From NCBI GenBank assembly GCA_030431775.1, contig JAUIHW010000007.1, positions 1 through 64,000 of the forward strand: DNA of 64,000 nt, given 5' to 3'. The notes under the pieces were generated by a model. It did not search any database. It was given only the letters and a program-made list of their open reading frames with translations, and was not told the DNA's origin. Source of the stretch: Gammaproteobacteria bacterium (lineage in GTDB: Bacteria > Pseudomonadota > Gammaproteobacteria > Pseudomonadales > JAUIET01). Made by a program: the position numbers and the translations under genes. Positions 1-64,000 of the stretch are shown one piece after another; the first letter of the stretch is position 1, and every line of letters starts with the position of its first letter.

Positions 1-2
1 AG

Positions 3-230
3 GAGCGTTCCAGGGAAGCGGAGACAGTGGTTCAGGAAGCACTTGGTCAGCAGGTAACCGGGCCGGCCAACCTGGTCAGACCAGAGGGTCTGAACGGAGC
101 GGCGGCCGGTGAGCCGCAATTTGAAACTATCGAGCTGGAAGGTGGTGGGCTGCTGTTCACAAACTCGCCCGACAGCCGTGGTAATGGGCCGCAGAACGTC
201 AATAGTGGTGTCGCGGACTCTGGAAACTGA
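3..230 (+). CDS. 3' end of an unidentified protein (truncated by window edge)
   Basis: The frame is open from the first bases of the window and ends at a TGA at 228-230, 30 bases before ccmA. The visible 75-residue tail is Gly/Asn/Glu-rich and polar, with no transmembrane segment or motif I recognise. In Pseudomonas the ccm operon follows the flagellar/chemotaxis cluster, so the tail could belong to a protein of that cluster, but nothing in the sequence shows it. It might also be a chance open frame. Confidence 0.4.
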   Translation, partial: ERSREAETVVQEALGQQVTGPANLVRPEGLNGAAAGEPQFETIELEGGGLLFTNSPDSRGNGPQNVNSGVADSGN

Positions 231-260
231 TAGACCCTGACGGTACAATGCCGCGGCCAT

Positions 261-884
261 TTGTCGTGCCCCCACACCTTGCTTGAACTCAAAGATCTTA
301 GTTGCCAACGTGCCGAGCAAGCTCTTTTCAGCGGCTTGCACCTGCATCTTCATCAGGGGGACTGTGTTGAGGTCAGAGGCACCAATGGTTCCGGAAAGTC
401 CACGCTATTGCGGATTGTGGCCGGTTTGGCGCAGGACTTTACCGGCGAGGTTTTTTGGCGAGGTCAGAAAGTTGAACATGACCGGCTGACTTTTCAAAAA
501 GACTGTCTTTTTCTTGGCCATCAGCCGGCAATTAAGCCCAGCCTGACGGTCACTGAGAATCTGCAATGGTTAACTGCATTGAAAGTGCCCTGCGAAGAAC
601 AGCGACTGCAGCAGGCTATTGCACAAGTCGGGCTGGCGCATCGCGCCGCTACCGCCTGTCATCACCTGTCGGCGGGCCAGCAACGGCGGGTTGCACTAGC
701 CAGCCTGTTGACTACCGCGTGCGATCTTTGGGTTCTGGATGAGCCGTTTACGGCGTTGGATGACCAGGGAGTGACTCTGGTGACCGGCCTGCTGCAACGT
801 CATCTGCAGCTGGGGGGGATTGTAATAGTCGCAACCCACCAGCGCTTGCAGGGCATTCCACACAGTCGGGAGTTGCAGCTGTAA
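261..884 (+). CDS. ccmA: CcmA, heme exporter ATP-binding subunit
   Basis: ATPase of the CcmABCD complex, which powers release of heme-loaded CcmE during cytochrome c maturation at the inner membrane. Walker A GTNGSGKS lies at residues 40-47, the ABC signature LSAGQQRR near 136 and Walker B LWVLDEP near 156-162. The 207-residue length is normal for CcmA. A TTG start is used because no in-frame ATG lies near the conserved N-terminus; another TTG lies six codons downstream. The stop overlaps the ccmB ATG by one base, so the two are translationally coupled. Confidence 0.95.
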   Translation: MSCPHTLLELKDLSCQRAEQALFSGLHLHLHQGDCVEVRGTNGSGKSTLLRIVAGLAQDFTGEVFWRGQKVEHDRLTFQKDCLFLGHQPAIKPSLTVTENLQWLTALKVPCEEQRLQQAIAQVGLAHRAATACHHLSAGQQRRVALASLLTTACDLWVLDEPFTALDDQGVTLVTGLLQRHLQLGGIVIVATHQRLQGIPHSRELQL

Positions 885-1561
885 TGCCATTGCACCTGCT
901 GTTTTTTTGTGTCTGGCGTCGCGAGTGGCGGCTGACCTGGCGCAACATCAGTTCCAGCCTGAACTCGGTCTGGTTCTTTATCATGGTGTGTACGCTCTTT
1001 GTTATCGGTATCGGTCCGGATCGGCAGGCCCTGGCTGAGATTGCTCCGGGGGTAATTTGGGTGATTGCCTTGCTGGCGACTATGTTGGCGGTTGATGGCC
1101 TTTTCCGGCATGACTTCACTGATGGCAGCCTGGCTCAATGGTTGTTGTCCAGTCAGCCCTGGTATTTCCTGCTGTTGTTTCGGTTACTGACTCAGGCTGT
1201 TTTCATTGCCTTGCCCTTAGCCCTGGTGGCACCTTTTCTTGGCTTATTGATGGATCTGCCAGGCATGGCGGTTTTGCCACTGGTGGCCAGCCTGCTGCTG
1301 GGCATACCGGTGCTGGTATTGCTCGGGGCGATAGGTGCGGCGCTCACGGTCGGTTTCGAGCGCGGTGGACTGCTGCTCGCGGTACTTATTCTGCCGCTGT
1401 ATATTCCGGTGCTGATCTTCGCAATTGCTGCGGTTCAGGCAGCCGCACTGGGCACGGCCTATTCGGCGCATTTGGCTTTGCTTGCGACCTTATTGTTATT
1501 GGCGCTGGCACTTTGCCCGCTGGCCGTTAACGCTGCGCTGCGCCTGAATTTCTATTATTGA
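884..1561 (+). CDS. ccmB: CcmB, heme exporter membrane subunit
   Basis: Integral membrane partner of CcmA. The 225-residue protein is almost entirely hydrophobic, with about six predicted transmembrane helices, and has the family's usual length. Its ATG overlaps the ccmA stop by one base. It lies between ccmA and ccmC in the canonical order. It is needed for the ATP-dependent step that frees holo-CcmE from CcmC and CcmD. Confidence 0.93.
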   Translation: MPLHLLFFCVWRREWRLTWRNISSSLNSVWFFIMVCTLFVIGIGPDRQALAEIAPGVIWVIALLATMLAVDGLFRHDFTDGSLAQWLLSSQPWYFLLLFRLLTQAVFIALPLALVAPFLGLLMDLPGMAVLPLVASLLLGIPVLVLLGAIGAALTVGFERGGLLLAVLILPLYIPVLIFAIAAVQAAALGTAYSAHLALLATLLLLALALCPLAVNAALRLNFYY

Positions 1562-1580
1562 TACACGGTATACTGTTGTT

Positions 1581-2315
1581 ATGTGGGCTTGGTTTCATAA
1601 ATTAGGATCGCCACGCTGGTTCTACCGAATCAGCGATCTATGCTTACCTTGGTTAACTGTGGCCGGTCTGTTGTTTTTGGTAGTTGGTGTGGTTTGGGGG
1701 CTGCTGTTTGCGCCGCCAGACTATAAGCAGGGCAATAGTTTTCGAATTTTTTATCTGCATGTGCCAACCGCGGTCATCGCTTTGGTGGGTTATTACGTAA
1801 TGGCGATAGCCGGTGCGGTCAGTCTGATCTGGAAAATGAAACTGGCCGACATCGTGATGAAAGAGGCGGCGGTAATCGGCGCATTACTTACCTTTCTGGC
1901 CCTGTTCACCGGGGCGGTCTGGGGTAAACCGACCTGGGGTACCTGGTGGGTCTGGGACGCGCGAGTCACCTCAATGCTCATTCTATTGTTCTTATATATC
2001 GGGGTCATCGCACTGAACAATGCTTTTACCCATCCGGAGCAGAGTGGTAAGGCCTGTGCCGTGCTCAGTCTTGTCGGTACGGTCAATATTCCCATTATCT
2101 ACAAGTCAGTGGATTGGTGGTACAGTCTCCACCAGCCGGCAACAATCAAGTTTACCGAGCGCTCTACCATACATCCGGACATGTTCTGGCCTTTTGTTGT
2201 CATCACCGTGGGCTTTTATGTCCTGTACGCCGTGGCCTTGATGTTCAATACGCAAACGGCTATTTTGGAGCGCGAGTACCGGACCCAGTGGGTACGCGAT
2301 AAGGTGCAGCAGTAA
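1581..2315 (+). CDS. ccmC: CcmC, heme-handling membrane protein
   Basis: CcmC loads heme onto CcmE. The 244-residue protein has about six transmembrane helices and the tryptophan-rich periplasmic motif of the heme handling protein family, seen here as WGTWWVWDARVTS around residues 117-129. Periplasmic-side histidines that could ligate heme lie in LHVPTAV (near residue 60) and in SLHQPATI. It begins 19 bases after ccmB, and its stop overlaps the ccmD ATG by one base. Confidence 0.94.
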   Translation: MWAWFHKLGSPRWFYRISDLCLPWLTVAGLLFLVVGVVWGLLFAPPDYKQGNSFRIFYLHVPTAVIALVGYYVMAIAGAVSLIWKMKLADIVMKEAAVIGALLTFLALFTGAVWGKPTWGTWWVWDARVTSMLILLFLYIGVIALNNAFTHPEQSGKACAVLSLVGTVNIPIIYKSVDWWYSLHQPATIKFTERSTIHPDMFWPFVVITVGFYVLYAVALMFNTQTAILEREYRTQWVRDKVQQ

Positions 2316-2491
2316 TGCAGTTCGACAGTTGGCAGGCCTTCGTTGCGATGGGTGGACATGGCCTTTACGTTTGGCTTGCCTATGGGGTTGCCGTGCTCAG
2401 CCTGGTGGCTGGCGCAATGGTTCAGATCCGACGAAGAAAGTCAGTATTACGAAATATACGTCAGCACTACAACAACGAGAGCGAGGTTTAG
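2315..2491 (+). CDS. ccmD: CcmD, small heme exporter subunit
   Basis: A 58-codon gene reading MQFDSWQAFVAMGGHGLYVW at its start, followed by one transmembrane helix and an Arg/Lys-rich tail (QIRRRKSVLRNIRQ). This is the classic CcmD pattern: a MGGHG-x-YVW-x-AYG stretch, one membrane pass and a basic cytoplasmic end. Its ATG overlaps the ccmC stop, and ccmE follows one base after its TAG. CcmD stabilises the CcmABC-CcmE complex. Longer reading frames in other phases overlap the gene and make it easy to miss. Confidence 0.93.
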   Translation: MQFDSWQAFVAMGGHGLYVWLAYGVAVLSLVAGAMVQIRRRKSVLRNIRQHYNNESEV

Positions 2492-2492
2492 T

Positions 2493-2948
2493 ATGCATCC
2501 GCAACGCAAGCAGCGTTTGCAAATGGTAGTGTTCATCGTGGTAGCCGCGAGCCTTGCCGTTGGCCTACTGCTGTTCGCGCTGCGTGGCAATATCAACCTT
2601 TTCTATCCGCCGGCCGATATTGCGGCTGGAAAAGCGCCAGTCGGCCAGGCGATACGTGCTGGGGGGATGGTTAGGGCAGGCAGTGTGGTGCGCGCCCCCG
2701 ACAGTCTCAAAGTGCAGTTTGTGATCACTGATTACGCGGCCGATCTGACTGTTCACTATGAAGGCATTTTGCCCGATATGTTTGCTGAGGAAGAGGGTGC
2801 CGTAGTGGCAGGAATGTTGAACGATCAGGGCGAGCTCATGGCCACGGAAGTGCTGGCCAAGCACGACGAAAACTATATGCCACCTGAGGTCGCTGAAACC
2901 CTGCATCCCAAGGTTGATGCGCAACACCGAGGAGGCTATGGGCAATGA
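2493..2948 (+). CDS. ccmE: CcmE, periplasmic heme chaperone
   Basis: Membrane-anchored heme shuttle. A single N-terminal transmembrane helix (about residues 9-29) is followed by a periplasmic OB-fold domain. The HDENY motif near residue 124 carries the histidine that binds heme covalently. The frame is open further upstream, but those residues are just ccmD read out of phase. The ATG at 2493, one base after the ccmD stop, gives the usual ~151-residue protein. The stop overlaps ccmF by four bases (ATGA). Confidence 0.95.
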   Translation: MHPQRKQRLQMVVFIVVAASLAVGLLLFALRGNINLFYPPADIAAGKAPVGQAIRAGGMVRAGSVVRAPDSLKVQFVITDYAADLTVHYEGILPDMFAEEEGAVVAGMLNDQGELMATEVLAKHDENYMPPEVAETLHPKVDAQHRGGYGQ

Positions 2949-4954
2949 TTCCTGAATACGCTCATTTCTGCTTGATCCTTGCGCTTGGCCTTGCCTGCCT
3001 GCTGGCCGTACTGCCTGCGCTAGGCGTCGTGCGCAATAATATGCGCCTGATCAACACAGCAAGGCCACTTGCGGTTGGACAATTCGTGTTTGTGCTCATC
3101 AGTTATATTGGGTTGACCTGGGCATTTGCGACCGATGATTTTTCAGTAATTACCGTTGCGCAGAATTCCAATTCCTTGCTGCCCTTGCATTACAAACTGT
3201 CTGCGGTTTGGGGTAATCATGAAGGCTCTATACTGCTGTGGATTCTGGTGCTGGCCGCGTGGACGCTGGCGGTGGCGCGTTACAGCCGCCACCTCCCGCT
3301 GGATATTCTCGCTCGGGTATTGTCAGTCATGGGGCTGGTCAGTGTAGGGTTCCTGCTGTTTTCGCTGTTTACCTCGAACCCGTTTGAGCGGCTTTTCCCC
3401 AACGTGCCGCTGGACGGTAAAGACCTGAACCCCTTGCTGCAGGACCCGGGCTTAATTTTCCATCCGCCACTACTGTATTTCGGTTACGTCGGCTTTTCTG
3501 TGGCATTTGCATTTGCGATTGCGGCTTTGAGTAGTGGCCAGCTGGATGCCGCCTGGGCTCGCTGGTCGCGACCTTGGACCAATCTTGCCTGGGCGTTCTT
3601 GACTCTTGGCATTGCTCTTGGCAGCTGGTGGGCTTACTACGAACTCGGTTGGGGAGGCTGGTGGTTCTGGGACCCGGTGGAGAACGCGTCGTTTATGCCC
3701 TGGCTTGTCGGCACGGCGCTCATACACTCCTTGGCCGTTACGGAAAAACGCGGAGTGTTTAAAAGCTGGACTGTTCTACTGGCCATTTTTGCGTTTTCTC
3801 TAAGTTTGCTGGGAACCTTTCTGGTCCGTTCCGGTGTGCTCACCTCAGTGCATGCGTTTGCCACCGACCCTGAGCGCGGGCTGTTTATCCTGGTGTATTT
3901 GTGTCTGGTGGTTGGTGGGTCCCTGGCTTTGTACGCTGCACGTGCCGGTGAGGTGCGATCGCGCGTCAGTTTTTCCCGTTTATCGCGCGAGTTCTTTCTG
4001 ATGCTTAACAACGTGATCTTTATCGTCGCGATGTTAACGGTTCTGTTGGGTACATTGTTCCCACTGTTGATGGATGCCTTGGGGCAGGGGCGTTATTCGG
4101 TGGGACCGCCTTACTTTAACAGCCTGTTCGTGCCGCTGATGGCTTTGCTGCTGGCGGTGTTGGGTTTCGGCCCGCATGCGAACTGGAAAGCGACTTCGGG
4201 TGCAAAGTTGCTGCGCCCGCTGCTCGCTGCCGCTCTGGCCAGTCTGTTCATCGGCGTGCTCGCACCATTGATGCTCCCGGGAAAATATCATTGGCCTGTG
4301 GCTTTGGGCGTGCTGTTGTGCTGCTGGGTTATGGCCAGTGCTGTGCTGCAGCTATACAAAACACTGGCCAACAACAGTGCCGGCAAGCTGCAGTGGCATC
4401 GGCTGCGGGCCTCGCATGGTGGCATGTTTCTTGGGCATGTTGGTATCGCCATTACCGGCCTGGGCGTCGTGCTAACCAGCTATTATTCCAGCGAGCGCGA
4501 CTATCGCCTGCAGCCTGGCGACAGTGTTGACCTGGCTTCTTACACGGTAACCTTTGTGCGTGATGGCGTGGAGCAAGGGCCGAACTATCAGGCTCAATAT
4601 GCGGTATTTGAGCTGACCAAAGACAATCAGCCCATCGCGATATTGCGACCTGAAAAACGCAATTATCAGGCCAGTCAGGACGTAATGACCGAGGCGGCGA
4701 TCGATGCCGGGTTCAGCCGGGACGTTTATATTGCGCTGGGTGAGAAACTCGGTGAGCACGCCTGGGCAGTGCGCCTGCATTACAAGGCCTTCGTCCGCTG
4801 GATTTGGCTGGGTGCATTATTGATGGCAGCGGGTGCGGTGATCGCCACACTGGATCGTCGCTATCGACGGGTGAGTTCTCGCGCATGGCAGTCCACTGAG
4901 CCAGCTCCAGACGATGGGGAGCTTGGTAAAGGCGCTGTGGGGCAGACTGTCTGA
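2945..4954 (+). CDS. ccmF: CcmF, cytochrome c heme lyase subunit
   Basis: Large polytopic subunit of the heme lyase (CcmFHI) that attaches heme to apocytochrome c. Its 669 residues match the family. The tryptophan-rich WGGWWFWDPVENASF segment near residues 234-248 is the CcmF version of the WWD heme-binding motif, and more than ten hydrophobic helices surround it. A soluble periplasmic loop lies near the C-terminus. It overlaps ccmE by four bases, and its stop overlaps the ccmG ATG by one. Confidence 0.95.
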   Translation: MIPEYAHFCLILALGLACLLAVLPALGVVRNNMRLINTARPLAVGQFVFVLISYIGLTWAFATDDFSVITVAQNSNSLLPLHYKLSAVWGNHEGSILLWILVLAAWTLAVARYSRHLPLDILARVLSVMGLVSVGFLLFSLFTSNPFERLFPNVPLDGKDLNPLLQDPGLIFHPPLLYFGYVGFSVAFAFAIAALSSGQLDAAWARWSRPWTNLAWAFLTLGIALGSWWAYYELGWGGWWFWDPVENASFMPWLVGTALIHSLAVTEKRGVFKSWTVLLAIFAFSLSLLGTFLVRSGVLTSVHAFATDPERGLFILVYLCLVVGGSLALYAARAGEVRSRVSFSRLSREFFLMLNNVIFIVAMLTVLLGTLFPLLMDALGQGRYSVGPPYFNSLFVPLMALLLAVLGFGPHANWKATSGAKLLRPLLAAALASLFIGVLAPLMLPGKYHWPVALGVLLCCWVMASAVLQLYKTLANNSAGKLQWHRLRASHGGMFLGHVGIAITGLGVVLTSYYSSERDYRLQPGDSVDLASYTVTFVRDGVEQGPNYQAQYAVFELTKDNQPIAILRPEKRNYQASQDVMTEAAIDAGFSRDVYIALGEKLGEHAWAVRLHYKAFVRWIWLGALLMAAGAVIATLDRRYRRVSSRAWQSTEPAPDDGELGKGAVGQTV

Positions 4955-5493
4955 TGCAGCGCTTATGGTTGCTTGCGCCACTGCTGATTTTTCTGCTTTT
5001 GGCCGTACTGTTTTACGGATCTTTGGGTAAAGACCCTGAATACTTACCATCAGCGCTGATAGGCCGGCCCTTGCCAGAGTTCCAGTTGCCGACCTTGGAA
5101 GCCGATGACAGTCATCTTGGTCGGGCAGCCCTGATTGGGGACGTCGCACTGCTCAATGTTTGGGCCAGTTGGTGTTATGCCTGTCGTATAGAGCACCCGT
5201 TTCTGGAAAAAATCGCGAACGACTATCATGTGCCGCTTTTTGGGCTGAATTACAAGAACGACCCGGACAAAGCCCGTGCCTGGCTGGCAAGGTATGGAAA
5301 TCCCTATCGCCTAAGCCTGATCGACCGGGATGGCCGTCTCGGCATTGATCTGGGGGTAGCTGGAGCGCCGGAAACATTTGTGTTCGATGCCGACGGAGTC
5401 ATTCACTATCGACACATCGGTATCATCGATCAGTCTGTCTGGGATGATACTCTTTGGCCACTAATCAATCGACTGCGAGGGGATCGTGAGTAA
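4954..5493 (+). CDS. ccmG: CcmG/DsbE, thiol:disulfide oxidoreductase
   Basis: Membrane-anchored thioredoxin-fold protein that keeps the CXXCH cysteines of apocytochrome c reduced. An N-terminal hydrophobic anchor (residues 5-25) precedes a thioredoxin domain whose active site is WCYAC, with cysteines 74 and 77. The acidic and proline features around it (RIEHPFLE) fit CcmG. The CYAC pair differs from the more common CVPC, which could shift the redox potential. It overlaps ccmH by eight bases. Confidence 0.92.
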   Translation: MQRLWLLAPLLIFLLLAVLFYGSLGKDPEYLPSALIGRPLPEFQLPTLEADDSHLGRAALIGDVALLNVWASWCYACRIEHPFLEKIANDYHVPLFGLNYKNDPDKARAWLARYGNPYRLSLIDRDGRLGIDLGVAGAPETFVFDADGVIHYRHIGIIDQSVWDDTLWPLINRLRGDRE

Positions 5494-5995
5494 TACCATA
5501 CCCACAGTTACACGCCTGCTGTTCCTGCTTGTTCTGATGGTGGGCCTGCCTGGCCAGTTGGCGGCGCAAGGCCCGCAAGGAGCAGTCATGCCTCTTGAGT
5601 TCGATAGCCCCGACCAGCGAGCGCGCTACCAGCAGTTAAGTGAAGTGCTGCGCTGCCCAATGTGTCAGAACCAGAACCTGAGCGGCAGTAATGCCGGCAT
5701 CGCCGGAGATTTGCGGCGCGAACTGCACCGTCTGATCATGGAAGGCCAAAGCAACCAGGAAATACTGGATTTTATGCAGTCGCGCTACGGCAATTTTATT
5801 CTTTATGACCCGCCACTTGACCGGCAAACGGTCTTGCTCTGGCTTGCACCTGCGCTGTTGCTCGGAGTCGGTCTCGCCTTCATCTGGCGTATTGGGCGCA
5901 AGCGATCAGGCACGGCAATGGAGTTGGATGACGAAAGTCGCGCCAGGGCGAGACGGCTACTGGAACAGACCTCCGCGCGGTCCGGTTCAGAATGA
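5486..5995 (+). CDS. ccmH: CcmH, cytochrome c maturation reductase subunit
   Basis: A signal peptide or N-terminal hydrophobic segment (residues 9-27) is followed by the family motif LRCPMCQNQNL with redox cysteines 57 and 60, then one transmembrane helix around 110-130. This is the short, N-terminal-domain type of CcmH (169 residues, as in Pseudomonas), with the TPR part encoded separately as ccmI. It works with CcmG to reduce apocytochrome and presents it to CcmF. Confidence 0.93.
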   Translation: MSNTIPTVTRLLFLLVLMVGLPGQLAAQGPQGAVMPLEFDSPDQRARYQQLSEVLRCPMCQNQNLSGSNAGIAGDLRRELHRLIMEGQSNQEILDFMQSRYGNFILYDPPLDRQTVLLWLAPALLLGVGLAFIWRIGRKRSGTAMELDDESRARARRLLEQTSARSGSE

Positions 5996-7233
5996 GCTTC
6001 TTTATTTTGGCATTATTGGCCAGCGCATTTGTTTTGCTGCCATTGCTGCGATCGTCGACGGCTATGGAGAAGGCAAACCGGGTTTCTCGAGCGGCGCAGA
6101 ACAGACAGGTTCTTGCGGAGCGCCGGCTTGAGCTGCAGTCGGAACTGAAACAGGGGCTGATTACCGAGCCTGAGTTTCGAGCCGCAGAGGATGAAATCCT
6201 GGTCCAAGTGCTGGAAAGTGTTGCAGAGCGGGATACGGCTGAAAGAAGCGTTCGCTGGTCACGATGGATTCTGTGCTTGGCAGCCTTCCTGCTGATCGGC
6301 GGCGGGCTGCTGCTCTATCAACAACTGGGCTACTATGCTGATCTGCAGACTCAGCGAGCACTGCAGGAGTTCGCCCGGGAAGGCGAGCTCAATGCTGAAC
6401 AGCAACGCCAGCAGTTGGAAGCATTGCTGCCACTGTTACAGGAACGTGTGGAAAAACGGTCTGACAAGCTCGCGTGGCGTCATCTTTTGGCACAACTGCA
6501 AACCGAATTACAGCAGTATGATGCGGCGGCCAGGTCGTACTTGGCTTTGTTGGACGAAGAATCAACTCATGCTGGGCTGTGGGCCTCATACGCGCAGGCT
6601 TTGTTTCTGGCGAACGGCCGCGTACTGAACGAGCCGGCGGAGGAGGCATTGAACAAGGCGCTGGCACTGAACCCATCGCAGTCTACCGCATTGGGCCTGC
6701 AGGGGATGGCTGCTTTCGAGGCAGGCCGCACCGAACAGGCCGTCGTCGCCTGGCGTAAACTGCTCGCGACGCTTCCCGCGGATTCACCGCAACGACAGAT
6801 TATTCTGGGCGCTCTGCAGCATGTGCAGGGAGAGGCGGAGTCAGGCAGCGAAGAGGAGGAGGTCCAGGGCCAGCAGGAGATAGAGCCGGGTGGCGTTCTG
6901 GTATCCGTTAGTGCTGCTCCCGAATTGCCGCTCAGTCCGCACAGTGTCGTGTTCGTCTATGCCAGGGCGGCCAATGGGCCGCCGATGCCGTTGGCTGTGC
7001 AACGCTTGCGGCTGGCCGACCTTCCCGCTGTAGTAAAACTGGACGATAGCATGGCGATGATGCCGGCTATGCGATTGTCGCAGTTTGCCAGTATCGAACT
7101 GATCGCCAGGGCATCGGTGAACGGCAGCGCCAGCCCGGAAAAAGGTGACTGGGAAGCTCGCTCCGGAGTCTTGCAACGCGAGCAGCTGGACACTGCTGTG
7201 GAGCTCAACATAGACCAGCCCTGGGCGCCATAA
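5992..7233 (+). CDS. ccmI: CcmI, TPR-containing cytochrome c maturation protein
   Basis: Apocytochrome c chaperone of the heme lyase. Two hydrophobic segments (residues 1-20 and about 87-107) flank a coiled-coil cytoplasmic loop. TPR-like helical repeats follow (about 130-270), then a C-terminal periplasmic domain after an acidic SGSEEEE linker. The 413-residue length is normal. It overlaps ccmH by four bases and is the last gene of the ccm operon; the next 134 bases separate it from smc. Confidence 0.9.
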   Translation: MSFFILALLASAFVLLPLLRSSTAMEKANRVSRAAQNRQVLAERRLELQSELKQGLITEPEFRAAEDEILVQVLESVAERDTAERSVRWSRWILCLAAFLLIGGGLLLYQQLGYYADLQTQRALQEFAREGELNAEQQRQQLEALLPLLQERVEKRSDKLAWRHLLAQLQTELQQYDAAARSYLALLDEESTHAGLWASYAQALFLANGRVLNEPAEEALNKALALNPSQSTALGLQGMAAFEAGRTEQAVVAWRKLLATLPADSPQRQIILGALQHVQGEAESGSEEEEVQGQQEIEPGGVLVSVSAAPELPLSPHSVVFVYARAANGPPMPLAVQRLRLADLPAVVKLDDSMAMMPAMRLSQFASIELIARASVNGSASPEKGDWEARSGVLQREQLDTAVELNIDQPWAP

Positions 7234-7367
7234 AGGCGATAGTGGTTCCCGTCACCGCGCAAAAAGGATACACTAGCGTCCCTTCCAGGAGTGCCCGTCA
7301 AAGTGCTTTAGCCAGGCCGCTCTTTGTTTTTAATATTCAAGTATTTAGAGAATTAAGTTAAGGTAAT

Positions 7368-10300
7368 ATGCGGCTTAAGTCCATCAAGCTGGCTGGCTTC
7401 AAATCGTTTGTCGATCCAACCACCGTCAAGTTTCCAAGCAATCTCTGCGCGATCGTCGGCCCCAATGGTTGCGGAAAGTCCAATATAATCGACGCGGTTC
7501 GCTGGGTCATGGGTGAAAGCTCCGCCAAAAATCTGCGCGGCGAGTCTATGGCAGACGTCATATTCAACGGCTCATCAGCACGCAAGCCGGTCGGCCAGGC
7601 CTCGATTGAACTGATTTTTGATAACACCAATACCCGTCTGACCGGCGATCTCGCCAAGTATGCCGAGATATCGATCAGACGTAAGGTGATTCGAGACGGC
7701 ACATCCAATTACTATCTCAATGGCACCAAATGCCGACGCCGGGATATCACCGATATATTTCTGGGTACCGGACTTGGGCCACGCAGTTACGCGATTATTG
7801 AACAGGGGATGATTTCACGCCTGATCGACGCCAAACCTGATGAGCTGCGGGTGTATGTTGAAGAGGCCGCAGGAATTTCCAAGTACAAGGAGCGGCGCCG
7901 AGAAACTGAAAATCGTATCCGACATACCCGGGAAAACCTGGAACGTCTGGCCGATATCCGTGAAGAGCTCGATAAGCAGCTGCGAACCCTGAAACGCCAG
8001 TCAGAGGCGGCGGCGAAATACAAGGAATACAAAAAAGAAGAACGCCAGCTGAAAGCAGAAGTACAGGCAATGCAATGGCGGCAGCTCCAGCAGGAAGCCG
8101 ATAAACAACGAGAATCCATTGGTAAAACGGAAGTGGAGCTGGAAGCTGGTATTGCCCGCCAGCGGGGCATTGATGCCGACATTGAAACCAACCGCGAAGC
8201 GCTGAGTGAAAGCAACGAAGCCTTTAATGCAATCCAAAGCCGCTTTTATGGCGTTGGTGCGGATATTGCCCGCCTTGAGCAGACCATACAGCACCAAAAA
8301 GATCGAGCTCGCCAGCTCAGCATTGACCTTGAGCAGGCGGCATCCAGCAGCGAGGAAATTATCACCGGGCTCAATGAAGACCGGCAGAAACTGGACAGCA
8401 GCATTGCGCTGTTGAATCAGCTCAATCCAGACTTAAGTGCGCTTAAAGCGTCGGAAAGTGAGGCTCGTGACAGCCTGAAAAGCGCTGAAAAGCGCATGCA
8501 GGACTGGCAAGCTGAGTGGGACGATTTCAATACCCGGTCGGCAAAGTCAGCGCAGGCTGCAGAAGTGGAGCAGTCTCGTATCGCTCACATCGAGCAGGCT
8601 CAAGGCAGCCTTCAACAGCGTATCGCCAAGCTGCAGGAAGAGGAAAGCAGTCTGCAGACTGGCGATGACGAACGTGCCTTGCAATCGCTTGACGCGGACC
8701 TGGCTGCTGCGGAACTGGCGGTGAAAACACTGACGGAAGAAAATGAGGCGTTGGTGGGTGATATAGAGCGGCGTCGGGTGGACATTCAGGCGCGTAATGA
8801 ATCCCTGAACGAAGTGCGCTCGCGCTTGCAAGCCCAGCGCGGCAAACAGGCTTCACTCGAGGCTCTGCAACAGGCCGCACTTGGACAAACCGATAATGCC
8901 AGTGCCGACTGGTTGAAAAGCAGCGGCTACGAAGACGCCCGTAAGCTGGGGGAAAATTTGCAGGTTGAACCCGGCTGGGAGCAGGCTTTCGAAACGGTAT
9001 TGGGAAATTACCTGCAGGCGGTGACTGTGCCCTCGATAGAGCGCTACGCTGATGAAATCAGTGGCATCGAAAGCGGCCACCTGGTGTTGTTGGATGGAGA
9101 AACGCGGGAAGCCCAGGCCGCCCCGATCGCTGCGGGCAACCTGGCTCATAAAGTGACGTCAAACCTGGACAATCAACTGGCTGAATTACTCCAGGGGGTT
9201 CGATTTGCGGACAGTTTGTCGGATGCTTTGCGTTTACGAGCCGGGCTGGCGGTGGGCGAATCGGTCATCACCCGTGAGGGTTTGTGGCTCGGAAGGCATT
9301 GGATGCGCCTGGCTCGGGAAGAGAGCAGTGAGCGTGGCGTCATTGCCCGGCAAGCCGAGCTGGAAGCATTGGCCGTGGAGATCGAGCAAAATCAGCAGCG
9401 TGAAGAGCAATTGCTGCATGAAATGGGTGAGGCCGGTGGTGCGCTGCTGGAACTTGAGCAGACGCTGGACACCCAGCAACGCAAGCTTGCCGATCAGGCC
9501 CAGGTGCAGGGCGAGGTTCGTGCGCGAATCAGCGCAAAGCGGGTGAGGCTGGAGGAATTTGCTCTGCGAAAAGAACGAGCCACGGCCGAAATTGTGGAGA
9601 ACCGCGGCCAGCTTGACGCGCAGGGTGCAGAGCTGCAAACAGCCCGACAAAAACTCGAGCAGTCATTGAATGAGATGGCAGCCAATGATGGCCAGCGATC
9701 GGAACTGTTGGAAAAGCGTGACCGCTTGCGTGGTGAACTGGAGCGACTGCGTGACGATGCGCGTAGCAAGCAGGAGCGCCACCATACCCAGGCGATGAAA
9801 TGCCAGTCGCTGCAATCCGAGATCTCCAGTTTGCAGCAGGCGATCGCCCGAATGTCTGTGCAGGCGGATCAACTGGCAAGCCGCCAGAGTGACCTGAGCA
9901 CGGCCCTCAAAGAAGCTGAAACCCCGATTCAGGACCACGAACAGAATCTCGAGCGAAAGCTACAGCAGAGGCTTGATGTAGAGAATGAGCTGACCGAGGC
10001 TCGCCAGCGCCTTGAAAATGTTGAAGCTGAGTTGAAAACCCTGCAGGGGCAGCGGGCCGAGGCCGATGAGCAGGTACAGAATCTGCGCAGCAAGCTTGAG
10101 CAATTCCGTCTGGAAAGCCAAGCGTTGAAGGTGCGCCAGGAAGGTTTGATTGAGCAGTTAGCCGAAAATCAGCATGATTTGCAGGCGGTTCTAAGTGGTC
10201 TTGCTGAAGAAGCGGAACTGCCTGCGTGGCAGGAGCAGCTGGAAAAGGTTGGCAGTCGTATACAACGTCTGGGCGCGATTAACCTCGCTGCGATCGAGGA

Positions 10301-10883
10301 ATATGAGCAGCAACAGGAACGTAAGCACTACCTGGATGAGCAGAATGCTGAGCTGGAATCAGCGCTTGATACATTGGAAAATGCGATTCGAAAAATTGAT
10401 CGCGAAACCCGCAGTCGCTTCAAGGAGACTTTTGACCAAATCAACGCCGGCTTGGGTGAGCTGTTTCCGCGGGTATTCGGTGGGGGCCACGCCTATCTCG
10501 AAATGACCGGTGAGGACTTGCTCGACACCGGCGTGGCGATCATGGCTCGTCCGCCGGGGAAACGAAACAGCACCATTCATTTGCTTTCCGGAGGCGAGAA
10601 AGCCCTGACCGCAATTGCATTGGTATTTTCCATTTTCCGTCTGAAGCCTGCACCATTTTGCATGCTCGACGAGGTTGACGCCCCGCTCGACGATGCCAAT
10701 GTGGGCCGGTATGCACGAATGGTCGAAGAAATGTCCAAGTCCATTCAGTTTATCTATATTTCGCACAATAAGATTGCGATGGAAATGGCAAAGCAGCTCA
10801 TGGGAGTGACCATGCATGAAGCCGGCGTATCCCGCCTGGTCAGCGTGGACGTTGACGAAGCTGTCCAGCTCGCTGCTGTGTAA
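7368..10883 (+). CDS. smc: SMC chromosome segregation ATPase
   Basis: Condensin-type ATPase for chromosome organisation. Walker A VGPNGCGKSN lies near residues 29-38. Two long Glu/Gln/Leu-rich coiled coils (about 170-500 and 680-1020) flank a hinge around 520-670. The signature LLSGGEKALTAIAL lies near 1070 and Walker B CMLDEVDAPLDDAN near 1097. The 1171-residue length suits bacterial SMC. The order smc-zipA-ligA is the one seen in Pseudomonas. No scpA or scpB lies in the window. Confidence 0.95.
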   Translation: MRLKSIKLAGFKSFVDPTTVKFPSNLCAIVGPNGCGKSNIIDAVRWVMGESSAKNLRGESMADVIFNGSSARKPVGQASIELIFDNTNTRLTGDLAKYAEISIRRKVIRDGTSNYYLNGTKCRRRDITDIFLGTGLGPRSYAIIEQGMISRLIDAKPDELRVYVEEAAGISKYKERRRETENRIRHTRENLERLADIREELDKQLRTLKRQSEAAAKYKEYKKEERQLKAEVQAMQWRQLQQEADKQRESIGKTEVELEAGIARQRGIDADIETNREALSESNEAFNAIQSRFYGVGADIARLEQTIQHQKDRARQLSIDLEQAASSSEEIITGLNEDRQKLDSSIALLNQLNPDLSALKASESEARDSLKSAEKRMQDWQAEWDDFNTRSAKSAQAAEVEQSRIAHIEQAQGSLQQRIAKLQEEESSLQTGDDERALQSLDADLAAAELAVKTLTEENEALVGDIERRRVDIQARNESLNEVRSRLQAQRGKQASLEALQQAALGQTDNASADWLKSSGYEDARKLGENLQVEPGWEQAFETVLGNYLQAVTVPSIERYADEISGIESGHLVLLDGETREAQAAPIAAGNLAHKVTSNLDNQLAELLQGVRFADSLSDALRLRAGLAVGESVITREGLWLGRHWMRLAREESSERGVIARQAELEALAVEIEQNQQREEQLLHEMGEAGGALLELEQTLDTQQRKLADQAQVQGEVRARISAKRVRLEEFALRKERATAEIVENRGQLDAQGAELQTARQKLEQSLNEMAANDGQRSELLEKRDRLRGELERLRDDARSKQERHHTQAMKCQSLQSEISSLQQAIARMSVQADQLASRQSDLSTALKEAETPIQDHEQNLERKLQQRLDVENELTEARQRLENVEAELKTLQGQRAEADEQVQNLRSKLEQFRLESQALKVRQEGLIEQLAENQHDLQAVLSGLAEEAELPAWQEQLEKVGSRIQRLGAINLAAIEEYEQQQERKHYLDEQNAELESALDTLENAIRKIDRETRSRFKETFDQINAGLGELFPRVFGGGHAYLEMTGEDLLDTGVAIMARPPGKRNSTIHLLSGGEKALTAIALVFSIFRLKPAPFCMLDEVDAPLDDANVGRYARMVEEMSKSIQFIYISHNKIAMEMAKQLMGVTMHEAGVSRLVSVDVDEAVQLAAV

Positions 10884-10984
10884 TATTCACTCCTTAATCA
10901 CTGCAGGCATGCGCCGAATTCGATTAGCATTATCCCTTGACGCAGGCATAGTCTTGCCTATGGAGAATCGGGGGCCGAGCAGAC

Positions 10985-11953
10985 GTGGAATTGGGCATAC
11001 GCGAATGGATGATCATCATCGGAGTGCTGTTGCTGATCGCGGTGCTGCTCGACGGAATTCGAAAGATGCGTGCTGAACGGCGCAACCATATCCGGGTTGC
11101 GTTCAAGATGGGTGGCGGAGTCTGCGACGAAAACGGCTACGTTGACCCGGTTGACCGTGAAGTGAGCAAGCCCAGGGTGGTCAAGAAAACCCTGCCAGGC
11201 ACTCCGGGGAAAGCTTCTTCGGACAGCAGTTCCAAACCCGTTGCCAAAGACAAGCCCGTTGCCAAAGAAAAGCGGCGCAGCTCGAAGAGTCTCAAGGAGC
11301 ACCAGCGCATAGAACCCCATCTGGACGATCTGGCCAGCCAACAATCGGCCAATGAGGTCATCGCGCCGATAGCGGCCAATCAGGAAAGCGACAACGAAGC
11401 GACGGCCACCTCCGGTGATAAGGCCATTGCTGATGGGAAGCCGGGTAACATTGCCGAGCTGACCAAGGCGAAGGCGGAGCAGGCCAGCACAGCATCATCG
11501 GAGGCGAGTCATTACGATCTGGCTGACGAATTCATACCTGTCTACGTTGTGTCCCGGGATGAGCAGGGCTTTAATGGGGCGGATCTGCTACAGATATTAC
11601 TGGCTTGCGACCTCCGTTTCGGTAAGCGAAATATCTTTCACCGCCATGAATATAAGAATGGCACTGGCCCGGTCCAGTTCAGCATGGCCAATATTGTGGA
11701 GCCCGGCGTCTTTGACCTAAATACCATTGAAAGTTTTCAAACTCCAGGTGTTTGCTTCTTCACAAGCCTGCCAGGACCCGAGGACCCCTTGAAAGCGTTT
11801 GACTATATGGTGGAAACGGCGAACTGCATCGCCCGCAATCTCAATGGTGAGTTGCGCGATGAGAATCGCAGTGCAGTGACTCCGCAAACCCTTAGTCATT
11901 ATCGACAGCGGGTCCAGGAATTTGAGCGTCGGCAACTGATGATGACGGTCTGA
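10985..11953 (+). CDS. zipA: ZipA, cell division protein tethering FtsZ
   Basis: Essential division protein that anchors FtsZ to the inner membrane. The GTG start gives MELGIREWMIIIGVLLLIAV, an N-terminal transmembrane helix with a short periplasmic end. Next come a basic patch, a long Ala/Lys/Glu/Ser-rich linker (about residues 55-180) with a repeated PVAKDKPVAKEK, and a C-terminal globular FtsZ-binding domain (about 180-320, beginning DLADEFIPVYVVSRDEQGF). The position between smc and ligA supports the call. Confidence 0.93.
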   Translation: MELGIREWMIIIGVLLLIAVLLDGIRKMRAERRNHIRVAFKMGGGVCDENGYVDPVDREVSKPRVVKKTLPGTPGKASSDSSSKPVAKDKPVAKEKRRSSKSLKEHQRIEPHLDDLASQQSANEVIAPIAANQESDNEATATSGDKAIADGKPGNIAELTKAKAEQASTASSEASHYDLADEFIPVYVVSRDEQGFNGADLLQILLACDLRFGKRNIFHRHEYKNGTGPVQFSMANIVEPGVFDLNTIESFQTPGVCFFTSLPGPEDPLKAFDYMVETANCIARNLNGELRDENRSAVTPQTLSHYRQRVQEFERRQLMMTV

Positions 11954-11980
11954 AGAAAGCCCTCTTACCAGATTCGGTGA

Positions 11981-14026
<2,046 letters not shown>

Positions 14027-14064
14027 GCGGTACGTCAAGGGGTGGCGCGCGGGCATGGGGCGTG

Positions 14065-14070
14065 TATACT
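14065..14070 (+). promoter_or_regulatory. Candidate -10 box for the Irr-like regulator gene
   Basis: TATACT matches the sigma-70 -10 consensus at five of six positions. It lies 32 bases upstream of the ATG at 14103 and after the ligA stop. I see no good -35 hexamer at the right distance, so this would be a weak or activator-dependent promoter, or chance. Confidence 0.3.
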
Positions 14071-14102
14071 TTGCGCAAGATTGGCCAGGTGCAGAGGGTG
14101 AA

Positions 14103-14504
14103 ATGTATTCTGTAGAACAGGCAAATGAGGCCCTTAAAGCAGTGGGTTTGCGCCCCACCAGGCAGCGCTTGGCATTGCTGCAGCTGCTGCTCGGCAAAGG
14201 CAACCGCCACCTGACGCCTGAAATGCTCCATGTTGAAGCAAAGGCAAATGGAATCCGGGTTTCACTGGCTACCGTGTATAACACCCTGAATCAGTTCACG
14301 GACTGCCGGATTCTGCGGCGCGTTATCGTTGATGCCGGTAAAAGTTATTTTGATACCAATACTGAGCCTCACCACCATTTCTTTGACGTTCGATCAGAGC
14401 AGTTGATCGATCTGCCGCAAGCGAGCATCCGCTGTGAAGACCTTCCGACCCCGCCGGAAGGCAAATCTGTTGAGTCTGTTGATATTATTGTTCGAATTGG
14501 CTGA
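14103..14504 (+). CDS. irr: Fur-family regulator, Irr-like
   Basis: A 133-residue Fur-superfamily repressor. The N-terminal winged helix begins LRPTRQRLALLQLLLGKGNR. The recognition-helix region is VSLATVYNTLNQFTDCRILRR, and the dimerisation domain contains SYFDTNTEPHHHFFD, with histidines 90-92 as the likely metal/heme-binding HxH site. This wording resembles the iron response regulator Irr of alphaproteobacteria more than Fur or Zur. No N-terminal CP-type heme motif is present. The frame is open to 13983, but the ATG at 14103, preceded by GAGGGTG, starts exactly at the family N-terminus. It is followed by a rubrerythrin operon with an Irr-type palindrome. Confidence 0.85.
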   Translation: MYSVEQANEALKAVGLRPTRQRLALLQLLLGKGNRHLTPEMLHVEAKANGIRVSLATVYNTLNQFTDCRILRRVIVDAGKSYFDTNTEPHHHFFDVRSEQLIDLPQASIRCEDLPTPPEGKSVESVDIIVRIG

Positions 14505-14539
14505 TTGGCTTTAGGTCCGCAAAGTTGCCAGCCAATCTC

Positions 14540-14556
14540 TTTAGAGTTGTTCTAAT
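14540..14556 (+). promoter_or_regulatory. ICE/Irr-box-like operator
   Basis: TTTAGAG-TTG-TTCTAAT is a near-perfect interrupted palindrome (TTAGAG and TTCTAA half-sites, three-base spacer, one mismatch). From memory it matches the alphaproteobacterial iron control element TTAGAA-N3-TTCTAA. It ends three bases upstream of a consensus -35 hexamer in front of rubrerythrin, 35 bases after the Irr-like gene. The position just upstream of -35 could serve repression or activation. Confidence 0.5.
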
Positions 14557-14559
14557 CCG

Positions 14560-14588
14560 TTGACAGTCAAGCGCTGCTAACTTAAGCT
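14560..14588 (+). promoter_or_regulatory. Candidate sigma-70 promoter of the rubrerythrin operon
   Basis: A perfect -35 TTGACA at 14560-14565 is followed, after a 17-base spacer, by TAAGCT at 14583-14588 as a weak -10 (three of six). The predicted transcript would start near 14595 and leave a leader of about 87 bases before the rubrerythrin ATG. A strong ribosome-binding site, AGGAG, lies about 9 bases before that ATG. Confidence 0.5.
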
Positions 14589-14681
14589 GGCGGAGCGTGC
14601 CGACGGTCACGCGCAACTCAGTTTTATTGCTGCGGGCATGCAAAAGCCTGCAGTGATTCCAGTTACCACTAGGAGATAGTT

Positions 14682-15101
14682 ATGTCGCTGAAAGGCACGA
14701 AAACCGAAGACAACCTGAAGGAAGCATTTGCTGGAGAAAGCCAGGCAAATCGACGTTATTTATACTTCGCCCAGAAAGCCGACGTTGAAGGTTATAACGA
14801 TGTTTCCGCAGTGTTTCGTTCCACTGCGGAAGGTGAGACCGGGCATGCACACGGCCATCTGGAGTACCTGGAAGAAGTCGGCGACCCGGCCACTGGCAAG
14901 CCCATTGGTTCTACAGCAGATAACCTCGCAGCGGCCGTTGCTGGTGAAACCCATGAGTACACTGACATGTACCCTGGAATGGCTCGCACCGCGCGTGAAG
15001 AAGGCTTTGATGAAATCGCCGACTGGTTTGAGACGCTGGCTAAGGCTGAGAAGAGTCATGCCGGCCGTTTCCAGAAAGCGCTGGATTCACTGGACGCATA
15101 A
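14682..15101 (+). CDS. rbr: Rubrerythrin (erythrin-type, no rubredoxin domain)
   Basis: Di-iron peroxide-scavenging protein of the ferritin-like fold. Ligand residues are visible as Glu19, the E52-x-x-H55 pair, Glu89 and the E123-x-x-H126 pair. At 139 residues it ends after the four-helix bundle and lacks the C-terminal rubredoxin domain of classical rubrerythrin, so an external electron donor is needed. The Fe-S oxidoreductase downstream is a natural candidate (inference). The gene has its own promoter and probable Irr-box. Confidence 0.92.
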   Translation: MSLKGTKTEDNLKEAFAGESQANRRYLYFAQKADVEGYNDVSAVFRSTAEGETGHAHGHLEYLEEVGDPATGKPIGSTADNLAAAVAGETHEYTDMYPGMARTAREEGFDEIADWFETLAKAEKSHAGRFQKALDSLDA

Positions 15102-15156
15102 CGGCAACGCTGAGCGGCCCGACTATCAGGCCGGGTCGCACTCAATGAGGTAGATC

Positions 15157-16494
15157 ATGCGGGAAGGCAGTCTCGATGCGCCCGTCAGGCACCCTTTGGC
15201 CTGGCAGGAAGAGGCGTTTTACGATGAGCAGGCTTTGGATGAAGAAACCAGGCGAATCTTCGATATTTGCCATGGGTGTCGTCGTTGTTTCAACCTGTGC
15301 GATAGCTTCCCACGCCTCTTCGATCTGATTGATGAGTCTGACAGCGGTGAATTGGACAGCGTAGAGTCCAGCGATTTCAAGCCGGTTATTGATGCCTGCA
15401 CGCTGTGTGACATGTGCTTTATGGCCAAATGTCCGTATGTGCCACCACATGAATTCAACCTGGATTTTCCTCATCTGATGTTACGCCATCGAGCGGTTGA
15501 ACGACGTAAGTCAGCGCCGCCATTTGGGGAAGCGCAGATGATTCAAACTGACCGCAACGGCAAGCTTGGCACCAGCCTGTCGGGCCTCGCAAATGCGGCG
15601 ACCTCGCTGGACAGCAAAATCATGCGTCCCGCGCTCAACCGGGTGTTGGGGGTGCATGAAGAGGCAGCGCTGCCCGAGTTTGCCGAGCAAACACTGTGCT
15701 CCGCGGCGCAAGCCCCACTTGAGTTGAACGAGAACGGCCCGGGTTTTGGGAAAAAGGTTGTTTTATACGCGACCTGCTACGGTAACTATAACGTTACTGA
15801 AATTGGCCTGGCCGCTCGACAGGTTTTGGCGCGCCAGGGAGTGGCCAGTGAGGTGGTGCACCCGGAATGTTGCGGCATGCCACAACTAGAAAAAGGCGAG
15901 CTGGAAAAAGTTGCCGGCAAGGCCAAAAACGTTGCCGCGTGTTTCCAGCCATACATAGAGCAGGGTTACGATATTGTTGCGCTGGTACCCAGCTGTGCAT
16001 TGATGTTGAAGTTTGAATGGCCGCTAATCGTCGCTGAGGATGAGGACGTCAAGCGTCTTGCCCAGGCCAGCTTCGATCTGGCCGAATACCTGTTGAGCCT
16101 GGGTGAGCTGGCCGAAGGTCTGCAACCCCTGGAGCAAACGGTCAGTATGCACATCGCCTGCCATGCCAGGGCGCAAAATATGGGGCACAAAGGGGCGGAG
16201 CTTTTGAGAAAGATACCGCAACTTAAAGTCAACGTTATAGAACGCTGTTCCGGCCACGGTGGTTCCTGGGGTGTTATGAAAGAGAATTTTCCAACGGCGC
16301 TCAAGCTGGCCGCGCCGGTTGCTCGTCAGGTAACGCGGGCAGAATCTCAGCAGGTCACTTCGGAATGCCCATTGGCTGGCATTCATATCGCGCAGGCTTT
16401 GAGTGCCGAGGATTCCAGTCAGCAGGTTGATCTGCTCAGCCATCCGGTCGTATTACTTGCAAGAGCCTATGGCCTGCCAGTATCAGGAGCCTAG
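15157..16494 (+). CDS. Fe-S oxidoreductase, heterodisulfide-reductase/GlpC-like
   Basis: 445 residues with two ferredoxin-type clusters near the N-terminus (CHGCRRCFNLC at residues 38-48, CTLCDMC at 81-87). Two CCG-type domains follow: one with GYGNY-like CYGNYNV and ECCGMP (about 207-240), the other with CHARAQNMG and CSGHGGSWG (about 332-368). CCG domains bind clusters or substrates in GlpC, HdrB and succinate dehydrogenase E. Rubrerythrin, this oxidoreductase and a DUF3501 protein form a recurrent operon; electron supply to rubrerythrin is the likely role. Confidence 0.85.
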   Translation: MREGSLDAPVRHPLAWQEEAFYDEQALDEETRRIFDICHGCRRCFNLCDSFPRLFDLIDESDSGELDSVESSDFKPVIDACTLCDMCFMAKCPYVPPHEFNLDFPHLMLRHRAVERRKSAPPFGEAQMIQTDRNGKLGTSLSGLANAATSLDSKIMRPALNRVLGVHEEAALPEFAEQTLCSAAQAPLELNENGPGFGKKVVLYATCYGNYNVTEIGLAARQVLARQGVASEVVHPECCGMPQLEKGELEKVAGKAKNVAACFQPYIEQGYDIVALVPSCALMLKFEWPLIVAEDEDVKRLAQASFDLAEYLLSLGELAEGLQPLEQTVSMHIACHARAQNMGHKGAELLRKIPQLKVNVIERCSGHGGSWGVMKENFPTALKLAAPVARQVTRAESQQVTSECPLAGIHIAQALSAEDSSQQVDLLSHPVVLLARAYGLPVSGA

Positions 16495-16497
16495 TCT

Positions 16498-17091
16498 GTG
16501 GAGAGTAAACAACAAATTCAAGCAAGCGATGTGCTGGCATTGGACGAGTATCGCGCCCGGCGCAAGGAAATCAAAGCAGCCGTGCTGGCGCACAAAAAGC
16601 CGAGGCGGGTCGAAATTGGCCCGGTAGCTTGCTGTTATTTCGAGTCGTACCAGACCATGCTCTATCAGGTACAGGAGATGTTGTACATTGAACAGGGCGG
16701 GGAAGAGCAGCTGGCCGATGAGCTGGCGGCCTACAATCCGATGATTCCAAACGGGCGCGAACTCACCTGCACGGTCATGTTTGAAATAGACGAGCCGGTT
16801 CGCCGAGCGAACTTCCTGGCCCGCCTTGGCGGCGTGGAAGAAACCATGTTTCTGAGGTTCGCCGATCATGAACTCATCGGCCAACCCGAAGAGGATGTTG
16901 ACCGCAGCACGGCCGACGGTAAAGCTTCCTCTGTGCAATTTATACATTTTGCCTTCACGGCGCAGCAAATCCGTGATTTCATAGCGGCCGATCAGGTCAT
17001 TATCGGCTTCAGTCACCCGCAGTATGCCCATATGGTGGTATTGCAGACCGAAACCGTTGGTGCCCTGGCTGAAGATTTTAGTCCGGTATAG
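16498..17091 (+). CDS. DUF3501 family protein
   Basis: A 197-residue soluble protein of unknown activity with a GTG start, three bases after the stop of the Fe-S oxidoreductase gene. Recognisable family features are the start (ALDEYRARRKEIKAAVLAHK) and the central LTCTVMFEIDEPVRRANFL, where a family-typical arginine/lysine-rich helix meets a beta segment. It recurs next to rubrerythrin and CCG-domain oxidoreductases, so a role in the same peroxide/iron response is inferred. No catalytic motif is visible. Confidence 0.8.
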   Translation: MESKQQIQASDVLALDEYRARRKEIKAAVLAHKKPRRVEIGPVACCYFESYQTMLYQVQEMLYIEQGGEEQLADELAAYNPMIPNGRELTCTVMFEIDEPVRRANFLARLGGVEETMFLRFADHELIGQPEEDVDRSTADGKASSVQFIHFAFTAQQIRDFIAADQVIIGFSHPQYAHMVVLQTETVGALAEDFSPV

Positions 17092-17126
17092 CCTGCATCA
17101 TTCGGCAGGTTTGAGTAGTAACCTGC

Positions 17127-17993
17127 ATGATGACCAGTACTGAGCAGCGTTTGATTCATCTGGCCCGTAGTGGACAGGACCACCAGCAATTACTTGAAGC
17201 CCTGTTGTTGCTCAGCAAGCTGCAGAACGCCAAAATGTCCATCGACGCATTGGAAACGCGCCTGGATTTGCTCGGTGTTCAAGCGCAGTGCCGGCTGGCC
17301 GATTTCCCAAATGCAGCCGACCGTGGGCTTGAACTGTGCCGTTTTCTCGCGCGGGAGCAGGGTTTTCTCGGTAATCGAGAGGATTACTATGATCCGGCAA
17401 ACAGCGATATTGCCAGCGTTCTGAAATCTGGCCGGGGGATTCCGATCAGCCTGGCATTTCTATACCTGCACTGCGCGCGCGCTATGGATTGGCGAACTCA
17501 TGGCATCGCTTTCCCCGGGCACTTTCTGGTCGCTGTCTACGGTGGGCAGGCTCAGCAGGTTCAAGGTGGCGAACGGGAAAACAATTACGTATTGCTTGAC
17601 CCTTTTGATGGCCGGCTGATCAGTCGCGAAGAGTGTCTTGCACGCCTGCAAAAGCAATACGGAGACAGTGTGCAGTTGCAGGAGCAGTTCTTCTATAAAG
17701 CGGGCAATACAAGCATTTTACGCCGCATGTTGCGCAACCTGAAACAATGCCATGTGCGCCGCGGTGACTATAATAGCGCCCTGCGTATGGCCAATCTGCT
17801 GATTGAGGTCAGCCCCGCAGATTTCACCGAACGCCAGGACCGGGCTGCGATACTGGAGCACCTGCATTGCTACTCGGCAGCGGCGGCGGATCTGCATACC
17901 ATCAGCAGTCAGCGACCGGATCACCCACGCATGGCGGATATCAAACAAACGATTGCCAGGCTCGAAAAACTCAGTAGCCCAACCTTGCACTGA
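17127..17993 (+). CDS. SirB1 family transglutaminase-like/TPR protein
   Basis: A 288-residue protein of the SirB1 / YchA type. The middle part contains GNREDYYDPANSDIASVLKS and GIPISLAFLYLHCARAMDW, the degenerate transglutaminase-like core. GIAFPGHFLVAV and NNYVLLDPFDGRLIS follow, then a C-terminal TPR pair (about residues 185-275). Its enzymatic activity is unproven. It starts 35 bases after the DUF3501 gene, directly against a 7-base-pair hairpin and without a clear Shine-Dalgarno. A second ATG is the next codon. Confidence 0.85.
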   Translation: MMTSTEQRLIHLARSGQDHQQLLEALLLLSKLQNAKMSIDALETRLDLLGVQAQCRLADFPNAADRGLELCRFLAREQGFLGNREDYYDPANSDIASVLKSGRGIPISLAFLYLHCARAMDWRTHGIAFPGHFLVAVYGGQAQQVQGGERENNYVLLDPFDGRLISREECLARLQKQYGDSVQLQEQFFYKAGNTSILRRMLRNLKQCHVRRGDYNSALRMANLLIEVSPADFTERQDRAAILEHLHCYSAAAADLHTISSQRPDHPRMADIKQTIARLEKLSSPTLH

Positions 17994-18036
17994 GCCTGAT
18001 GTGGCAGCGGCTTTAAGGGCGCAACCGTGCCAATGT

Positions 18037-18065
18037 TTAACGCGCTCTGCAAATAGCTGTACTAT
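18037..18065 (+). promoter_or_regulatory. Candidate promoter of the 2-oxoacid oxidoreductase operon
   Basis: TTAACG (18037-18042) and TACTAT (18060-18065) are separated by 17 bases; each matches the sigma-70 consensus at four of six positions. They lie about 150 bases before the first gene of the operon in a 221-base gap that holds no other recognisable element. Confidence 0.35.
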
Positions 18066-18214
18066 TCTTAAGTCCTAGTAATTGTTCGCCTTTTTCCTGT
18101 CACCGTGCTGAATTCAACAGCGGTTTATGGTTTACTGGCGCCCCTGAATAATAACCAGCTGTAACAGCGACGATGCTGCTTTGATTGGCTGGCACAGTAG
18201 AGCGGAGTGACGGA

Positions 18215-19993
18215 GTGAACCCCACCAACATTGCTGATCCTGAATACTTTCATAAAGTAGTCGATTGTCAGTACGCCTGTCCGGCGCATACCCCGGTTCC
18301 AGAATACATCAGGTTGATCGCTGCTGGCCGCTACTCAGATGCCTACATGATCAATTGGGAATCGAATGTCTTTCCAGGCATCCTTGGACGAACCTGCGAC
18401 CGCCCTTGTGAGCCGGCCTGCCGGCGGGGCAGAGTGGAGGAAGAGCCCGTTGCCATTTGCCGGCTCAAGCGTGTGGCCGCTGACTTTAAAGACGATATTA
18501 CGGCCCGACTGCCAACTATTCCAAAAGACAAGAACGGTAAAAAAATCGCTCTTGTGGGTGCCGGGCCAGCCTCTCTCACGGTGGCTCGCGACCTGATGCC
18601 GCTGGGTTATAGCGTTGATGTCTATGACGAGCAGGAATTTGGCGGAGGCTTTATGCGAAGCCAGATCCCCTCTTTTCGACTACCCGAAGAGGTGTTGCGC
18701 GAGGAGGTCAATTATATCCTCGACATGGGGCTGGTCACCCATTTCAATACCTACGTCGACAGCATGAACAGTTTGTTGGAAAAGGACTATGACGCCATTT
18801 TTGTCGGCAGTGGTGCACCGCGTGGGCGTGACCTGGAAGTGCCCGGTCGTCAGGAAGCAGCAAGCCAAATACACATTGGAATCAACTGGCTGGAGAGCGT
18901 AGCGTTTGGGCACATAGAGAGCATTGGCGAAAAAGTCATTGTGCTTGGTGGCGGCAATACGGCGATGGATTGCTGTCGTACCTCACGCCGCCTCGGCGGT
19001 AAGGATGTTAAGGTCATTGTTCGCAGCCCCTTTGCTGATATGAAAGCATCCCCGTGGGAAAAGGAGGACGCGATCCACGAGGATATTCCAATCATTGACA
19101 ATCATGTGCCCGTTGATTTCGTCGTTGAGAATGGCAAGTTGGTCGGCATGCATTTTGAGAAAGTACGTGCCCAATACAATGCGCGTGGTAAGCGTACCCT
19201 GGTACCACTCGATGAGCCTCATGTGTTTGTTGAGTGTGATGAAGTTCTGGTTGCGATCGGGCAGGAAAATGCCTTTCCCTGGATAGAAAGGGATATTGGC
19301 ATAGAGTTTGACCAGTGGGATATGCCCAAGCTTAACGAACAAACCTTCCAGTCCACTCTGGACAATGTGTTTTTCGGTGGCGATGCTGCTTTTGGACCAG
19401 AAAATATTATTACAGCGGTTGCACATGGGCATCAGGCGGCAATTTCAATCGACCGCTTTTGTCGCGGTAAGGATGTACGTGACAGGCCGTTACCGGGCAC
19501 TACACTGGCCAGCACAAAGATGGGTGTGCACGAATGGAATTTTGATAACGCAGTCACGTCCGACCGGCGCTTCAAGGTACCGCATGCTGACAAGGAACAA
19601 ACGCTGACCGACCGCTACCTGGAGGTAGAGTTGGGTTTTGATGAGGAGCTTGGTTACGCCGAGGCCGAACGTTGCCTGAATTGCGATGTACAGACGGTAT
19701 TTAGCGAATCATTGTGCATAGAATGCGATGCCTGCGTGGATATCTGTCCCACCAGGTGCATTACTTTCACTCAACCCGAAACAGAAGAGCAGGAGCTCCG
19801 GCTAAAACTAACCGCACCTGCTAACAATCTTACGCAAGACTTGTACATATCAGATTCTTTGCCGACTCAGCGGGTCATGGTGAAAGACGAAGATGTCTGC
19901 CTGCATTGTGGGCTGTGCGCCGAACGGTGCCCGACCGCTGCATGGGATATGCAGAAGTTTCTCTATTCGGTGACCAAGGTAAGCAAACTGTAA
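18215..19993 (+). CDS. NAD(P)/FAD-dependent Fe-S oxidoreductase, GltD-like, for a 2-oxoacid oxidoreductase
   Basis: About 592 residues. The N-terminal GltD-type cluster region shows CQYACPAHTPVP and GRTCDRPCEPACRRG. An FAD fold follows with ALVGAGPASLTVA near 111, then an NAD(P) fold with VLGGGNTAMDCC near 240, and two C-terminal [4Fe-4S] ferredoxin motifs, CIECDACVDICP near 501 and CLHCGLCAERCP near 561. It would pass electrons between the oxoacid oxidoreductase subunits encoded next and NAD(P), much as in NfnB/GltD-type modules (inference). I prefer the GTG at 18215, which has GGAG seven bases upstream; a TTG at 18185 would add ten residues. Confidence 0.85.
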   Translation: MNPTNIADPEYFHKVVDCQYACPAHTPVPEYIRLIAAGRYSDAYMINWESNVFPGILGRTCDRPCEPACRRGRVEEEPVAICRLKRVAADFKDDITARLPTIPKDKNGKKIALVGAGPASLTVARDLMPLGYSVDVYDEQEFGGGFMRSQIPSFRLPEEVLREEVNYILDMGLVTHFNTYVDSMNSLLEKDYDAIFVGSGAPRGRDLEVPGRQEAASQIHIGINWLESVAFGHIESIGEKVIVLGGGNTAMDCCRTSRRLGGKDVKVIVRSPFADMKASPWEKEDAIHEDIPIIDNHVPVDFVVENGKLVGMHFEKVRAQYNARGKRTLVPLDEPHVFVECDEVLVAIGQENAFPWIERDIGIEFDQWDMPKLNEQTFQSTLDNVFFGGDAAFGPENIITAVAHGHQAAISIDRFCRGKDVRDRPLPGTTLASTKMGVHEWNFDNAVTSDRRFKVPHADKEQTLTDRYLEVELGFDEELGYAEAERCLNCDVQTVFSESLCIECDACVDICPTRCITFTQPETEEQELRLKLTAPANNLTQDLYISDSLPTQRVMVKDEDVCLHCGLCAERCPTAAWDMQKFLYSVTKVSKL

Positions 19994-19998
19994 ACCTC

Positions 19999-21843
19999 AT
20001 GAAATCTATCAAGTCGCTAAATGAATTCGTTATCAAATTCGCCAATGTCAATGGTACCGGCTCGGCCAGTGCCAACAATATGTTTGCGAAAGCCATTTTT
20101 CGCATGGGTATTCCGGTAAGCCCCAAGAATATCTTCCCTTCCAATATTCAGGGTTTGCCGACCTGGTATGAAGTTCGTGTCAGCGAAAAAGGATATCTGG
20201 GCCGGCGTGGCGGCGTTGATATTGTTTTGTCGGTGAACCCCCAAAGCATGCCGGACGATGTTGCTGATGTGTTGCCTGGCGGTTATTTCATTTACGACTC
20301 CACCAAACCGCTCGACCTCCGGCTGGTTCGTGATGACGTTAACTATATTGGCATACCTCTTACGGAAATGTGCGCGCGGGAGTACAAAGACCCGCGACAG
20401 CGCTTGCTGTTTAAGAATGTGATCTACATTGGTGCCCTGGCGGCCCTGCTCGATATCGAGTTTGCCGTATTGACGGATCTCGTTCGCAGTCAGTTCAAAG
20501 GAAAAGAGAAACTGATCGCCCCGAATATTGGTGCCTTGGAGTTAGGACATCGTTACGTGTCGGCCAATTTTGAATGTCCATTGGGTATTCGGGTTGAGCG
20601 CCGTGACTGTGTTGGCGATAGCATTCTCATTGATGGTAATGCGGCCGCAGCACTTGGCTCTATATACGCGGGAGCTACAGTCGCGGCTTGGTATCCGATT
20701 ACCCCATCCACCTCAGTCGTTGATGCATTCGAACGCTACGCGAAGCGCCTTCGCATAGACCCCGGAACAGGCAAGAAGAATTTTGCCATTGTGCAGGCCG
20801 AGGATGAATTGTCGGCCATGGGAATGGTTATTGGCGCAAGCTGGAACGGCGCTAGGGCCTTTACCGCAACCAGTGGCCCGGGCATTTCGCTGATGAGTGA
20901 ATTTCTAGGCCTGGCTTACTTTGCTGAAGTTCCGGCAGTTCTGTTTGATATTCAGCGGTCCGGCCCCTCAACGGGTATGCCGACTCGCACTCAACAATCG
21001 GATGTTCTCGCCGCCGCGTACGCATCGCATGGTGATACCAAACACGTGTTGTTGTTCCCGTCTGACCCGAAAGAGTGCTTTGATTTGGCAATTGAAGCCT
21101 ATGACCTCGCGGAAACCCTGCAGACCCCGGTGATCGTGATGAGCGACCTTGATCTCGGTATGAATGACAATATGTCACCGCCATTTCAATGGGACCCAAG
21201 TCGCAAATACAAGCGAGGCAAGGTGTTAAACACTGAGCAGCTCGACGCCATGGAGCGTTTTGGACGCTATCGGGATGTCGATGGTGACGGTATCTGCTAT
21301 CGCACAATCCCAGGCACGCATCCCAGTAAAGGCGCATTTTTCACCCGGGGTTCCTCGCGTGACGAATGGGCAATATACACAGAGGACGGGGACAAATACG
21401 CAGACAACATGAAACGGCTGCTGCTTAAATGGGAAACCGCGAAAAATCATGTTCCAGCTCCTGAGCTACGTGAAGCGAATCATGCAACCGACATAGGCAT
21501 TATTTATTTTGGCACCAGTGCGGAAGCGACACATGAGGCGCTTGATTACCTGGCGAATGAGGGTATTTACTGCGATGCACTTCGAATTAAGGCGTTCCCG
21601 TTTTGCAATATGGTGAATGATTTTATCGCCGAGCACGAACAGGTGTTCGTCATTGAGCAGAATCGGGATGCTCAAATGCGCTCCCTGCTTTTGATAGAGT
21701 GTGATGCCCCACCGGGTAAACTGCTAAAAATACTGGAATTCAACGGCATGCCGATCACCGCTGGAAAAATTCGTTCAGAAATCAAACGTCAGTTGCCGGG
21801 GCCCGCCCAGGTGACACCTTTGCGCAAGAAAACAGAATCATGA
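19999..21843 (+). CDS. korA: 2-oxoacid:acceptor oxidoreductase, fused gamma-alpha subunit
   Basis: About 614 residues. An N-terminal gamma domain (roughly 1-185, with the ANVNGTGSASANNMFAKA glycine-rich entry) is fused to the pyrimidine-binding alpha domain (AALGSIYAGATVAAWYPITP from about 215) and a C-terminal domain (about 495 on). This architecture is typical of KorA-type 2-oxoglutarate oxidoreductases, which form succinyl-CoA with a low-potential acceptor. The substrate cannot be proven from sequence. The ATG at 19999 is five bases after the previous stop; the frame stays open upstream only inside that gene. Confidence 0.87.
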   Translation: MKSIKSLNEFVIKFANVNGTGSASANNMFAKAIFRMGIPVSPKNIFPSNIQGLPTWYEVRVSEKGYLGRRGGVDIVLSVNPQSMPDDVADVLPGGYFIYDSTKPLDLRLVRDDVNYIGIPLTEMCAREYKDPRQRLLFKNVIYIGALAALLDIEFAVLTDLVRSQFKGKEKLIAPNIGALELGHRYVSANFECPLGIRVERRDCVGDSILIDGNAAAALGSIYAGATVAAWYPITPSTSVVDAFERYAKRLRIDPGTGKKNFAIVQAEDELSAMGMVIGASWNGARAFTATSGPGISLMSEFLGLAYFAEVPAVLFDIQRSGPSTGMPTRTQQSDVLAAAYASHGDTKHVLLFPSDPKECFDLAIEAYDLAETLQTPVIVMSDLDLGMNDNMSPPFQWDPSRKYKRGKVLNTEQLDAMERFGRYRDVDGDGICYRTIPGTHPSKGAFFTRGSSRDEWAIYTEDGDKYADNMKRLLLKWETAKNHVPAPELREANHATDIGIIYFGTSAEATHEALDYLANEGIYCDALRIKAFPFCNMVNDFIAEHEQVFVIEQNRDAQMRSLLLIECDAPPGKLLKILEFNGMPITAGKIRSEIKRQLPGPAQVTPLRKKTES

Positions 21844-22892
21844 GTTATTTCAAACCTGCTTTTAGACACCCGGCTGCACCCACAAACAGTCTCGGCTACC
21901 ATGAAGATGACTATGAAGGGAGCCTGTCCACGCTGTGCGCTGGCTGTGGCCACGATTCGGTCAGTGGAGCAATTGTAAGGGCCTGCTTTGAACTGTCTCT
22001 AGAGCCGCACAGAATAGCGAAAATTTCCGGAATTGGCTGTTCATCTAAAACCCCAACCTATTTTCTCGGCAACTCCCATGGTTTCAATAGCGTACACGGT
22101 CGCATGCCTTCAGTGGCAACCGGTGCGAATCTTGCTAACCGCGACTTAACTTATATCGGCGTGTCCGGCGATGGTGATACCGCTTCAATAGGTATGGGGC
22201 AGTTTGCTCATCTCGTGCGGCGTAACTTGAATATTGTTTACATTGTCGAAAATAATGGCTGTTACGGCCTGACCAAAGGCCAGGATTCAGCAACATCGGA
22301 TGTCGGCTCACACAGTAAGAAAGGCGATCCAAACCCGTTCGAGTCGATCGACCTGTGCGCTGTTGCCCTGCAACTCGGCGCTGATTTCGTGGCCCGTTCT
22401 TTTTCCGGTGACAAAGAGCAATTAGTGCCTCTTATAAAAGCCGCTATTTCACATCCAGGGTTTGCTTTTCTGGATGTGGTGTCACCTTGTGTCACGTTCA
22501 ATAATAACCAAGGTTCAACCAAGAGCTACGAGTTTGTTCGTGAACATATGGAAGCAACCGGTACAGTCGATTTTGTGCCAATGCACCAGGAAATCACCAC
22601 ACGTTATGAAGAGGGCGCCAGTCAGGAAGTGTGCTTGCACGACGGCTCTGTCATTCATCTGCGCAAGGGAAACAACGAGTACAATCTTCGTGATCGACAG
22701 GCTGCAATGGGCGCGATTGAGCAACATAAGGCTGAAGGCCAGATTCTTACCGGCCTGCTATACATGGACCCCGACTCGCTGGACCTGCATTCGGTGGTCG
22801 ATACGTCTGACCGGCCACTGAATTCCCTGACCGAAGAAGAGCTGTGTCCTTCCTTACAAGCATTGGATAATATCAACGAAAGCCTTCGATGA
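21840..22892 (+). CDS. korB: 2-oxoacid:acceptor oxidoreductase, beta (TPP) subunit
   Basis: A 350-residue thiamine-diphosphate subunit. LCAGCGH (Cys33, Cys36), GIGCSSKTP and SPCVTFNN supply the cysteines for a [4Fe-4S] cluster. The TPP/Mg motif is GDGDTASIGMGQ (from about 110) through ENNGCYGLTKGQ (about 137-147). It overlaps korA and aceK by four bases each, so all are translated together. Paired with the gamma-alpha subunit it should oxidise a 2-oxoacid, most likely 2-oxoglutarate. Confidence 0.9.
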   Translation: MSYFKPAFRHPAAPTNSLGYHEDDYEGSLSTLCAGCGHDSVSGAIVRACFELSLEPHRIAKISGIGCSSKTPTYFLGNSHGFNSVHGRMPSVATGANLANRDLTYIGVSGDGDTASIGMGQFAHLVRRNLNIVYIVENNGCYGLTKGQDSATSDVGSHSKKGDPNPFESIDLCAVALQLGADFVARSFSGDKEQLVPLIKAAISHPGFAFLDVVSPCVTFNNNQGSTKSYEFVREHMEATGTVDFVPMHQEITTRYEEGASQEVCLHDGSVIHLRKGNNEYNLRDRQAAMGAIEQHKAEGQILTGLLYMDPDSLDLHSVVDTSDRPLNSLTEEELCPSLQALDNINESLR

Positions 22893-24619
22893 TTCGTGCA
22901 AAGGCATTTCGCCTGGCCCAGTCGATCGTCAATGGTTTTGATGCGTTTTTTGCTGACTACCTGAACCTGACGCTCGCGGCGCACGTGCGCTTTGAGTCAG
23001 CCGCCTGGCTGGAGGTGCATGATGCGCAACAGCGACGCCAGATGCTGTACCAGGCCAAGATCGAAGAAGTGGTCAAAATTGCCAAGCAGACTGTCGGCGG
23101 TAACATAGACGACCCGGAGCTCTGGGTCGAAGTCAAAAAAAAATTCATTCCGCTCATTGATAACCACCGCAACATTGAAGTCATCGAGAGTTTCTATAAC
23201 TCGGTGTACTGCCGGGTGTTCCAGCACAAGGTTATTCGTGACAAATACGCCTTCGCATACCACTCAACCGCCCCGGACATTGAACAGGTGGACCCGCTGA
23301 TCTACCGGGCATATCGCGGTGATGAGGACATGGCCGATCTGACAGAGCAGATCATCGAGGATTGCGGCCTGGAGAACGCCTTCGAAGACATTGACCGCGA
23401 CATCGCCTTCATGCGGGAAGCGATTCAGCGCGACCTTGTCCCAAAACTTCCAACGGGCTTTGAAGCGGCCGATATTGAAGTACAGGTATTGCGCAGTCTG
23501 TTTTTTCGCAACAAAGCTGCCTATATTGTGGGCCGCTGCATTTGTCTGGGGCAGGTATATCCCTTTGTAATTCCACTGCTGCACAATGACAAACGTCAGT
23601 TGTTTGTCGATACGCTGCTGCTGGATTCCAGTGATATCAGTATCGTGTTCAGCTTTACTCGCACCTATTTCATGGTGTATACCGATCAACCCTCACAGTA
23701 TGTCGCTTTTCTGCGCAGCTTTTTGCCGCGCAAGCCGGTCTTTGAAATATACGCTGCCATTGGTTTTCCAAAGCATGCCAAAACTGAGTTTGTACGATAC
23801 TCCGTCAGACAGATCGGGCGCGCGAGGGACCAGTTCGTCATTGCGCCCGGTATTAAAGGCATGGTCATGCTGGTGTTTACCCTGCCGTCCTTTAACTATG
23901 TGTTCAAAGTGATCAAGGACCGCTTTACCCCACCAAAAACCATGAGTCGTCAGGAAGTAAAAGAGAAGTACGAACTGGTTAAGCTGCATGAACGGGCTGG
24001 TCGAATGGCTGACACTCAGGAGTTTGACAATCTGGTTTTTGACCGGCGGCAGTTTTCTGAGGAACTGCTGCAGGAGCTCCGTAAGGAAGCAGCCCTGTCA
24101 TTGGAAGAAAGTGGCAATGTTCTGCTGCTGCGTCACTGCTACGTGGAACGTCGGATGATTCCGCTGAATCTTTACCTTCCGGGCAAGTCGGACCAGGAAG
24201 TTCGCGATGTGATGGACGAGTACGGTAACGCCATCAAACAGATGGCTGGGGCAAATATTTTCCCGGGTGATATGTTGCTTAAGAATTTTGGCGTAACCCG
24301 CCACGGTCGGGTTGTTTTTTACGACTACGATGAGGTCTGTTTGCTGGAAGAGTGTAATTTTCGGGCGATCCCTGAGCCTAAAAATGAAGAGCAGGCGATG
24401 GCGAGCACACCTTGGTACAGCGTGGCCGAGAACGATATTTTCCCGGAAGAGTTTCGGCTGTTTTTTACTGGCAACGCCAAGGCCCGTACATTTTTCGAGG
24501 AACTCCACAGTGATCTCTATGATTACCGATTTTGGCGCGGCTTACAGGAAAAAATTGCAGCCGGCCAGGTGGAAAGCGTCTACCCCTACCGGCGCGTGAA
24601 ACGTTTTCGGCAGCGCTAG
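22889..24619 (+). CDS. aceK: AceK, isocitrate dehydrogenase kinase/phosphatase
   Basis: Bifunctional enzyme that switches isocitrate dehydrogenase off and on and so sets flux between the TCA cycle and the glyoxylate shunt. The 576-residue length and the P-loop region APGIKGMVMLVFTLPSFNYV with the following VIKDRFTPPK are typical. The C-terminal kinase core includes GDMLLKNFGVTRHGRVVFYDYDE split over residues ~458-480. The unusual point is the context: its ATG overlaps the stop of the oxoacid oxidoreductase beta subunit. Confidence 0.95.
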   Translation: MIRAKAFRLAQSIVNGFDAFFADYLNLTLAAHVRFESAAWLEVHDAQQRRQMLYQAKIEEVVKIAKQTVGGNIDDPELWVEVKKKFIPLIDNHRNIEVIESFYNSVYCRVFQHKVIRDKYAFAYHSTAPDIEQVDPLIYRAYRGDEDMADLTEQIIEDCGLENAFEDIDRDIAFMREAIQRDLVPKLPTGFEAADIEVQVLRSLFFRNKAAYIVGRCICLGQVYPFVIPLLHNDKRQLFVDTLLLDSSDISIVFSFTRTYFMVYTDQPSQYVAFLRSFLPRKPVFEIYAAIGFPKHAKTEFVRYSVRQIGRARDQFVIAPGIKGMVMLVFTLPSFNYVFKVIKDRFTPPKTMSRQEVKEKYELVKLHERAGRMADTQEFDNLVFDRRQFSEELLQELRKEAALSLEESGNVLLLRHCYVERRMIPLNLYLPGKSDQEVRDVMDEYGNAIKQMAGANIFPGDMLLKNFGVTRHGRVVFYDYDEVCLLEECNFRAIPEPKNEEQAMASTPWYSVAENDIFPEEFRLFFTGNAKARTFFEELHSDLYDYRFWRGLQEKIAAGQVESVYPYRRVKRFRQR

Positions 24620-24629
24620 CGGCGAAAGC

Positions 24630-25409
24630 TCATGCGAAAATGGCGACCAGCCCGACGATCACACAATAGATAGAGAAGTAATACAACTTGCCGCGCTGCA
24701 CGATTTTCAGCATTGCGGTACAGGCAAACAGTCCAGACAGGAAGGCTGCGGTAAATCCCGCCAGGGATACACCGAGGCCCAGCGACCATAACTGCGGGTC
24801 ATGGTATATGTCGATACTGTCAAGCAGAGCCTGACCAAAAATTGGGATCAGTACCATCAAAAAGGAAAACTTGGCCGCTTTGTGCCGATCTATTTGCATT
24901 AATAATGCGGTGGCAATGGTTGCTCCAGAGCGTGAAATCCCGGGCATTACCGCGAACATTTGAGCGATACCAATAATGATGGCATGGTGCCAACCAATGG
25001 ATTTACCGGTGCGTGTGATCAGAGTCGTCAGAAACAGCAGTACTGCGGTGACCAATAACATACTGCCCACCAGGGGAAGGCGCCCCTGGAACAATGCTTC
25101 CACCTCATCTTTGAAAAACAGGCCGACAATAGCCACCGGAATGGAGGAAATCAGCAGCTTCAAGGAATATTCCCAGGATTCGTTGTAACGCATTTTCAGC
25201 ATGCCTAGCAGCAACTCCTGAATGGAATGCCGAAAAACCAACACAGAGGCGAGCGCGGTTGCCACATGGACCAGCACCGTGAAATCTATGCCGATGTCTT
25301 CGGTGCCCAAAACCGCTTTGCCAAGTTCAATGTGACCACTACTGCTGACCGGCAAAAACTCGGTCAGACCCTGAACAATACCCAGGATAAACGCTTCGAT
25401 TATTCCCAT
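24630..25409 (-). CDS. uppP: UppP/BacA, undecaprenyl-diphosphatase
   Basis: Inner-membrane phosphatase that recycles undecaprenyl pyrophosphate for peptidoglycan and other envelope polymers. The first family motif is QGLTEFLPVSSSGH (residues 13-26) and the second is PGISRSGAT. About seven hydrophobic helices follow over 259 residues. It is convergent with aceK (10 bases apart) and divergent from uup. Confidence 0.95.
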   Translation of the reverse strand: MGIIEAFILGIVQGLTEFLPVSSSGHIELGKAVLGTEDIGIDFTVLVHVATALASVLVFRHSIQELLLGMLKMRYNESWEYSLKLLISSIPVAIVGLFFKDEVEALFQGRLPLVGSMLLVTAVLLFLTTLITRTGKSIGWHHAIIIGIAQMFAVMPGISRSGATIATALLMQIDRHKAAKFSFLMVLIPIFGQALLDSIDIYHDPQLWSLGLGVSLAGFTAAFLSGLFACTAMLKIVQRGKLYYFSIYCVIVGLVAIFA

Positions 25410-25489
25410 TACATCGCCGCCGACAGTTATTCCTATCAGATTAGCAAATAAACCTTATTTTTGTTGGCCGATCGCGGGGGATTGGGTGT

Positions 25490-25498
25490 TGGTATAAT
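25490..25498 (+). promoter_or_regulatory. Extended -10 promoter of uup
   Basis: TGG followed by a perfect TATAAT (25493-25498) forms an extended -10 element 37 bases before the uup ATG. I see no matching -35 hexamer, which extended -10 promoters do not strictly need. Confidence 0.5.
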
Positions 25499-25535
25499 GA
25501 GCGATCAGCTGCTGGCTGCGATTTCTGAACACAAT

Positions 25536-27452
25536 ATGACACTCATTCGATTACAAAATGCCGAACTCAGCTTTGGCGATCAGCCAATATTGCGAGCGGC
25601 AGACCTCAGTATTGAGCCGGGTGATCGTATCGGCCTGATCGGCCGCAACGGTGCCGGCAAGTCGACCTTGCTCAAAGTGCTGATGCGTGAGCAGGCACTG
25701 GATGGCGGCGATATTAATTACGCTGAGCATGTGAAAGTGAGTCGCCTGACCCAATCACTGCCAGAACGCGCCGAGAAAACGGTGCGCGATGTGGTCTCCG
25801 AAGGCATGATTGAAGAGCGCGTATTGCTGGACGAGTTTCACCGTCTGAGCCAGTACAGTGGCGATACGGATCTAACTCGAATCGCCGAATTGCAGGCTAG
25901 GATCGAAAGCCTGGACGGCTGGAATATGGAGCAGCGAGTCGCCGCCACACTCAGCGAACTGAAACTGGATGGTGATCGACTGGTCTCCGAGTTGTCGGGG
26001 GGCTGGCGCCGACGGGTCGCCGTTGGCCGCGCACTGGTGCGTAAACCGGATGTTCTGCTCTTGGATGAACCCACCAATCACCTGGATATCCACACCATCG
26101 AATGGCTTGAGCAACGCCTGCTGTCACTTGAGTGCGCCTTGATATTGATAAGCCATGACCGGGTGTTTCTTGACCGAATTGCTGCCCGTATCGTGGAGGT
26201 GGATCGCGGCAAACTGATTTCCTGGCCAGGCAACTTTGCGAATTATCTGCGGCTTAAGGAAAAAGCGGATGCCGAGGAGGATCGCCACAATCGATTGTTT
26301 GACAAGCGTCTTGCCGCTGAAGAGAACTGGATTCGCCAGGGTATCAAAGCGCGTCGAACCCGTAATGAAGGCCGAGTGCGGGCATTGCTGGCCATGCGGG
26401 AGCAGCGCAGCCAGCGGCTTAGCCGACAGGGGACGGCGAAGCTGACGGTGGAAGACGCAGACAACTCAGGCCGCAAGGTAATAGAGCTCAGAAAAGTAGG
26501 GCACACGGTTGCCGGGCGGCGCCTGTTCAGTAATGTCAGTACCCGAATCATGCGCGGTGACCGAGTTGGAATCATTGGCAATAACGGTGTTGGCAAGTCA
26601 ACGCTACTGTCGATCATGCTTGGACGGCTCACTCCCACCGAGGGCAGTGTCAAAATTGGCAGCAATATTCAGTTGGCGTACTTTGATCAATTACAGGAAC
26701 AGTTGGATGAGACACAATCGGTTGCTGAATTTGTTGGGGACGGTAAAGAGCAGCTGACCATTCATGGCAAGCAACGGCATGTTATTTCCTATCTCCAGCA
26801 GTTTCTATTCACGCCAAAAAGAAGCCGAACCCCCATTAAAGTGCTGTCCGGTGGTGAACGTAACCGGGTGATCCTGGCTAAACTGTTCACTCGTCCAAGC
26901 AATGTACTGGTGCTGGATGAGCCGAGTAATGACCTCGATATCGAAATGCTGGAAGCGCTGGAGCAAATGCTCACCGAGTATCAGGGCACTTTGCTACTGG
27001 TCAGTCATGATCGTCAACTTCTGGACAATGTCGTGACCAACACGCTGGTGTTCGAAGACAATGGCCAGATCGTGGCGCATGCGGGGGGCTACAGCGACTG
27101 GCTGGCGCGCAATGCTGGCCTGGCAGTTGCTGAGGAATACGATGTTGCGGCGATGGTGCCTTCTGTTAAAGCTAACAAACCCGTGGTCAGCCAAGCCGAA
27201 AAAACAAAAGCCAGCTCCACCGCTTCGCTGTTGAGCTTTACCCAGCAGCATGAATTAAAGGCCCTGCCAGATAAAATAGACACGCTGGAACGGAGTATTG
27301 TTGAGTTACAGCAGCTGACCTCTCAGGAAAGCTTTTACAGTAGAGATCAGGAAGAGGTGCGTGAGAGCCTGCAGCGCTTGCAGAACATGCAGCAAAAATT
27401 GGATGCACTGACCGAACGCTGGTACGAGCTTGAATCGCTAAACTCACCGTAA
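25536..27452 (+). CDS. uup: Uup, ABC-F family ATPase
   Basis: A soluble tandem ABC ATPase of the ABC-F class, acting on ribosomes and linked to DNA stability in E. coli. Walker A boxes are GRNGAGKS (residues 36-43) and GNNGVGKS (about 348). The signatures are ELSGGWRRR and VLSGGERNR, and the Walker B boxes LLLDEPTNHLDI and LVLDEPSNDLDI. The C-terminal ~75 residues form the Uup-type coiled coil. The ATG at 25536 gives 638 residues, close to E. coli Uup; the frame stays open upstream but the promoter lies there. Confidence 0.92.
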   Translation: MTLIRLQNAELSFGDQPILRAADLSIEPGDRIGLIGRNGAGKSTLLKVLMREQALDGGDINYAEHVKVSRLTQSLPERAEKTVRDVVSEGMIEERVLLDEFHRLSQYSGDTDLTRIAELQARIESLDGWNMEQRVAATLSELKLDGDRLVSELSGGWRRRVAVGRALVRKPDVLLLDEPTNHLDIHTIEWLEQRLLSLECALILISHDRVFLDRIAARIVEVDRGKLISWPGNFANYLRLKEKADAEEDRHNRLFDKRLAAEENWIRQGIKARRTRNEGRVRALLAMREQRSQRLSRQGTAKLTVEDADNSGRKVIELRKVGHTVAGRRLFSNVSTRIMRGDRVGIIGNNGVGKSTLLSIMLGRLTPTEGSVKIGSNIQLAYFDQLQEQLDETQSVAEFVGDGKEQLTIHGKQRHVISYLQQFLFTPKRSRTPIKVLSGGERNRVILAKLFTRPSNVLVLDEPSNDLDIEMLEALEQMLTEYQGTLLLVSHDRQLLDNVVTNTLVFEDNGQIVAHAGGYSDWLARNAGLAVAEEYDVAAMVPSVKANKPVVSQAEKTKASSTASLLSFTQQHELKALPDKIDTLERSIVELQQLTSQESFYSRDQEEVRESLQRLQNMQQKLDALTERWYELESLNSP

Positions 27453-27545
27453 GCGGTCCGGTAGTAATAATTCACCGAGGCAGTCACTGTCAAAACGACT
27501 CAAAATAGGGCATATTGGGGCATCGAAGACCGCACAAGAATAGTA

Positions 27546-28667
27546 ATGATTGATAGTCACCCTCCCGTCGCCATTTTAGGTACTGGCCTGTACACGCCGA
27601 AAGAGTCCATCAGCAATGCCGAGCTGGTAGCCGCTTTCAATGCCTACGTTGGCAACTATAATCACGTCAATCAGGCGGCTATCGACAGTGGAGACCTGCC
27701 TGCCATGGCAGAGTCCAGCGTGGAGTTTATTGAGAAAGCTTCTGGAATAAAAAGCCGCTATGTCATGAACAAAAGCGGAGTCATTGACCCTGCGCGAATG
27801 TGCCCTTCGCTGCCGGAGCGCAGTAATGATGAGCCGTCAATACAGTGCGAGATGGCCGTTGTTGCCAGCCGTGAGGCACTTGACAATGCCGGTCTTCAAG
27901 CCAGTGACATCGGCGCGGTAATCGTGGCTTGTTCCAACCTGCAACGCCCGTATCCGGCGATAGCTGTGGAAGTTCAGGCAGCACTTGGCATTGGCGGCTA
28001 TGCCTATGACATGAATGTCGCCTGTTCTTCGGCAACCTTTGGTATTCAAAATGCGGTGGACGCGGTACGCAACCAAAGCGCCAATGCGGTGCTCATGGTT
28101 AACCCGGAAATATGCTCGGGGCACCTTAATTTCCGAGATCGAGACAGCCATTTTATCTTCGGTGACGCGTGTACCGCAGTGGTGATTGGCCCGCAATGCA
28201 GCGGAGCCTTCGAGATTTTGGGCACCCGGCTGGCTACTTTGTATTCCAATAATATCCGGAATAATTTTGGGTTTCTGAATCGTGGTGATGAAAGCGGCAT
28301 CGGGCAGGTCGACAAGCTCTTCGTACAGAACGGGCGCAAAGTATTCAAAGAGGTGTGCCCCATGGTTGCAGACCATATTGTGCAGCACCTGGCTGACCTT
28401 GACATCGATAGCAGCAGTCTGAAGCGTTTGTGGTTACACCAGGCCAATCTGAACATGAACCAGCTGGTTGGCCGACGAGTGCTAGGGCGTGAGCCAAGCG
28501 CTGAGGAATCGCCGGTTATTCTGGATCGTTATGCCAATACCAGCTCCGCCGGGTCGATTATTGCTTATCATCTGTATCAGCAGAACTTTGAGCGCGGCGA
28601 TATCGGCGTTATTTGTTCCTTTGGCGCCGGGTATTCTGTCGGCAGCGTAATTGTGCAGAAGTCCTAA
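27546..28667 (+). CDS. Beta-ketoacyl-ACP synthase III-like (PA3286 type)
   Basis: A 373-residue thiolase-fold enzyme with the catalytic triad Cys160 (NVACSSATFG), His298 (LHQANLN) and Asn331 (ANTSSAGS). It is longer than FabH and closely resembles what I recall of Pseudomonas PA3286, which condenses medium-chain acyl-CoA from beta-oxidation with malonyl-ACP, so lipid recycling is the likely role. The family assignment is firm; the substrate is inferred. A terminator-like hairpin follows its stop. Confidence 0.85.
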   Translation: MIDSHPPVAILGTGLYTPKESISNAELVAAFNAYVGNYNHVNQAAIDSGDLPAMAESSVEFIEKASGIKSRYVMNKSGVIDPARMCPSLPERSNDEPSIQCEMAVVASREALDNAGLQASDIGAVIVACSNLQRPYPAIAVEVQAALGIGGYAYDMNVACSSATFGIQNAVDAVRNQSANAVLMVNPEICSGHLNFRDRDSHFIFGDACTAVVIGPQCSGAFEILGTRLATLYSNNIRNNFGFLNRGDESGIGQVDKLFVQNGRKVFKEVCPMVADHIVQHLADLDIDSSSLKRLWLHQANLNMNQLVGRRVLGREPSAEESPVILDRYANTSSAGSIIAYHLYQQNFERGDIGVICSFGAGYSVGSVIVQKS

Positions 28668-28670
28668 AGC

Positions 28671-28695
28671 CCGGAAACTTTCCTCTGGTTTTTTT
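28671..28695 (+). terminator. Candidate intrinsic terminator after the ketoacyl synthase gene
   Basis: GGAA-ACT-TTCC with an outer CC/GG pair across a three-base bulge, directly followed by seven T residues (28689-28695). The stem is short, so termination may be partial. It sits four bases after the synthase stop and ends 23 bases before the next ATG. Confidence 0.45.
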
Positions 28696-28718
28696 GCGGT
28701 ACCCGGTAGGGGCGGTTT

Positions 28719-30407
28719 ATGTCTACGTGGGATTTTGAAACGGATGTTTTGATCGTTGGCAGCGGTGCCGGGGGAATGAGTGCCGGTATTTTCGCTGCGA
28801 TCAAGGGCCTGGACTGCCTTATTCTTGAAAAAACCGATCGCTGGGGTGGCACGACCGCGATGTCTGGCGGGGTGGTCTGGGTGCCGAATAATGACCAGAT
28901 CAGCACTGTTGGCATACAGGACACAGCGGCCGAAGCCCTGGCCTATACCAAAGAGGTGGCGGGCCGGGTCAACCCGGAGAGGCTGCAGGCATTTGTCGAC
29001 GCGGCACCTGCCATGCTGCGCACGCTGCGTGAGCACAGCCAGGTACGCTATGAGCCGATGCCGGCCTACATGGATTACTACCCGGAAATCGAGGGTTTCA
29101 AGCCCGGTGGCCGCTCAATGGAACCGGAGCCGGTCTCCATTCGATCGATCGGTGCGGAAATTGACACGATGCGCCTGCCGACCAACCAGGGAGTGCTGAA
29201 CAGTTTTTCCGTGACTGCCCGCGAAGGTCAGATCTTGTCTAAGTTCAACAAAGGGGTCTACCGCCTTCTGGCCAAGCGGCTGTTAGCTTATTGGCTCGAT
29301 ATACCAATGCGCTTGCGCGGCCGCATGGATCGCCGCCAAACGCTGGGCCGTGCACTGGTCATTCGTTTGCGGAAGTCCTTGCAGGACAAAAACGTTCCAC
29401 TGTGGTGCAATGCGAAGGTTCTAAAGTTATTACGCAACAAACAGGGTGCACTGCGTGGGGTGGCCGTCAAACTGGATGGTGAACTGAAAACCGTGAAAGT
29501 TCGTCGTGGTGTCATCTTGGCGTCGGGCGGCTTCGCAAAAAACGCTCAACTGCGACAGCGCTACCAGCACAAATTCATGACGGCCGACTGGTCGGCGGCC
29601 GCAGAGGGTGATACTGGCGACGCGATTGCATTGGGCTCGGCCGTTGGTGCAGCGCTTGAGCACATGCACTGCGCCTGGTGGTCGTCCACGTATATTCGCC
29701 CGGATGGCGTTGCTGAAGCGCTTATTTCTGGTAAATCAATGCCCGGCAGCCTATTTGTCAACAAAGACGGCAGACGCTTTGTCAATGAAGCCAAACCTTA
29801 TGAAGAGCTGACTAAGATTCAGTTGCAGGCGCACGCCACACACGCCAACTGCATTCCCTGTTACATGGTCGTCGACGCCAACTACCGGCATAAGTATCCA
29901 CTGGGGCCAATTGGTCCTGGTAAGGCGCAACCGGACTCAACACTGGGCAAAGCCATACTCAATGATCAATTTTTGGTCAAGGCGGACAGCTTGCGCGAAC
30001 TGGCCAGCAAGCTCGACATCAACGCGAACAATCTAGAACAGACGGTGAGACGGTTCAATCAGTTCGCTGTCGACGGTGAGGACCGCGACTTTCAACGCGG
30101 CGGCAACCTGCATGACCGTTATTACGCGGACCCAAGAGTTAAACCCAACCCCAGTCTGGCTCCGTTGGAAAAGGCACCCTTCTATGCGCTGCGCATTTAT
30201 CCTGGCGATTTGAGCACGAAGGGTGGCCTGAAATGTGACCAGTATGGTCGGGTGGTCGACCGTTCCGGTCAGCCAGTAGACGGCCTCTATGCCGTGGGCA
30301 ATTGCTCAGGGGCTGTGTTGGGCGATTCCTACCCAGCTGCCGGTGCAACCATTGCGTCGGCCATGACCTTTGCCTATCTGGCAGTGAACCATATCGCCGA
30401 GCGCTAG
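28719..30407 (+). CDS. FAD-dependent dehydrogenase, 3-ketosteroid delta-1-dehydrogenase-like
   Basis: 562 residues of the FAD-binding 2 (fumarate reductase/KstD) family. The dinucleotide fold VGSGAGGMSAGIFAA starts near residue 12 and the flavin contact is WGGTTAMSGGVVWVPNN (about 45-62). GTTLASGGFAK-like VILASGGFAKN lies near 265 and the C-terminal GLYAVGNCSGAVLGDSYPAAG near 525. The family desaturates steroids or related ketones, and several paralogs accept other lipids. The true substrate is unknown. The neighbouring lipid-type synthase is suggestive only. Confidence 0.8.
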   Translation: MSTWDFETDVLIVGSGAGGMSAGIFAAIKGLDCLILEKTDRWGGTTAMSGGVVWVPNNDQISTVGIQDTAAEALAYTKEVAGRVNPERLQAFVDAAPAMLRTLREHSQVRYEPMPAYMDYYPEIEGFKPGGRSMEPEPVSIRSIGAEIDTMRLPTNQGVLNSFSVTAREGQILSKFNKGVYRLLAKRLLAYWLDIPMRLRGRMDRRQTLGRALVIRLRKSLQDKNVPLWCNAKVLKLLRNKQGALRGVAVKLDGELKTVKVRRGVILASGGFAKNAQLRQRYQHKFMTADWSAAAEGDTGDAIALGSAVGAALEHMHCAWWSSTYIRPDGVAEALISGKSMPGSLFVNKDGRRFVNEAKPYEELTKIQLQAHATHANCIPCYMVVDANYRHKYPLGPIGPGKAQPDSTLGKAILNDQFLVKADSLRELASKLDINANNLEQTVRRFNQFAVDGEDRDFQRGGNLHDRYYADPRVKPNPSLAPLEKAPFYALRIYPGDLSTKGGLKCDQYGRVVDRSGQPVDGLYAVGNCSGAVLGDSYPAAGATIASAMTFAYLAVNHIAER

Positions 30408-30424
30408 CGCCGCTCTGGGCGCTA
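30405..30424 (+). other. Hairpin at the end of the flavoprotein gene
   Basis: TAGCGCC-GCTCTG-GGCGCTA is a perfect seven-base-pair hairpin that begins at the TAG stop codon. No T-run follows directly, so it is not a classical terminator; it may protect the mRNA end or mark the boundary to the kinase gene at 30531. Confidence 0.4.
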
Positions 30425-30530
30425 TCTCGCAGTCGTCACCACCATCGGTCGGCGATTTTTTGCCCGCTTGTCCCATTTTACCTAGAGTTTAATAAGGAAT
30501 ATTTAGCTCTGCACCCGGAGCGGTACCGCC

Positions 30531-32423
30531 ATGGGCGACCGTAGCGTGCAGTCAGCGACCCAGGGATTGGCGGAAATGCACGACTTGATTACAAAAATAG
30601 GGCATTCATTGAAGACGCAAAGTCTGGGTTTAAGCATGATTGTGGCCACACTGTGCGCTATCGCACTGGTGGTATACCAATCGTTATCGCATCAGCATAG
30701 GGTAGAGGCGCAGAATGTACGAGCGCAGGGTCAAAGCCTGGCGCAATTACTCAGCGAGGTTCCTGCAAGTCAGCTGACGGCTCAAAACACCCGCAACACG
30801 CTGAGCATATTGCAGCACAGTTTGCCGCGAAATGTTCTGGCGTATGCCGTCGTTGTCAATGCCAATGGCAGGGCGGTTTCCCAGGTTAATCGGCAAGGCG
30901 TGGTTGTGCCACCGGGAAGCGTTGCCGCCTCGCCCAGTGAATGGAACGGCGAACGTCAACTGAAGCTGGTTGATGGCCGTGATATCCGGGAATTCTATGC
31001 ACCGGTATTGGTGGGGTCGAGCTTTCGTGGTGCTGTTCGCCTGGGCTTTTTCGAACCGGAGTTTATTGCGGGTTGGCAAAACCTGCCAATGATCGCGTCC
31101 ATGGCCTTGCCCGTGTTTCTGTTGGCGCCGCTGTTTTATTTCTTGATGCGCCGCCAGCTCCTCCCACTGCAACAAACCCAACAAAAAATTGCATCACAGT
31201 TGGATGCTGCGGCCGGGCGGGAGCTTAAAGTGGACGTTAACGGAGAGCTGGGCGAATTTCTGACCAATTTCAACGACTATTTTCGGCGCGCCAGCGAGCG
31301 TATTAATCTGCTTGAACACGATAATCACAGCGTTCAAGCCAGCAGCAAGGTATTGCACTACAAATACAGTCGGCTGGAGGCGGTTATCGAAGCCTTGCCC
31401 AATGGGGTTCTGCTGTTTGATGAGAGCGGTAGCCTGGTATTTGCCAATAACAAAATCAGCTCCTTAATTGCTGTGGAGAAAACGGCATTACTGGAGCAAG
31501 CGGTCGCTAACTGGTGCCCTAATGATGAGATGTTTCAGTACCTGGCTCGCTGCAGTGACCCAAGCAATCGTGCTCTGCCTGAATTACGTACACGTGTCGA
31601 AGGCAATGGCAGAGTGAAAGACCTCAATCTTGCGGCGTATCCGATGTTGACCGACAGTGGACAAAGCCAGGGTAATCTGGTGATTGTTCGCGATGCCAGC
31701 AAGGAAATTGCTGCAGAGTCCAGTCGCGAAGAGTTCGTCGCTCATATATCGCACGAGCTTAAAACACCGCTGAATACTCTGATGCTGTACAGCGAGTCTC
31801 TGCTCGGTGAGGACGGTCGTGATGAACAGTTCCGGTCCGAGGGCTTAAACGTTATCTACGACGAAGCGGAGCGCATGGCTGCGCTGATCAGCAACCTGCT
31901 GAGTATTACCAAAATTGAAATGGGCAGCCTCAATATCGAGCGCACCCGGGTTAAGTTTAACGACTTTATTGAAGACACTTTCCGCACCATCGAGAAAGGC
32001 GCGCATGCGAGTGGTCTGCAGTTTGACCTGCAATTGCCGGGTGATGAACCACTGGTGGCCATTGATAAGGACTTAATGCGCGTAGCCGTCAATAATCTGT
32101 TGACCAATGCCGTCAAGTACAACAGGCCGAATGGTAAGGTCAGCCTGGAAGTAGAGGACCTGGATGACAGCGTTAGGCTACAGGTGCGCGATACTGGAAT
32201 TGGTATTTCGGCCGCAGATCTTGAACACGTGTTCGATAAATTTTATCGCAGCGAAAGCGATGAAGTGCGCGAACGAACAGGCCATGGCTTGGGGCTGTCC
32301 TTGGCACACGACATTGTGCAGCTACACAACGGTCGGCTGAGTGTCAGCAGTGAGCCCGGAGTAGGCACCGAATTCATCATTGAGCTGCGCAAAGAATCTG
32401 AGCTCCTGCGGAAGGCATCGTAA
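30531..32423 (+). CDS. Membrane sensor histidine kinase with PAS domain
   Basis: 630 residues: TM helix 1 (about 32-52), a periplasmic sensor region (53-185), TM helix 2 (about 186-206), a linker, a PAS-like domain (about 282-395, AVIEALPNGVLLFDESGSLV), a HisKA domain with EEFVAHISHELKTPLN (phospho-His408) and an HATPase domain ending near 620 (NNLLTNAVKYN, DTGIGIS, GHGLGLSLA). The stop overlaps the receiver gene ATG by one base, so the two form a pair. An internal ATG at 30576 is an alternative start. The signal is unknown. Confidence 0.88.
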   Translation: MGDRSVQSATQGLAEMHDLITKIGHSLKTQSLGLSMIVATLCAIALVVYQSLSHQHRVEAQNVRAQGQSLAQLLSEVPASQLTAQNTRNTLSILQHSLPRNVLAYAVVVNANGRAVSQVNRQGVVVPPGSVAASPSEWNGERQLKLVDGRDIREFYAPVLVGSSFRGAVRLGFFEPEFIAGWQNLPMIASMALPVFLLAPLFYFLMRRQLLPLQQTQQKIASQLDAAAGRELKVDVNGELGEFLTNFNDYFRRASERINLLEHDNHSVQASSKVLHYKYSRLEAVIEALPNGVLLFDESGSLVFANNKISSLIAVEKTALLEQAVANWCPNDEMFQYLARCSDPSNRALPELRTRVEGNGRVKDLNLAAYPMLTDSGQSQGNLVIVRDASKEIAAESSREEFVAHISHELKTPLNTLMLYSESLLGEDGRDEQFRSEGLNVIYDEAERMAALISNLLSITKIEMGSLNIERTRVKFNDFIEDTFRTIEKGAHASGLQFDLQLPGDEPLVAIDKDLMRVAVNNLLTNAVKYNRPNGKVSLEVEDLDDSVRLQVRDTGIGISAADLEHVFDKFYRSESDEVRERTGHGLGLSLAHDIVQLHNGRLSVSSEPGVGTEFIIELRKESELLRKAS

Positions 32424-32818
32424 TGAGCGCAAAAAAAATACTATTGGTGGATGATGAACCTCATATTGTCCGGGTGATGCAAATGGGCCTGCGACGCGCG
32501 GGCTACACCGTTGAAGTGGCCCGTAATGGGCTGGAAGGCCTGGAGAAATTTCGTGCGTTGCAGCCGGACGCCATGGTGGTGGATGTCGACATGCCGAAAA
32601 TGAACGGCGTGGAACTTTGCGAGGCGTTAGCCGAAGAATATCCGGCCGGTCTTCTCAATACCTTTATGTCCACCTCGCGAGCCGAAGCAGAGCTGCGCCG
32701 CTGGGCGGAAAACAAACGCGGTATCCGGTTTCTTGAAAAACCAATCAGCATGCGGATTCTTGTTGGCGAGCTTGATGCTCTGTTTAGCGCCGCCAATGAT
32801 GGAGAGGCTGACCAGTAA
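32423..32818 (+). CDS. Stand-alone response regulator (receiver only)
   Basis: 131 residues comprising only a CheY-like receiver: the acidic pair DDE near the start, phospho-acceptor aspartate in MVVDVDMPKMNG (about residue 53-55), and the conserved lysine in FLEKPIS. There is no DNA-binding or enzymatic output domain. It must act by protein contact, plausibly on the GGDEF-EAL protein encoded right after it or on the pilus ATPase (inference). Confidence 0.88.
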   Translation: MSAKKILLVDDEPHIVRVMQMGLRRAGYTVEVARNGLEGLEKFRALQPDAMVVDVDMPKMNGVELCEALAEEYPAGLLNTFMSTSRAEAELRRWAENKRGIRFLEKPISMRILVGELDALFSAANDGEADQ

Positions 32819-32819
32819 A

Positions 32820-35009
32820 ATGCACAGCGATAGGCGTTTTTTACTAGAGTCCTTACACATTGATCACTATGTGGCGCTGTTGCGTGCCTCACACAGCGGT
32901 TTTCGGGCACTACTTCTTGAAGCCGACAATGAAATACTGATCAATACTGGCGCAGACGTCGAAAGTCTTTTCGAACAAACAATCAGTGCAACCATTCTTC
33001 AGCAACCTGAGCAGGCCCTCAACAATGGTCTGCAATTGACACTGGACAATGAGACTCTTGCCTACCTGAATCAACTCAAGACACCGGTTGAGGAAACAAT
33101 TGGTACGCTGGTACTCCTGTTTGATGCGGGCAGCCAGTTGGATCTGGACTTTATAGAGCACTTGTGTGGCCTGTTGATCAATGAGTACCAGCTTAATAAC
33201 GAACTGGAAACAGCGACGATCGAGTTGAGCGATCGCTATGAGGAGCTGAACCTGGTATTCGGTTCCGACGATGGTGCTGAGCAGGATGAACACGCGGTGC
33301 TGTCGCACCTGGTACAGCAATGCACCGAGCGGCTGAATGCCTCAGCTGCCGTTTTGTACTTGCCAGAGCAGAATATTTATTACGTCGACCAGGATGAAGC
33401 CGCGAACGGCAACTCCATCGATAATCTGGATGAATTGGCTGAAGAAGTGTTGATGCCATGGGTTTGCGCACAGGGCAGCCCAATCGTTGTGAACGACGAG
33501 CACAATCCGCAGCTGTTGCTGCATTGCCCAACGCTGAATCATAAACTGTTAATGAGTCCCATTCATGCCTTTGACGGCATGGTTTGCGGCTACATAGCCG
33601 CATTCGGTTCTTTCCAGCGGTCTGACTTCAGCAATAGTGATAAAAACCTGTTGCAGGTACTGAGCCGCAAGGCAACGCGCTTCGTGCAGCGCTACTACGA
33701 CCCCTTAACCGGGCTGAGCAATGCACTGAGTTTTCAAAAGCATGTGCAAACCGTGCTGGACACAGCTGCCGAACAACCAAAAGGGAGCCTGTTGCTGCTG
33801 GACGTACGCGGCCTGCATGTCATCAATAACTCCTCTGGCATGAAGGCCGGCGATGCATTGCTGTGTTTTGTCGCCGAGTTGTTGCATAAAGAGCTGAGCC
33901 GCATGGCCGTGTTGCAGCGCCACAGTCTTCTGGCGCGAATTGACAGCGATGTGTTTGGCGTGGTCGTAAACAACAGCAGCTTAGAGTTCAGCATGGAAAT
34001 TGCTCAATACCTGCTGAACGCCCTGGGCTCGGTCAGTTTTGCCTGGGAAGAAGAGCATTTTCAAATCAATGCCTGCATCGGCATTGTACCCATCGACTTT
34101 GAGCAGGATGCGGAATTCTCCATTGCGAACGCCAAGATTGCCCTGGAGCTGGCGTGTGAGCGCGGCAACAACATTATTGAAGTACAGGATTCCGAGAACA
34201 GCGGCATAAGCGAGCGTAAGGAGCGAATTCGGGTGCTGTCTGTAGTGCAGCGTGCTTTGGAGCGCAACCAATTCGAGCTGTTCGCCCAGGGCATCTTCGC
34301 GATTCAACAACCAAATCCGGTACATCATTACGAGATTCTTCTGCGCATACGTGATGATCAGGGCAACATCGTATCACCCGGAAAATTCATCCCGGCTGCA
34401 GAATACTACAAAGTGATGCCCGATATAGATCGCTGGGTCATCCATCAAACCCTGCAGCAGTTGAGTGCCTACCCGAAGTTTCTAGAACAGTCGGGTTTAT
34501 CCTGGGCGATCAATCTATCGGGCCAGACTTTTTCTCAGGAAGACCTGTATGACTTTATTCGCTCCGAACTGCACAACAGTGCTGTTCCGGCCGAATGCCT
34601 TGCCTTTGAAGTTACCGAAACCGTCGGCCTGGAAGACCTCTCACAAGCCAACGAAGTAATCAAATCAATTAAGGCGCTGGGTTGCGAGTTCTATTTGGAC
34701 GACTTTGGTACCGGGCTGAGTTCATTTACATATCTGCAGCAACTGGCGTTCAACCACGTTAAGGTCGATGGCAGCTTCGTAAAAAGAGTGCGTGATGATT
34801 CTGTTGCCCGTGCCATGGTGCGCTCAATCGCTGATATCTCCAAGGAACTCGGCATGCGTACCGTTGCCGAGTTCGTCGAGGACCGCGAAACCATCGATGT
34901 TTTAGCCGAATTGGGTGTGGATTTACTGCAGGGTTACGTATTACACAAGCCCGAGCCTCTGGCAGAACTGTTGCGAGTCCAGCAGCTTTCTTCTAAAAAG
35001 ACCGCCTGA
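32820..35009 (+). CDS. GAF-like / degenerate GGDEF / EAL cyclic-di-GMP phosphodiesterase candidate
   Basis: About 729 residues from the ATG at 32820, one base past the receiver stop, with GGAGAGG upstream; the frame is open further upstream. A GAF-like region (about 165-305) precedes a GGDEF domain whose active-site loop reads RIDSDVF, so cyclase activity is unlikely. The EAL domain has EILLR in place of EALLR but keeps NLSG, EVTET, DDFGTG (near 626) and the LLQGY tail. Phosphodiesterase or c-di-GMP sensing activity is likely. The adjacent pilus ATPase has a c-di-GMP-binding domain. Confidence 0.82.
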   Translation: MHSDRRFLLESLHIDHYVALLRASHSGFRALLLEADNEILINTGADVESLFEQTISATILQQPEQALNNGLQLTLDNETLAYLNQLKTPVEETIGTLVLLFDAGSQLDLDFIEHLCGLLINEYQLNNELETATIELSDRYEELNLVFGSDDGAEQDEHAVLSHLVQQCTERLNASAAVLYLPEQNIYYVDQDEAANGNSIDNLDELAEEVLMPWVCAQGSPIVVNDEHNPQLLLHCPTLNHKLLMSPIHAFDGMVCGYIAAFGSFQRSDFSNSDKNLLQVLSRKATRFVQRYYDPLTGLSNALSFQKHVQTVLDTAAEQPKGSLLLLDVRGLHVINNSSGMKAGDALLCFVAELLHKELSRMAVLQRHSLLARIDSDVFGVVVNNSSLEFSMEIAQYLLNALGSVSFAWEEEHFQINACIGIVPIDFEQDAEFSIANAKIALELACERGNNIIEVQDSENSGISERKERIRVLSVVQRALERNQFELFAQGIFAIQQPNPVHHYEILLRIRDDQGNIVSPGKFIPAAEYYKVMPDIDRWVIHQTLQQLSAYPKFLEQSGLSWAINLSGQTFSQEDLYDFIRSELHNSAVPAECLAFEVTETVGLEDLSQANEVIKSIKALGCEFYLDDFGTGLSSFTYLQQLAFNHVKVDGSFVKRVRDDSVARAMVRSIADISKELGMRTVAEFVEDRETIDVLAELGVDLLQGYVLHKPEPLAELLRVQQLSSKKTA

Positions 35010-35016
35010 GCAGATC

Positions 35017-37068
35017 ATGAACGCTCCCGCCCTGATAGACCCATCGATTATTCAGCGTACCCAGATAGGCGTAATGACGTATCTGGCCCCGAAGCGGGCG
35101 CTGACCGATCAGGCCACGCTGGATGTGCTTGGGCAGGCCGTGGAAGAATGCATCAGTCAGTTAAAGGTCAATCTGGTGCTGGACCTCGCCGCCGTGCCCA
35201 TTCTGAACAGCCTCGCGCTGGAAACCATGCTTGACGCGCAGGACCGCCTGCTGCGCCTTGGAGGCTGGCTGAAAATTGCCAATGCCAGCAAGTTGATCAA
35301 GGATATTTTTCGGGTCACACGCTTTACAGACACCATCGCAATCATCGATAACGATGGTGTCATGGGCGAATGGCATTACCGCAGCGGGCCGGCTGCCAAA
35401 CTGGGTGACATCCTGGTGGAAAAAGGCCTGATGACCGAGGCGCAGTTGCTGGAGGCCATTGAGCTGCAAAAAGAAAGCAACCGCAAACTCGGTGAGGTGA
35501 TTATTGATGAGAAGTTCGCCCCGGAAACCGAAGTTTATGCGGCGCTGGGTCAACAGTTGCAAATACCTTATGTTCGCCTGAAAGTCGGCTTGTTTGACCC
35601 GGATGTTGCCACACGGCTGGATAAATCCGCCGCCACGCGCTTAGGGGTTTTGCCGCTGTTCATGGTGCGTGATGTGTTGACTCTGGCCACTGCCCAGCCG
35701 CAGGACGTTCCATTGATCAACGAGGTTGAGGACCGCCTTGGCGTCAAAGTAGACCCGATTCTGGCGGCGCCGGCCGATATTAGAGCGCATATTGGCGAGG
35801 CATTTGATGGTGGTGGTTTTGCCGATGATATTGTCGTTGACCTGGAAGACGGCTTTGAGGTGGTTGATACCAGTGGGCTCAGCGATTACGACGCCATCGA
35901 TGAGATGGCCGCCGGCAGCCCGGTTATCAATCTCGTTAACTCGATTATTCAGCGTGCCGTTAAGGATGGCGCCAGTGATGTTCACATAGAGCCTGGACGG
36001 ATTAAGTCCCGGGTGCGTTACCGAATTGACGGCGTACTGTACGAAGCGGTTTCTCCCAGTGCTGAGATGCATCCGGCCATTGTGTCTCGTTTAAAAGTCA
36101 TGGCCAATCTCGACATCGCCGAGCGCCGCATGCCTCAGGATGGTCGAATTCAGGTGCAAACACAAGGGCGCCAGGTAGACCTGCGTTTCAGCTCGCTGCC
36201 GGGTTTGCACGGTGAGAAGGTGGTACTGCGAATTCTCGATAAGAATCAGGCCATTTTGGAAATTGACAAGCTGGGCATGAAACCGGCGAACACCGACCGC
36301 TTTCGCCACCTTTTGTCTCGCAGTTATGGTCTGTTGCTGGTCACGGGGCCTACTGGCAGTGGTAAAACCACCAGCCTGTATGCGGCCCTGAATCATTTGA
36401 ATTCCATCGAGAAGAACATCGTTACCATCGAAGATCCGGTTGAATACCAGCTGGATATCATCAATCAGAACGAAGTGAAAGCGGGCATTGATCTGAGCTT
36501 CGCCAAGATGCTAAAACACATTCTGCGTCAGGACCCGGACATCGTCATGGTTGGTGAGATTCGCGACCGTGAAACCGCCGAGATTGCCGTGCAGGCCGCG
36601 TTGACCGGTCACCTGGTGTTGTCAACTCTGCACACCAATGACGGGATTGGCGCAATCACTCGAATGATTGAGATGGGTGTGGAGCCGTATCTGCTGTCCT
36701 CCGCGTTGTTGGGGGTTATTGCCCAGCGTTTGTTACGCACCATCTGCCCAAGTTGTAAAACCAAGTTTGTTGCCCCGCCTGATGTTTGCGAGCAGTATGG
36801 CTTTGACACTCAGAATGCTGTGCAACTGGCCAAAGGGCGGGGTTGCAGCGAATGCTACGATTCCGGTTACCGCGGCCGCGCCGGAATTCATGAAATCATT
36901 GAAGTCACGCCGGATTTACAGCGCTTGGTGATGAGCAATCCGAGCCGGGACGAGTTGAACGACTACCTTATCAAACACGATGTGTCCACATTGATGCACA
37001 ACGGTCTTGAGCGTGTGCTCGCCAAAGAAACCACGCTGGAGGAAGTGGCCAGGGTCGTTAATACCTGA
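35017..37068 (+). CDS. mshE: MshE-like pilus extension ATPase with N-terminal STAS domain
   Basis: 683 residues in three parts. A STAS-like domain (about 10-105, [20 protein letters not shown]) comes first. An MshEN domain follows with two c-di-GMP-type motifs: [20 protein letters not shown] starting near 128, and a second KLGEVII copy near 157. The GspE/PilB ATPase has Walker [11 protein letters not shown] near 444, [12 protein letters not shown], and a zinc tetracysteine (CPSC, CSEC). It drives pilus assembly under c-di-GMP control. The STAS fusion is unusual. The frame is open upstream, but the ATG at 35017 falls after the EAL gene stop. Confidence 0.88.
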
Positions 37069-37078
37069 GCCGACAACC

Positions 37079-38245
37079 ATGGCAATCAATGTTAAACAAT
37101 TGGAGCTGGAGAGTGGTGCGGCGACTGCAAAGCGCACTGTGCCCGCCGTGGCCGCAAACGAGCCTTTGGGCGCTGTTACAAGAAACAGTGCACACAACCT
37201 GTTCAAACGGGTGGTCAGCGCGGATGAGCGCATGTTCTTCACCGAGCAACTCGCTTTGCTGTTGGATACCGGCAACAGCCTGCTGGAATCTTTGCGCAGC
37301 ATCAGCCGCCACGCTGGTACCCAGGCTCTGAAAGAACTGGTTACCACGCTGGCGGATGATGTGGAACAAGGGCAGTCATTTTCCTATGCGCTCGCAAAGC
37401 ACCCTCAGGTGTTTTCCACCACCTACTGCAACCTGATCAAGGCCAGTGAACAGGGCGGATTTATGGCCGATGTGCTCGAAGAGCTTAAGGCCATGGACGA
37501 AAAACGCAATGAGCTGCGCGCCACCATGCAATCCGCTTTGTCCTACCCGGCATTCTTGTTGGCGTTCTCCTTTGCGGTTGTGGTGTTTGTGCTGGCCGTG
37601 GTATTCCCCAAATTTGCGGAGATGTTTGGCGCGATGGCGGATCAATTGCCCGCCAGCACCAAGGTGCTGATGGCGCTTAGCCAAAGCCTGATTTCGCACT
37701 GGCCCTGGTATCTGCTTGGCTTAGGAGCCTTGATTTCTGGGGCGGTGCTTGCGTTCAGGAGCGCCAGGCTGCGCTATGCTTTGGACACTTTTAAACTTCG
37801 TGCACCTGTAGTGAAAACGGTGTTCGCGGAGCTGTACCTGGTGCAATCAATGCGTGTGATGGCCCTGTCTTTAAGTCGTGGTGTCAGCTTGGTGGACACT
37901 TTGGCGGCCTGTAGGGACGTCGTGGCCAATCAATGTTATAAAGATTTCTTTCGCAAAATTGAGAATGACCTTCAGGAAGGCCGCGGTTTGTCGCAGGGCT
38001 TTCGTTCCGCGGAGTTCGTGCCGGATATGGTCAAGCAGATGGTAACCACGGGTGAGGCCTCCGGCTCCTTGCCGAAAGTGATGGCGAGAATTGCCGACCA
38101 TTATGAGCGCCAATTGGAGAAACGCCTGCAGACGCTGTCCAAGGCCGCTGAGCCCTTGATGCTGGTGATAATGGGCGCGGTAGTCGGCATTCTGGTGAGC
38201 TCTCTGATTCTGCCCATTTTCAAAATGTCCGCAGTGGCCACCTGA
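37079..38245 (+). CDS. mshG: GspF/PilC/MshG-like inner-membrane platform protein
   Basis: 388 residues with the two T2SS-F domains: the first begins around residue 50 (FTEQLALLLDTGNSLLESL), the second around 255 (RVMALSLSRGVSLVDTLAAC). Three hydrophobic segments are seen (about 160-185, 205-225, 360-385). It is the membrane anchor on which the ATPase acts. It starts ten bases after the ATPase stop; the ATG at 37079 gives the normal family length. Confidence 0.9.
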   Translation: MAINVKQLELESGAATAKRTVPAVAANEPLGAVTRNSAHNLFKRVVSADERMFFTEQLALLLDTGNSLLESLRSISRHAGTQALKELVTTLADDVEQGQSFSYALAKHPQVFSTTYCNLIKASEQGGFMADVLEELKAMDEKRNELRATMQSALSYPAFLLAFSFAVVVFVLAVVFPKFAEMFGAMADQLPASTKVLMALSQSLISHWPWYLLGLGALISGAVLAFRSARLRYALDTFKLRAPVVKTVFAELYLVQSMRVMALSLSRGVSLVDTLAACRDVVANQCYKDFFRKIENDLQEGRGLSQGFRSAEFVPDMVKQMVTTGEASGSLPKVMARIADHYERQLEKRLQTLSKAAEPLMLVIMGAVVGILVSSLILPIFKMSAVAT

Positions 38246-38247
38246 TT

Positions 38248-38285
38248 ATTGTTCGCGCTACCGTTGGTCGCGTGGCGCGAGCAAT
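38248..38285 (+). terminator. Stem-loop between platform-protein and pilin genes
   Basis: Arms at 38248-38258 and 38275-38285 pair over 11 bases (one G-T wobble) around a 16-base loop, and TTGTTAAG follows. The T content downstream is low, so this is either a weak terminator or a processing/stability hairpin that separates the scarce ATPase/platform mRNA from the abundant pilin mRNA. Confidence 0.4.
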
Positions 38286-38371
38286 TGTTAAGCAAACTGT
38301 GACCCTGTACTAATCTATAAGTAATACCAATACTGCTTATGCCTGAGAAGTCGAGGCAAACGGGGAGAACG

Positions 38372-38890
38372 ATGTTACAGAGTAAAGCTGTCGAGCAGAA
38401 GGGATTCACACTGGTCGAGCTCTTGATTGTGGTGATCATACTGGCCATTTTGGCGGCCATTGTTGTGCCTCAGTTTTCGGCGAGCACAGATGACGCAACA
38501 AGTGCGGCCGTGCAGTCAAACCTCAGTGCCATTCGTCAAGCGCAGAATTTCTATTTCCAACAGCATGGTGAGTACCCTGGCAAGAATGAAGCCAATACTA
38601 ATACGGCCTGTGGTGGCACCGATACCAGTGGTGCGGCGGCCGAGTCGTCGGCCGCAATCGTCGCGCAGCTCACTCTGTACAGCGACGCCGACGGTGCAAC
38701 CTGTGATGTAAAAGACGCGGTCTATAAATACGGCCCTTACCTGCGCGAAATACCTACTAACGCCACCACCGATTCAAGCACGATTGTTGTGTCGACAACT
38801 GGCTCTCTGAACCTGGCCGATGGCGGCGAATCCGGTGGCTGGAAAATTGACACCGAAACCGGCGGTGTGGTGGCACTGTCTACCCCGTAA
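38372..38890 (+). CDS. mshA: Type IV (MSHA-like) major prepilin
   Basis: 172 residues. A short basic leader ends in KG, followed by FTLVELLIVVIILAILAAI, the standard class III signal cleaved by prepilin peptidase, with Glu at +5. The mature part has an alpha1 spine and a small globular domain with a Cys pair (NTACGG, ATCDVK). The ATG at 38372 is preceded by GGGGAG; an ATG at 38339 lacks a ribosome site. It is probably the main subunit, being the most canonical pilin and first in the pilin series. Confidence 0.88.
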   Translation: MLQSKAVEQKGFTLVELLIVVIILAILAAIVVPQFSASTDDATSAAVQSNLSAIRQAQNFYFQQHGEYPGKNEANTNTACGGTDTSGAAAESSAAIVAQLTLYSDADGATCDVKDAVYKYGPYLREIPTNATTDSSTIVVSTTGSLNLADGGESGGWKIDTETGGVVALSTP

Positions 38891-38911
38891 TCTGACCACG
38901 AGCGCGATAAT

Positions 38912-39484
38912 GTGCGGCAATTGCAAGGGGCTGGCTACAGCATCATAGAACTGCTGGCGGTTCTGACAATACTGGTAATTTCTGCGGCCCTCGTTTACCC
39001 GTCATTTTTCAGTAATAACTCCGACCGCCAGGTTCAGGCGGCTGCCAGCGAAGTGGTAAACGCCATTCGCTTTGCGCGCAGTGACGCCATCGCCTCCGGG
39101 CAGCATCGGGCCGTTCAACTGCAGGGGAATACCACCGTGTCCGTCTCCAGTGTGGACAACAGCGTGACGCCACCAACCATCAATACGCTGGTGCGTCATC
39201 CTTTGACCCGGCAGGACTTCTCCCTGCAACTCAGTGAGCTTGAACACACGCGAGGTGTGGAATTCGTCAGCGCCGGCGAGGCCTTCGCAAATGGCGCCAG
39301 CAGCTCCACCGATACCCTGTTTTTTACCCCGCAAGGGCGGCCATACGTGATTGATAGCAGCAGTCAGGTAGTAGCCCTGCAAGGCGTTGATCTGCTTGTT
39401 CAGAATACGCAGTTTGCAATCAGTTTTGCGGTGAACCCGGTATCGGGCCGCGTTACCCACAGCGACGCGGACGTGGTTCCATGA
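38912..39484 (+). CDS. Minor pseudopilin, GspH/MshC-like
   Basis: 190 residues, GTG start. Leader MRQLQGAG, then YSIIELLAVLTILVISAALV with Glu at +5 after the expected G/Y cleavage. The NAIRFARSDAIASGQHRAVQ segment is typical of GspH/FimT-like minor pilins. The gene begins 21 bases after the pilin stop and overlaps the next gene by four bases. Confidence 0.85.
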   Translation: MRQLQGAGYSIIELLAVLTILVISAALVYPSFFSNNSDRQVQAAASEVVNAIRFARSDAIASGQHRAVQLQGNTTVSVSSVDNSVTPPTINTLVRHPLTRQDFSLQLSELEHTRGVEFVSAGEAFANGASSSTDTLFFTPQGRPYVIDSSSQVVALQGVDLLVQNTQFAISFAVNPVSGRVTHSDADVVP

Positions 39485-39921
39485 AGGCAGAAAGTTGGAC
39501 AACATGGCGGCAGCGGGGTATCAGCTACGTGGAAGTGCTGGTTGCCACCCTGGTGATCACGATCAGCCTGATTCCCGCAATGGATGCCTTGACCGTGGCA
39601 TTGCACGGCAGTCAGATCAGCGCTGAGCAACAACGTTTGTACTACCACGTGCAACAGGGCTTTGAACACGTACTGGCCGAAAGCTTCGATGCCCTCGATG
39701 CGGAAGCCGTAAGCCTTGCCAACGCCACCACTCCAAGCAGCCTGTATTCAGACGCCGCCGGCTCGGCCGATCGAAGATTGGTGTTTCTGCAACGCTATGA
39801 CGCCGATAATGCCGACGCTGATGGCAACCCGTTCAGCGGTGGCGACGAAGGAATTTTGTGGATACGGGTTGCGCTTGACGGCGCTTCATTGGCCAGAGAA
39901 ACCCTGGTAAGCGAGCAATGA
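39481..39921 (+). CDS. Minor pseudopilin, MshD/GspI-like
   Basis: 146 residues with a prepilin N-terminus: leader ending RQRG, then ISYVEVLVATLVITISLIPA, Glu at +5. The mature protein is short and carries Ala-rich helices. Overlaps of four bases with the genes on both sides show a tight pilin operon. It probably helps to build the tip complex that primes pilus assembly. Confidence 0.82.
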   Translation: MKAESWTTWRQRGISYVEVLVATLVITISLIPAMDALTVALHGSQISAEQQRLYYHVQQGFEHVLAESFDALDAEAVSLANATTPSSLYSDAAGSADRRLVFLQRYDADNADADGNPFSGGDEGILWIRVALDGASLARETLVSEQ

Positions 39922-40880
39922 AGCAGCCATCGCATCGCAACGGATTTACTCTGGTTGAAGTTTTGCTGACATTGGTTATGTCCGCACTGCTGATTACCGG
40001 CGTGGTCACCATGGTTAATCGCAGTATCGACAGCGGGGCCTACATCAGCCGGCAGAATCAATTACAGGCCGAAGCGCACCTGGCCATGCGCCGTATGGTG
40101 GAGTCGGTACAGCGCGCCGAGCGCCTGTTTGTTCCCCAGGCGGATAACCCGGCCACCATGGTGATTGCGGAAAATCTTCGCTCCGAACAAGTGCCACCCA
40201 GTGGCAGTGGCACGGCGGTGTTGGCGATCAGCCTGGACCGCTTTTCGGATGTCAACCTGGACGGCGATATCGACCGCGATAATGATCAGGACGGCAACAT
40301 CAACGAAGACCCGCCCGCTGACTGGAACAACGACCAGGCGCCGGGAATCTTCGGTGTTGATGACGACGGCGACGGCACTGTGGATGAGGGCAATATCGCC
40401 GATGACGATGAGGACGGCAGCGACAACGAAGACCCGGTGGATGGCGAAGACAACGACGGTGATGGGCGCATTGACGAAGACCCGGGCGCTGATGTCAACG
40501 GCGACGGCTGCGCGGGATTATGCGGTGTGGACGATGATGGTGATGGCTTCGTCGATGAGATTGATATTTTGCTGGATGCCAATGACGACGAAGATTTCTT
40601 TGAAGGCGAGGATTGGCACGATACCAAAGTGTTTTATATCAGCAATGGAGAGCTGATTGAACGCACCCCGGTGGATTACGACGCTACCGGCCTGGGTGGT
40701 ATCACCGGGCGGGACTACGTTGAAGAAACCCTGTCAGAGCGCATAAGTTTGCTGACTTTTGAACGCCTGCCAGTGGCGAGCGGTGAACAGCAACGGCTGC
40801 GCATTGTATTAAGGCTTCGCAATGATGATGGCGAGGAGGTGCAACTTGAAACCACCACGCGCCTTGGTTCGGAGTTATAA
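39918..40880 (+). CDS. Minor pseudopilin, MshO/GspJ-like, with acidic Ca-binding-like insert
   Basis: 320 residues. Prepilin N-terminus HRNG/FTLVEVLLTLVMSALLITG. Between residues ~111 and 216 lies an insert extremely rich in Asp, Asn, Gly and Glu, with repeats such as GVDDDGDGTVDE and GVDDDGDGFVDE, resembling thrombospondin type 3 or EF-hand-like Ca loops. A beta-rich C-terminal domain follows. The insert is absent from ordinary GspJ/MshO-type proteins. It may let calcium rigidify or gate the pilus tip. Confidence 0.82.
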   Translation: MKQPSHRNGFTLVEVLLTLVMSALLITGVVTMVNRSIDSGAYISRQNQLQAEAHLAMRRMVESVQRAERLFVPQADNPATMVIAENLRSEQVPPSGSGTAVLAISLDRFSDVNLDGDIDRDNDQDGNINEDPPADWNNDQAPGIFGVDDDGDGTVDEGNIADDDEDGSDNEDPVDGEDNDGDGRIDEDPGADVNGDGCAGLCGVDDDGDGFVDEIDILLDANDDEDFFEGEDWHDTKVFYISNGELIERTPVDYDATGLGGITGRDYVEETLSERISLLTFERLPVASGEQQRLRIVLRLRNDDGEEVQLETTTRLGSEL

Positions 40881-40884
40881 GCAA

Positions 40885-43686
40885 GTGAGCATCAATTCGG
40901 TTTATACGAAAACCTCCAAGGGCTTTGCCCTGGTGCCGGTGGTATTTATGCTGGCACTGCTGGGCTTGCTGGCGTTTATGCTCAGCCGGGAGTCGGCCAG
41001 CAATCTCGCAATGACTCAGGCACAGCAGGATAAGAAAGCAAACGAAGCATTACTCGATGCGGCCATAGCCCACGGCCGTTGGCTGGCGATGAACAACGAC
41101 TGCAGTGTGCCGGATGACGAAAACAATCTGGCCATTGGTGAGAGTTCCTACAATCTGCAATTCAGCGGCGACCCGCAGTCCATGGCCATAACCGCCAGCA
41201 CGGTCAATGCCGCCGGCGAATCGCTTGAACAAACCTCGGACGCCTTTAAGCTGTACGATTTCGCCAACCCGCGCATCGCGGACCTGGACGCATCCGACGA
41301 CGCCCACTTAAAACTGGAGTCCGGAAAGGAATTTGATAATCACGGCAGCGGCGGGGATTTTCATGTTAACCCACGCAGCAGCAAAATCGAGATTGGCGTA
41401 TTGAAGTTTGACATGACTACTCTGCCCAGCGATATTCAGCCGCAAGGCGCCGAATTGCGTTTAATGCTTAAAGATACTCACGACACTGGTTTGTTCTTTA
41501 AAGTGCACCGAATCACTGCGGATTGGGAGGAATCCACGGTTTCTGCAGCAGCGCCGTGGGCCATGCTGGGTGGTGACTACGAAGCCAATGAAGAGACGAG
41601 TTTCGTTGCAGGGGACACCGGGTTGAAAGTCGCTGACCTCACAAGCCTTGCCAGTGAATGGCTGCAGGGTGTGCACCCGAACTATGGGGTACTGCTGCGA
41701 GTGGATTCTACTGCGGCGGACAATCACTACAAATTTTACAGCAAAGAGGAGGCGGATGCCGCACTGCATCCCAAACTACGGGTGAACTACGTATGCGCTT
41801 GTGGCATACCCTGTGAACTGGGTGTCGTGCTCCAGGATATCTATCTAGCCACAGAAACAGTTGCGGAGTTGGCCGGGCAAAGCTCTGAACCCGAGGATGT
41901 TCTGCATTTCGCTCGCAGCACCAATAGTGCGAGTCTGGCACTGGATGGCTCAAGTCTGGGATTCAGTGAGCACATACGTGGTGCCCACCAACTAATCAAT
42001 GGCCGCTGGTTACTGGCATTCAAGGCTGATCAAACCCTGGATGGTCAAACCTTCAGCAAATATGACGTGGCAGAGTATGACCCGGTCACGGATTCCGCTC
42101 GCGTAATTTTCGACGGCGATTCCGTTGGGCTGGGCAAGGCAATCGGCTCAATAGCCTTGCAGGCCGACAATACGCTGGTGCTCTCAGCAAGCGGCAGTGT
42201 CAATGTGTTTGGCAATACCTTCCAGGGTGATGACTTGTTTTGGGTGGACCCTGAAGCCAGCACTTCCGGTCTGGTGATGGATGGCTCTACACTGGGTATT
42301 GGAGCGACGCTCACAGGTTCGCATATCCGCCAGGACGGCGTCATTATTTTCTCTTTGGATAATATCGATACTGTGGGCGGTGTGGACTACAACAAAGGCG
42401 ATTTGCTGGAATACGATCCCGGGTCCGGCACGGTCAAACAGTATTTCAATGGCAAAGAGTTTAGTGAAGAGGAGATTATCCGCGCGCTGCATATAGGTAA
42501 ACCAATAGGAACCGTTAGCACTATGGAAGCCTATTTTACCTTTGAAACTGACATTGACCCGAATGCCCAGGACGTGATTGGCGCACGCAGCGGTGATTTG
42601 CTGAACGGCCCGCAATGGGTCATCGGTGGTCTGAATGGAGCGATGCGCTTTGACGGTAACGATGATTATCTGAAGGTGGACAACGACGCTGGCCTGCAAC
42701 TGGACACCAGCTTTACTTACGCGCTGTGGGTGTACAACGAATCCGATCTATCCGGTGACCAGTGGCTGGTGAATAAAGTCGATGGCGGCGACCCGCACGA
42801 ACTGCGGCTACGGCTTGAAAACGGCGCTGTGCATTGGCGGCTGGCCAACGGCGCCCAGGAAGTGGTGGTCGGCCCGCTGAACGGCGTGAATGCCAACCAG
42901 TGGCACCACATTGCGATCACCTATGATGAGGCTGCCAATGAAGTGCGCACGTATCTTGATGGCCTGAAGGTTAATACCAGTGCCGCCAGCTTCGCCATCG
43001 GCGCCAACGCCAACGAGCTGCGCTTCGGGGAAAACTGGGAAGGTGTGCTGGACGATATCCGGTTTTACAAGCAGGCTCTGCGGGCCACCGAAATTGCCCT
43101 GCTGTTAGAGGACACGCCGCTGGGGCCGGACAGCTCACCACCTCCGCCCATGGCTCAATCAGAGGGCGGTACCGGCAGTTGCAACGGTAGCTATGCGGAC
43201 TTCTATAACCTTATCAGCTATACCAGCAGCAATGGCACCTTGGACTGGAATGATAGCTGGTTGGAAGGCAGTGATGATAATGACCCTGCTAACGGCGACG
43301 TGCGTATCGATGGCAGTAATACCAACAAAGTGCTGTACCTGGGAAACAACCTGACAAGCTTAACTCGCCGCGTACCCACTGGCGGCTGGAGCAATGTGGA
43401 AGTGAGTTTTGATGTAGTCGAAAATGAATTGGGAAAAACACTGCTAATAAATGACAGGATGTATGTCGAGGTGAACAATCAGGATATTAACAGAGCCTTG
43501 GATTGGCGAATTGAGGGCGAGGTCAAAAATGGCGATCCGCTCACCACCAGTTCCGCAAGCCGGGTGACGGTTGATCTCAGTGCTTACGCCAGTAACGACA
43601 TGCACATTCGCCTCCGCACTTCTTCCGGGGTGGGCAATTCTGACTTTATTAAAATCGACAATATCAAGGTCAGCTGTACGCCTTAG
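40885..43686 (+). CDS. Large pilin-anchored protein with DNRLRE- and LamG-like domains (MshP/MshQ-like)
   Basis: About 933 residues from the GTG at 40885 (GGAG ten bases upstream). It opens with a pilin-like segment, SKG/FALVPVVFMLALLGLLAFML, which lacks Glu at +5 like GspK and PilX. Then come a DNRLRE-like beta region (about 120-310), three ~60-residue repeats with DGSSLG/DGSTLG motifs (about 330-540), a LamG/concanavalin-like domain (about 546-740, ETDIDPNAQDVIG, FDGNDDYLKV, FTYALWVYNE), a proline-rich hinge and a C-terminal beta domain. It looks like an adhesive pilus-tip protein. Confidence 0.78.
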   Translation: MSINSVYTKTSKGFALVPVVFMLALLGLLAFMLSRESASNLAMTQAQQDKKANEALLDAAIAHGRWLAMNNDCSVPDDENNLAIGESSYNLQFSGDPQSMAITASTVNAAGESLEQTSDAFKLYDFANPRIADLDASDDAHLKLESGKEFDNHGSGGDFHVNPRSSKIEIGVLKFDMTTLPSDIQPQGAELRLMLKDTHDTGLFFKVHRITADWEESTVSAAAPWAMLGGDYEANEETSFVAGDTGLKVADLTSLASEWLQGVHPNYGVLLRVDSTAADNHYKFYSKEEADAALHPKLRVNYVCACGIPCELGVVLQDIYLATETVAELAGQSSEPEDVLHFARSTNSASLALDGSSLGFSEHIRGAHQLINGRWLLAFKADQTLDGQTFSKYDVAEYDPVTDSARVIFDGDSVGLGKAIGSIALQADNTLVLSASGSVNVFGNTFQGDDLFWVDPEASTSGLVMDGSTLGIGATLTGSHIRQDGVIIFSLDNIDTVGGVDYNKGDLLEYDPGSGTVKQYFNGKEFSEEEIIRALHIGKPIGTVSTMEAYFTFETDIDPNAQDVIGARSGDLLNGPQWVIGGLNGAMRFDGNDDYLKVDNDAGLQLDTSFTYALWVYNESDLSGDQWLVNKVDGGDPHELRLRLENGAVHWRLANGAQEVVVGPLNGVNANQWHHIAITYDEAANEVRTYLDGLKVNTSAASFAIGANANELRFGENWEGVLDDIRFYKQALRATEIALLLEDTPLGPDSSPPPPMAQSEGGTGSCNGSYADFYNLISYTSSNGTLDWNDSWLEGSDDNDPANGDVRIDGSNTNKVLYLGNNLTSLTRRVPTGGWSNVEVSFDVVENELGKTLLINDRMYVEVNNQDINRALDWRIEGEVKNGDPLTTSSASRVTVDLSAYASNDMHIRLRTSSGVGNSDFIKIDNIKVSCTP

Positions 43687-43818
43687 CTGTGCAATAAACG
43701 CACATAGTTGATGCATTCCTCATTCCTGAGAAGCCAGCCAGCCCTACATCGCTGAATTGCTGGGTTTGTGCAACAAAACGGCTAATCTTGAGGAGGTAGT
43801 CACAGAAACAGGGTCTAT

Positions 43819-43866
43819 CGGTGCACGCTTTGCGCGCCTTAAGGCGCACAGCCCGAGCGTGAACCG
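43819..43866 (+). promoter_or_regulatory. Nested hairpin just before the PilM-like gene
   Basis: Outer arms CGGTGCACGCT (43819-43829) and AGCGTGAACCG (43856-43866) pair at 10 of 11 positions and enclose the perfect palindrome GCGCCTTAAGGCGC (43834-43847). The structure ends nine bases before the ATG at 43876, which has no visible Shine-Dalgarno, so it could control translation or mRNA processing. Confidence 0.4.
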
Positions 43867-43875
43867 GCACCGCGC

Positions 43876-45012
43876 ATGAACGCAATTGTTTGGGACAAAT
43901 GGTTAAAGCGCCCGGCCAATATGGCCGGCGGTGTTGTGCGCAGTGCAATCGGTCTGGAGGTGGCCCAGCACAGCCTTAACATGGTGCAGCTTGAGCAAAA
44001 CCCCCAAGGAGAGCTGCGCCTGTATGACTGGGTCTCCATTCCCTTTGATGAACCGCGCGAACAATTGATTTATCAGCCGCGTGTGTTCAAGCAATTGTAT
44101 CGTCAGGTGAAACAGCACGCCGGTTTTAAAGGCCGCGCCGTCAATGCGATGATGCCCGGCTCCGAACTGCGCATAATGTCGGTGAACTACGAATGCCCGC
44201 CGGGGCAGGACCCGGCCATGGCGATTGCCCGGATCATCGCCGAGCGTGTGGAGGGTTCCCTGGCTGAATACGTGATTGATTACCTGCCGGTGCGACAGAG
44301 TGAAAAACACGGCAAAGGCCTGGCGGTGGTGGCTATTGCCGAGCAACAAAAAGTCCAGGCCTACCTGGACAGCCTGCATGGTGTAGGCCTGCAGGTACAA
44401 GCGCTGGATATCGGCCCGGCCGCTATCAAGCGTCTGGTAACCGCCATCGCCGGCACCAAGATCAGTGAAACCGTGCTGGTGGTGAATTTTGGCGATGTTC
44501 GTTCCTACCTGTCGATAATTTCCGGGCGGCGTTTGCTGTTTGATGAGGATTTGCACTTCGGTGAACAGCAAATGGTGGCTGAAGTCAGCCGCGCGCTCGA
44601 TATGCCTGAAGACGTAGCGCGCAATCAAATCCGTTCAGTCGGTCTTGGGTCTTTTGAAGCGGGCCACCTGGACGATTCCGAAAAGGAAATTGCCGATACC
44701 GTTTTACAGATCTTGCGCCCCAGCTTTCGTCAGCTTGGCGACAGCCTGAAGCGCGCGCTGGTGTATGCGGTCGCGGAAACCCGTGGCGAGCCGATCAGTC
44801 AGATTTACATAGTGGGCAGCATTGCACGCTGGCGCGGCGCGGCTAATGTATTGACCGCGTTGATGGACATACCGGTCAGTGTTCTGCCGGATCCAATCAC
44901 TGCTTTTGCCGACAGGCAACTTCACGCGGACGACGACCTGCAAGTTCGTGAGCGCCCTGAATTGGCCCTGGCGACCGGATTGGCCTTGCGAGGTTTGAAG
45001 TTGCATGGCTGA
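43876..45012 (+). CDS. PilM/MshI-like actin-fold pilus assembly protein
   Basis: 378 residues of the PilM class: RSAIGLEVAQHSLNMVQLE opens the actin-like fold, VVNFGDVRSYLSIISG forms the second phosphate-loop-like motif and GGS-type ending IYIVGSIARWRGAANVL lies near 310. It recruits the PilN-PilO pair on the cytoplasmic face. No upstream in-frame start exists after the TAA at 43840. It overlaps the next gene by eight bases. Confidence 0.85.
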   Translation: MNAIVWDKWLKRPANMAGGVVRSAIGLEVAQHSLNMVQLEQNPQGELRLYDWVSIPFDEPREQLIYQPRVFKQLYRQVKQHAGFKGRAVNAMMPGSELRIMSVNYECPPGQDPAMAIARIIAERVEGSLAEYVIDYLPVRQSEKHGKGLAVVAIAEQQKVQAYLDSLHGVGLQVQALDIGPAAIKRLVTAIAGTKISETVLVVNFGDVRSYLSIISGRRLLFDEDLHFGEQQMVAEVSRALDMPEDVARNQIRSVGLGSFEAGHLDDSEKEIADTVLQILRPSFRQLGDSLKRALVYAVAETRGEPISQIYIVGSIARWRGAANVLTALMDIPVSVLPDPITAFADRQLHADDDLQVRERPELALATGLALRGLKLHG

Positions 45013-45682
45013 GATCGACCTGGTTCCACAAGAATACCGTTATTGGCGCTGGCAGTTGCGATGCTTGAAAAGTGCCGGCATAGCAGTAATTGCGGTCGCA
45101 CTGCTGGCCGCGCTGAGCTGGTATGGCCTGCATCAGCACCAGCTGGCAACCCAATCGGCATTGCATGCCTTGCAAACGCAAAAAAACATCAGCCAGGCAC
45201 AGCAGCAGCGGCTGGAATACCTGAGCACTTCGCGCTCCAGCCTTGAGCAACAATGGAAGTTGTTGCTTGGTCTGCGTGGCGGAGCTACGGTTGAAGGGCT
45301 GTTTGAAGTGCTTGACCAGGCGCTGGAAGGCGAGCGGGTTTGGTTCAAGGAGTGGCGTTTCCTGCGGGCCGGGCAAACCGTGGAACACAAACAGATCCAA
45401 CCGCAACGCGACCGCGGTGCCTACATCATTGTACTGCCACCGGAAAGCAGTGAAACGCCGGAGGAGCCGCCGGCCTGGTCGATTGCCACCCGGCTTGCCA
45501 TTGAAGGCGGCGCTGACGATCACGCGGCATTGTCGGATTTTGTGGAACGCCTGTTGTCGCAACCGCGGATCAGCGATGTCAAAGTACTGAATACCTCGCT
45601 GTATGCCAGCGGGCCGGATTCGGCAGCCATCAACTTCAGCTTGAGCGTATTGGTAAACAACGCTCTGGATATGGAGGTCTGA
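45005..45682 (+). CDS. PilN-like inner-membrane assembly protein
   Basis: 225 residues with a short cytoplasmic N-terminus beginning MAEIDLVPQEYR (the PilN-type motif that docks on PilM), one transmembrane helix (about 22-42), a coiled coil and a periplasmic ferredoxin-like domain. Overlaps PilM by eight bases and the next gene by one. Confidence 0.82.
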   Translation: MAEIDLVPQEYRYWRWQLRCLKSAGIAVIAVALLAALSWYGLHQHQLATQSALHALQTQKNISQAQQQRLEYLSTSRSSLEQQWKLLLGLRGGATVEGLFEVLDQALEGERVWFKEWRFLRAGQTVEHKQIQPQRDRGAYIIVLPPESSETPEEPPAWSIATRLAIEGGADDHAALSDFVERLLSQPRISDVKVLNTSLYASGPDSAAINFSLSVLVNNALDMEV

Positions 45683-46245
45683 TGCTCCGCGCACAGCTGG
45701 AAAACTTGCCAAAAAGCAGCTTCCTGACCTTTGGAGGCCTGCTGATGTTGCTGTTGTTTACCGCCATTACGGTTTATGGGGTATTGCCCAAGTACAAGGC
45801 CTGGGCAAAAACACAACAGTCCTACACAGTGCTGGCCGAGCTGGACGGCAGTGCGGTGGATTTGAACACTCAGATCGCGCACATGGAAAGCCAGGTAAGC
45901 AAGCTCGAGCGCCAGTTAAACGGCGACAGCGCCAGCCTGCCGACCCGGCAATTTGAATCGCATGTCATTGGCCAGCTGCAGCAGGTGGCCTGGAAGCACA
46001 ATGTACAGCTAGCCGGCATTGTGCCACGCCAGGGCGAGCGGGTAGAGCGCTTTCGGGAAATGCTGTTCGACGTGCAGTTAAGTGGCGACTACTTCGATAT
46101 TCACGACCTGCTGAATGATTTCCAGACCAAATTGGGTTTTGTCGTGGTCAAGCAGTTTGATATGCGCCCCGGTCGGCGCAGCGACGAGCGCCTGCTGGAT
46201 GTGAAGCTGACATTGGCGTCGTACCGCATGGAGGAGGGGAGATGA
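45682..46245 (+). CDS. PilO/MshJ-like inner-membrane assembly protein
   Basis: 187 residues: a transmembrane helix (about 15-35), then a coiled coil (LNTQIAHMESQVSKLERQL) and a periplasmic domain with alternating strands and helices, as in PilO. It would pair with the PilN-like protein to form the alignment complex linking platform and secretin. It overlaps its neighbours by one and four bases. Confidence 0.8.
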   Translation: MLRAQLENLPKSSFLTFGGLLMLLLFTAITVYGVLPKYKAWAKTQQSYTVLAELDGSAVDLNTQIAHMESQVSKLERQLNGDSASLPTRQFESHVIGQLQQVAWKHNVQLAGIVPRQGERVERFREMLFDVQLSGDYFDIHDLLNDFQTKLGFVVVKQFDMRPGRRSDERLLDVKLTLASYRMEEGR

Positions 46246-46610
46246 TCGTTCGCCGCTTTCTGATGCTCGGGCTACTGACAATGGCTCTGATGTCTACCGC
46301 TCAGGCGGGTGAGCTGCGGCATAACCCGTTTGCCAGAGCGTTTGACCTGAGTAATTCCCGCGGGATCAGTGCTGTAGCCAATGCAATATCGGCCGATATG
46401 GTATTGAAAGCGGTGCTGTATGACGATGTGAACCCCTTGGTGAATATCGACGGGCACATCGTTGGCATTGGTGAGCAATACGGCGCATATGAACTGCGCG
46501 AAGTCACGCGTGATGCGGCGGTATTCTATAAGGACGGCCGGGCCATATTGGTTCAATTGCCGGGCCAGGAACAAGAAAACCAGCTGGTTGCCGAAAGCGA
46601 CGCGTACTGA
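46242..46610 (+). CDS. PilP/MshK-like periplasmic protein
   Basis: 122 residues with a cleavable-type signal segment (FLMLGLLTMALMSTAQAG) and a small beta domain (LKAVLYDDVNPLVNIDGHIVGIGEQYGAYELREV) typical of the HR/PilP-like linker that contacts the secretin. It is shorter than PilP and closer in size to MshK. It sits between the PilO-like gene and the secretin gene. Confidence 0.72.
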   Translation: MIVRRFLMLGLLTMALMSTAQAGELRHNPFARAFDLSNSRGISAVANAISADMVLKAVLYDDVNPLVNIDGHIVGIGEQYGAYELREVTRDAAVFYKDGRAILVQLPGQEQENQLVAESDAY

Positions 46611-46619
46611 GGCTACAGA

Positions 46620-47909
46620 ATGTTACAGAGATACCACAGAAAAACCCTAGCGCTACTGGGCCCGCTGTTGCCGTTGTTATTGGTGCTTATGCTTCCCGAA
46701 CCGGCCTGGGCGCGCAATACGGTGGACCTGACGCTGCGCGACGTGGAGCTGTCGGCCGCCATGGAAATGCTGTCACGCCGGGAGAAAGTCAATATCGTGG
46801 TCGGCGACGGTGTAGAGGGTGTTGTGTCCCTGAACCTTTATGGCGTTGAAGTGGTTGAAGCCATTCACATGATTGCCAACGCCGCCGGCTATTCGGTGGA
46901 GCGGCGCGGTAAAAGCTATCACGTGATCGAGCACGACCAGGTCAACAATTACTCCAGCAGCGATCAGTTACAAATTCGCACCTTCCGCCTGCGCTACAGT
47001 GAGGCCTCCACGGTCGGCGATATGCTGAAGGAGTACCTGTCGGCTTACGGCACGATGACCCTGCTGGAAAAGCGCAATATGATAGTCATCGAAGACACAC
47101 CAGACTTTTTGCGCCGGATCGCGCGCCTGGTGGAGCAGCTCGATTATCGCCCCAAGCAGGTGTTGATCGAGGCCAAAATTCTGGAAGTACGCCTGGATGA
47201 TACCGAGTCATTCGGTGTGGAATGGAGCAAACTGTTTAATTCCGACACCGGAACCAATGGCAGCTTCGGCACGCAGTCGCTGGCCGACGCGAATTCGCCG
47301 GGCTTTTTTGTTAACCTGAACGACAGCAATTTTACCGCGGTTCTGGACGCGCTGGAAAATACCGGCAAAGCCCGCACACTGTCCAGCCCGACCTTGCTGA
47401 CTGTAGAGCACGAGCCTGCTTCGGTGATTATCGGTAACCGTCTGGGTTATTTGAACACGGTTACCATTAACCAGGTGACAACCGAAACCACGGAATTTTT
47501 GGAAAGCGGGGTAATTCTGGAAGTGACACCCAGTGTCGATGGCGACGACAACATCCACCTGGAGATACACCCGGAAGTGAGCACCGGTACCGTCACCGAT
47601 GGCATTCCGTCGCAGGACACCACCGCTGTGGATACCCAGCTGATCGTCCCCAACGGCGCGACCTCCTTCATCGGTGGCCTGATGCGCCTGCAAAAATTCA
47701 ATGATCATCGCGGTGTGCCTTTGCTGGGCCGCATTCCGGTGGCCGGCAAATTGTTTTCACGCACCGAAGACCGCGCCATCCGCACCGAAATCATCGTGCT
47801 GATCACGCCACGCATCGTAGACCCGGGTAACGACCCGCTGATGGACCGCCAGCGGGAGCGGGTTGAAGAAGTGCAGACTTCTATTTCTGATACTGCATCA
47901 GTGGAATAG
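46620..47909 (+). CDS. mshL: Secretin (MshL/PilQ/GspD family)
   Basis: 429 residues forming the outer-membrane pore of the pilus. Signal segment (about 10-32), an STN-like N0 domain (VDLTLRDVELSAAMEMLSRR to about 100), an N1 domain (about 115-180) and the C-terminal secretin beta domain (VLIEAKILEVRLDDTESFGV, VTPSVDGDDNIHLEI, PLLGRIPVAGKLFS). It has no AMIN domain and is shorter than most PilQ, close to the minimal MshL form. It is the last gene of the pilus island, and a repeat element follows. Confidence 0.9.
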   Translation: MLQRYHRKTLALLGPLLPLLLVLMLPEPAWARNTVDLTLRDVELSAAMEMLSRREKVNIVVGDGVEGVVSLNLYGVEVVEAIHMIANAAGYSVERRGKSYHVIEHDQVNNYSSSDQLQIRTFRLRYSEASTVGDMLKEYLSAYGTMTLLEKRNMIVIEDTPDFLRRIARLVEQLDYRPKQVLIEAKILEVRLDDTESFGVEWSKLFNSDTGTNGSFGTQSLADANSPGFFVNLNDSNFTAVLDALENTGKARTLSSPTLLTVEHEPASVIIGNRLGYLNTVTINQVTTETTEFLESGVILEVTPSVDGDDNIHLEIHPEVSTGTVTDGIPSQDTTAVDTQLIVPNGATSFIGGLMRLQKFNDHRGVPLLGRIPVAGKLFSRTEDRAIRTEIIVLITPRIVDPGNDPLMDRQRERVEEVQTSISDTASVE

Positions 47910-47935
47910 AGCTCTTGCAAAGCTAAATCCAACAT

Positions 47936-48048
47936 AGCGGAAGAGCGACTGGTGTTTTTCCGCTCCATGGGCCATCCCTGGCCCATCCCGCGCCCGTCCA
48001 TGGCGCTAGTCGCTCCGAAACCCCATACGCACCCAATTTGGGCTGCGT
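47936..48048 (+). repeat. Dispersed repeat, copy 1 (core 47961-48017)
   Basis: The core holds TGGGCCATCCCTGGCCCATC, followed by CCGCG, then CGTCCATGGCGCTAGTCGC. It shares about 45 bases with the copies at 60306 and 60471. Its flanking arms are weak: TGGTGTTT (47950-47957) opposes AAACCCCA (48018-48025) with one mismatch. A separate seven-base-pair hairpin (AGCGGAA 47936-47942 with TTCCGCT 47958-47964) and a hairpin at 48027-48048 lie on either side. It fills the 224-base gap after the secretin gene and holds no gene. Confidence 0.75.
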
Positions 48049-48133
48049 CAGGCAGCGGAAGCAATGAACGAACAGCAATAGGCTGAATCGGCCGAATCGG
48101 CGATAATGCCTGTTTGAGTTGTGAGAAGTCCTC

Positions 48134-49219
48134 TTGGTCAGTCTGCAGTATCCCTTTGAGCAAAGCCCGCCACCCGGCACCACCATGGAAGTCAGCCCCG
48201 GCGTGCGTTGGCTGCGCATGCCGCTGCCCCTGGCCCTGGATCACATCAACCTTTACCTGCTGCGAGATGACGACGGCTGGTGGATTGTGGATACCGGCAT
48301 TGGCGGTGGCAAGACCCAGGAGCTGTGGGAGCAGATATTTGCCAACGAACTCGATGGTCTGCCGATCAAGGCCGTCCTGTCCACCCATATGCATCCGGAT
48401 CACGTCGGGCAGGCCGGGTGGCTGTGTGAACGATTCCGGGTGCCGTTTTACATGACCCGCGCGGAATTCTATGCTGCCAGAGTAATGAGTGAAATGCCGG
48501 ACGGCTTAAGCTGGACCAGTGAGCAGTATATGCGGCGCCACGGCACGGCGGAGGCCCATATAGAGCGCATGCGCAGCAGTAAAATGCGCATGTCCAGCAT
48601 GGTCGAGCCCTTACCGATGGCCTACCGCCGCCTGCGGGCGGGTCAGCGACTGCGGATTGGCGGCCACGATTGGAAAATAATGGTAGGCGAAGGACATTCA
48701 CCCGAGCATGCCTGCCTGTATTGTGCAGAACTGGGCGTCCTGCTGTCTGGCGATCAGGTGATTGCCGGGATTACACCCAATGTCAGTGTGATGCCAACCG
48801 AGCCGGAGGCCAACCCGATGGCCGACTGGTTGCAGACACTGAAACCCTTTGGCGATTTGCCGGAGGACACTCTGGTGCTGCCGGCGCACAGGCTGCCGTT
48901 TTACGGACTCCGCCAGCGGGTAAGCGACATCATCGAGCACCATGAAGACCATATGGTCGCTCTCGAAAAAGCCTGCCAGCGGCCGCAGCTGTTATCTGAC
49001 TTGCTGCCGGTCCTTTTTAAACGTGAACTTGATCCGAGCCAGATCACCATGGCACAGGGCGAGTGCGTTGCCCATTTGCACCTCTTGATGGAGCGCGGCC
49101 TGATCGCCCGTGAACTGGGCGAAGACGGCCTGTATCGCTTTCGTACCACTGATCCGGACATAGCCGATAAGCACACCTCTCCGGGGTATCAGGGCGATGA
49201 CTCGCCGCATATGGTTTAA
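48134..49219 (+). CDS. MBL-fold metallo-hydrolase with C-terminal winged-helix region
   Basis: 361 residues. The metal-binding motif is THMHPDHVG (about residue 91-99), with further ligands in GHSPEHACLY and SGDQVI and the C-terminal LPAHRLPF. It matches the LACTB2-like glyoxalase-II-related hydrolases with a helical tail. The substrate is not known. A TTG start is used because residues upstream of the first ATG (48185) look like family sequence (YPFEQSPPPGTTMEV). moaC follows after 33 bases. Confidence 0.82.
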   Translation: MVSLQYPFEQSPPPGTTMEVSPGVRWLRMPLPLALDHINLYLLRDDDGWWIVDTGIGGGKTQELWEQIFANELDGLPIKAVLSTHMHPDHVGQAGWLCERFRVPFYMTRAEFYAARVMSEMPDGLSWTSEQYMRRHGTAEAHIERMRSSKMRMSSMVEPLPMAYRRLRAGQRLRIGGHDWKIMVGEGHSPEHACLYCAELGVLLSGDQVIAGITPNVSVMPTEPEANPMADWLQTLKPFGDLPEDTLVLPAHRLPFYGLRQRVSDIIEHHEDHMVALEKACQRPQLLSDLLPVLFKRELDPSQITMAQGECVAHLHLLMERGLIARELGEDGLYRFRTTDPDIADKHTSPGYQGDDSPHMV

Positions 49220-49252
49220 TACACCTTTAGCGAATGGTTTTCAGAGCGCGGC

Positions 49253-49744
49253 ATGGCAGAACTCACTCACTTTGATCAGCAGGGCAATGCGCACATGGTC
49301 GATGTCAGTGGCAAGCAGACCACCGCTAGGGAGGCGGTTGCCGCCGCAGAAGTGCTGATGCGCGCTGACACCCTGGCTATGATTGCCGACGGCCAGCATA
49401 AGAAAGGGGATGTGTTAGGCGTGGCGCGAATAGCGGGTATTCAGGCCGCCAAGAAATGCAGCGAATTGATACCGCTTTGTCACCCGCTGGCGCTGACTGC
49501 AGTGCAGATAGACTTTACCCTGCACAGTGATGCACAGCACTGCGCGGTGAGAATACGCAGTACCTGTCGGATTGATGCCAAAACCGGCGTTGAAATGGAA
49601 GCACTGACCGCGGCCAGTGTGGCTGCGTTAACGATTTATGATATGTGTAAGGCGGTTGACAAGGGTATGCAGATTAATGGCCTGTGCCTGATAAAGAAAA
49701 CCGGTGGCAAAAGTGGCGACTGGGGACGCTCAGAGCATGTCTGA
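49253..49744 (+). CDS. moaC: MoaC, cyclic pyranopterin monophosphate synthase
   Basis: 163 residues, the second enzyme step of molybdenum cofactor synthesis. Typical motifs are HMVDVSGK at the N-terminus, [16 protein letters not shown] (about 67-82), [20 protein letters not shown] (about 116-135) and the CKAVDKGM lysine region. It overlaps moaD by eight bases and forms a moaCDE operon; moaA and moaB are not in the window. Confidence 0.96.
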
Positions 49745-50006
49745 TTCCTTGATTACGATCCGTTTTTTTGCCAGTCTGCGTGAACAGCTTGGCCGGCCGG
49801 CCATGGAATTGGCGTCCGAACACTTGCCCGACTCGGCTACCGTGGCCGAACTGATTGCGGTGATTGTGGAGAGGATCGGTCCGCAGGCGGACGCCTTAAA
49901 TGGCGCGGATGTACAGTGCGCCGTCAACCAGCAGATAGTTAGCCATGCTGAGTCGATACGCGCGGGTGACGAAGTCGCGTTTTTTCCTCCAGTGACCGGG
50001 GGATAG
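49737..50006 (+). CDS. moaD: MoaD, molybdopterin synthase sulfur carrier
   Basis: 89 residues with a ubiquitin-like fold and the C-terminal FFPPVTGG, whose terminal glycine becomes the thiocarboxylate that donates sulfur to the pterin. The true start is the ATG at 49737 inside the moaC end; the reading frame is open a little further upstream. moaE follows after four bases. Confidence 0.95.
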
Positions 50007-50010
50007 CAGC

Positions 50011-50469
50011 GTGCTCAGTGTGCGGGTGGCCGAGCAGGATTTCTCGGCGGATGTCGAAAACAGCGCTCTGCTGGAGTGCACCGAAGGTGTCGGTGCACTC
50101 GCGAATTTTATCGGTGTTGTGCGCCAGAGTGGTCAAGCGAACCCGCTCAAAGAAATGTGGCTTGAGCATTACCCGGGCATGACGGAACATACATTGCAGA
50201 ATTTACTTGAGCGGGCCGCCGGGCGCTGGCCAGTGTTGGCAGCACGGGTACATCATCGGGTTGGCGCACTACAGCCCGGCGAACAAATCGTCTATGTTGG
50301 CGTTGCTGCAGCGCATCGTCAGGCAGCTTTTGATGCCTGTTCCTTTATTATGGATTTTTTGAAAACCGAAGCACCTTTCTGGAAGAAGGAAATATTCGCT
50401 GACGGTCTGGAGCAGTGGGTGGCGGCCCGTGATAATGACCGCAAAGCCTTGGGCAAATGGGCCAAATAA
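50011..50469 (+). CDS. moaE: MoaE, molybdopterin synthase catalytic subunit
   Basis: 152 residues, GTG start. Motifs include GALANFIGVVR (about 30-40), LEHYPGMTE, RVHHRVGALQPGE and the C-terminal DFLKTEAPFWKKE, which carries the active-site lysines. It partners MoaD to insert dithiolene sulfur. A perfect six-base-pair hairpin (50479-50493) follows the gene. Confidence 0.95.
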   Translation: MLSVRVAEQDFSADVENSALLECTEGVGALANFIGVVRQSGQANPLKEMWLEHYPGMTEHTLQNLLERAAGRWPVLAARVHHRVGALQPGEQIVYVGVAAAHRQAAFDACSFIMDFLKTEAPFWKKEIFADGLEQWVAARDNDRKALGKWAK

Positions 50470-50478
50470 TTACTGTCC

Positions 50479-50493
50479 GCGTGCCTCGCACGC
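50479..50493 (+). other. Hairpin after moaE
   Basis: GCGTGC-CTC-GCACGC is a perfect six-base-pair stem ten bases after the moaE stop. A second small stem, CCTTA-GAA-TAAGG (50494-50506), follows it directly and covers the AAGG that would serve as ribosome-binding site of the next gene. There is no T-run. Confidence 0.35.
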
Positions 50494-50510
50494 CCTTAGA
50501 ATAAGGAACC

Positions 50511-50993
50511 ATGATGAGTATTAACCCCCTGGAACTTCGCAATGCATTTGGCTCTTTCGCCACCGGCGTCACCGTGGTAACGGCCAACCCTGAAGGCTTT
50601 GCACCGTTCGGAATGACGGTCAATTCATTTTCGTCACTGTCACTTGATCCGCCGTTGCTGCTATGGAGCCTGCAAAACAATTCCGAGTGCTGGGACGCGT
50701 TCGTCGCGGCCGAACAGTTTGCCATCAATATTCTGGCGGAGCATCAGCAGGATTTGTCCTCCCTGTATGCGAAGAAGGGGCAGCACGATTTGCAGGCAGA
50801 GCATTTCGAGATAGGCCCAAGCGGCGTGGCGGTGCTGAACGACAGCCTGGCACGCTTTGAGTGCCGGGTAGAAGAACGCCTCGCCGGTGGTGATCACACT
50901 ATCTATGTCGGTCGTGTAGAACACCTGCGGACTACCGATCATGAGCGTCCGGTGGTTTTCTATGCCGGCCAGTACCGTCAGCTTAGCGGATGA
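50511..50993 (+). CDS. Flavin reductase family protein (HpaC-like)
   Basis: 160 residues of the FMN-binding split-barrel class. LRNAFGSFATGVTVVTANPEG opens the fold, SFSSLSLDPPLLLWSLQ forms the flavin pocket, FAINILAEHQQDLS follows and the end is VFYAGQYRQLSG. Such proteins reduce free flavin for two-component monooxygenases. No oxygenase partner is next to it. The stop overlaps the Nudix gene by four bases. Confidence 0.88.
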   Translation: MMSINPLELRNAFGSFATGVTVVTANPEGFAPFGMTVNSFSSLSLDPPLLLWSLQNNSECWDAFVAAEQFAINILAEHQQDLSSLYAKKGQHDLQAEHFEIGPSGVAVLNDSLARFECRVEERLAGGDHTIYVGRVEHLRTTDHERPVVFYAGQYRQLSG

Positions 50994-51538
50994 AGTATTG
51001 TAGTTACTGCGGTCACAGCGTCAGCCGCCGCATTCCACCAGACGACGACCGGGAACGCTATGTTTGTGACAGTTGTGATCACATTCATTATGAAAATCCC
51101 AGGGTGATTGTGGGTATCCTGCCGATATGGGAGTCGCAGGTACTGCTTTGCAAACGAGCCATCGAGCCGCGCAAGGGGTACTGGACCATGCCCGCAGGGT
51201 TTCTTGAAAATGGGGAATCAACCGCCGATGGCGCCAGTCGGGAAACCTGGGAAGAAGCTCGTGCCAGGGTTGTTGACCCAAAGCTTTATTGTGTGTTTGA
51301 CCTGCCCTACATCAATCAGGTGTATGTCTTCTTTCTGGCAGATCTCAGCGCGCCTGAGTTTGCCGCGGGCCCCGAAAGTCTTGATGTGAAGCTGTTTGAT
51401 GAGACTGATATCCCTTGGGAAGAACTGGCTTTTCCGGTAGTACGCACGACTTTGAACCACTATTTTTCCGATCGTAAGGAAGGGGTGTACCCGACCCGCA
51501 ACGAGGCAATTTATTTTAAGCGTCCGGTGGCTACGTAA
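50990..51538 (+). CDS. Nudix hydrolase with zinc ribbon
   Basis: 182 residues. An N-terminal zinc ribbon (Cys4, Cys7, Cys26, Cys29) precedes a Nudix box, GFLENGESTADGASRETWEE, in which the usual glycine after EE is replaced by Ala-Arg-Ala. The arrangement resembles NudC-type or ADP-ribose-type pyrophosphatases but is shorter than NudC. Substrate unknown. Confidence 0.87.
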   Translation: MKYCSYCGHSVSRRIPPDDDRERYVCDSCDHIHYENPRVIVGILPIWESQVLLCKRAIEPRKGYWTMPAGFLENGESTADGASRETWEEARARVVDPKLYCVFDLPYINQVYVFFLADLSAPEFAAGPESLDVKLFDETDIPWEELAFPVVRTTLNHYFSDRKEGVYPTRNEAIYFKRPVAT

Positions 51539-51539
51539 C

Positions 51540-53174
51540 ATGACAATACTGAACAGCTGGTATGAACAGGTCTTGCTCACACTCGGTCAGGTGACAGCGG
51601 GCACCTGGTTTGTTTTGGCCTGCGCGGCTCTTGTGGTTTGTCTGTTGCTGGTGGTCAACGCGATTGTTCTATGGCGCAGGCTCCGCCAGCAGCGGTTAAA
51701 CATGGAGCAGGCAGGCCTTGAGCACCGTGAAGAAGCTACTGAGCTGCGCCATGCATTCGAGCTGCAAAAGCATGATTTTGACGCTCGCATCGTGCATTTG
51801 AACGAACAATTAGGCGTGGCCCGGCGGCGCGGAGAAACGCTGGAAGATCGTCTGCAGGATGCACAAGCGGCTTATCACTCAGCCTTGAATGAGCGCGATA
51901 TTGCACGTGAGCAAAATCGTCAGCTTGGTCCTTTGAAAGAACGCATCGACAAGCTCAGCCAACAGCTTGATGAGCAGCGTACCGATGCCAGCCTGGCCAA
52001 AACTGAGCTGTCGGCGCTCAATGTGCAACTGACGGAGGAGCGCAAGGCAGCCGCCGAGAAGCTGAAGTTGCTGGAACACGCCAAAGAACGATTGAGTGCC
52101 GAGTTTGAGGTGCTTGCCAATCGGATATTCGAGGAGAAGAGCGAAAAACTGCTGAACCGAAACAAGCAATCACTGGAGCACACTCTGAGTCCCTTGAAAG
52201 ACCAACTCAGCGGGTTCAAGAAGCAAGTGGAAGACACCTATGATAAGGAAACTCGCGAGCGCCTGTCGCTGTTGCACGAAGTGAATGCGCTGAAAGACCT
52301 GAACCAGAAGATGAGCGCGGATGCCATCAACCTGACCCGAGCGCTCAAAGGCGACAATAAACTGCAGGGAAACTGGGGTGAGTTGATTTTGGAACGGGTG
52401 CTGGAAGACTCCGGCCTGAAGAAGGGCAGGGAATATCAGCTGCAGCTTAATTTAAGTGCTGAACAGCAGCAGCGGCGGCTGCCGGATGTGATCGTGCATT
52501 TGCCGGACCAGCGTGATTTGGTCATTGATGCCAAGGTTTCGTTGCTGGATTACGAACGTTATTGCAGCGTGGACGATGAAGCTGAAAAGCAAGCCGCCCT
52601 GCAAGCTCATATTCAGTCGATGCGGCGCCACATTAAAAATCTTAGCATCAAGGACTACGCCGGCCTGGAAGGGTTGCGCACGCTGGATTTTGTGTTTGTG
52701 TTTGTCCCCATCGAGCCCGCCTTTTTGCTGGCCTTCGAACACGACCAGGGCCTGTTCCGTGAGGCCTATGACAAAAACGTGATCGTCGTCAGCCCAACAA
52801 CGCTGCTGGCCAGTTTGCGCACTGTGCAAAACCTCTGGCGCTATGATGCACAGAACAAAAATGCGGAGAAAATAGCCCGTCGGGCCGGCGGTTTGCACGA
52901 TCAGTTTGTGTTGGTGCTTGAGTCGATGGAAGAAATGGGGCGTCAGATTGATCGGGCGAAAAACAGTTACGCAACAATGATGAATCGGTTTTCCAAGGGT
53001 AAAGGAAATCTGGTTAATCGCACCAGAGAATTGGAAAAGCTCGGCGCCAAAACCAAACGCCAACTCCCAAATACCATCAAGGATCTGGCGGAAACCGACG
53101 TCACTGACGTTCGCCTCAGTACAGAGTCGGATAACGAAGTTAATGAACCCGAAGCACTTGAATACGCAGATTAA
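51540..53174 (+). CDS. rmuC: RmuC, DNA recombination-limiting protein
   Basis: 544 residues: an N-terminal transmembrane helix (about 18-40), a long coiled coil (about 45-200), then the RmuC domain with LKGDNKLQGNWGELILERVL (about 268-287), LPDVIVHLPDQRDLVIDAKV (about 318-337) and FVFVFVPIEPAFL. RmuC restrains inversions between short inverted repeats in E. coli, which is of interest given the long inverted repeats nearby (inference only). Confidence 0.93.
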   Translation: MTILNSWYEQVLLTLGQVTAGTWFVLACAALVVCLLLVVNAIVLWRRLRQQRLNMEQAGLEHREEATELRHAFELQKHDFDARIVHLNEQLGVARRRGETLEDRLQDAQAAYHSALNERDIAREQNRQLGPLKERIDKLSQQLDEQRTDASLAKTELSALNVQLTEERKAAAEKLKLLEHAKERLSAEFEVLANRIFEEKSEKLLNRNKQSLEHTLSPLKDQLSGFKKQVEDTYDKETRERLSLLHEVNALKDLNQKMSADAINLTRALKGDNKLQGNWGELILERVLEDSGLKKGREYQLQLNLSAEQQQRRLPDVIVHLPDQRDLVIDAKVSLLDYERYCSVDDEAEKQAALQAHIQSMRRHIKNLSIKDYAGLEGLRTLDFVFVFVPIEPAFLLAFEHDQGLFREAYDKNVIVVSPTTLLASLRTVQNLWRYDAQNKNAEKIARRAGGLHDQFVLVLESMEEMGRQIDRAKNSYATMMNRFSKGKGNLVNRTRELEKLGAKTKRQLPNTIKDLAETDVTDVRLSTESDNEVNEPEALEYAD

Positions 53175-53185
53175 GGAGTCAATGA

Positions 53186-53656
53186 ATGGCGTTACCCAAA
53201 ATCGGTAATCTCGCACCCGCGTTTACCTTGTTTGATCAAAACGGGAATAAAATTTCTTTGCGGGAGTATCGCGATAAGAAAAATGTCCTTGTTTATTTTT
53301 ACCCCAAAGCACTGACACCGGGGTGCACGGTGCAGGCTTGCGGCCTGCGCGATGCCAGCAAAGAACTCGCCAAGGCGAAGACCGTCGTTCTCGGGATCAG
53401 TCCGGACCCGGTCAAGAAGCTGGCGTCATTTACTGCCAAGCACGATTTGAACTTTACCTTGTTGTCTGATGAGGATCACAAGGTGGCTGAGAAATATGGC
53501 GTCTGGGGCCTCAAAAAGTTCATGGGCAAGGAGTACATGGGAGTGAATCGCATGTCATTTATTATCGGTAAAGATGGCCGGCTCAAGCACATAATGGAGA
53601 AAGTGAAAACCAAAACACACCACGATGATGTGCTGGAGATTATCAATAGCCTTTAG
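53186..53656 (+). CDS. bcp: Bcp/PrxQ, thiol peroxidase
   Basis: 156-residue peroxiredoxin. The peroxidatic cysteine in TPGCTVQAC (about residue 45) is followed five residues later by the resolving cysteine, an atypical 2-Cys PrxQ layout. LGISPDPVKKLASF and YGVWGLKKFMGKEYMGV are also typical. It starts 11 bases after rmuC and is convergent with hspQ, the two stops overlapping by four bases. Confidence 0.93.
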   Translation: MALPKIGNLAPAFTLFDQNGNKISLREYRDKKNVLVYFYPKALTPGCTVQACGLRDASKELAKAKTVVLGISPDPVKKLASFTAKHDLNFTLLSDEDHKVAEKYGVWGLKKFMGKEYMGVNRMSFIIGKDGRLKHIMEKVKTKTHHDDVLEIINSL

Positions 53657-54003
53657 TTGGCTTTTTGAAAAACGGCGTAGTGTTGGCCATTAAAAGACTG
53701 GAAGTATTCGCCCAACGCCGGGTGATTGATTTGCTCAGGTTTGCTCAATGCCTGTAGATTACGCTCTGCGACATAGCTCGATTGAATGCCATTGTGCACA
53801 AGCACGTGGTACCAGGGCTGGTTTTGTGGTGGGCAGGATCGCGCCTGTTGCTCATACCATTCATCGCTGAGCATGAAAACAGGGTCAATATCAAAAATAA
53901 CGCCCAGGTAACCAAACAATTTGTGTTCCACCACCTGTCCGACGGTAAACTTGCAGCTCTGCTGGAATGGAGCGGTGCGGTGCGGTGCATTCTGTGCTTG
54001 CAT
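53653..54003 (-). CDS. hspQ: HspQ heat-shock protein (YccV-like, hemimethylated-DNA-binding fold)
   Basis: 116 residues. The core KFTVGQVVEHKLFGYLGVIF, then DIDPVFMLSDEWY and PWYHVLVHNG with YVAERNL near the C-terminus, matches HspQ, which in Enterobacteria modulates the Lon protease and affects DnaA. The first ~17 residues are not conserved, so the start may lie slightly downstream. Divergent from the SDR gene at 54237. Confidence 0.88.
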   Translation of the reverse strand: MQAQNAPHRTAPFQQSCKFTVGQVVEHKLFGYLGVIFDIDPVFMLSDEWYEQQARSCPPQNQPWYHVLVHNGIQSSYVAERNLQALSKPEQINHPALGEYFQSFNGQHYAVFQKAN

Positions 54004-54087
54004 AAGCTGGTTCCGGTAACAAGCTTCGTGGGTGCGTTAACTTAGCGACCTTACTTGTGGTATTGGTTGCAGATAGACCGTTAAGTT

Positions 54088-54108
54088 ACTAGTTTGCAAC
54101 TAGTTTTT
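54088..54108 (+). terminator. Terminator-like hairpin in the hspQ-SDR gap
   Basis: ACTAGTT-TGC-AACTAGT (54088-54104) is a perfect seven-base-pair stem followed by TTTT on the plus strand. No plus-strand gene ends nearby; the closest is bcp, about 430 bases back. It might end a bcp read-through transcript antisense to hspQ or an unannotated RNA, or be chance because the stem is AT-rich. Confidence 0.35.
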
Positions 54109-54236
54109 CCAGAAATAAAGTGCAGGCTTCCTAGTTTTAGGACGGAAAATGCACAATTTGGCCGGCGAACGCTCCGATTGTTTGATTGTTGGCCAGGCAG
54201 GTGACCAACGCTAGCGGATTGAATAGAGAGATTGCT

Positions 54237-55076
54237 ATGAGCAAACAGGTTTGCCTGATTACTGGGGCAAGCAATGGGATTGGCAAAGCGACGGCCGTAG
54301 CCATGGCTGAGCGAGGCTTTGAAGTATTTTTGCACGGCCGTAGCCAGACAAAGTTAAACGAGACCCGGGACCAGATTATCAAGCAGATACCGGATGCGGA
54401 GCTCAGCCTGCTGGTCGCCGATTTAAATCGCCTCGAGGAGGTGCGGCGGCTGGCCGATAGTTTTTTAGCGACAGGCAAGCCTCTGCATTGCCTGATCAGC
54501 AATGCCGGAATCACGAACAGCCGTCGTGTTCTGACTGAAGACGGGCATGAAGAGATGTTTGCGGTAAACCACTTAGCCCCGTTTCTGCTATGCAATCTTT
54601 TGCAGGAAAAATTACAGGCCAGTGCCCCCGCCCGAGTCGTGATTGTGGCCTCCGGTGCCCATGCATTCTGCAAGGGTATTCGCTTTGCAGATCTGAGTTT
54701 TGCGCAGAACTTCAAATCGATGCAGGTCTATGGTCATTCGAAGCTGGCGAATATGCTGTTCACGCGCGAATTGGCGAGGCGTATGGAAAACACAGGTGTC
54801 ACCGTCAACTGCTGTCACCCGGGTGCTGTTGGCACCGGCCTGGGAACCAACAATGGGCTGTTTGGAAAAGTGATTATGGCCGTGCTTAAGCCGTTTTTCC
54901 GCAGTCCAGAGAAAGGCGCGGAGACCAGCGTTTTTATGGCCACTTCGCCGGAAGTGGCGACAGTGAATGGGGCTTACTACTATAATTGTCGCCGCGCAAC
55001 GGCAAAACCCTGGGCCGAAGACGACACCGAAGCAGCCCGTTTGTGGGATGTCAGTGTCGATCTGGTGGGTTTATGA
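54237..55076 (+). CDS. Short-chain dehydrogenase/reductase (retinol-dehydrogenase-like)
   Basis: 279 residues. Nucleotide-binding GASNGIGKA (10-18), NAG-like SNAGITNSRR (about 84-93), catalytic YGHSK (Tyr165, Lys169). The C-terminal CHPGAVGTGLG segment is typical of RDH-like SDRs. The cofactor is probably NADP(H), as a lysine/arginine follows the second strand (HGRSQTK). The ATG at 54237 is preceded by GAGAG; upstream frame extension is not family sequence. Confidence 0.87.
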   Translation: MSKQVCLITGASNGIGKATAVAMAERGFEVFLHGRSQTKLNETRDQIIKQIPDAELSLLVADLNRLEEVRRLADSFLATGKPLHCLISNAGITNSRRVLTEDGHEEMFAVNHLAPFLLCNLLQEKLQASAPARVVIVASGAHAFCKGIRFADLSFAQNFKSMQVYGHSKLANMLFTRELARRMENTGVTVNCCHPGAVGTGLGTNNGLFGKVIMAVLKPFFRSPEKGAETSVFMATSPEVATVNGAYYYNCRRATAKPWAEDDTEAARLWDVSVDLVGL

Positions 55077-55253
55077 AGCCGACCTGTTCGCCAGCTTCTG
55101 GCACGCTACCGGCATTGTGCCTGGAGCACGCAAACCTGATTCACTCCCCGCCAGCCGATCATGGGCTGCGGCTGTCGAATGTGCAACTTGCCAATTTGTA
55201 CCCGTCGCAGTCGGAGTGCACGACAAAACACAAGAAAGCTTAAGGAGACTTCG
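55077..55253 (+). other. 177-base gap between SDR and LLM oxidoreductase genes
   Basis: An ATG overlapping the SDR stop (ATGA at 55074) opens a 56-codon frame to 55243 whose product shows no family resemblance. Another frame through the same bases is also open. Apart from the ribosome site AAGGAG before 55254, nothing else is recognisable. Confidence 0.3.
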
Positions 55254-56300
55254 ATGAAAGTTGATGCATCAATGCTGACCCGGGACCCTGCAGATGCAGG
55301 GCCGTTTGCACGCGAGCTGGAAAACCTTGGGCTAGACGGGGTGTACACGTTTGAAGGGCAGCACGACCCGTTTCTGCCCCTGGCAGTGGCCGCTGACCAC
55401 AGTGCAAGCATTGAGCTGATTACGGCCATTGCCGTGGCCTTCGCGCGCAACCCGATGAACCTGGCCAATCTTGGCTACGACCTCAATTTAATGTCCAAGG
55501 GGCGTTTTATCCTTGGTCTCGGTTCCCAGATCAAACCGCACATTGAACGTCGTTACAGTATGCCCTGGTCGAAGCCCGCATCCAGAATGGCAGAAATGGT
55601 GAAGGCGATTCGAGCCATTTGGGCCTGCTGGGCAACCGGTGAGCGATTGGACTTCAAAGGTGAGTTCTACAGCCATACCATGATGACACCGGTATTCAAC
55701 CCTGGGCCCAATCCCTACGGTGATCCGCGGATATTTCTTGCAGCCATCGGCTCGCGGATGACCGAAGTGGCCGGTGAGGTCGGGGATGGCATTCTGCTGC
55801 ACCCTCTCAATACCCCGGGCTTTGTCAATGAGCATACACTTCCGGCCTTGCAGCGTGGCTGGGAGAAGGCGGGTAAGCAGCGTGAGGACTTTGAAATCTC
55901 CTGCCAGTTCATGGTGGCGACCGGCGATACCGAGGAAGAGTTTGAAAACGCCAAGGCACTGGTTCGCAACCAGATCGCGTTCTACGGCTCCACGCCCGCT
56001 TATAAGCCGGTATTGGACCACTGTGGTTGGGGCGATTTGCAGCCACGCTTGCGGGACCTGTCGAAAGAAGGCAAATGGCAGGCGATGGGTGGGCTGATCA
56101 GCGATGAGATGCTCACCACCATCGGTGTGATCGGCACGCCAGAGGAAGTGGCCAGGCAGATTCGCGAACAGCGAAGTCAACACATCGACCGGGTCTCACC
56201 CACTATGTACGTCAGCAACAACGAGCTGTTGGCGAAAATCGCCGGTTTAATCAAAAACGATCAGCCTAACCCGGCGGACCAGGAGGGTGGTGAGGCGTGA
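55254..56300 (+). CDS. LLM-class flavin-dependent oxidoreductase (MSMEG_2256/TIGR03617-like)
   Basis: 348 residues of the luciferase-like TIM-barrel family. MKVDASMLTRDPADAG opens the fold; family marks are GVYTFEGQHDPFLPL (about 24-38), LITAIAVAFARNPMNLA (about 58-74), MSKGRFILGLGSQIKPHI (about 79-96) and GEVGDGILLHPLNTP. Relatives in actinobacteria use coenzyme F420, but a gammaproteobacterial host would more likely supply FMN, so the cofactor is uncertain. AAGGAG lies before the ATG at 55254. Confidence 0.82.
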   Translation: MKVDASMLTRDPADAGPFARELENLGLDGVYTFEGQHDPFLPLAVAADHSASIELITAIAVAFARNPMNLANLGYDLNLMSKGRFILGLGSQIKPHIERRYSMPWSKPASRMAEMVKAIRAIWACWATGERLDFKGEFYSHTMMTPVFNPGPNPYGDPRIFLAAIGSRMTEVAGEVGDGILLHPLNTPGFVNEHTLPALQRGWEKAGKQREDFEISCQFMVATGDTEEEFENAKALVRNQIAFYGSTPAYKPVLDHCGWGDLQPRLRDLSKEGKWQAMGGLISDEMLTTIGVIGTPEEVARQIREQRSQHIDRVSPTMYVSNNELLAKIAGLIKNDQPNPADQEGGEA

Positions 56301-57073
56301 AGATAATCACCCTCAACACCAATGGTATTCGTGCGGCAGCCAATAAAGGCGTGTTTGACTGGTTGGAGGAGCAGGCGGCGGATGTGGTTTGTATTCAGGA
56401 AACCAAAGCACAGGAGCATCAGTTGACCGCCGAACACTTCAGGCCCAATGGCTATCACTGTTTTTATAATGATGCTGAGAAAAAAGGCTACAGTGGAACA
56501 GCATTATTCAGTCGCGTTGAGCCAAGAGCGGTGACCTCACAGCTGGGTATCGCCCTCAGTGATACCGAAGGCCGCTGGTTGCAAGCTGATTTCACTGAAA
56601 CCACCGTGGTTTCGCTTTACATGCCCTCGGGCAGCAGTAGTGAAGAGCGCCTGGCACTTAAACTGGAATTTATGGCCGACCTGGAGCCCGTGATGCAGTC
56701 TTTGCTTGACAGTGGCCGGCAGGTCATCATTTGTGCGGACTGGAACATTTGCCATAAAGAAATCGATTTAAAAAACTGGCGAGCCAACCAAAAAAACTCC
56801 GGTTTTCTGCCGGTTGAACGCGAGTGGCTGGATCGTATGCTGCGCGAGCAAGGATGGGTGGATTCCTTTCGAGTGGTCAATGACGAACCCGATCAATACA
56901 CCTGGTGGTCGAATCGCGGCCAGGCCTGGGCCAAAAATGTTGGTTGGCGGCTTGACTATCAGCTGGTCAGCCCGAATGTGGTATCCAGGATTCAGGCAGC
57001 AGATATTTACAAAACCGAGCGTTTCTCAGATCATGCTCCCCAAATCATGCATTACGAAGGTGAATTATTATGA
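56297..57073 (+). CDS. xthA: Exodeoxyribonuclease III (XthA-like AP endonuclease)
   Basis: 258-residue Mg-dependent AP endonuclease. Motifs: TLNTNGIRAAANKG at the start, CIQETKAQ (Glu metal ligand near 34), LYMPSGSSSEERL, CADWNICHKEIDLKNW (Asp/Asn catalytic pair), WRLDYQLVSP and the final SDHAPQ. It overlaps the LLM gene and yajC by four bases each. Confidence 0.93.
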   Translation: MKIITLNTNGIRAAANKGVFDWLEEQAADVVCIQETKAQEHQLTAEHFRPNGYHCFYNDAEKKGYSGTALFSRVEPRAVTSQLGIALSDTEGRWLQADFTETTVVSLYMPSGSSSEERLALKLEFMADLEPVMQSLLDSGRQVIICADWNICHKEIDLKNWRANQKNSGFLPVEREWLDRMLREQGWVDSFRVVNDEPDQYTWWSNRGQAWAKNVGWRLDYQLVSPNVVSRIQAADIYKTERFSDHAPQIMHYEGELL

Positions 57074-57408
57074 GTTTCTTCATTCCAGAGGCGATGGCGC
57101 AAACGGCAACCCAGGGTCCACCGCCCAATGCGGGAATGATTCAGTTCGTTATGTTGATTGGCATATTCGTACTGTTTTACTTTATTGCCATTCGTCCGCA
57201 GCGCAAGCGCCAGAAAGAGCACGAAGCCATGGTGTCGGAGCTGAAGAAAGGTGATGAAGTGGTCATGTCATCGGGCTTGCTGGGCAAAGTGACCGGTATT
57301 GATGATCCCTACGCGACCGTCAAGGTTGCCGACAACGTGGAACTCAGGTTTCAAAAAGCGGCTGTGCACGCCGTGCTACCCAAAGGCACCATAAAGTCCA
57401 TCGGCTAG
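57070..57408 (+). CDS. yajC: YajC, Sec translocon accessory subunit
   Basis: 112 residues: one transmembrane helix (about 24-43, IQFVMLIGIFVLFYFIAIRP), a basic QRKRQKE stretch and a small beta domain (GDEVVMSSGLLGKVTGIDD). It is usually encoded next to secD and secF; here it overlaps the exonuclease gene instead, so it is either a relocated yajC or an extra copy. Confidence 0.9.
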   Translation: MSFFIPEAMAQTATQGPPPNAGMIQFVMLIGIFVLFYFIAIRPQRKRQKEHEAMVSELKKGDEVVMSSGLLGKVTGIDDPYATVKVADNVELRFQKAAVHAVLPKGTIKSIG

Positions 57409-57420
57409 CACCCGAGACCT

Positions 57421-58428
57421 GTGCAGTTTCCGCCGCGCCTGCGCTTGGCCCAGACGCCCACGCCGTTGCAGCCCATGCAGCGCTTCTGTTTGTCGCGAGG
57501 TTTGCCAACAATCTGGCTTAAACGCGACGACCTGACTCACTCTGGCGCCAGCGGGAATAAAATCCGCAAGCTGGAGTTTTCGCTTGCTGAAGCCCGCCAG
57601 CAGGAAGCTGATGTGCTGCTGACCTATGGTGGACTGCAAAGCAATCATTGTCGGGCCACAGCGCTGCTGGGCGCCCAGTTGGGTTTCAAGGTTCATCTGG
57701 TGCTGCGTGCACCGGGCGAGCCTGAAGCGCCGTATCAAGGGAACCTGTTGCTTGACCTGTTGGCGGGCGCTGAACTGAGTTTTGTGCCTGCTGCAGAACT
57801 GAAGCACAAGGCACAGGAGATTGAGGCCAAGTGGGTAGAGCATTATGCGCAGCAGGGCCTGAAAACCTACTGCATTCCAATCGGTGCCAGCGATGCTACG
57901 GGCTTTTGGGGCTATGTGGCGGCCAGTGCCGAGTTGGCAACCGATTTTTCCATCCACGACATCCCCACACCGCGGGATATTGTTATGGCCACGGGCTCCG
58001 GTGGTACGCAAAGCGGTTTGATTGCGGGTAACGCGGCTTTTAATCTTGAGGCCAGAGTATGGGGAATCAATGTCTGCGATGATGAGGCCTGGTTTCAGAA
58101 TAAAATCCAGGCCGACCTGACGGCGTGGTCCAGCAAGTATGGACTTGAACCTGGCTACCGTCTCGACGATATTCGCATTATTGACGGCCACGTTGGCGAG
58201 GGGTACGGCAAAGCCAGCGATGAGGTTCTGCGCACCATTGCCGATGTCGCTAAACTGGAAGGTGTGTTACTCGACCCAGTGTATACCGGCAAGGCCTTTC
58301 ATGGCCTGCTGACTGAAATTCAGCGGGGGCGCTTTGACGGTGTCGATGATATCGTTTTCATTCATACGGGAGGAATGTTTGGCCTGTTTCCGTTTCAGGA
58401 CCGTTTTACAGCCCTAAAAGCGCCTTAA
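57421..58428 (+). CDS. PLP-dependent D-cysteine desulfhydrase / ACC deaminase family
   Basis: 335 residues, GTG start. The PLP lysine lies in HSGASGNKIRKLEF (about 40-53). LLTYGGLQSNHCRATA and the glycine loop MATGSGGTQSG (about 189-199) contact the cofactor, and the C-terminal FIHTGGMFGLFPF closes the site. The family degrades D-cysteine to pyruvate, sulfide and ammonia, or deaminates ACC; sequence alone does not decide between them. Confidence 0.87.
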   Translation: MQFPPRLRLAQTPTPLQPMQRFCLSRGLPTIWLKRDDLTHSGASGNKIRKLEFSLAEARQQEADVLLTYGGLQSNHCRATALLGAQLGFKVHLVLRAPGEPEAPYQGNLLLDLLAGAELSFVPAAELKHKAQEIEAKWVEHYAQQGLKTYCIPIGASDATGFWGYVAASAELATDFSIHDIPTPRDIVMATGSGGTQSGLIAGNAAFNLEARVWGINVCDDEAWFQNKIQADLTAWSSKYGLEPGYRLDDIRIIDGHVGEGYGKASDEVLRTIADVAKLEGVLLDPVYTGKAFHGLLTEIQRGRFDGVDDIVFIHTGGMFGLFPFQDRFTALKAP

Positions 58429-59265
58429 TATCTGCCTTACTGCCTCGCGGTAGGCGGTGCCGAACAGATTCAAATGGTTGAGCAGGTGATAGAGGTTGTA
58501 GATTGGCATCCGTTCATGGAAACCTTGTGGCAGAGGGCGTAGCTTTTGGTACCGCTCTAACACGGCGTTGTCGAAACCGCCAAACAGCTGCATCATTGCC
58601 AGGTCAGCCTCCGGCCAGCCCCAATAGCACGCCGGATCAATCAAAGCCGGTTCGCCATCGCTGTCGCTCAGCACATTGCCCGACCAGAGGTCTCCATGCA
58701 AAAGCGCTGGTGTCTGAGCGGGAATCAAATCAGGCAATCGAGTGCACAGGGCAGTCAGTTGTTCGACGTCGCGCTGGTTCAGATAGCCATTGTCCAGCGC
58801 CATTCGAGCCTGTGGGAGCAGCCGCTGCTCGGCAAAGAAGAGATGGCCATTCTCATAGCGTGGGTTTGCCTGAGGCGTGCTGCCACAGTAGTTATCGCAA
58901 AGAAACCCAAATGCAGGTGCCGCACTTTCATGCAGAGTGGCCAGGCCACTGGCCAGTTTGCTTGAGTTGGGGCTTGCCGCCGGGTCCGGGTGAAGCCACT
59001 CAAGCAGCAGAAAATCCTGCCCGGTAAGAATAACCTGCGGTACCCGCAAGCTTGTTGTCTTGCGTAACGCGTTCAGCCCGGCAACCTCGGCCTGGAAGAA
59101 ATCGGCAGGGCAGCCCGGCCTGGCTTTCAGGAAAAAGCAGTTACCGTTTTTTGTCTGAATTTGAAAACTCTGATTGATGCTTCCACCTGCACAAGCCTGC
59201 TGCCGGATGATTGTTGTACCCAGTTGTTCTTCGATGAGCCGTTGTTGCTGTCCAGCGATGGGCAT
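58414..59265 (-). CDS. Fructosamine/ketosamine-3-kinase family protein
   Basis: About 283 residues. Kinase-like motifs are HGDLWSGN (catalytic loop, near 190), ALIDPACYWGWPEADLAMM (metal-binding DFG-like region) and the N-terminal LKARPGCPADFFQAEVAGL. The family phosphorylates sugar-amine adducts on proteins, triggering deglycation. The ATG at 59263-59265 gives the usual length; the frame stays open for 50 codons upstream towards the divergent nucleotidase gene. Its 3' end overlaps the desulfhydrase gene by 15 bases, convergently. Confidence 0.87.
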   Translation of the reverse strand: MPIAGQQQRLIEEQLGTTIIRQQACAGGSINQSFQIQTKNGNCFFLKARPGCPADFFQAEVAGLNALRKTTSLRVPQVILTGQDFLLLEWLHPDPAASPNSSKLASGLATLHESAAPAFGFLCDNYCGSTPQANPRYENGHLFFAEQRLLPQARMALDNGYLNQRDVEQLTALCTRLPDLIPAQTPALLHGDLWSGNVLSDSDGEPALIDPACYWGWPEADLAMMQLFGGFDNAVLERYQKLRPLPQGFHERMPIYNLYHLLNHLNLFGTAYREAVRQILRRF

Positions 59266-59343
59266 AGTGTGGCGAGCCGTTTGCATCTTGCACGCCACGA
59301 GCATAGCATGCACGCGGACGGTACAGATAAATGACACAGGGTG

Positions 59344-60243
59344 ATGGAACTGGACAGTAACAAACTGACGGTCGCGATTTCCTCCAGGGCGCTCTTCGAC
59401 CTGCGGGCGAGCCACGCGGTGTATGAAGAAAAAGGCCTGGAAGCTTACAGTCGATACCAGATAGAGAACGAAGACAGGGCTCTGGAACCCGGCGAGGCGT
59501 TTCCACTGGTAAAAAAACTACTTGGCATCAACGCACAGCTGGGCGGTGAAAAACGGGTGGAAATTATTCTGCTGTCCCGAAACAGTGCAGACACCGGCTT
59601 GCGTATTTTCAATTCCATTCAGCACTATGAGCTTGATATCAGTCGGGCGGCGTTCTGCAGCGGCGCGAGCCCGCACCGTTATGTTCAGGCGTTCGGGTCC
59701 CACTTGTTTCTGTCCACCGACGCCGATGACGTGCGCGACGCATTGCAACGGGGTATCGCCGCAGCCACTCTGCTGACCTCCGGCTCCAAGCAGGCAGGCA
59801 GCGATACGCTGCGCTTTGCCTTTGACGGCGATGCGGTGCTGTTTTCCGATGAAGCTGAGCGCGTGTTCAAGCAACAAGGGCTGGACGCCTTTGCGGCCAG
59901 TGAACAACAGGCAGCACACCAGCCGCTCAGTGGTGGGCCGTTCAAAGCCTTTTTATCGGCACTGCATAATCTTCAAGCGGAATTTTCCCGAGATGAATGC
60001 CCGATTCGTACCGCTCTGTTCACTGCGCGTTCGGCGCCTGCACATGAACGGGTGATTCGCACCTTGCGGGCCTGGGGAATACGCATCGACGAATCACTGT
60101 TTCTTGGTGGCATGCCCAAGGCGGAGTTTTTACGGGCCTATGGGGCCGATGTGTTTTTCGACGATCAGCAGGGGCATTGTGACCTGGCCAGCGAGCATGT
60201 AGCGACCGGGCATGTGCCGCATGGGGTGGCGAATGAGTCTTGA
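59344..60243 (+). CDS. Cytosolic 5'-nucleotidase, NT5C1-like
   Basis: 299 residues of the 5'-nucleotidase type I family: LTVAISSRALFDLR (pseudo-motif I), VEIILLSRNSADTGLRIF (Ser/Asn loop), SRAAFCSGASPHRYVQAF, LRFAFDGDAVLFSDEAERVF (DxD phospho-aspartate motif) and DVFFDDQQGH. It dephosphorylates AMP or IMP in vertebrates; the bacterial substrate is not shown. A GTG one codon upstream (59341) is a possible start. A long perfect hairpin begins 34 bases after the stop. Confidence 0.8.
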   Translation: MELDSNKLTVAISSRALFDLRASHAVYEEKGLEAYSRYQIENEDRALEPGEAFPLVKKLLGINAQLGGEKRVEIILLSRNSADTGLRIFNSIQHYELDISRAAFCSGASPHRYVQAFGSHLFLSTDADDVRDALQRGIAAATLLTSGSKQAGSDTLRFAFDGDAVLFSDEAERVFKQQGLDAFAASEQQAAHQPLSGGPFKAFLSALHNLQAEFSRDECPIRTALFTARSAPAHERVIRTLRAWGIRIDESLFLGGMPKAEFLRAYGADVFFDDQQGHCDLASEHVATGHVPHGVANES

Positions 60244-60276
60244 TTGTGCCGACTGTGCCGATTGTGCCACTGGCCC

Positions 60277-60392
60277 GGCCTCGTCAAAGGGGCTGCAGGG
60301 GTCCCAGCGCTCCGTGGGCCATCCCTGGCCCATCCCGCGCTCGTCCCTGGCGCTAGTCGCGCCGGGACCCCTGCAGCCCCTTTGACGAGGCC
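60277..60392 (+). repeat. Dispersed repeat, copy 2, inside a perfect 29-base inverted repeat
   Basis: Arms 60277-60305 and 60364-60392 are perfect 29-base complements (left arm starts GGCCTCGTCAAAGG, right arm ends CCTTTGACGAGGCC). The 58-base loop is the conserved core, with TGGGCCATCCCTGGCCCATC at 60315-60334 and GGCGCTAGTC at 60349-60358. The arms share no sequence with those of copy 3. It starts 34 bases after the nucleotidase stop, so it may also act as a transcript-end hairpin. Confidence 0.9.
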
Positions 60393-60443
60393 TAGTCACT
60401 GGGCGTTGTCTCAACAATCAATCCATGAAGAGTCTGCAATGTA

Positions 60444-60555
60444 GCTCTGCAAGAGATGGGGGCTTATTTCGCAGTGACTAGCGCCATGGATGGACGCGGG
60501 ATGGGCCAGGGATGGCCCATGGAACGAAGAAATAAGCCCCCATCTCTTGCAGAGC
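60444..60555 (-). repeat. Dispersed repeat, copy 3 (inverted), inside a perfect 27-base inverted repeat
   Basis: Arms 60444-60470 and 60529-60555 are perfect 27-base complements (left GCTCTGCAAGAGATGG..., right ending CATCTCTTGCAGAGC). The 58-base loop is the same core as copy 2 in reverse orientation (GATGGGCCAGGGATGGCCCA at 60500-60519). It lies 51 bases from copy 2, so the two cores face each other, and 80 bases upstream of the cysB -35/-10 region. Confidence 0.9.
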
Positions 60556-60606
60556 GGTGATTCAGCGTTGCCAGCCATACAGCTTGCATTTTCCCCAAGT
60601 CTATAA

Positions 60607-61644
<1,038 letters not shown>

Positions 61645-61755
61645 GCTTGGGCAATTATTAACCTATTCTCTTAAATAAATCTCATAAGTCGTTGGCCTGT
61701 AATAAATTCTGGAATATTATGTTGTTCCAGTCCTTTTGGGTTTGAGTGCTCAGCC

Positions 61756-61998
61756 ATGCGACCAGAACCGTCGAAGCAGAACCTGGAGACGGGCGGAGAA
61801 AGCTTCTTCCGCTCAGAACGTATTGTTTACATAAACAATTATTGGTATTTCCAAAGCCGGGAACGAGCTCCGGAAGGCCCATTTCGTACCCGCGCAGAGG
61901 CGGAGCAGGCGGTTGATCGATACGTGCAGTTGGTGACTTCCCCGATGTTCAGTGACACTGAGTTGGAGCGCATTAACTCATTGAACCATCACAGCTGA
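61756..61998 (+). CDS. Small DUF6316-like protein
   Basis: 80 residues. The central segment YINNYWYFQSREREAPEG-like stretch (ERIVYINNYWYFQSRERAPE) followed by GPFRTRAEAEQAVDRYVQL resembles small pseudomonad proteins of the DUF6316 type, where an aromatic WYF-x-x-RE motif precedes a 'GPF-x-T-x-x-EAE' helix. The function is unknown. The gene is convergent with pabB, 11 bases apart. Confidence 0.7.
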   Translation: MRPEPSKQNLETGGESFFRSERIVYINNYWYFQSRERAPEGPFRTRAEAEQAVDRYVQLVTSPMFSDTELERINSLNHHS

Positions 61999-62009
61999 CG
62001 GCGCGCTTT

Positions 62010-63335
62010 TCAGGGGTTTTCGATCACGCGCAAAAGTGCGCCGACCTTGTCCCGAATTTCCTGCCACTCTTCATCGACGGTGGAGTCCAGGACGATGCCG
62101 CCACCGCCCCAGCAATAGACTGTGTCCTTGTCGCAGACGACGGTTCGAATCAGAATATTGCTGTCCAAACGCCGGTTGCAGCTGAGGTAGAACACTGAAC
62201 CGCAGTACGCGCTGCGTCGGTGACTTTCCAATTCGACAATGATTTCCATGGCCCGCCGTTTCGGCGCCCCGGTGATGGACCCGCCGGGAAACACGGCTGC
62301 TAACAGGTCGAGCGCGTCCCGGTCCTCGCGCAGCTGGCCTGTTATTGAGCTCACCAGATGATGGATGGAAGCGAACGACTGCAGTTCAAACAGTTCGGGT
62401 ACGGAGATACTGCCAGGCACACATACCTTGCCAAAGTCGTTTCGCAACAGATCAACAATCATCAGGTTCTCCGCACGGTTTTTCTCGCTGGCGCGCAGGG
62501 CCTCCGCACTCGCATGATCCTCTTGCGGGTCAGCGCGACGCGGCGCTGTGCCCTTGATTGGCTGGGTGAGCACGGATTGCCCGATGACTTGTACGAAACG
62601 TTCTGGCGACAGGCACAGCGTCTGTTGTCGGCTACCTGTGAAATAAGCCGAGAAGGGCGCGGCTGTGTGTTCGCGTAAACGGGTATACAAAGCTTCAGGA
62701 GCGCCTTTGAAGGTGGCCTCGAAGCGCTGAGAATAATTGATTTGGTAACAGTCGCCATCAAGAATGTACTCGTGAATACGCTGGATAGCGTCCCGGTAAT
62801 TGATGCGGCTCTGGGAAAGCTGGACTTCGGATGCCTGCCAGCCAGGGAGATGCTGTTGCGCATCGAGGCCGCGTAAAAGCCGTTGCACAATGGCCTGTGA
62901 TTCGTCGGCTGGTATTTGGCTGATGAAATCGCAGCGCTTAAGCCCATGGTCCTGAATGATCGCCCAGGGGTAATAGCCGGCCTCGGCCAGCGGCATGGCC
63001 GGGCCATCCTGGCTACCGGGTTCCAGACCTTCCAGCGCCAGGCCAAATTCATAGCTGAGCAGGCCGATCAGCCCGCCACAGAATGGCAGTTCGTTAAAAA
63101 TGCTGGCCTGGCCTGCTGCTTGCCAGGTGGCTCTCAGTCTGGCCAGAAAGTTACTGGCTTCATCGGCATCTTCGCAGCTCAGCCAGCGGCTCGGGTTGGC
63201 TGCCAGAATGTCATAACGACCGCGTTCGCTGCCGTTGCTGTCCAGCCACACAGGATGCTTCATGGCCCGCAGCGACGAGAAATAGCGCTCGCTGTCAGCG
63301 TGGTAGGGCAACTGTTGACGATAGGCTTGAAACAA
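62010..63335 (-). CDS. pabB: PabB, aminodeoxychorismate synthase component I
   Basis: 441 residues of the chorismate-binding family; makes 4-amino-4-deoxychorismate for folate. Motifs: ILDGDCYQINYSQRF, LSPERFV, the PIKGTAPR lysine motif (typical of PabB, about residue 262), ENLMIVDLLRNDFGKV, FPGGSITGAPKRRAM and the C-terminal YCWGGGGIVLDS. Component II and pabC are not in the window. Confidence 0.93.
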   Translation of the reverse strand: MFQAYRQQLPYHADSERYFSSLRAMKHPVWLDSNGSERGRYDILAANPSRWLSCEDADEASNFLARLRATWQAAGQASIFNELPFCGGLIGLLSYEFGLALEGLEPGSQDGPAMPLAEAGYYPWAIIQDHGLKRCDFISQIPADESQAIVQRLLRGLDAQQHLPGWQASEVQLSQSRINYRDAIQRIHEYILDGDCYQINYSQRFEATFKGAPEALYTRLREHTAAPFSAYFTGSRQQTLCLSPERFVQVIGQSVLTQPIKGTAPRRADPQEDHASAEALRASEKNRAENLMIVDLLRNDFGKVCVPGSISVPELFELQSFASIHHLVSSITGQLREDRDALDLLAAVFPGGSITGAPKRRAMEIIVELESHRRSAYCGSVFYLSCNRRLDSNILIRTVVCDKDTVYCWGGGGIVLDSTVDEEWQEIRDKVGALLRVIENP

Positions 63336-63404
63336 TGGAATCCCGGAAAAAGCAAACGATACTTAGCGGATTGTAACCTAGGACCTAGTTGGGCAAGGTA
63401 TTGA

Positions 63405-63433
63405 TTGACAAGAAAAAAACCACCTACTATTGT
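63405..63433 (+). promoter_or_regulatory. Sigma-70 promoter of the carboxyltransferase gene
   Basis: Perfect -35 TTGACA (63405-63410), 17-base spacer, -10 TATTGT (63428-63433, four of six). It sits 119 bases before the ATG at 63553 in the gap divergent from pabB, leaving a leader of about 110 bases. Confidence 0.55.
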
Positions 63434-63552
63434 AACCCACCGGCGATCTGGGCGAACACTGCCCAGCACGATAGCCAACTAAGCCTCTTCATCCACCACG
63501 GTGTACATAACGATAGTGTGCGCCACACAGTTCAACAGAAAAAAGGTGAGCC

Positions 63553-64000
63553 ATGGCAAAAGCCGACTCGATCAACCCTGCACTACACAACCCTTTTGCC
63601 GAAGCCGAAGACCTCAAGTTTTCCGTACCTGGCCAGATTGATGAGACGCCCGGCTTGTACGAGGAAAACCTGCGTCAGGGTTATGAGCTTCAGCAGCGGC
63701 CGGCACAAGCTGCCGGCGTTGCGAATATTCGCAAGCAACACCAGAAAGGCAGGATGACCATCTGGGAACGGATCAAGGTTCTAACCGATGAACCGCCGAC
63801 GGTATTGTTTCAGAATTGGGGCGAGAACCTGGACGGCGCATCGCTGGTCACCGCGATTATCAAAGTGGAAGGTCGCGATGTGGCATTGTACGGCCACGAC
63901 TTTACAGTTCGCGCCGGTTCCATGGATGCCACGAATGGCAAAAAGCTGGCACGACTTTTTGAACTTGCGGGCAAACGGCGCATCCCGCTGATCGGCTTGA
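63553..64000 (+). CDS. Acyl-CoA carboxylase carboxyltransferase subunit (5' part, truncated by window edge)
   Basis: The first 149 residues of a carboxyltransferase-domain protein. KQHQKGRMTIWERIKVLTDE and VALYGHDFTVRAGSMDATNG, then LARLFELAGKRRIPLIGL, follow the N-terminal crotonase-like fold of biotin-dependent beta subunits (propionyl-, methylcrotonyl- or geranyl-CoA carboxylases). The frame runs off the end. AAAAGGTGAGCC provides a good ribosome site. The substrate cannot be told from this part. Confidence 0.8.
   Translation, partial: MAKADSINPALHNPFAEAEDLKFSVPGQIDETPGLYEENLRQGYELQQRPAQAAGVANIRKQHQKGRMTIWERIKVLTDEPPTVLFQNWGENLDGASLVTAIIKVEGRDVALYGHDFTVRAGSMDATNGKKLARLFELAGKRRIPLIGL

Follow-up and report, generated by a model that had tools for sequence, protein, structure and literature searches.

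TwoAYGGAY-like hairpin elements in a gammaproteobacterial genome, and coupled change in the paired arms of similar elements in Marinobacter

The locus and its genome

The stretch of DNA considered here, which we call the window, comprises 64,000 nucleotides of a gammaproteobacterial draft genome (121 contigs), and it contains two neighbouring intergenic units, with a 5'-nucleotidase-family gene on one side and a gene for a LysR-type regulator, presumably CysB, on the other (Table 1). Inverted-repeat comparison finds each unit to be bounded by perfectly complementary arms, and between these arms the units share, in inverted orientation, a core of about 51 bases with 88% identity. A scan that allowed spacers of up to 120 found no further perfect arms of at least 12 bp in the 64 kb, and in 20 block shuffles of the window the longest perfect arm was 12, with none in 18 of the 20, so that the inverted shared core within perfect arms of 29 and 27 bp, as described in the first-pass annotation, is confirmed as real and far beyond chance. 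By eye, the long arms of copy 1 and copy 2 are alike only in a run of G and a CTT-like stretch. The predicted RNA folds are very stable (copy 1, z = -11.8 and -10.6 for its two strands; copy 2, z = -10.8), and the core itself holds two small hairpins inside the long arms. An ordinary terminator was considered for these units and rejected, since a terminator search found no terminator-like site at 60200-60700. No transposase was seen among the six neighbouring proteins scanned, in keeping with what had been noted at the outset. Rfam microRNA models (mir-642, MIR904) match the window at 60263-60407, and also loci L414 and L437, far under their thresholds, and such matches on long hairpins are a trap for automatic annotation.

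Table 1. Coordinates of the two units, the further core copies and the flanking genes (positions in the window unless a contig is given)
Feature	Position	Strand	Remarks
Upstream neighbour, 5'-nucleotidase family (PF06189)	59341..60243	+	
Copy 1 arm, 3' in element sense	60277..60305	-	29 bp, perfect complement of 60364-60392
Copy 1 core	60308..60358	-	
Copy 1 hairpin B, loop AGGGAT, 7-bp stem	60315..60332	-	
Copy 1 hairpin A, loop AGGGAC	60337..60353	-	read by hand; minimum-energy fold pairs the stretch otherwise
Copy 1 arm, 5' in element sense	60364..60392	-	
Copy 2 5' arm	60444..60470	+	27 bp, perfect complement of 60529-60555
Copy 2 core	60476..60526	+	
Copy 2 hairpin A, loop ATGGAT, one bulged base	60481..60497	+	
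Copy 2 hairpin B, loop AGGGAT	60501..60520	+	
Copy 2 3' arm	60529..60555	+	
Downstream neighbour, LysR-type regulator	60670..61644	+	
Third core copy	47961..48013	-	94% to copy 1; arms of about 8 bp read by hand
Fourth copy, half core without arms	contig C100:52919-52946	-	

Searching the whole genome by overall similarity returned four copies of the core. Against the refuting condition set in the first-pass annotation, that other core copies mostly lack arms, the genome gives a mixed result: two of the four have long arms, one has only the short arms of about 8 bp and one is an armless half core. The third copy (fold z = -1.8) lies just behind a gene (46620-47909) that is presumably secretin-like. 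The genome has one csrA (G000:C57:50544-50702), which lends weak support to a CsrA reading of the core because at least one is present in 54 of the 56 genomes that were searched. About 300 bp downstream of this csrA, past a tRNA-Ser, there is a GCCAAGGATGGC hairpin with a CsrA-type loop (L100, about 1501-1512; G000:C57:51025-51036), and elsewhere (L104/L105, G000:C120:52838-52899) repeats about 50 bp long stand in tandem downstream of a terminator-like hairpin, each with a GCCATGGATGGC hairpin.

The core as a candidate CsrA-binding RNA

On the strand on which copy 2 reads forward, the core is predicted to fold into two hairpins with loops of the form C[ANGGAN]G. Reading by hand, we find ANGGA retained in all seven loops of the four copies in this genome, a second loop base that is a pyrimidine in just three of the seven, and a GGA-to-GGA spacing of 22 nt in the three full copies. 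An excerpt of PMC4894983 describes CANGGANG hexaloops as high-affinity CsrA/RsmE sites and puts the optimal spacing of such sites near 18 nt. At the level of sequence, then, what one would look for in a CsrA-binding RNA is present, namely two ANGGA hexaloops, a suitable spacing and a csrA in the genome. The hairpin pattern GCCANGGATGGC occurs 12 times in this genome, against two for the reversed control, and four of the 12 are the core copies; the notion that CsrA hairpins are common across the window was rejected, CANGGANG loops on stems of at least 4 bp being found there only in the three core copies.

The layout is that of TwoAYGGAY (RF01731), with two adjacent AYGGAY-like (here ANGGAN) loop hairpins within an outer stem. 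The whole element of copy 2 (60437-60562) matches this covariance model at 42.3 bits (E 3.9e-5), which is just below the gathering threshold of 43, and copy 1 gave no match at E<=1 in the Rfam scan. Since the external stem of the family is described as poorly conserved in an excerpt of PMC4333381, the combination that stood out most in the first-pass annotation, in which the loop is conserved and the arms are not, is the known look of TwoAYGGAY. The core is thus of a known RNA-family type, a point absent from the first-pass annotation, and we read both units as probable RNA elements of the TwoAYGGAY type, with predicted CsrA docking. A second model was built from 53 Marinobacter elements, picked by their loop and by arms of at least 14 and with the copies of our own genome left out, and it finds copy 1 at E 0.025 and copy 2 at E 0.005 (rough E values) and misses copies 3 and 4 at E<=10; the conservation of loop and arms within those 53 elements proves neither, as both were selection criteria.

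Spread in relatives and in Marinobacter

Of 95 related genomes, 15 gave RF01731 matches, seven of them above threshold, and the 14 controls gave none; the largest number per genome, at least 25, is a lower bound, because up to 26 candidates were scored in each. The GCCANGGATGGC pattern is abundant relative to its reversed control in G059 (93 versus 1), G100 (81 versus 3), G092 (68 versus 3), G093 (51 versus 0) and G019 (47 versus 1). Among relatives with the same build, RF01731 gives nine matches in 13 loci, two of which pass the threshold (both in G040, at 45.6 and 43.9), and in eight loci from several genera Rfam reports it in our own locus and otherwise only in L116, at a weak 33.2 bits. 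We take the genus that holds G019, G059, G092 and G100 (g19) to be Marinobacter because a core-pattern scan fitting its elements, with at least 119 stretches and 80 loci among the matches listed, places 79 of those 80 loci in Marinobacter. The remaining one (L470) is a core of Marinobacter type from a draft contig labelled Pseudomonas antarctica, through either contamination or transfer. A literature search, mostly without subscription papers, did not find such repeats described in Marinobacter.

The same architecture occurs in other genomes, some of them in a single contig and one a named, complete Marinobacter genome, and it comes in two regimes. In G093, G034 and G083 the arms recur among copies; in g19 and the G040 loci the core is conserved and the arms vary, with perfect runs of 17-31 bp in 22 of 23 elements (8-29 in G092 and 5-29 in G100 when fuller sets are taken). 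The window resembles the variable-arm regime, though with only four copies. Among the matches listed for G092, G100 and G019, all 18 close pairs (60-700 bp) are in (-,+) order, 117-646 bp apart, and the pair in the window has this same order, which random orientation would give about a quarter of the time.

Occupancy varies between relatives. The elements of the window are absent from the sole same-genus relative, G001, and in Marinobacter the pyk locus, which was matched in 60 of 61 genomes, carries recognisable elements in 10 of the 30 loci examined, with 26 of 30 at a second locus. Two loci from sister species without the pyk element (L232, L233) retain a stretch resembling only one arm, which deletion also explains. 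Several further observations concern other loci. Downstream of pyk in Marinobacter, a GTAGG-starting REP-like palindrome lies in the inter-element spacer (L225, L226, L229 and L230, and only in part in L227); L114 (G043:C1:94000-96200) is an array of six hairpin elements with a period of about 227 bp; and in G046 (L106, L109-L113, L122, L123) CANGGATG-type hairpins of another build, without long arms, follow terminator-like hairpins at a short distance, in many cases as a run of several.

Variation and consensus among the arms

The arms had been called private to each copy, and this holds for the two window copies, which differ, and less well elsewhere, given the recurrence of arms in G093, G034 and G083 and a weak consensus in Marinobacter. 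Unrelated copies have a mean arm identity of 0.41 in G092 and 0.42 in G100, versus 0.29 and 0.30 when shuffled; three arm positions prefer G-C (84/101, 92/103 and 71/108 of Watson-Crick pairs); and the core and inner arms of one element recur, with up to 97% identity over 95 bases, at other loci in other species. These shared letters, G-C positions and recurring inner arms lead us to view the arms as varying around a weak consensus, and wholly random arms were rejected on the strength of the first two. Unrelated copies that share 70% or more of an arm are few (13 of 1326 and 17 of 1770 pairs). The idea that arms are pasted in from elsewhere in the set was also rejected: within the G092 and G100 elements, and at a cut-off of 36 bits, 12 of 224 arm windows match a non-orthologous element and 88 of 224 match their orthologue.

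Length is held more tightly. Of 109 elements of G092 and G100, 81 have a best arm length between 24 and 27, and Watson-Crick pairing runs at 0.82-1.00 over arm positions 1-24, then 0.72-0.75 and 0.62-0.63, and 0.28-0.31 at the 27th, all of these counts omitting elements whose best arm is under 8 (0 of 52 and 3 of 60). Hairpin-cleaving nucleases could set an upper limit on arm length, and our guess is that they do so here, with the lower limit coming from function.

Coupled change of the arms

The evidence for arm turnover comes from two Marinobacter genomes, G092 and G100, and from two loci in further species. In the two genomes 52 and 60 elements were recognised, versus 68 and 81 hairpin-pattern matches, so that the copies are covered in part, and the 38 orthologous pairs divide into 18 that were used, 10 with replaced arms, four dropped for weak flanks and six dropped for a register shift or a short arm. 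In the 18 pairs with recognisable arms, the 39 changes in left arms and 37 in right arms coincide at 21 positions, where 3.41 would be expected and 2000 shuffles reach a maximum of 9. Eighteen of these 21 lead from one Watson-Crick pair to another, and seven of the 18 are transversions, against 407 of 1040 in the flanks. The same pairs hold 34 one-sided changes (19 transversions, 15 transitions), and a looser split, with the left arm at 19/27 or better, puts the compensated changes at 47, of which 18 are transversions and 29 transitions, with 55 changed pairs of other kinds.

Ten of the 28 comparable orthologues have an arm in which less than 20 of the 27 letters are shared, yet 22-26 of the 27 positions pair in both genomes. 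The aligned flank pieces of these ten are 88.2-98.1% identical, pieces that omit much of the intergenic sequence, and over the 40 bases beyond the arms the median identity is 0.62 on the left and 0.70 on the right, where the 18 used pairs have 0.82 and 0.89 and random letters 0.51. In five of the ten, one outer side is 0.88-0.97 identical though the adjoining arm and the opposite arm have both changed. In two of the six dropped pairs, L321/L371 (left) and L395/L400 (right), a single arm has been replaced along with its outer side, which is the intermediate expected if halves exchange at the core and then re-match. A third of these six pairs, L319/L373, has a block difference at the outer ends of both arms, with the letters beyond nearly the same. 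Cores may be swapped too, since L262 and L267, at the same locus, have nearly the same arms and cores of different type.

Two further counts bear on how the arms stay paired. G-U makes up 63 of the 115 non-Watson-Crick arm pairs (2.5-2.9% of paired positions), above the roughly 0.30 of such pairs that arithmetic from the flank spectrum leads us to expect without RNA-level selection, so ordinary selection contributes. Read from the 5' arm, GC:CG stands at 818:459 and TA:AT at 429:234 (379:229 and 207:118 in G092 alone); an excerpt of PMC8794818 has intrastrand template switching predict an excess of G-C and U-A in this reading, although the test is soft because the weak arm consensus also biases these ratios.

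What the elements may be and how their arms stay matched

We lean, on balance, towards the view that these are TwoAYGGAY-type decoy or control elements for CsrA, whose arms are re-matched by template switching together with stem selection. Each element would present two CsrA/RsmA-type hairpins, about 22 nt apart, on the long stem formed by the two arms, and its RNA, if made, would bind a dimer of CsrA and serve as a decoy or a local control site. The arms would retain mainly their mutual complementarity and length, and their sequence only weakly. New letters would enter one arm, either by point change or when half of the element is replaced through recombination at the conserved core; hairpin-primed template switching during replication would copy them to the opposite arm, and selection for a usable stem would keep the re-matched arms. 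Transcription, CsrA binding and template switching as the copying step are what we infer from these patterns, and the window copies probably behave like those of Marinobacter, to which they are linked through shared architecture, the RF01731 score of copy 2 and the 53-element model, which matches copies 1 and 2 and misses copies 3 and 4.

Coupled arm change beside a kept outer flank favours templated arm-to-arm correction plus stem selection, and the first-pass annotation, upheld in part, finds support in Marinobacter for its suggestion that arms are kept complementary by conversion: the coupled changes, and the arms that are replaced and still paired, look like the work of conversion or template switching. 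We hold that selection and templating both act, because the transversion share is like that of the flanks and an outer flank is kept beside a changed arm, while the G-U excess speaks against a purely DNA-level account. Templating is indicated in that the compensated transversions, in a sample of only 18 changes, follow the flank spectrum, where selection along a G-U path predicts few.

The best surviving competitor, which we regard as rather unlikely, accepts the same RNA element and has its arms paired solely through selection on the stem by ordinary compensatory mutations, with no templated copying. The over-representation of G-U, the 34 one-sided changes and the poorly conserved external stem of TwoAYGGAY, as an excerpt of PMC4333381 has it, all fit this well. 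It is harder to square with compensated transversions that equal the flank share, with one-sided changes that are not chiefly transitions (15 of 34), with the small fraction of paired positions that are G-U, and with arms that have largely changed yet stay paired beside a kept outer flank. We are similarly doubtful of a bolder reading, in which hypervariable stem arms, matched over a nearly constant 26 bp or so, are maintained genome-wide by template switching as replication repeatedly rewrites one from the other, with arm sequences swapped among close species while the CsrA-docking core is preserved; the weak arm consensus and the diverged outer flanks of replaced pairs make it less likely. 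Without any templating, whole elements could also be swapped for those of an unseen allele from another strain, since the sequence outside the arms has often diverged in replaced pairs, but this hardly explains an outer flank kept beside a changed, still matching arm.

It is also conceivable, though we think it improbable, that the hairpins are mainly terminators, stabilisers of mRNA ends or DNA cruciforms and that their CsrA-like loops are incidental. Their very stable predicted folds, their intergenic position in the window and, by eye, the location of some Marinobacter copies directly behind a stop codon would suit such roles; the lack of any terminator-like site in the search of 60200-60700 and the retention of ANGGA in every one of the seven own loops would not. 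We give still less credence to mobility of a kind in which the arriving element builds its arms by copying the flank of its target in inverted form, as had been proposed for this core. Dispersed copies, a same-genus genome without the element and the one-arm stretches at pyk in L232 and L233 can be read that way, but G001 simply lacks the element, deletion leaves one-arm remnants as well, arm length is nearly fixed, outer ends look similar by eye, and the six neighbouring proteins hold no transposase. Moreover, arms that recur among copies in G093, G034 and G083, together with the weak Marinobacter consensus, imply that arms are not made from scratch at each site. An assembly artefact or chance, which a draft in 121 contigs might invite, can practically be dismissed, as single-contig genomes and the named complete Marinobacter genome have the same build and block shuffles reach at most 12 bp.

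If templating and stem selection do jointly keep these arms matched, they touch on an old question, which is how RNA stems stay paired through changes in sequence. Template switching has been proposed for the upkeep of stems, and the evidence for such maintenance is called circumstantial in an excerpt of PMC8794818. Since a Marinobacter genome holds dozens of such stems and many species of the genus have been sequenced, the mechanism becomes measurable there. In addition, if the hairpins bind CsrA, they would constitute an unusually large set of dispersed CsrA sites, and this would change models of CsrA regulation in these bacteria.

Comparison with known systems

REP and BIME elements (REPINs) are short intergenic palindromes, often in inverted pairs, with conserved palindromic arms. 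The elements of the window resemble them as short intergenic palindromes in an inverted pair and differ in that the core is conserved and the arms vary; the REP-like repeat in the spacer of some Marinobacter pairs is separate from the elements. CsrB/RsmX/Y/Z-type RNAs are decoys for CsrA that carry GGA motifs in loops. Unlike these, the window and Marinobacter elements place two sites on one long stem, occur in many dispersed copies and are candidate RNAs for which no dedicated gene is seen. The presentation of GGA motifs in loops is also a feature of CsrR1 and CsrR2 of Alcanivorax, as an excerpt of PMC9788540 describes them. The Marinobacter arms, for their part, are like quasipalindrome correction or template switching in their apparent arm-to-arm copying and multi-base compensatory changes, although the work excerpted from PMC8794818 concerns rRNA and microRNA, whereas here we deal with dispersed bacterial elements and close orthologues. 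The nearest likeness is with TwoAYGGAY (RF01731, clan CL00106), which in the excerpt of PMC4333381 likewise has adjacent GGA-loop hairpins and a long, poorly conserved outer stem, belongs to Gammaproteobacteria and is a proposed CsrA binder. The window and Marinobacter elements depart from it in loops that are ANGGAN and not strictly AYGGAY, with copy 2 at 42.3 versus 43, and they go beyond its description, as far as that excerpt extends, in their dispersed multi-copy use, their back-to-back pairs, their variable arms of fixed length and the coupled turnover of those arms.
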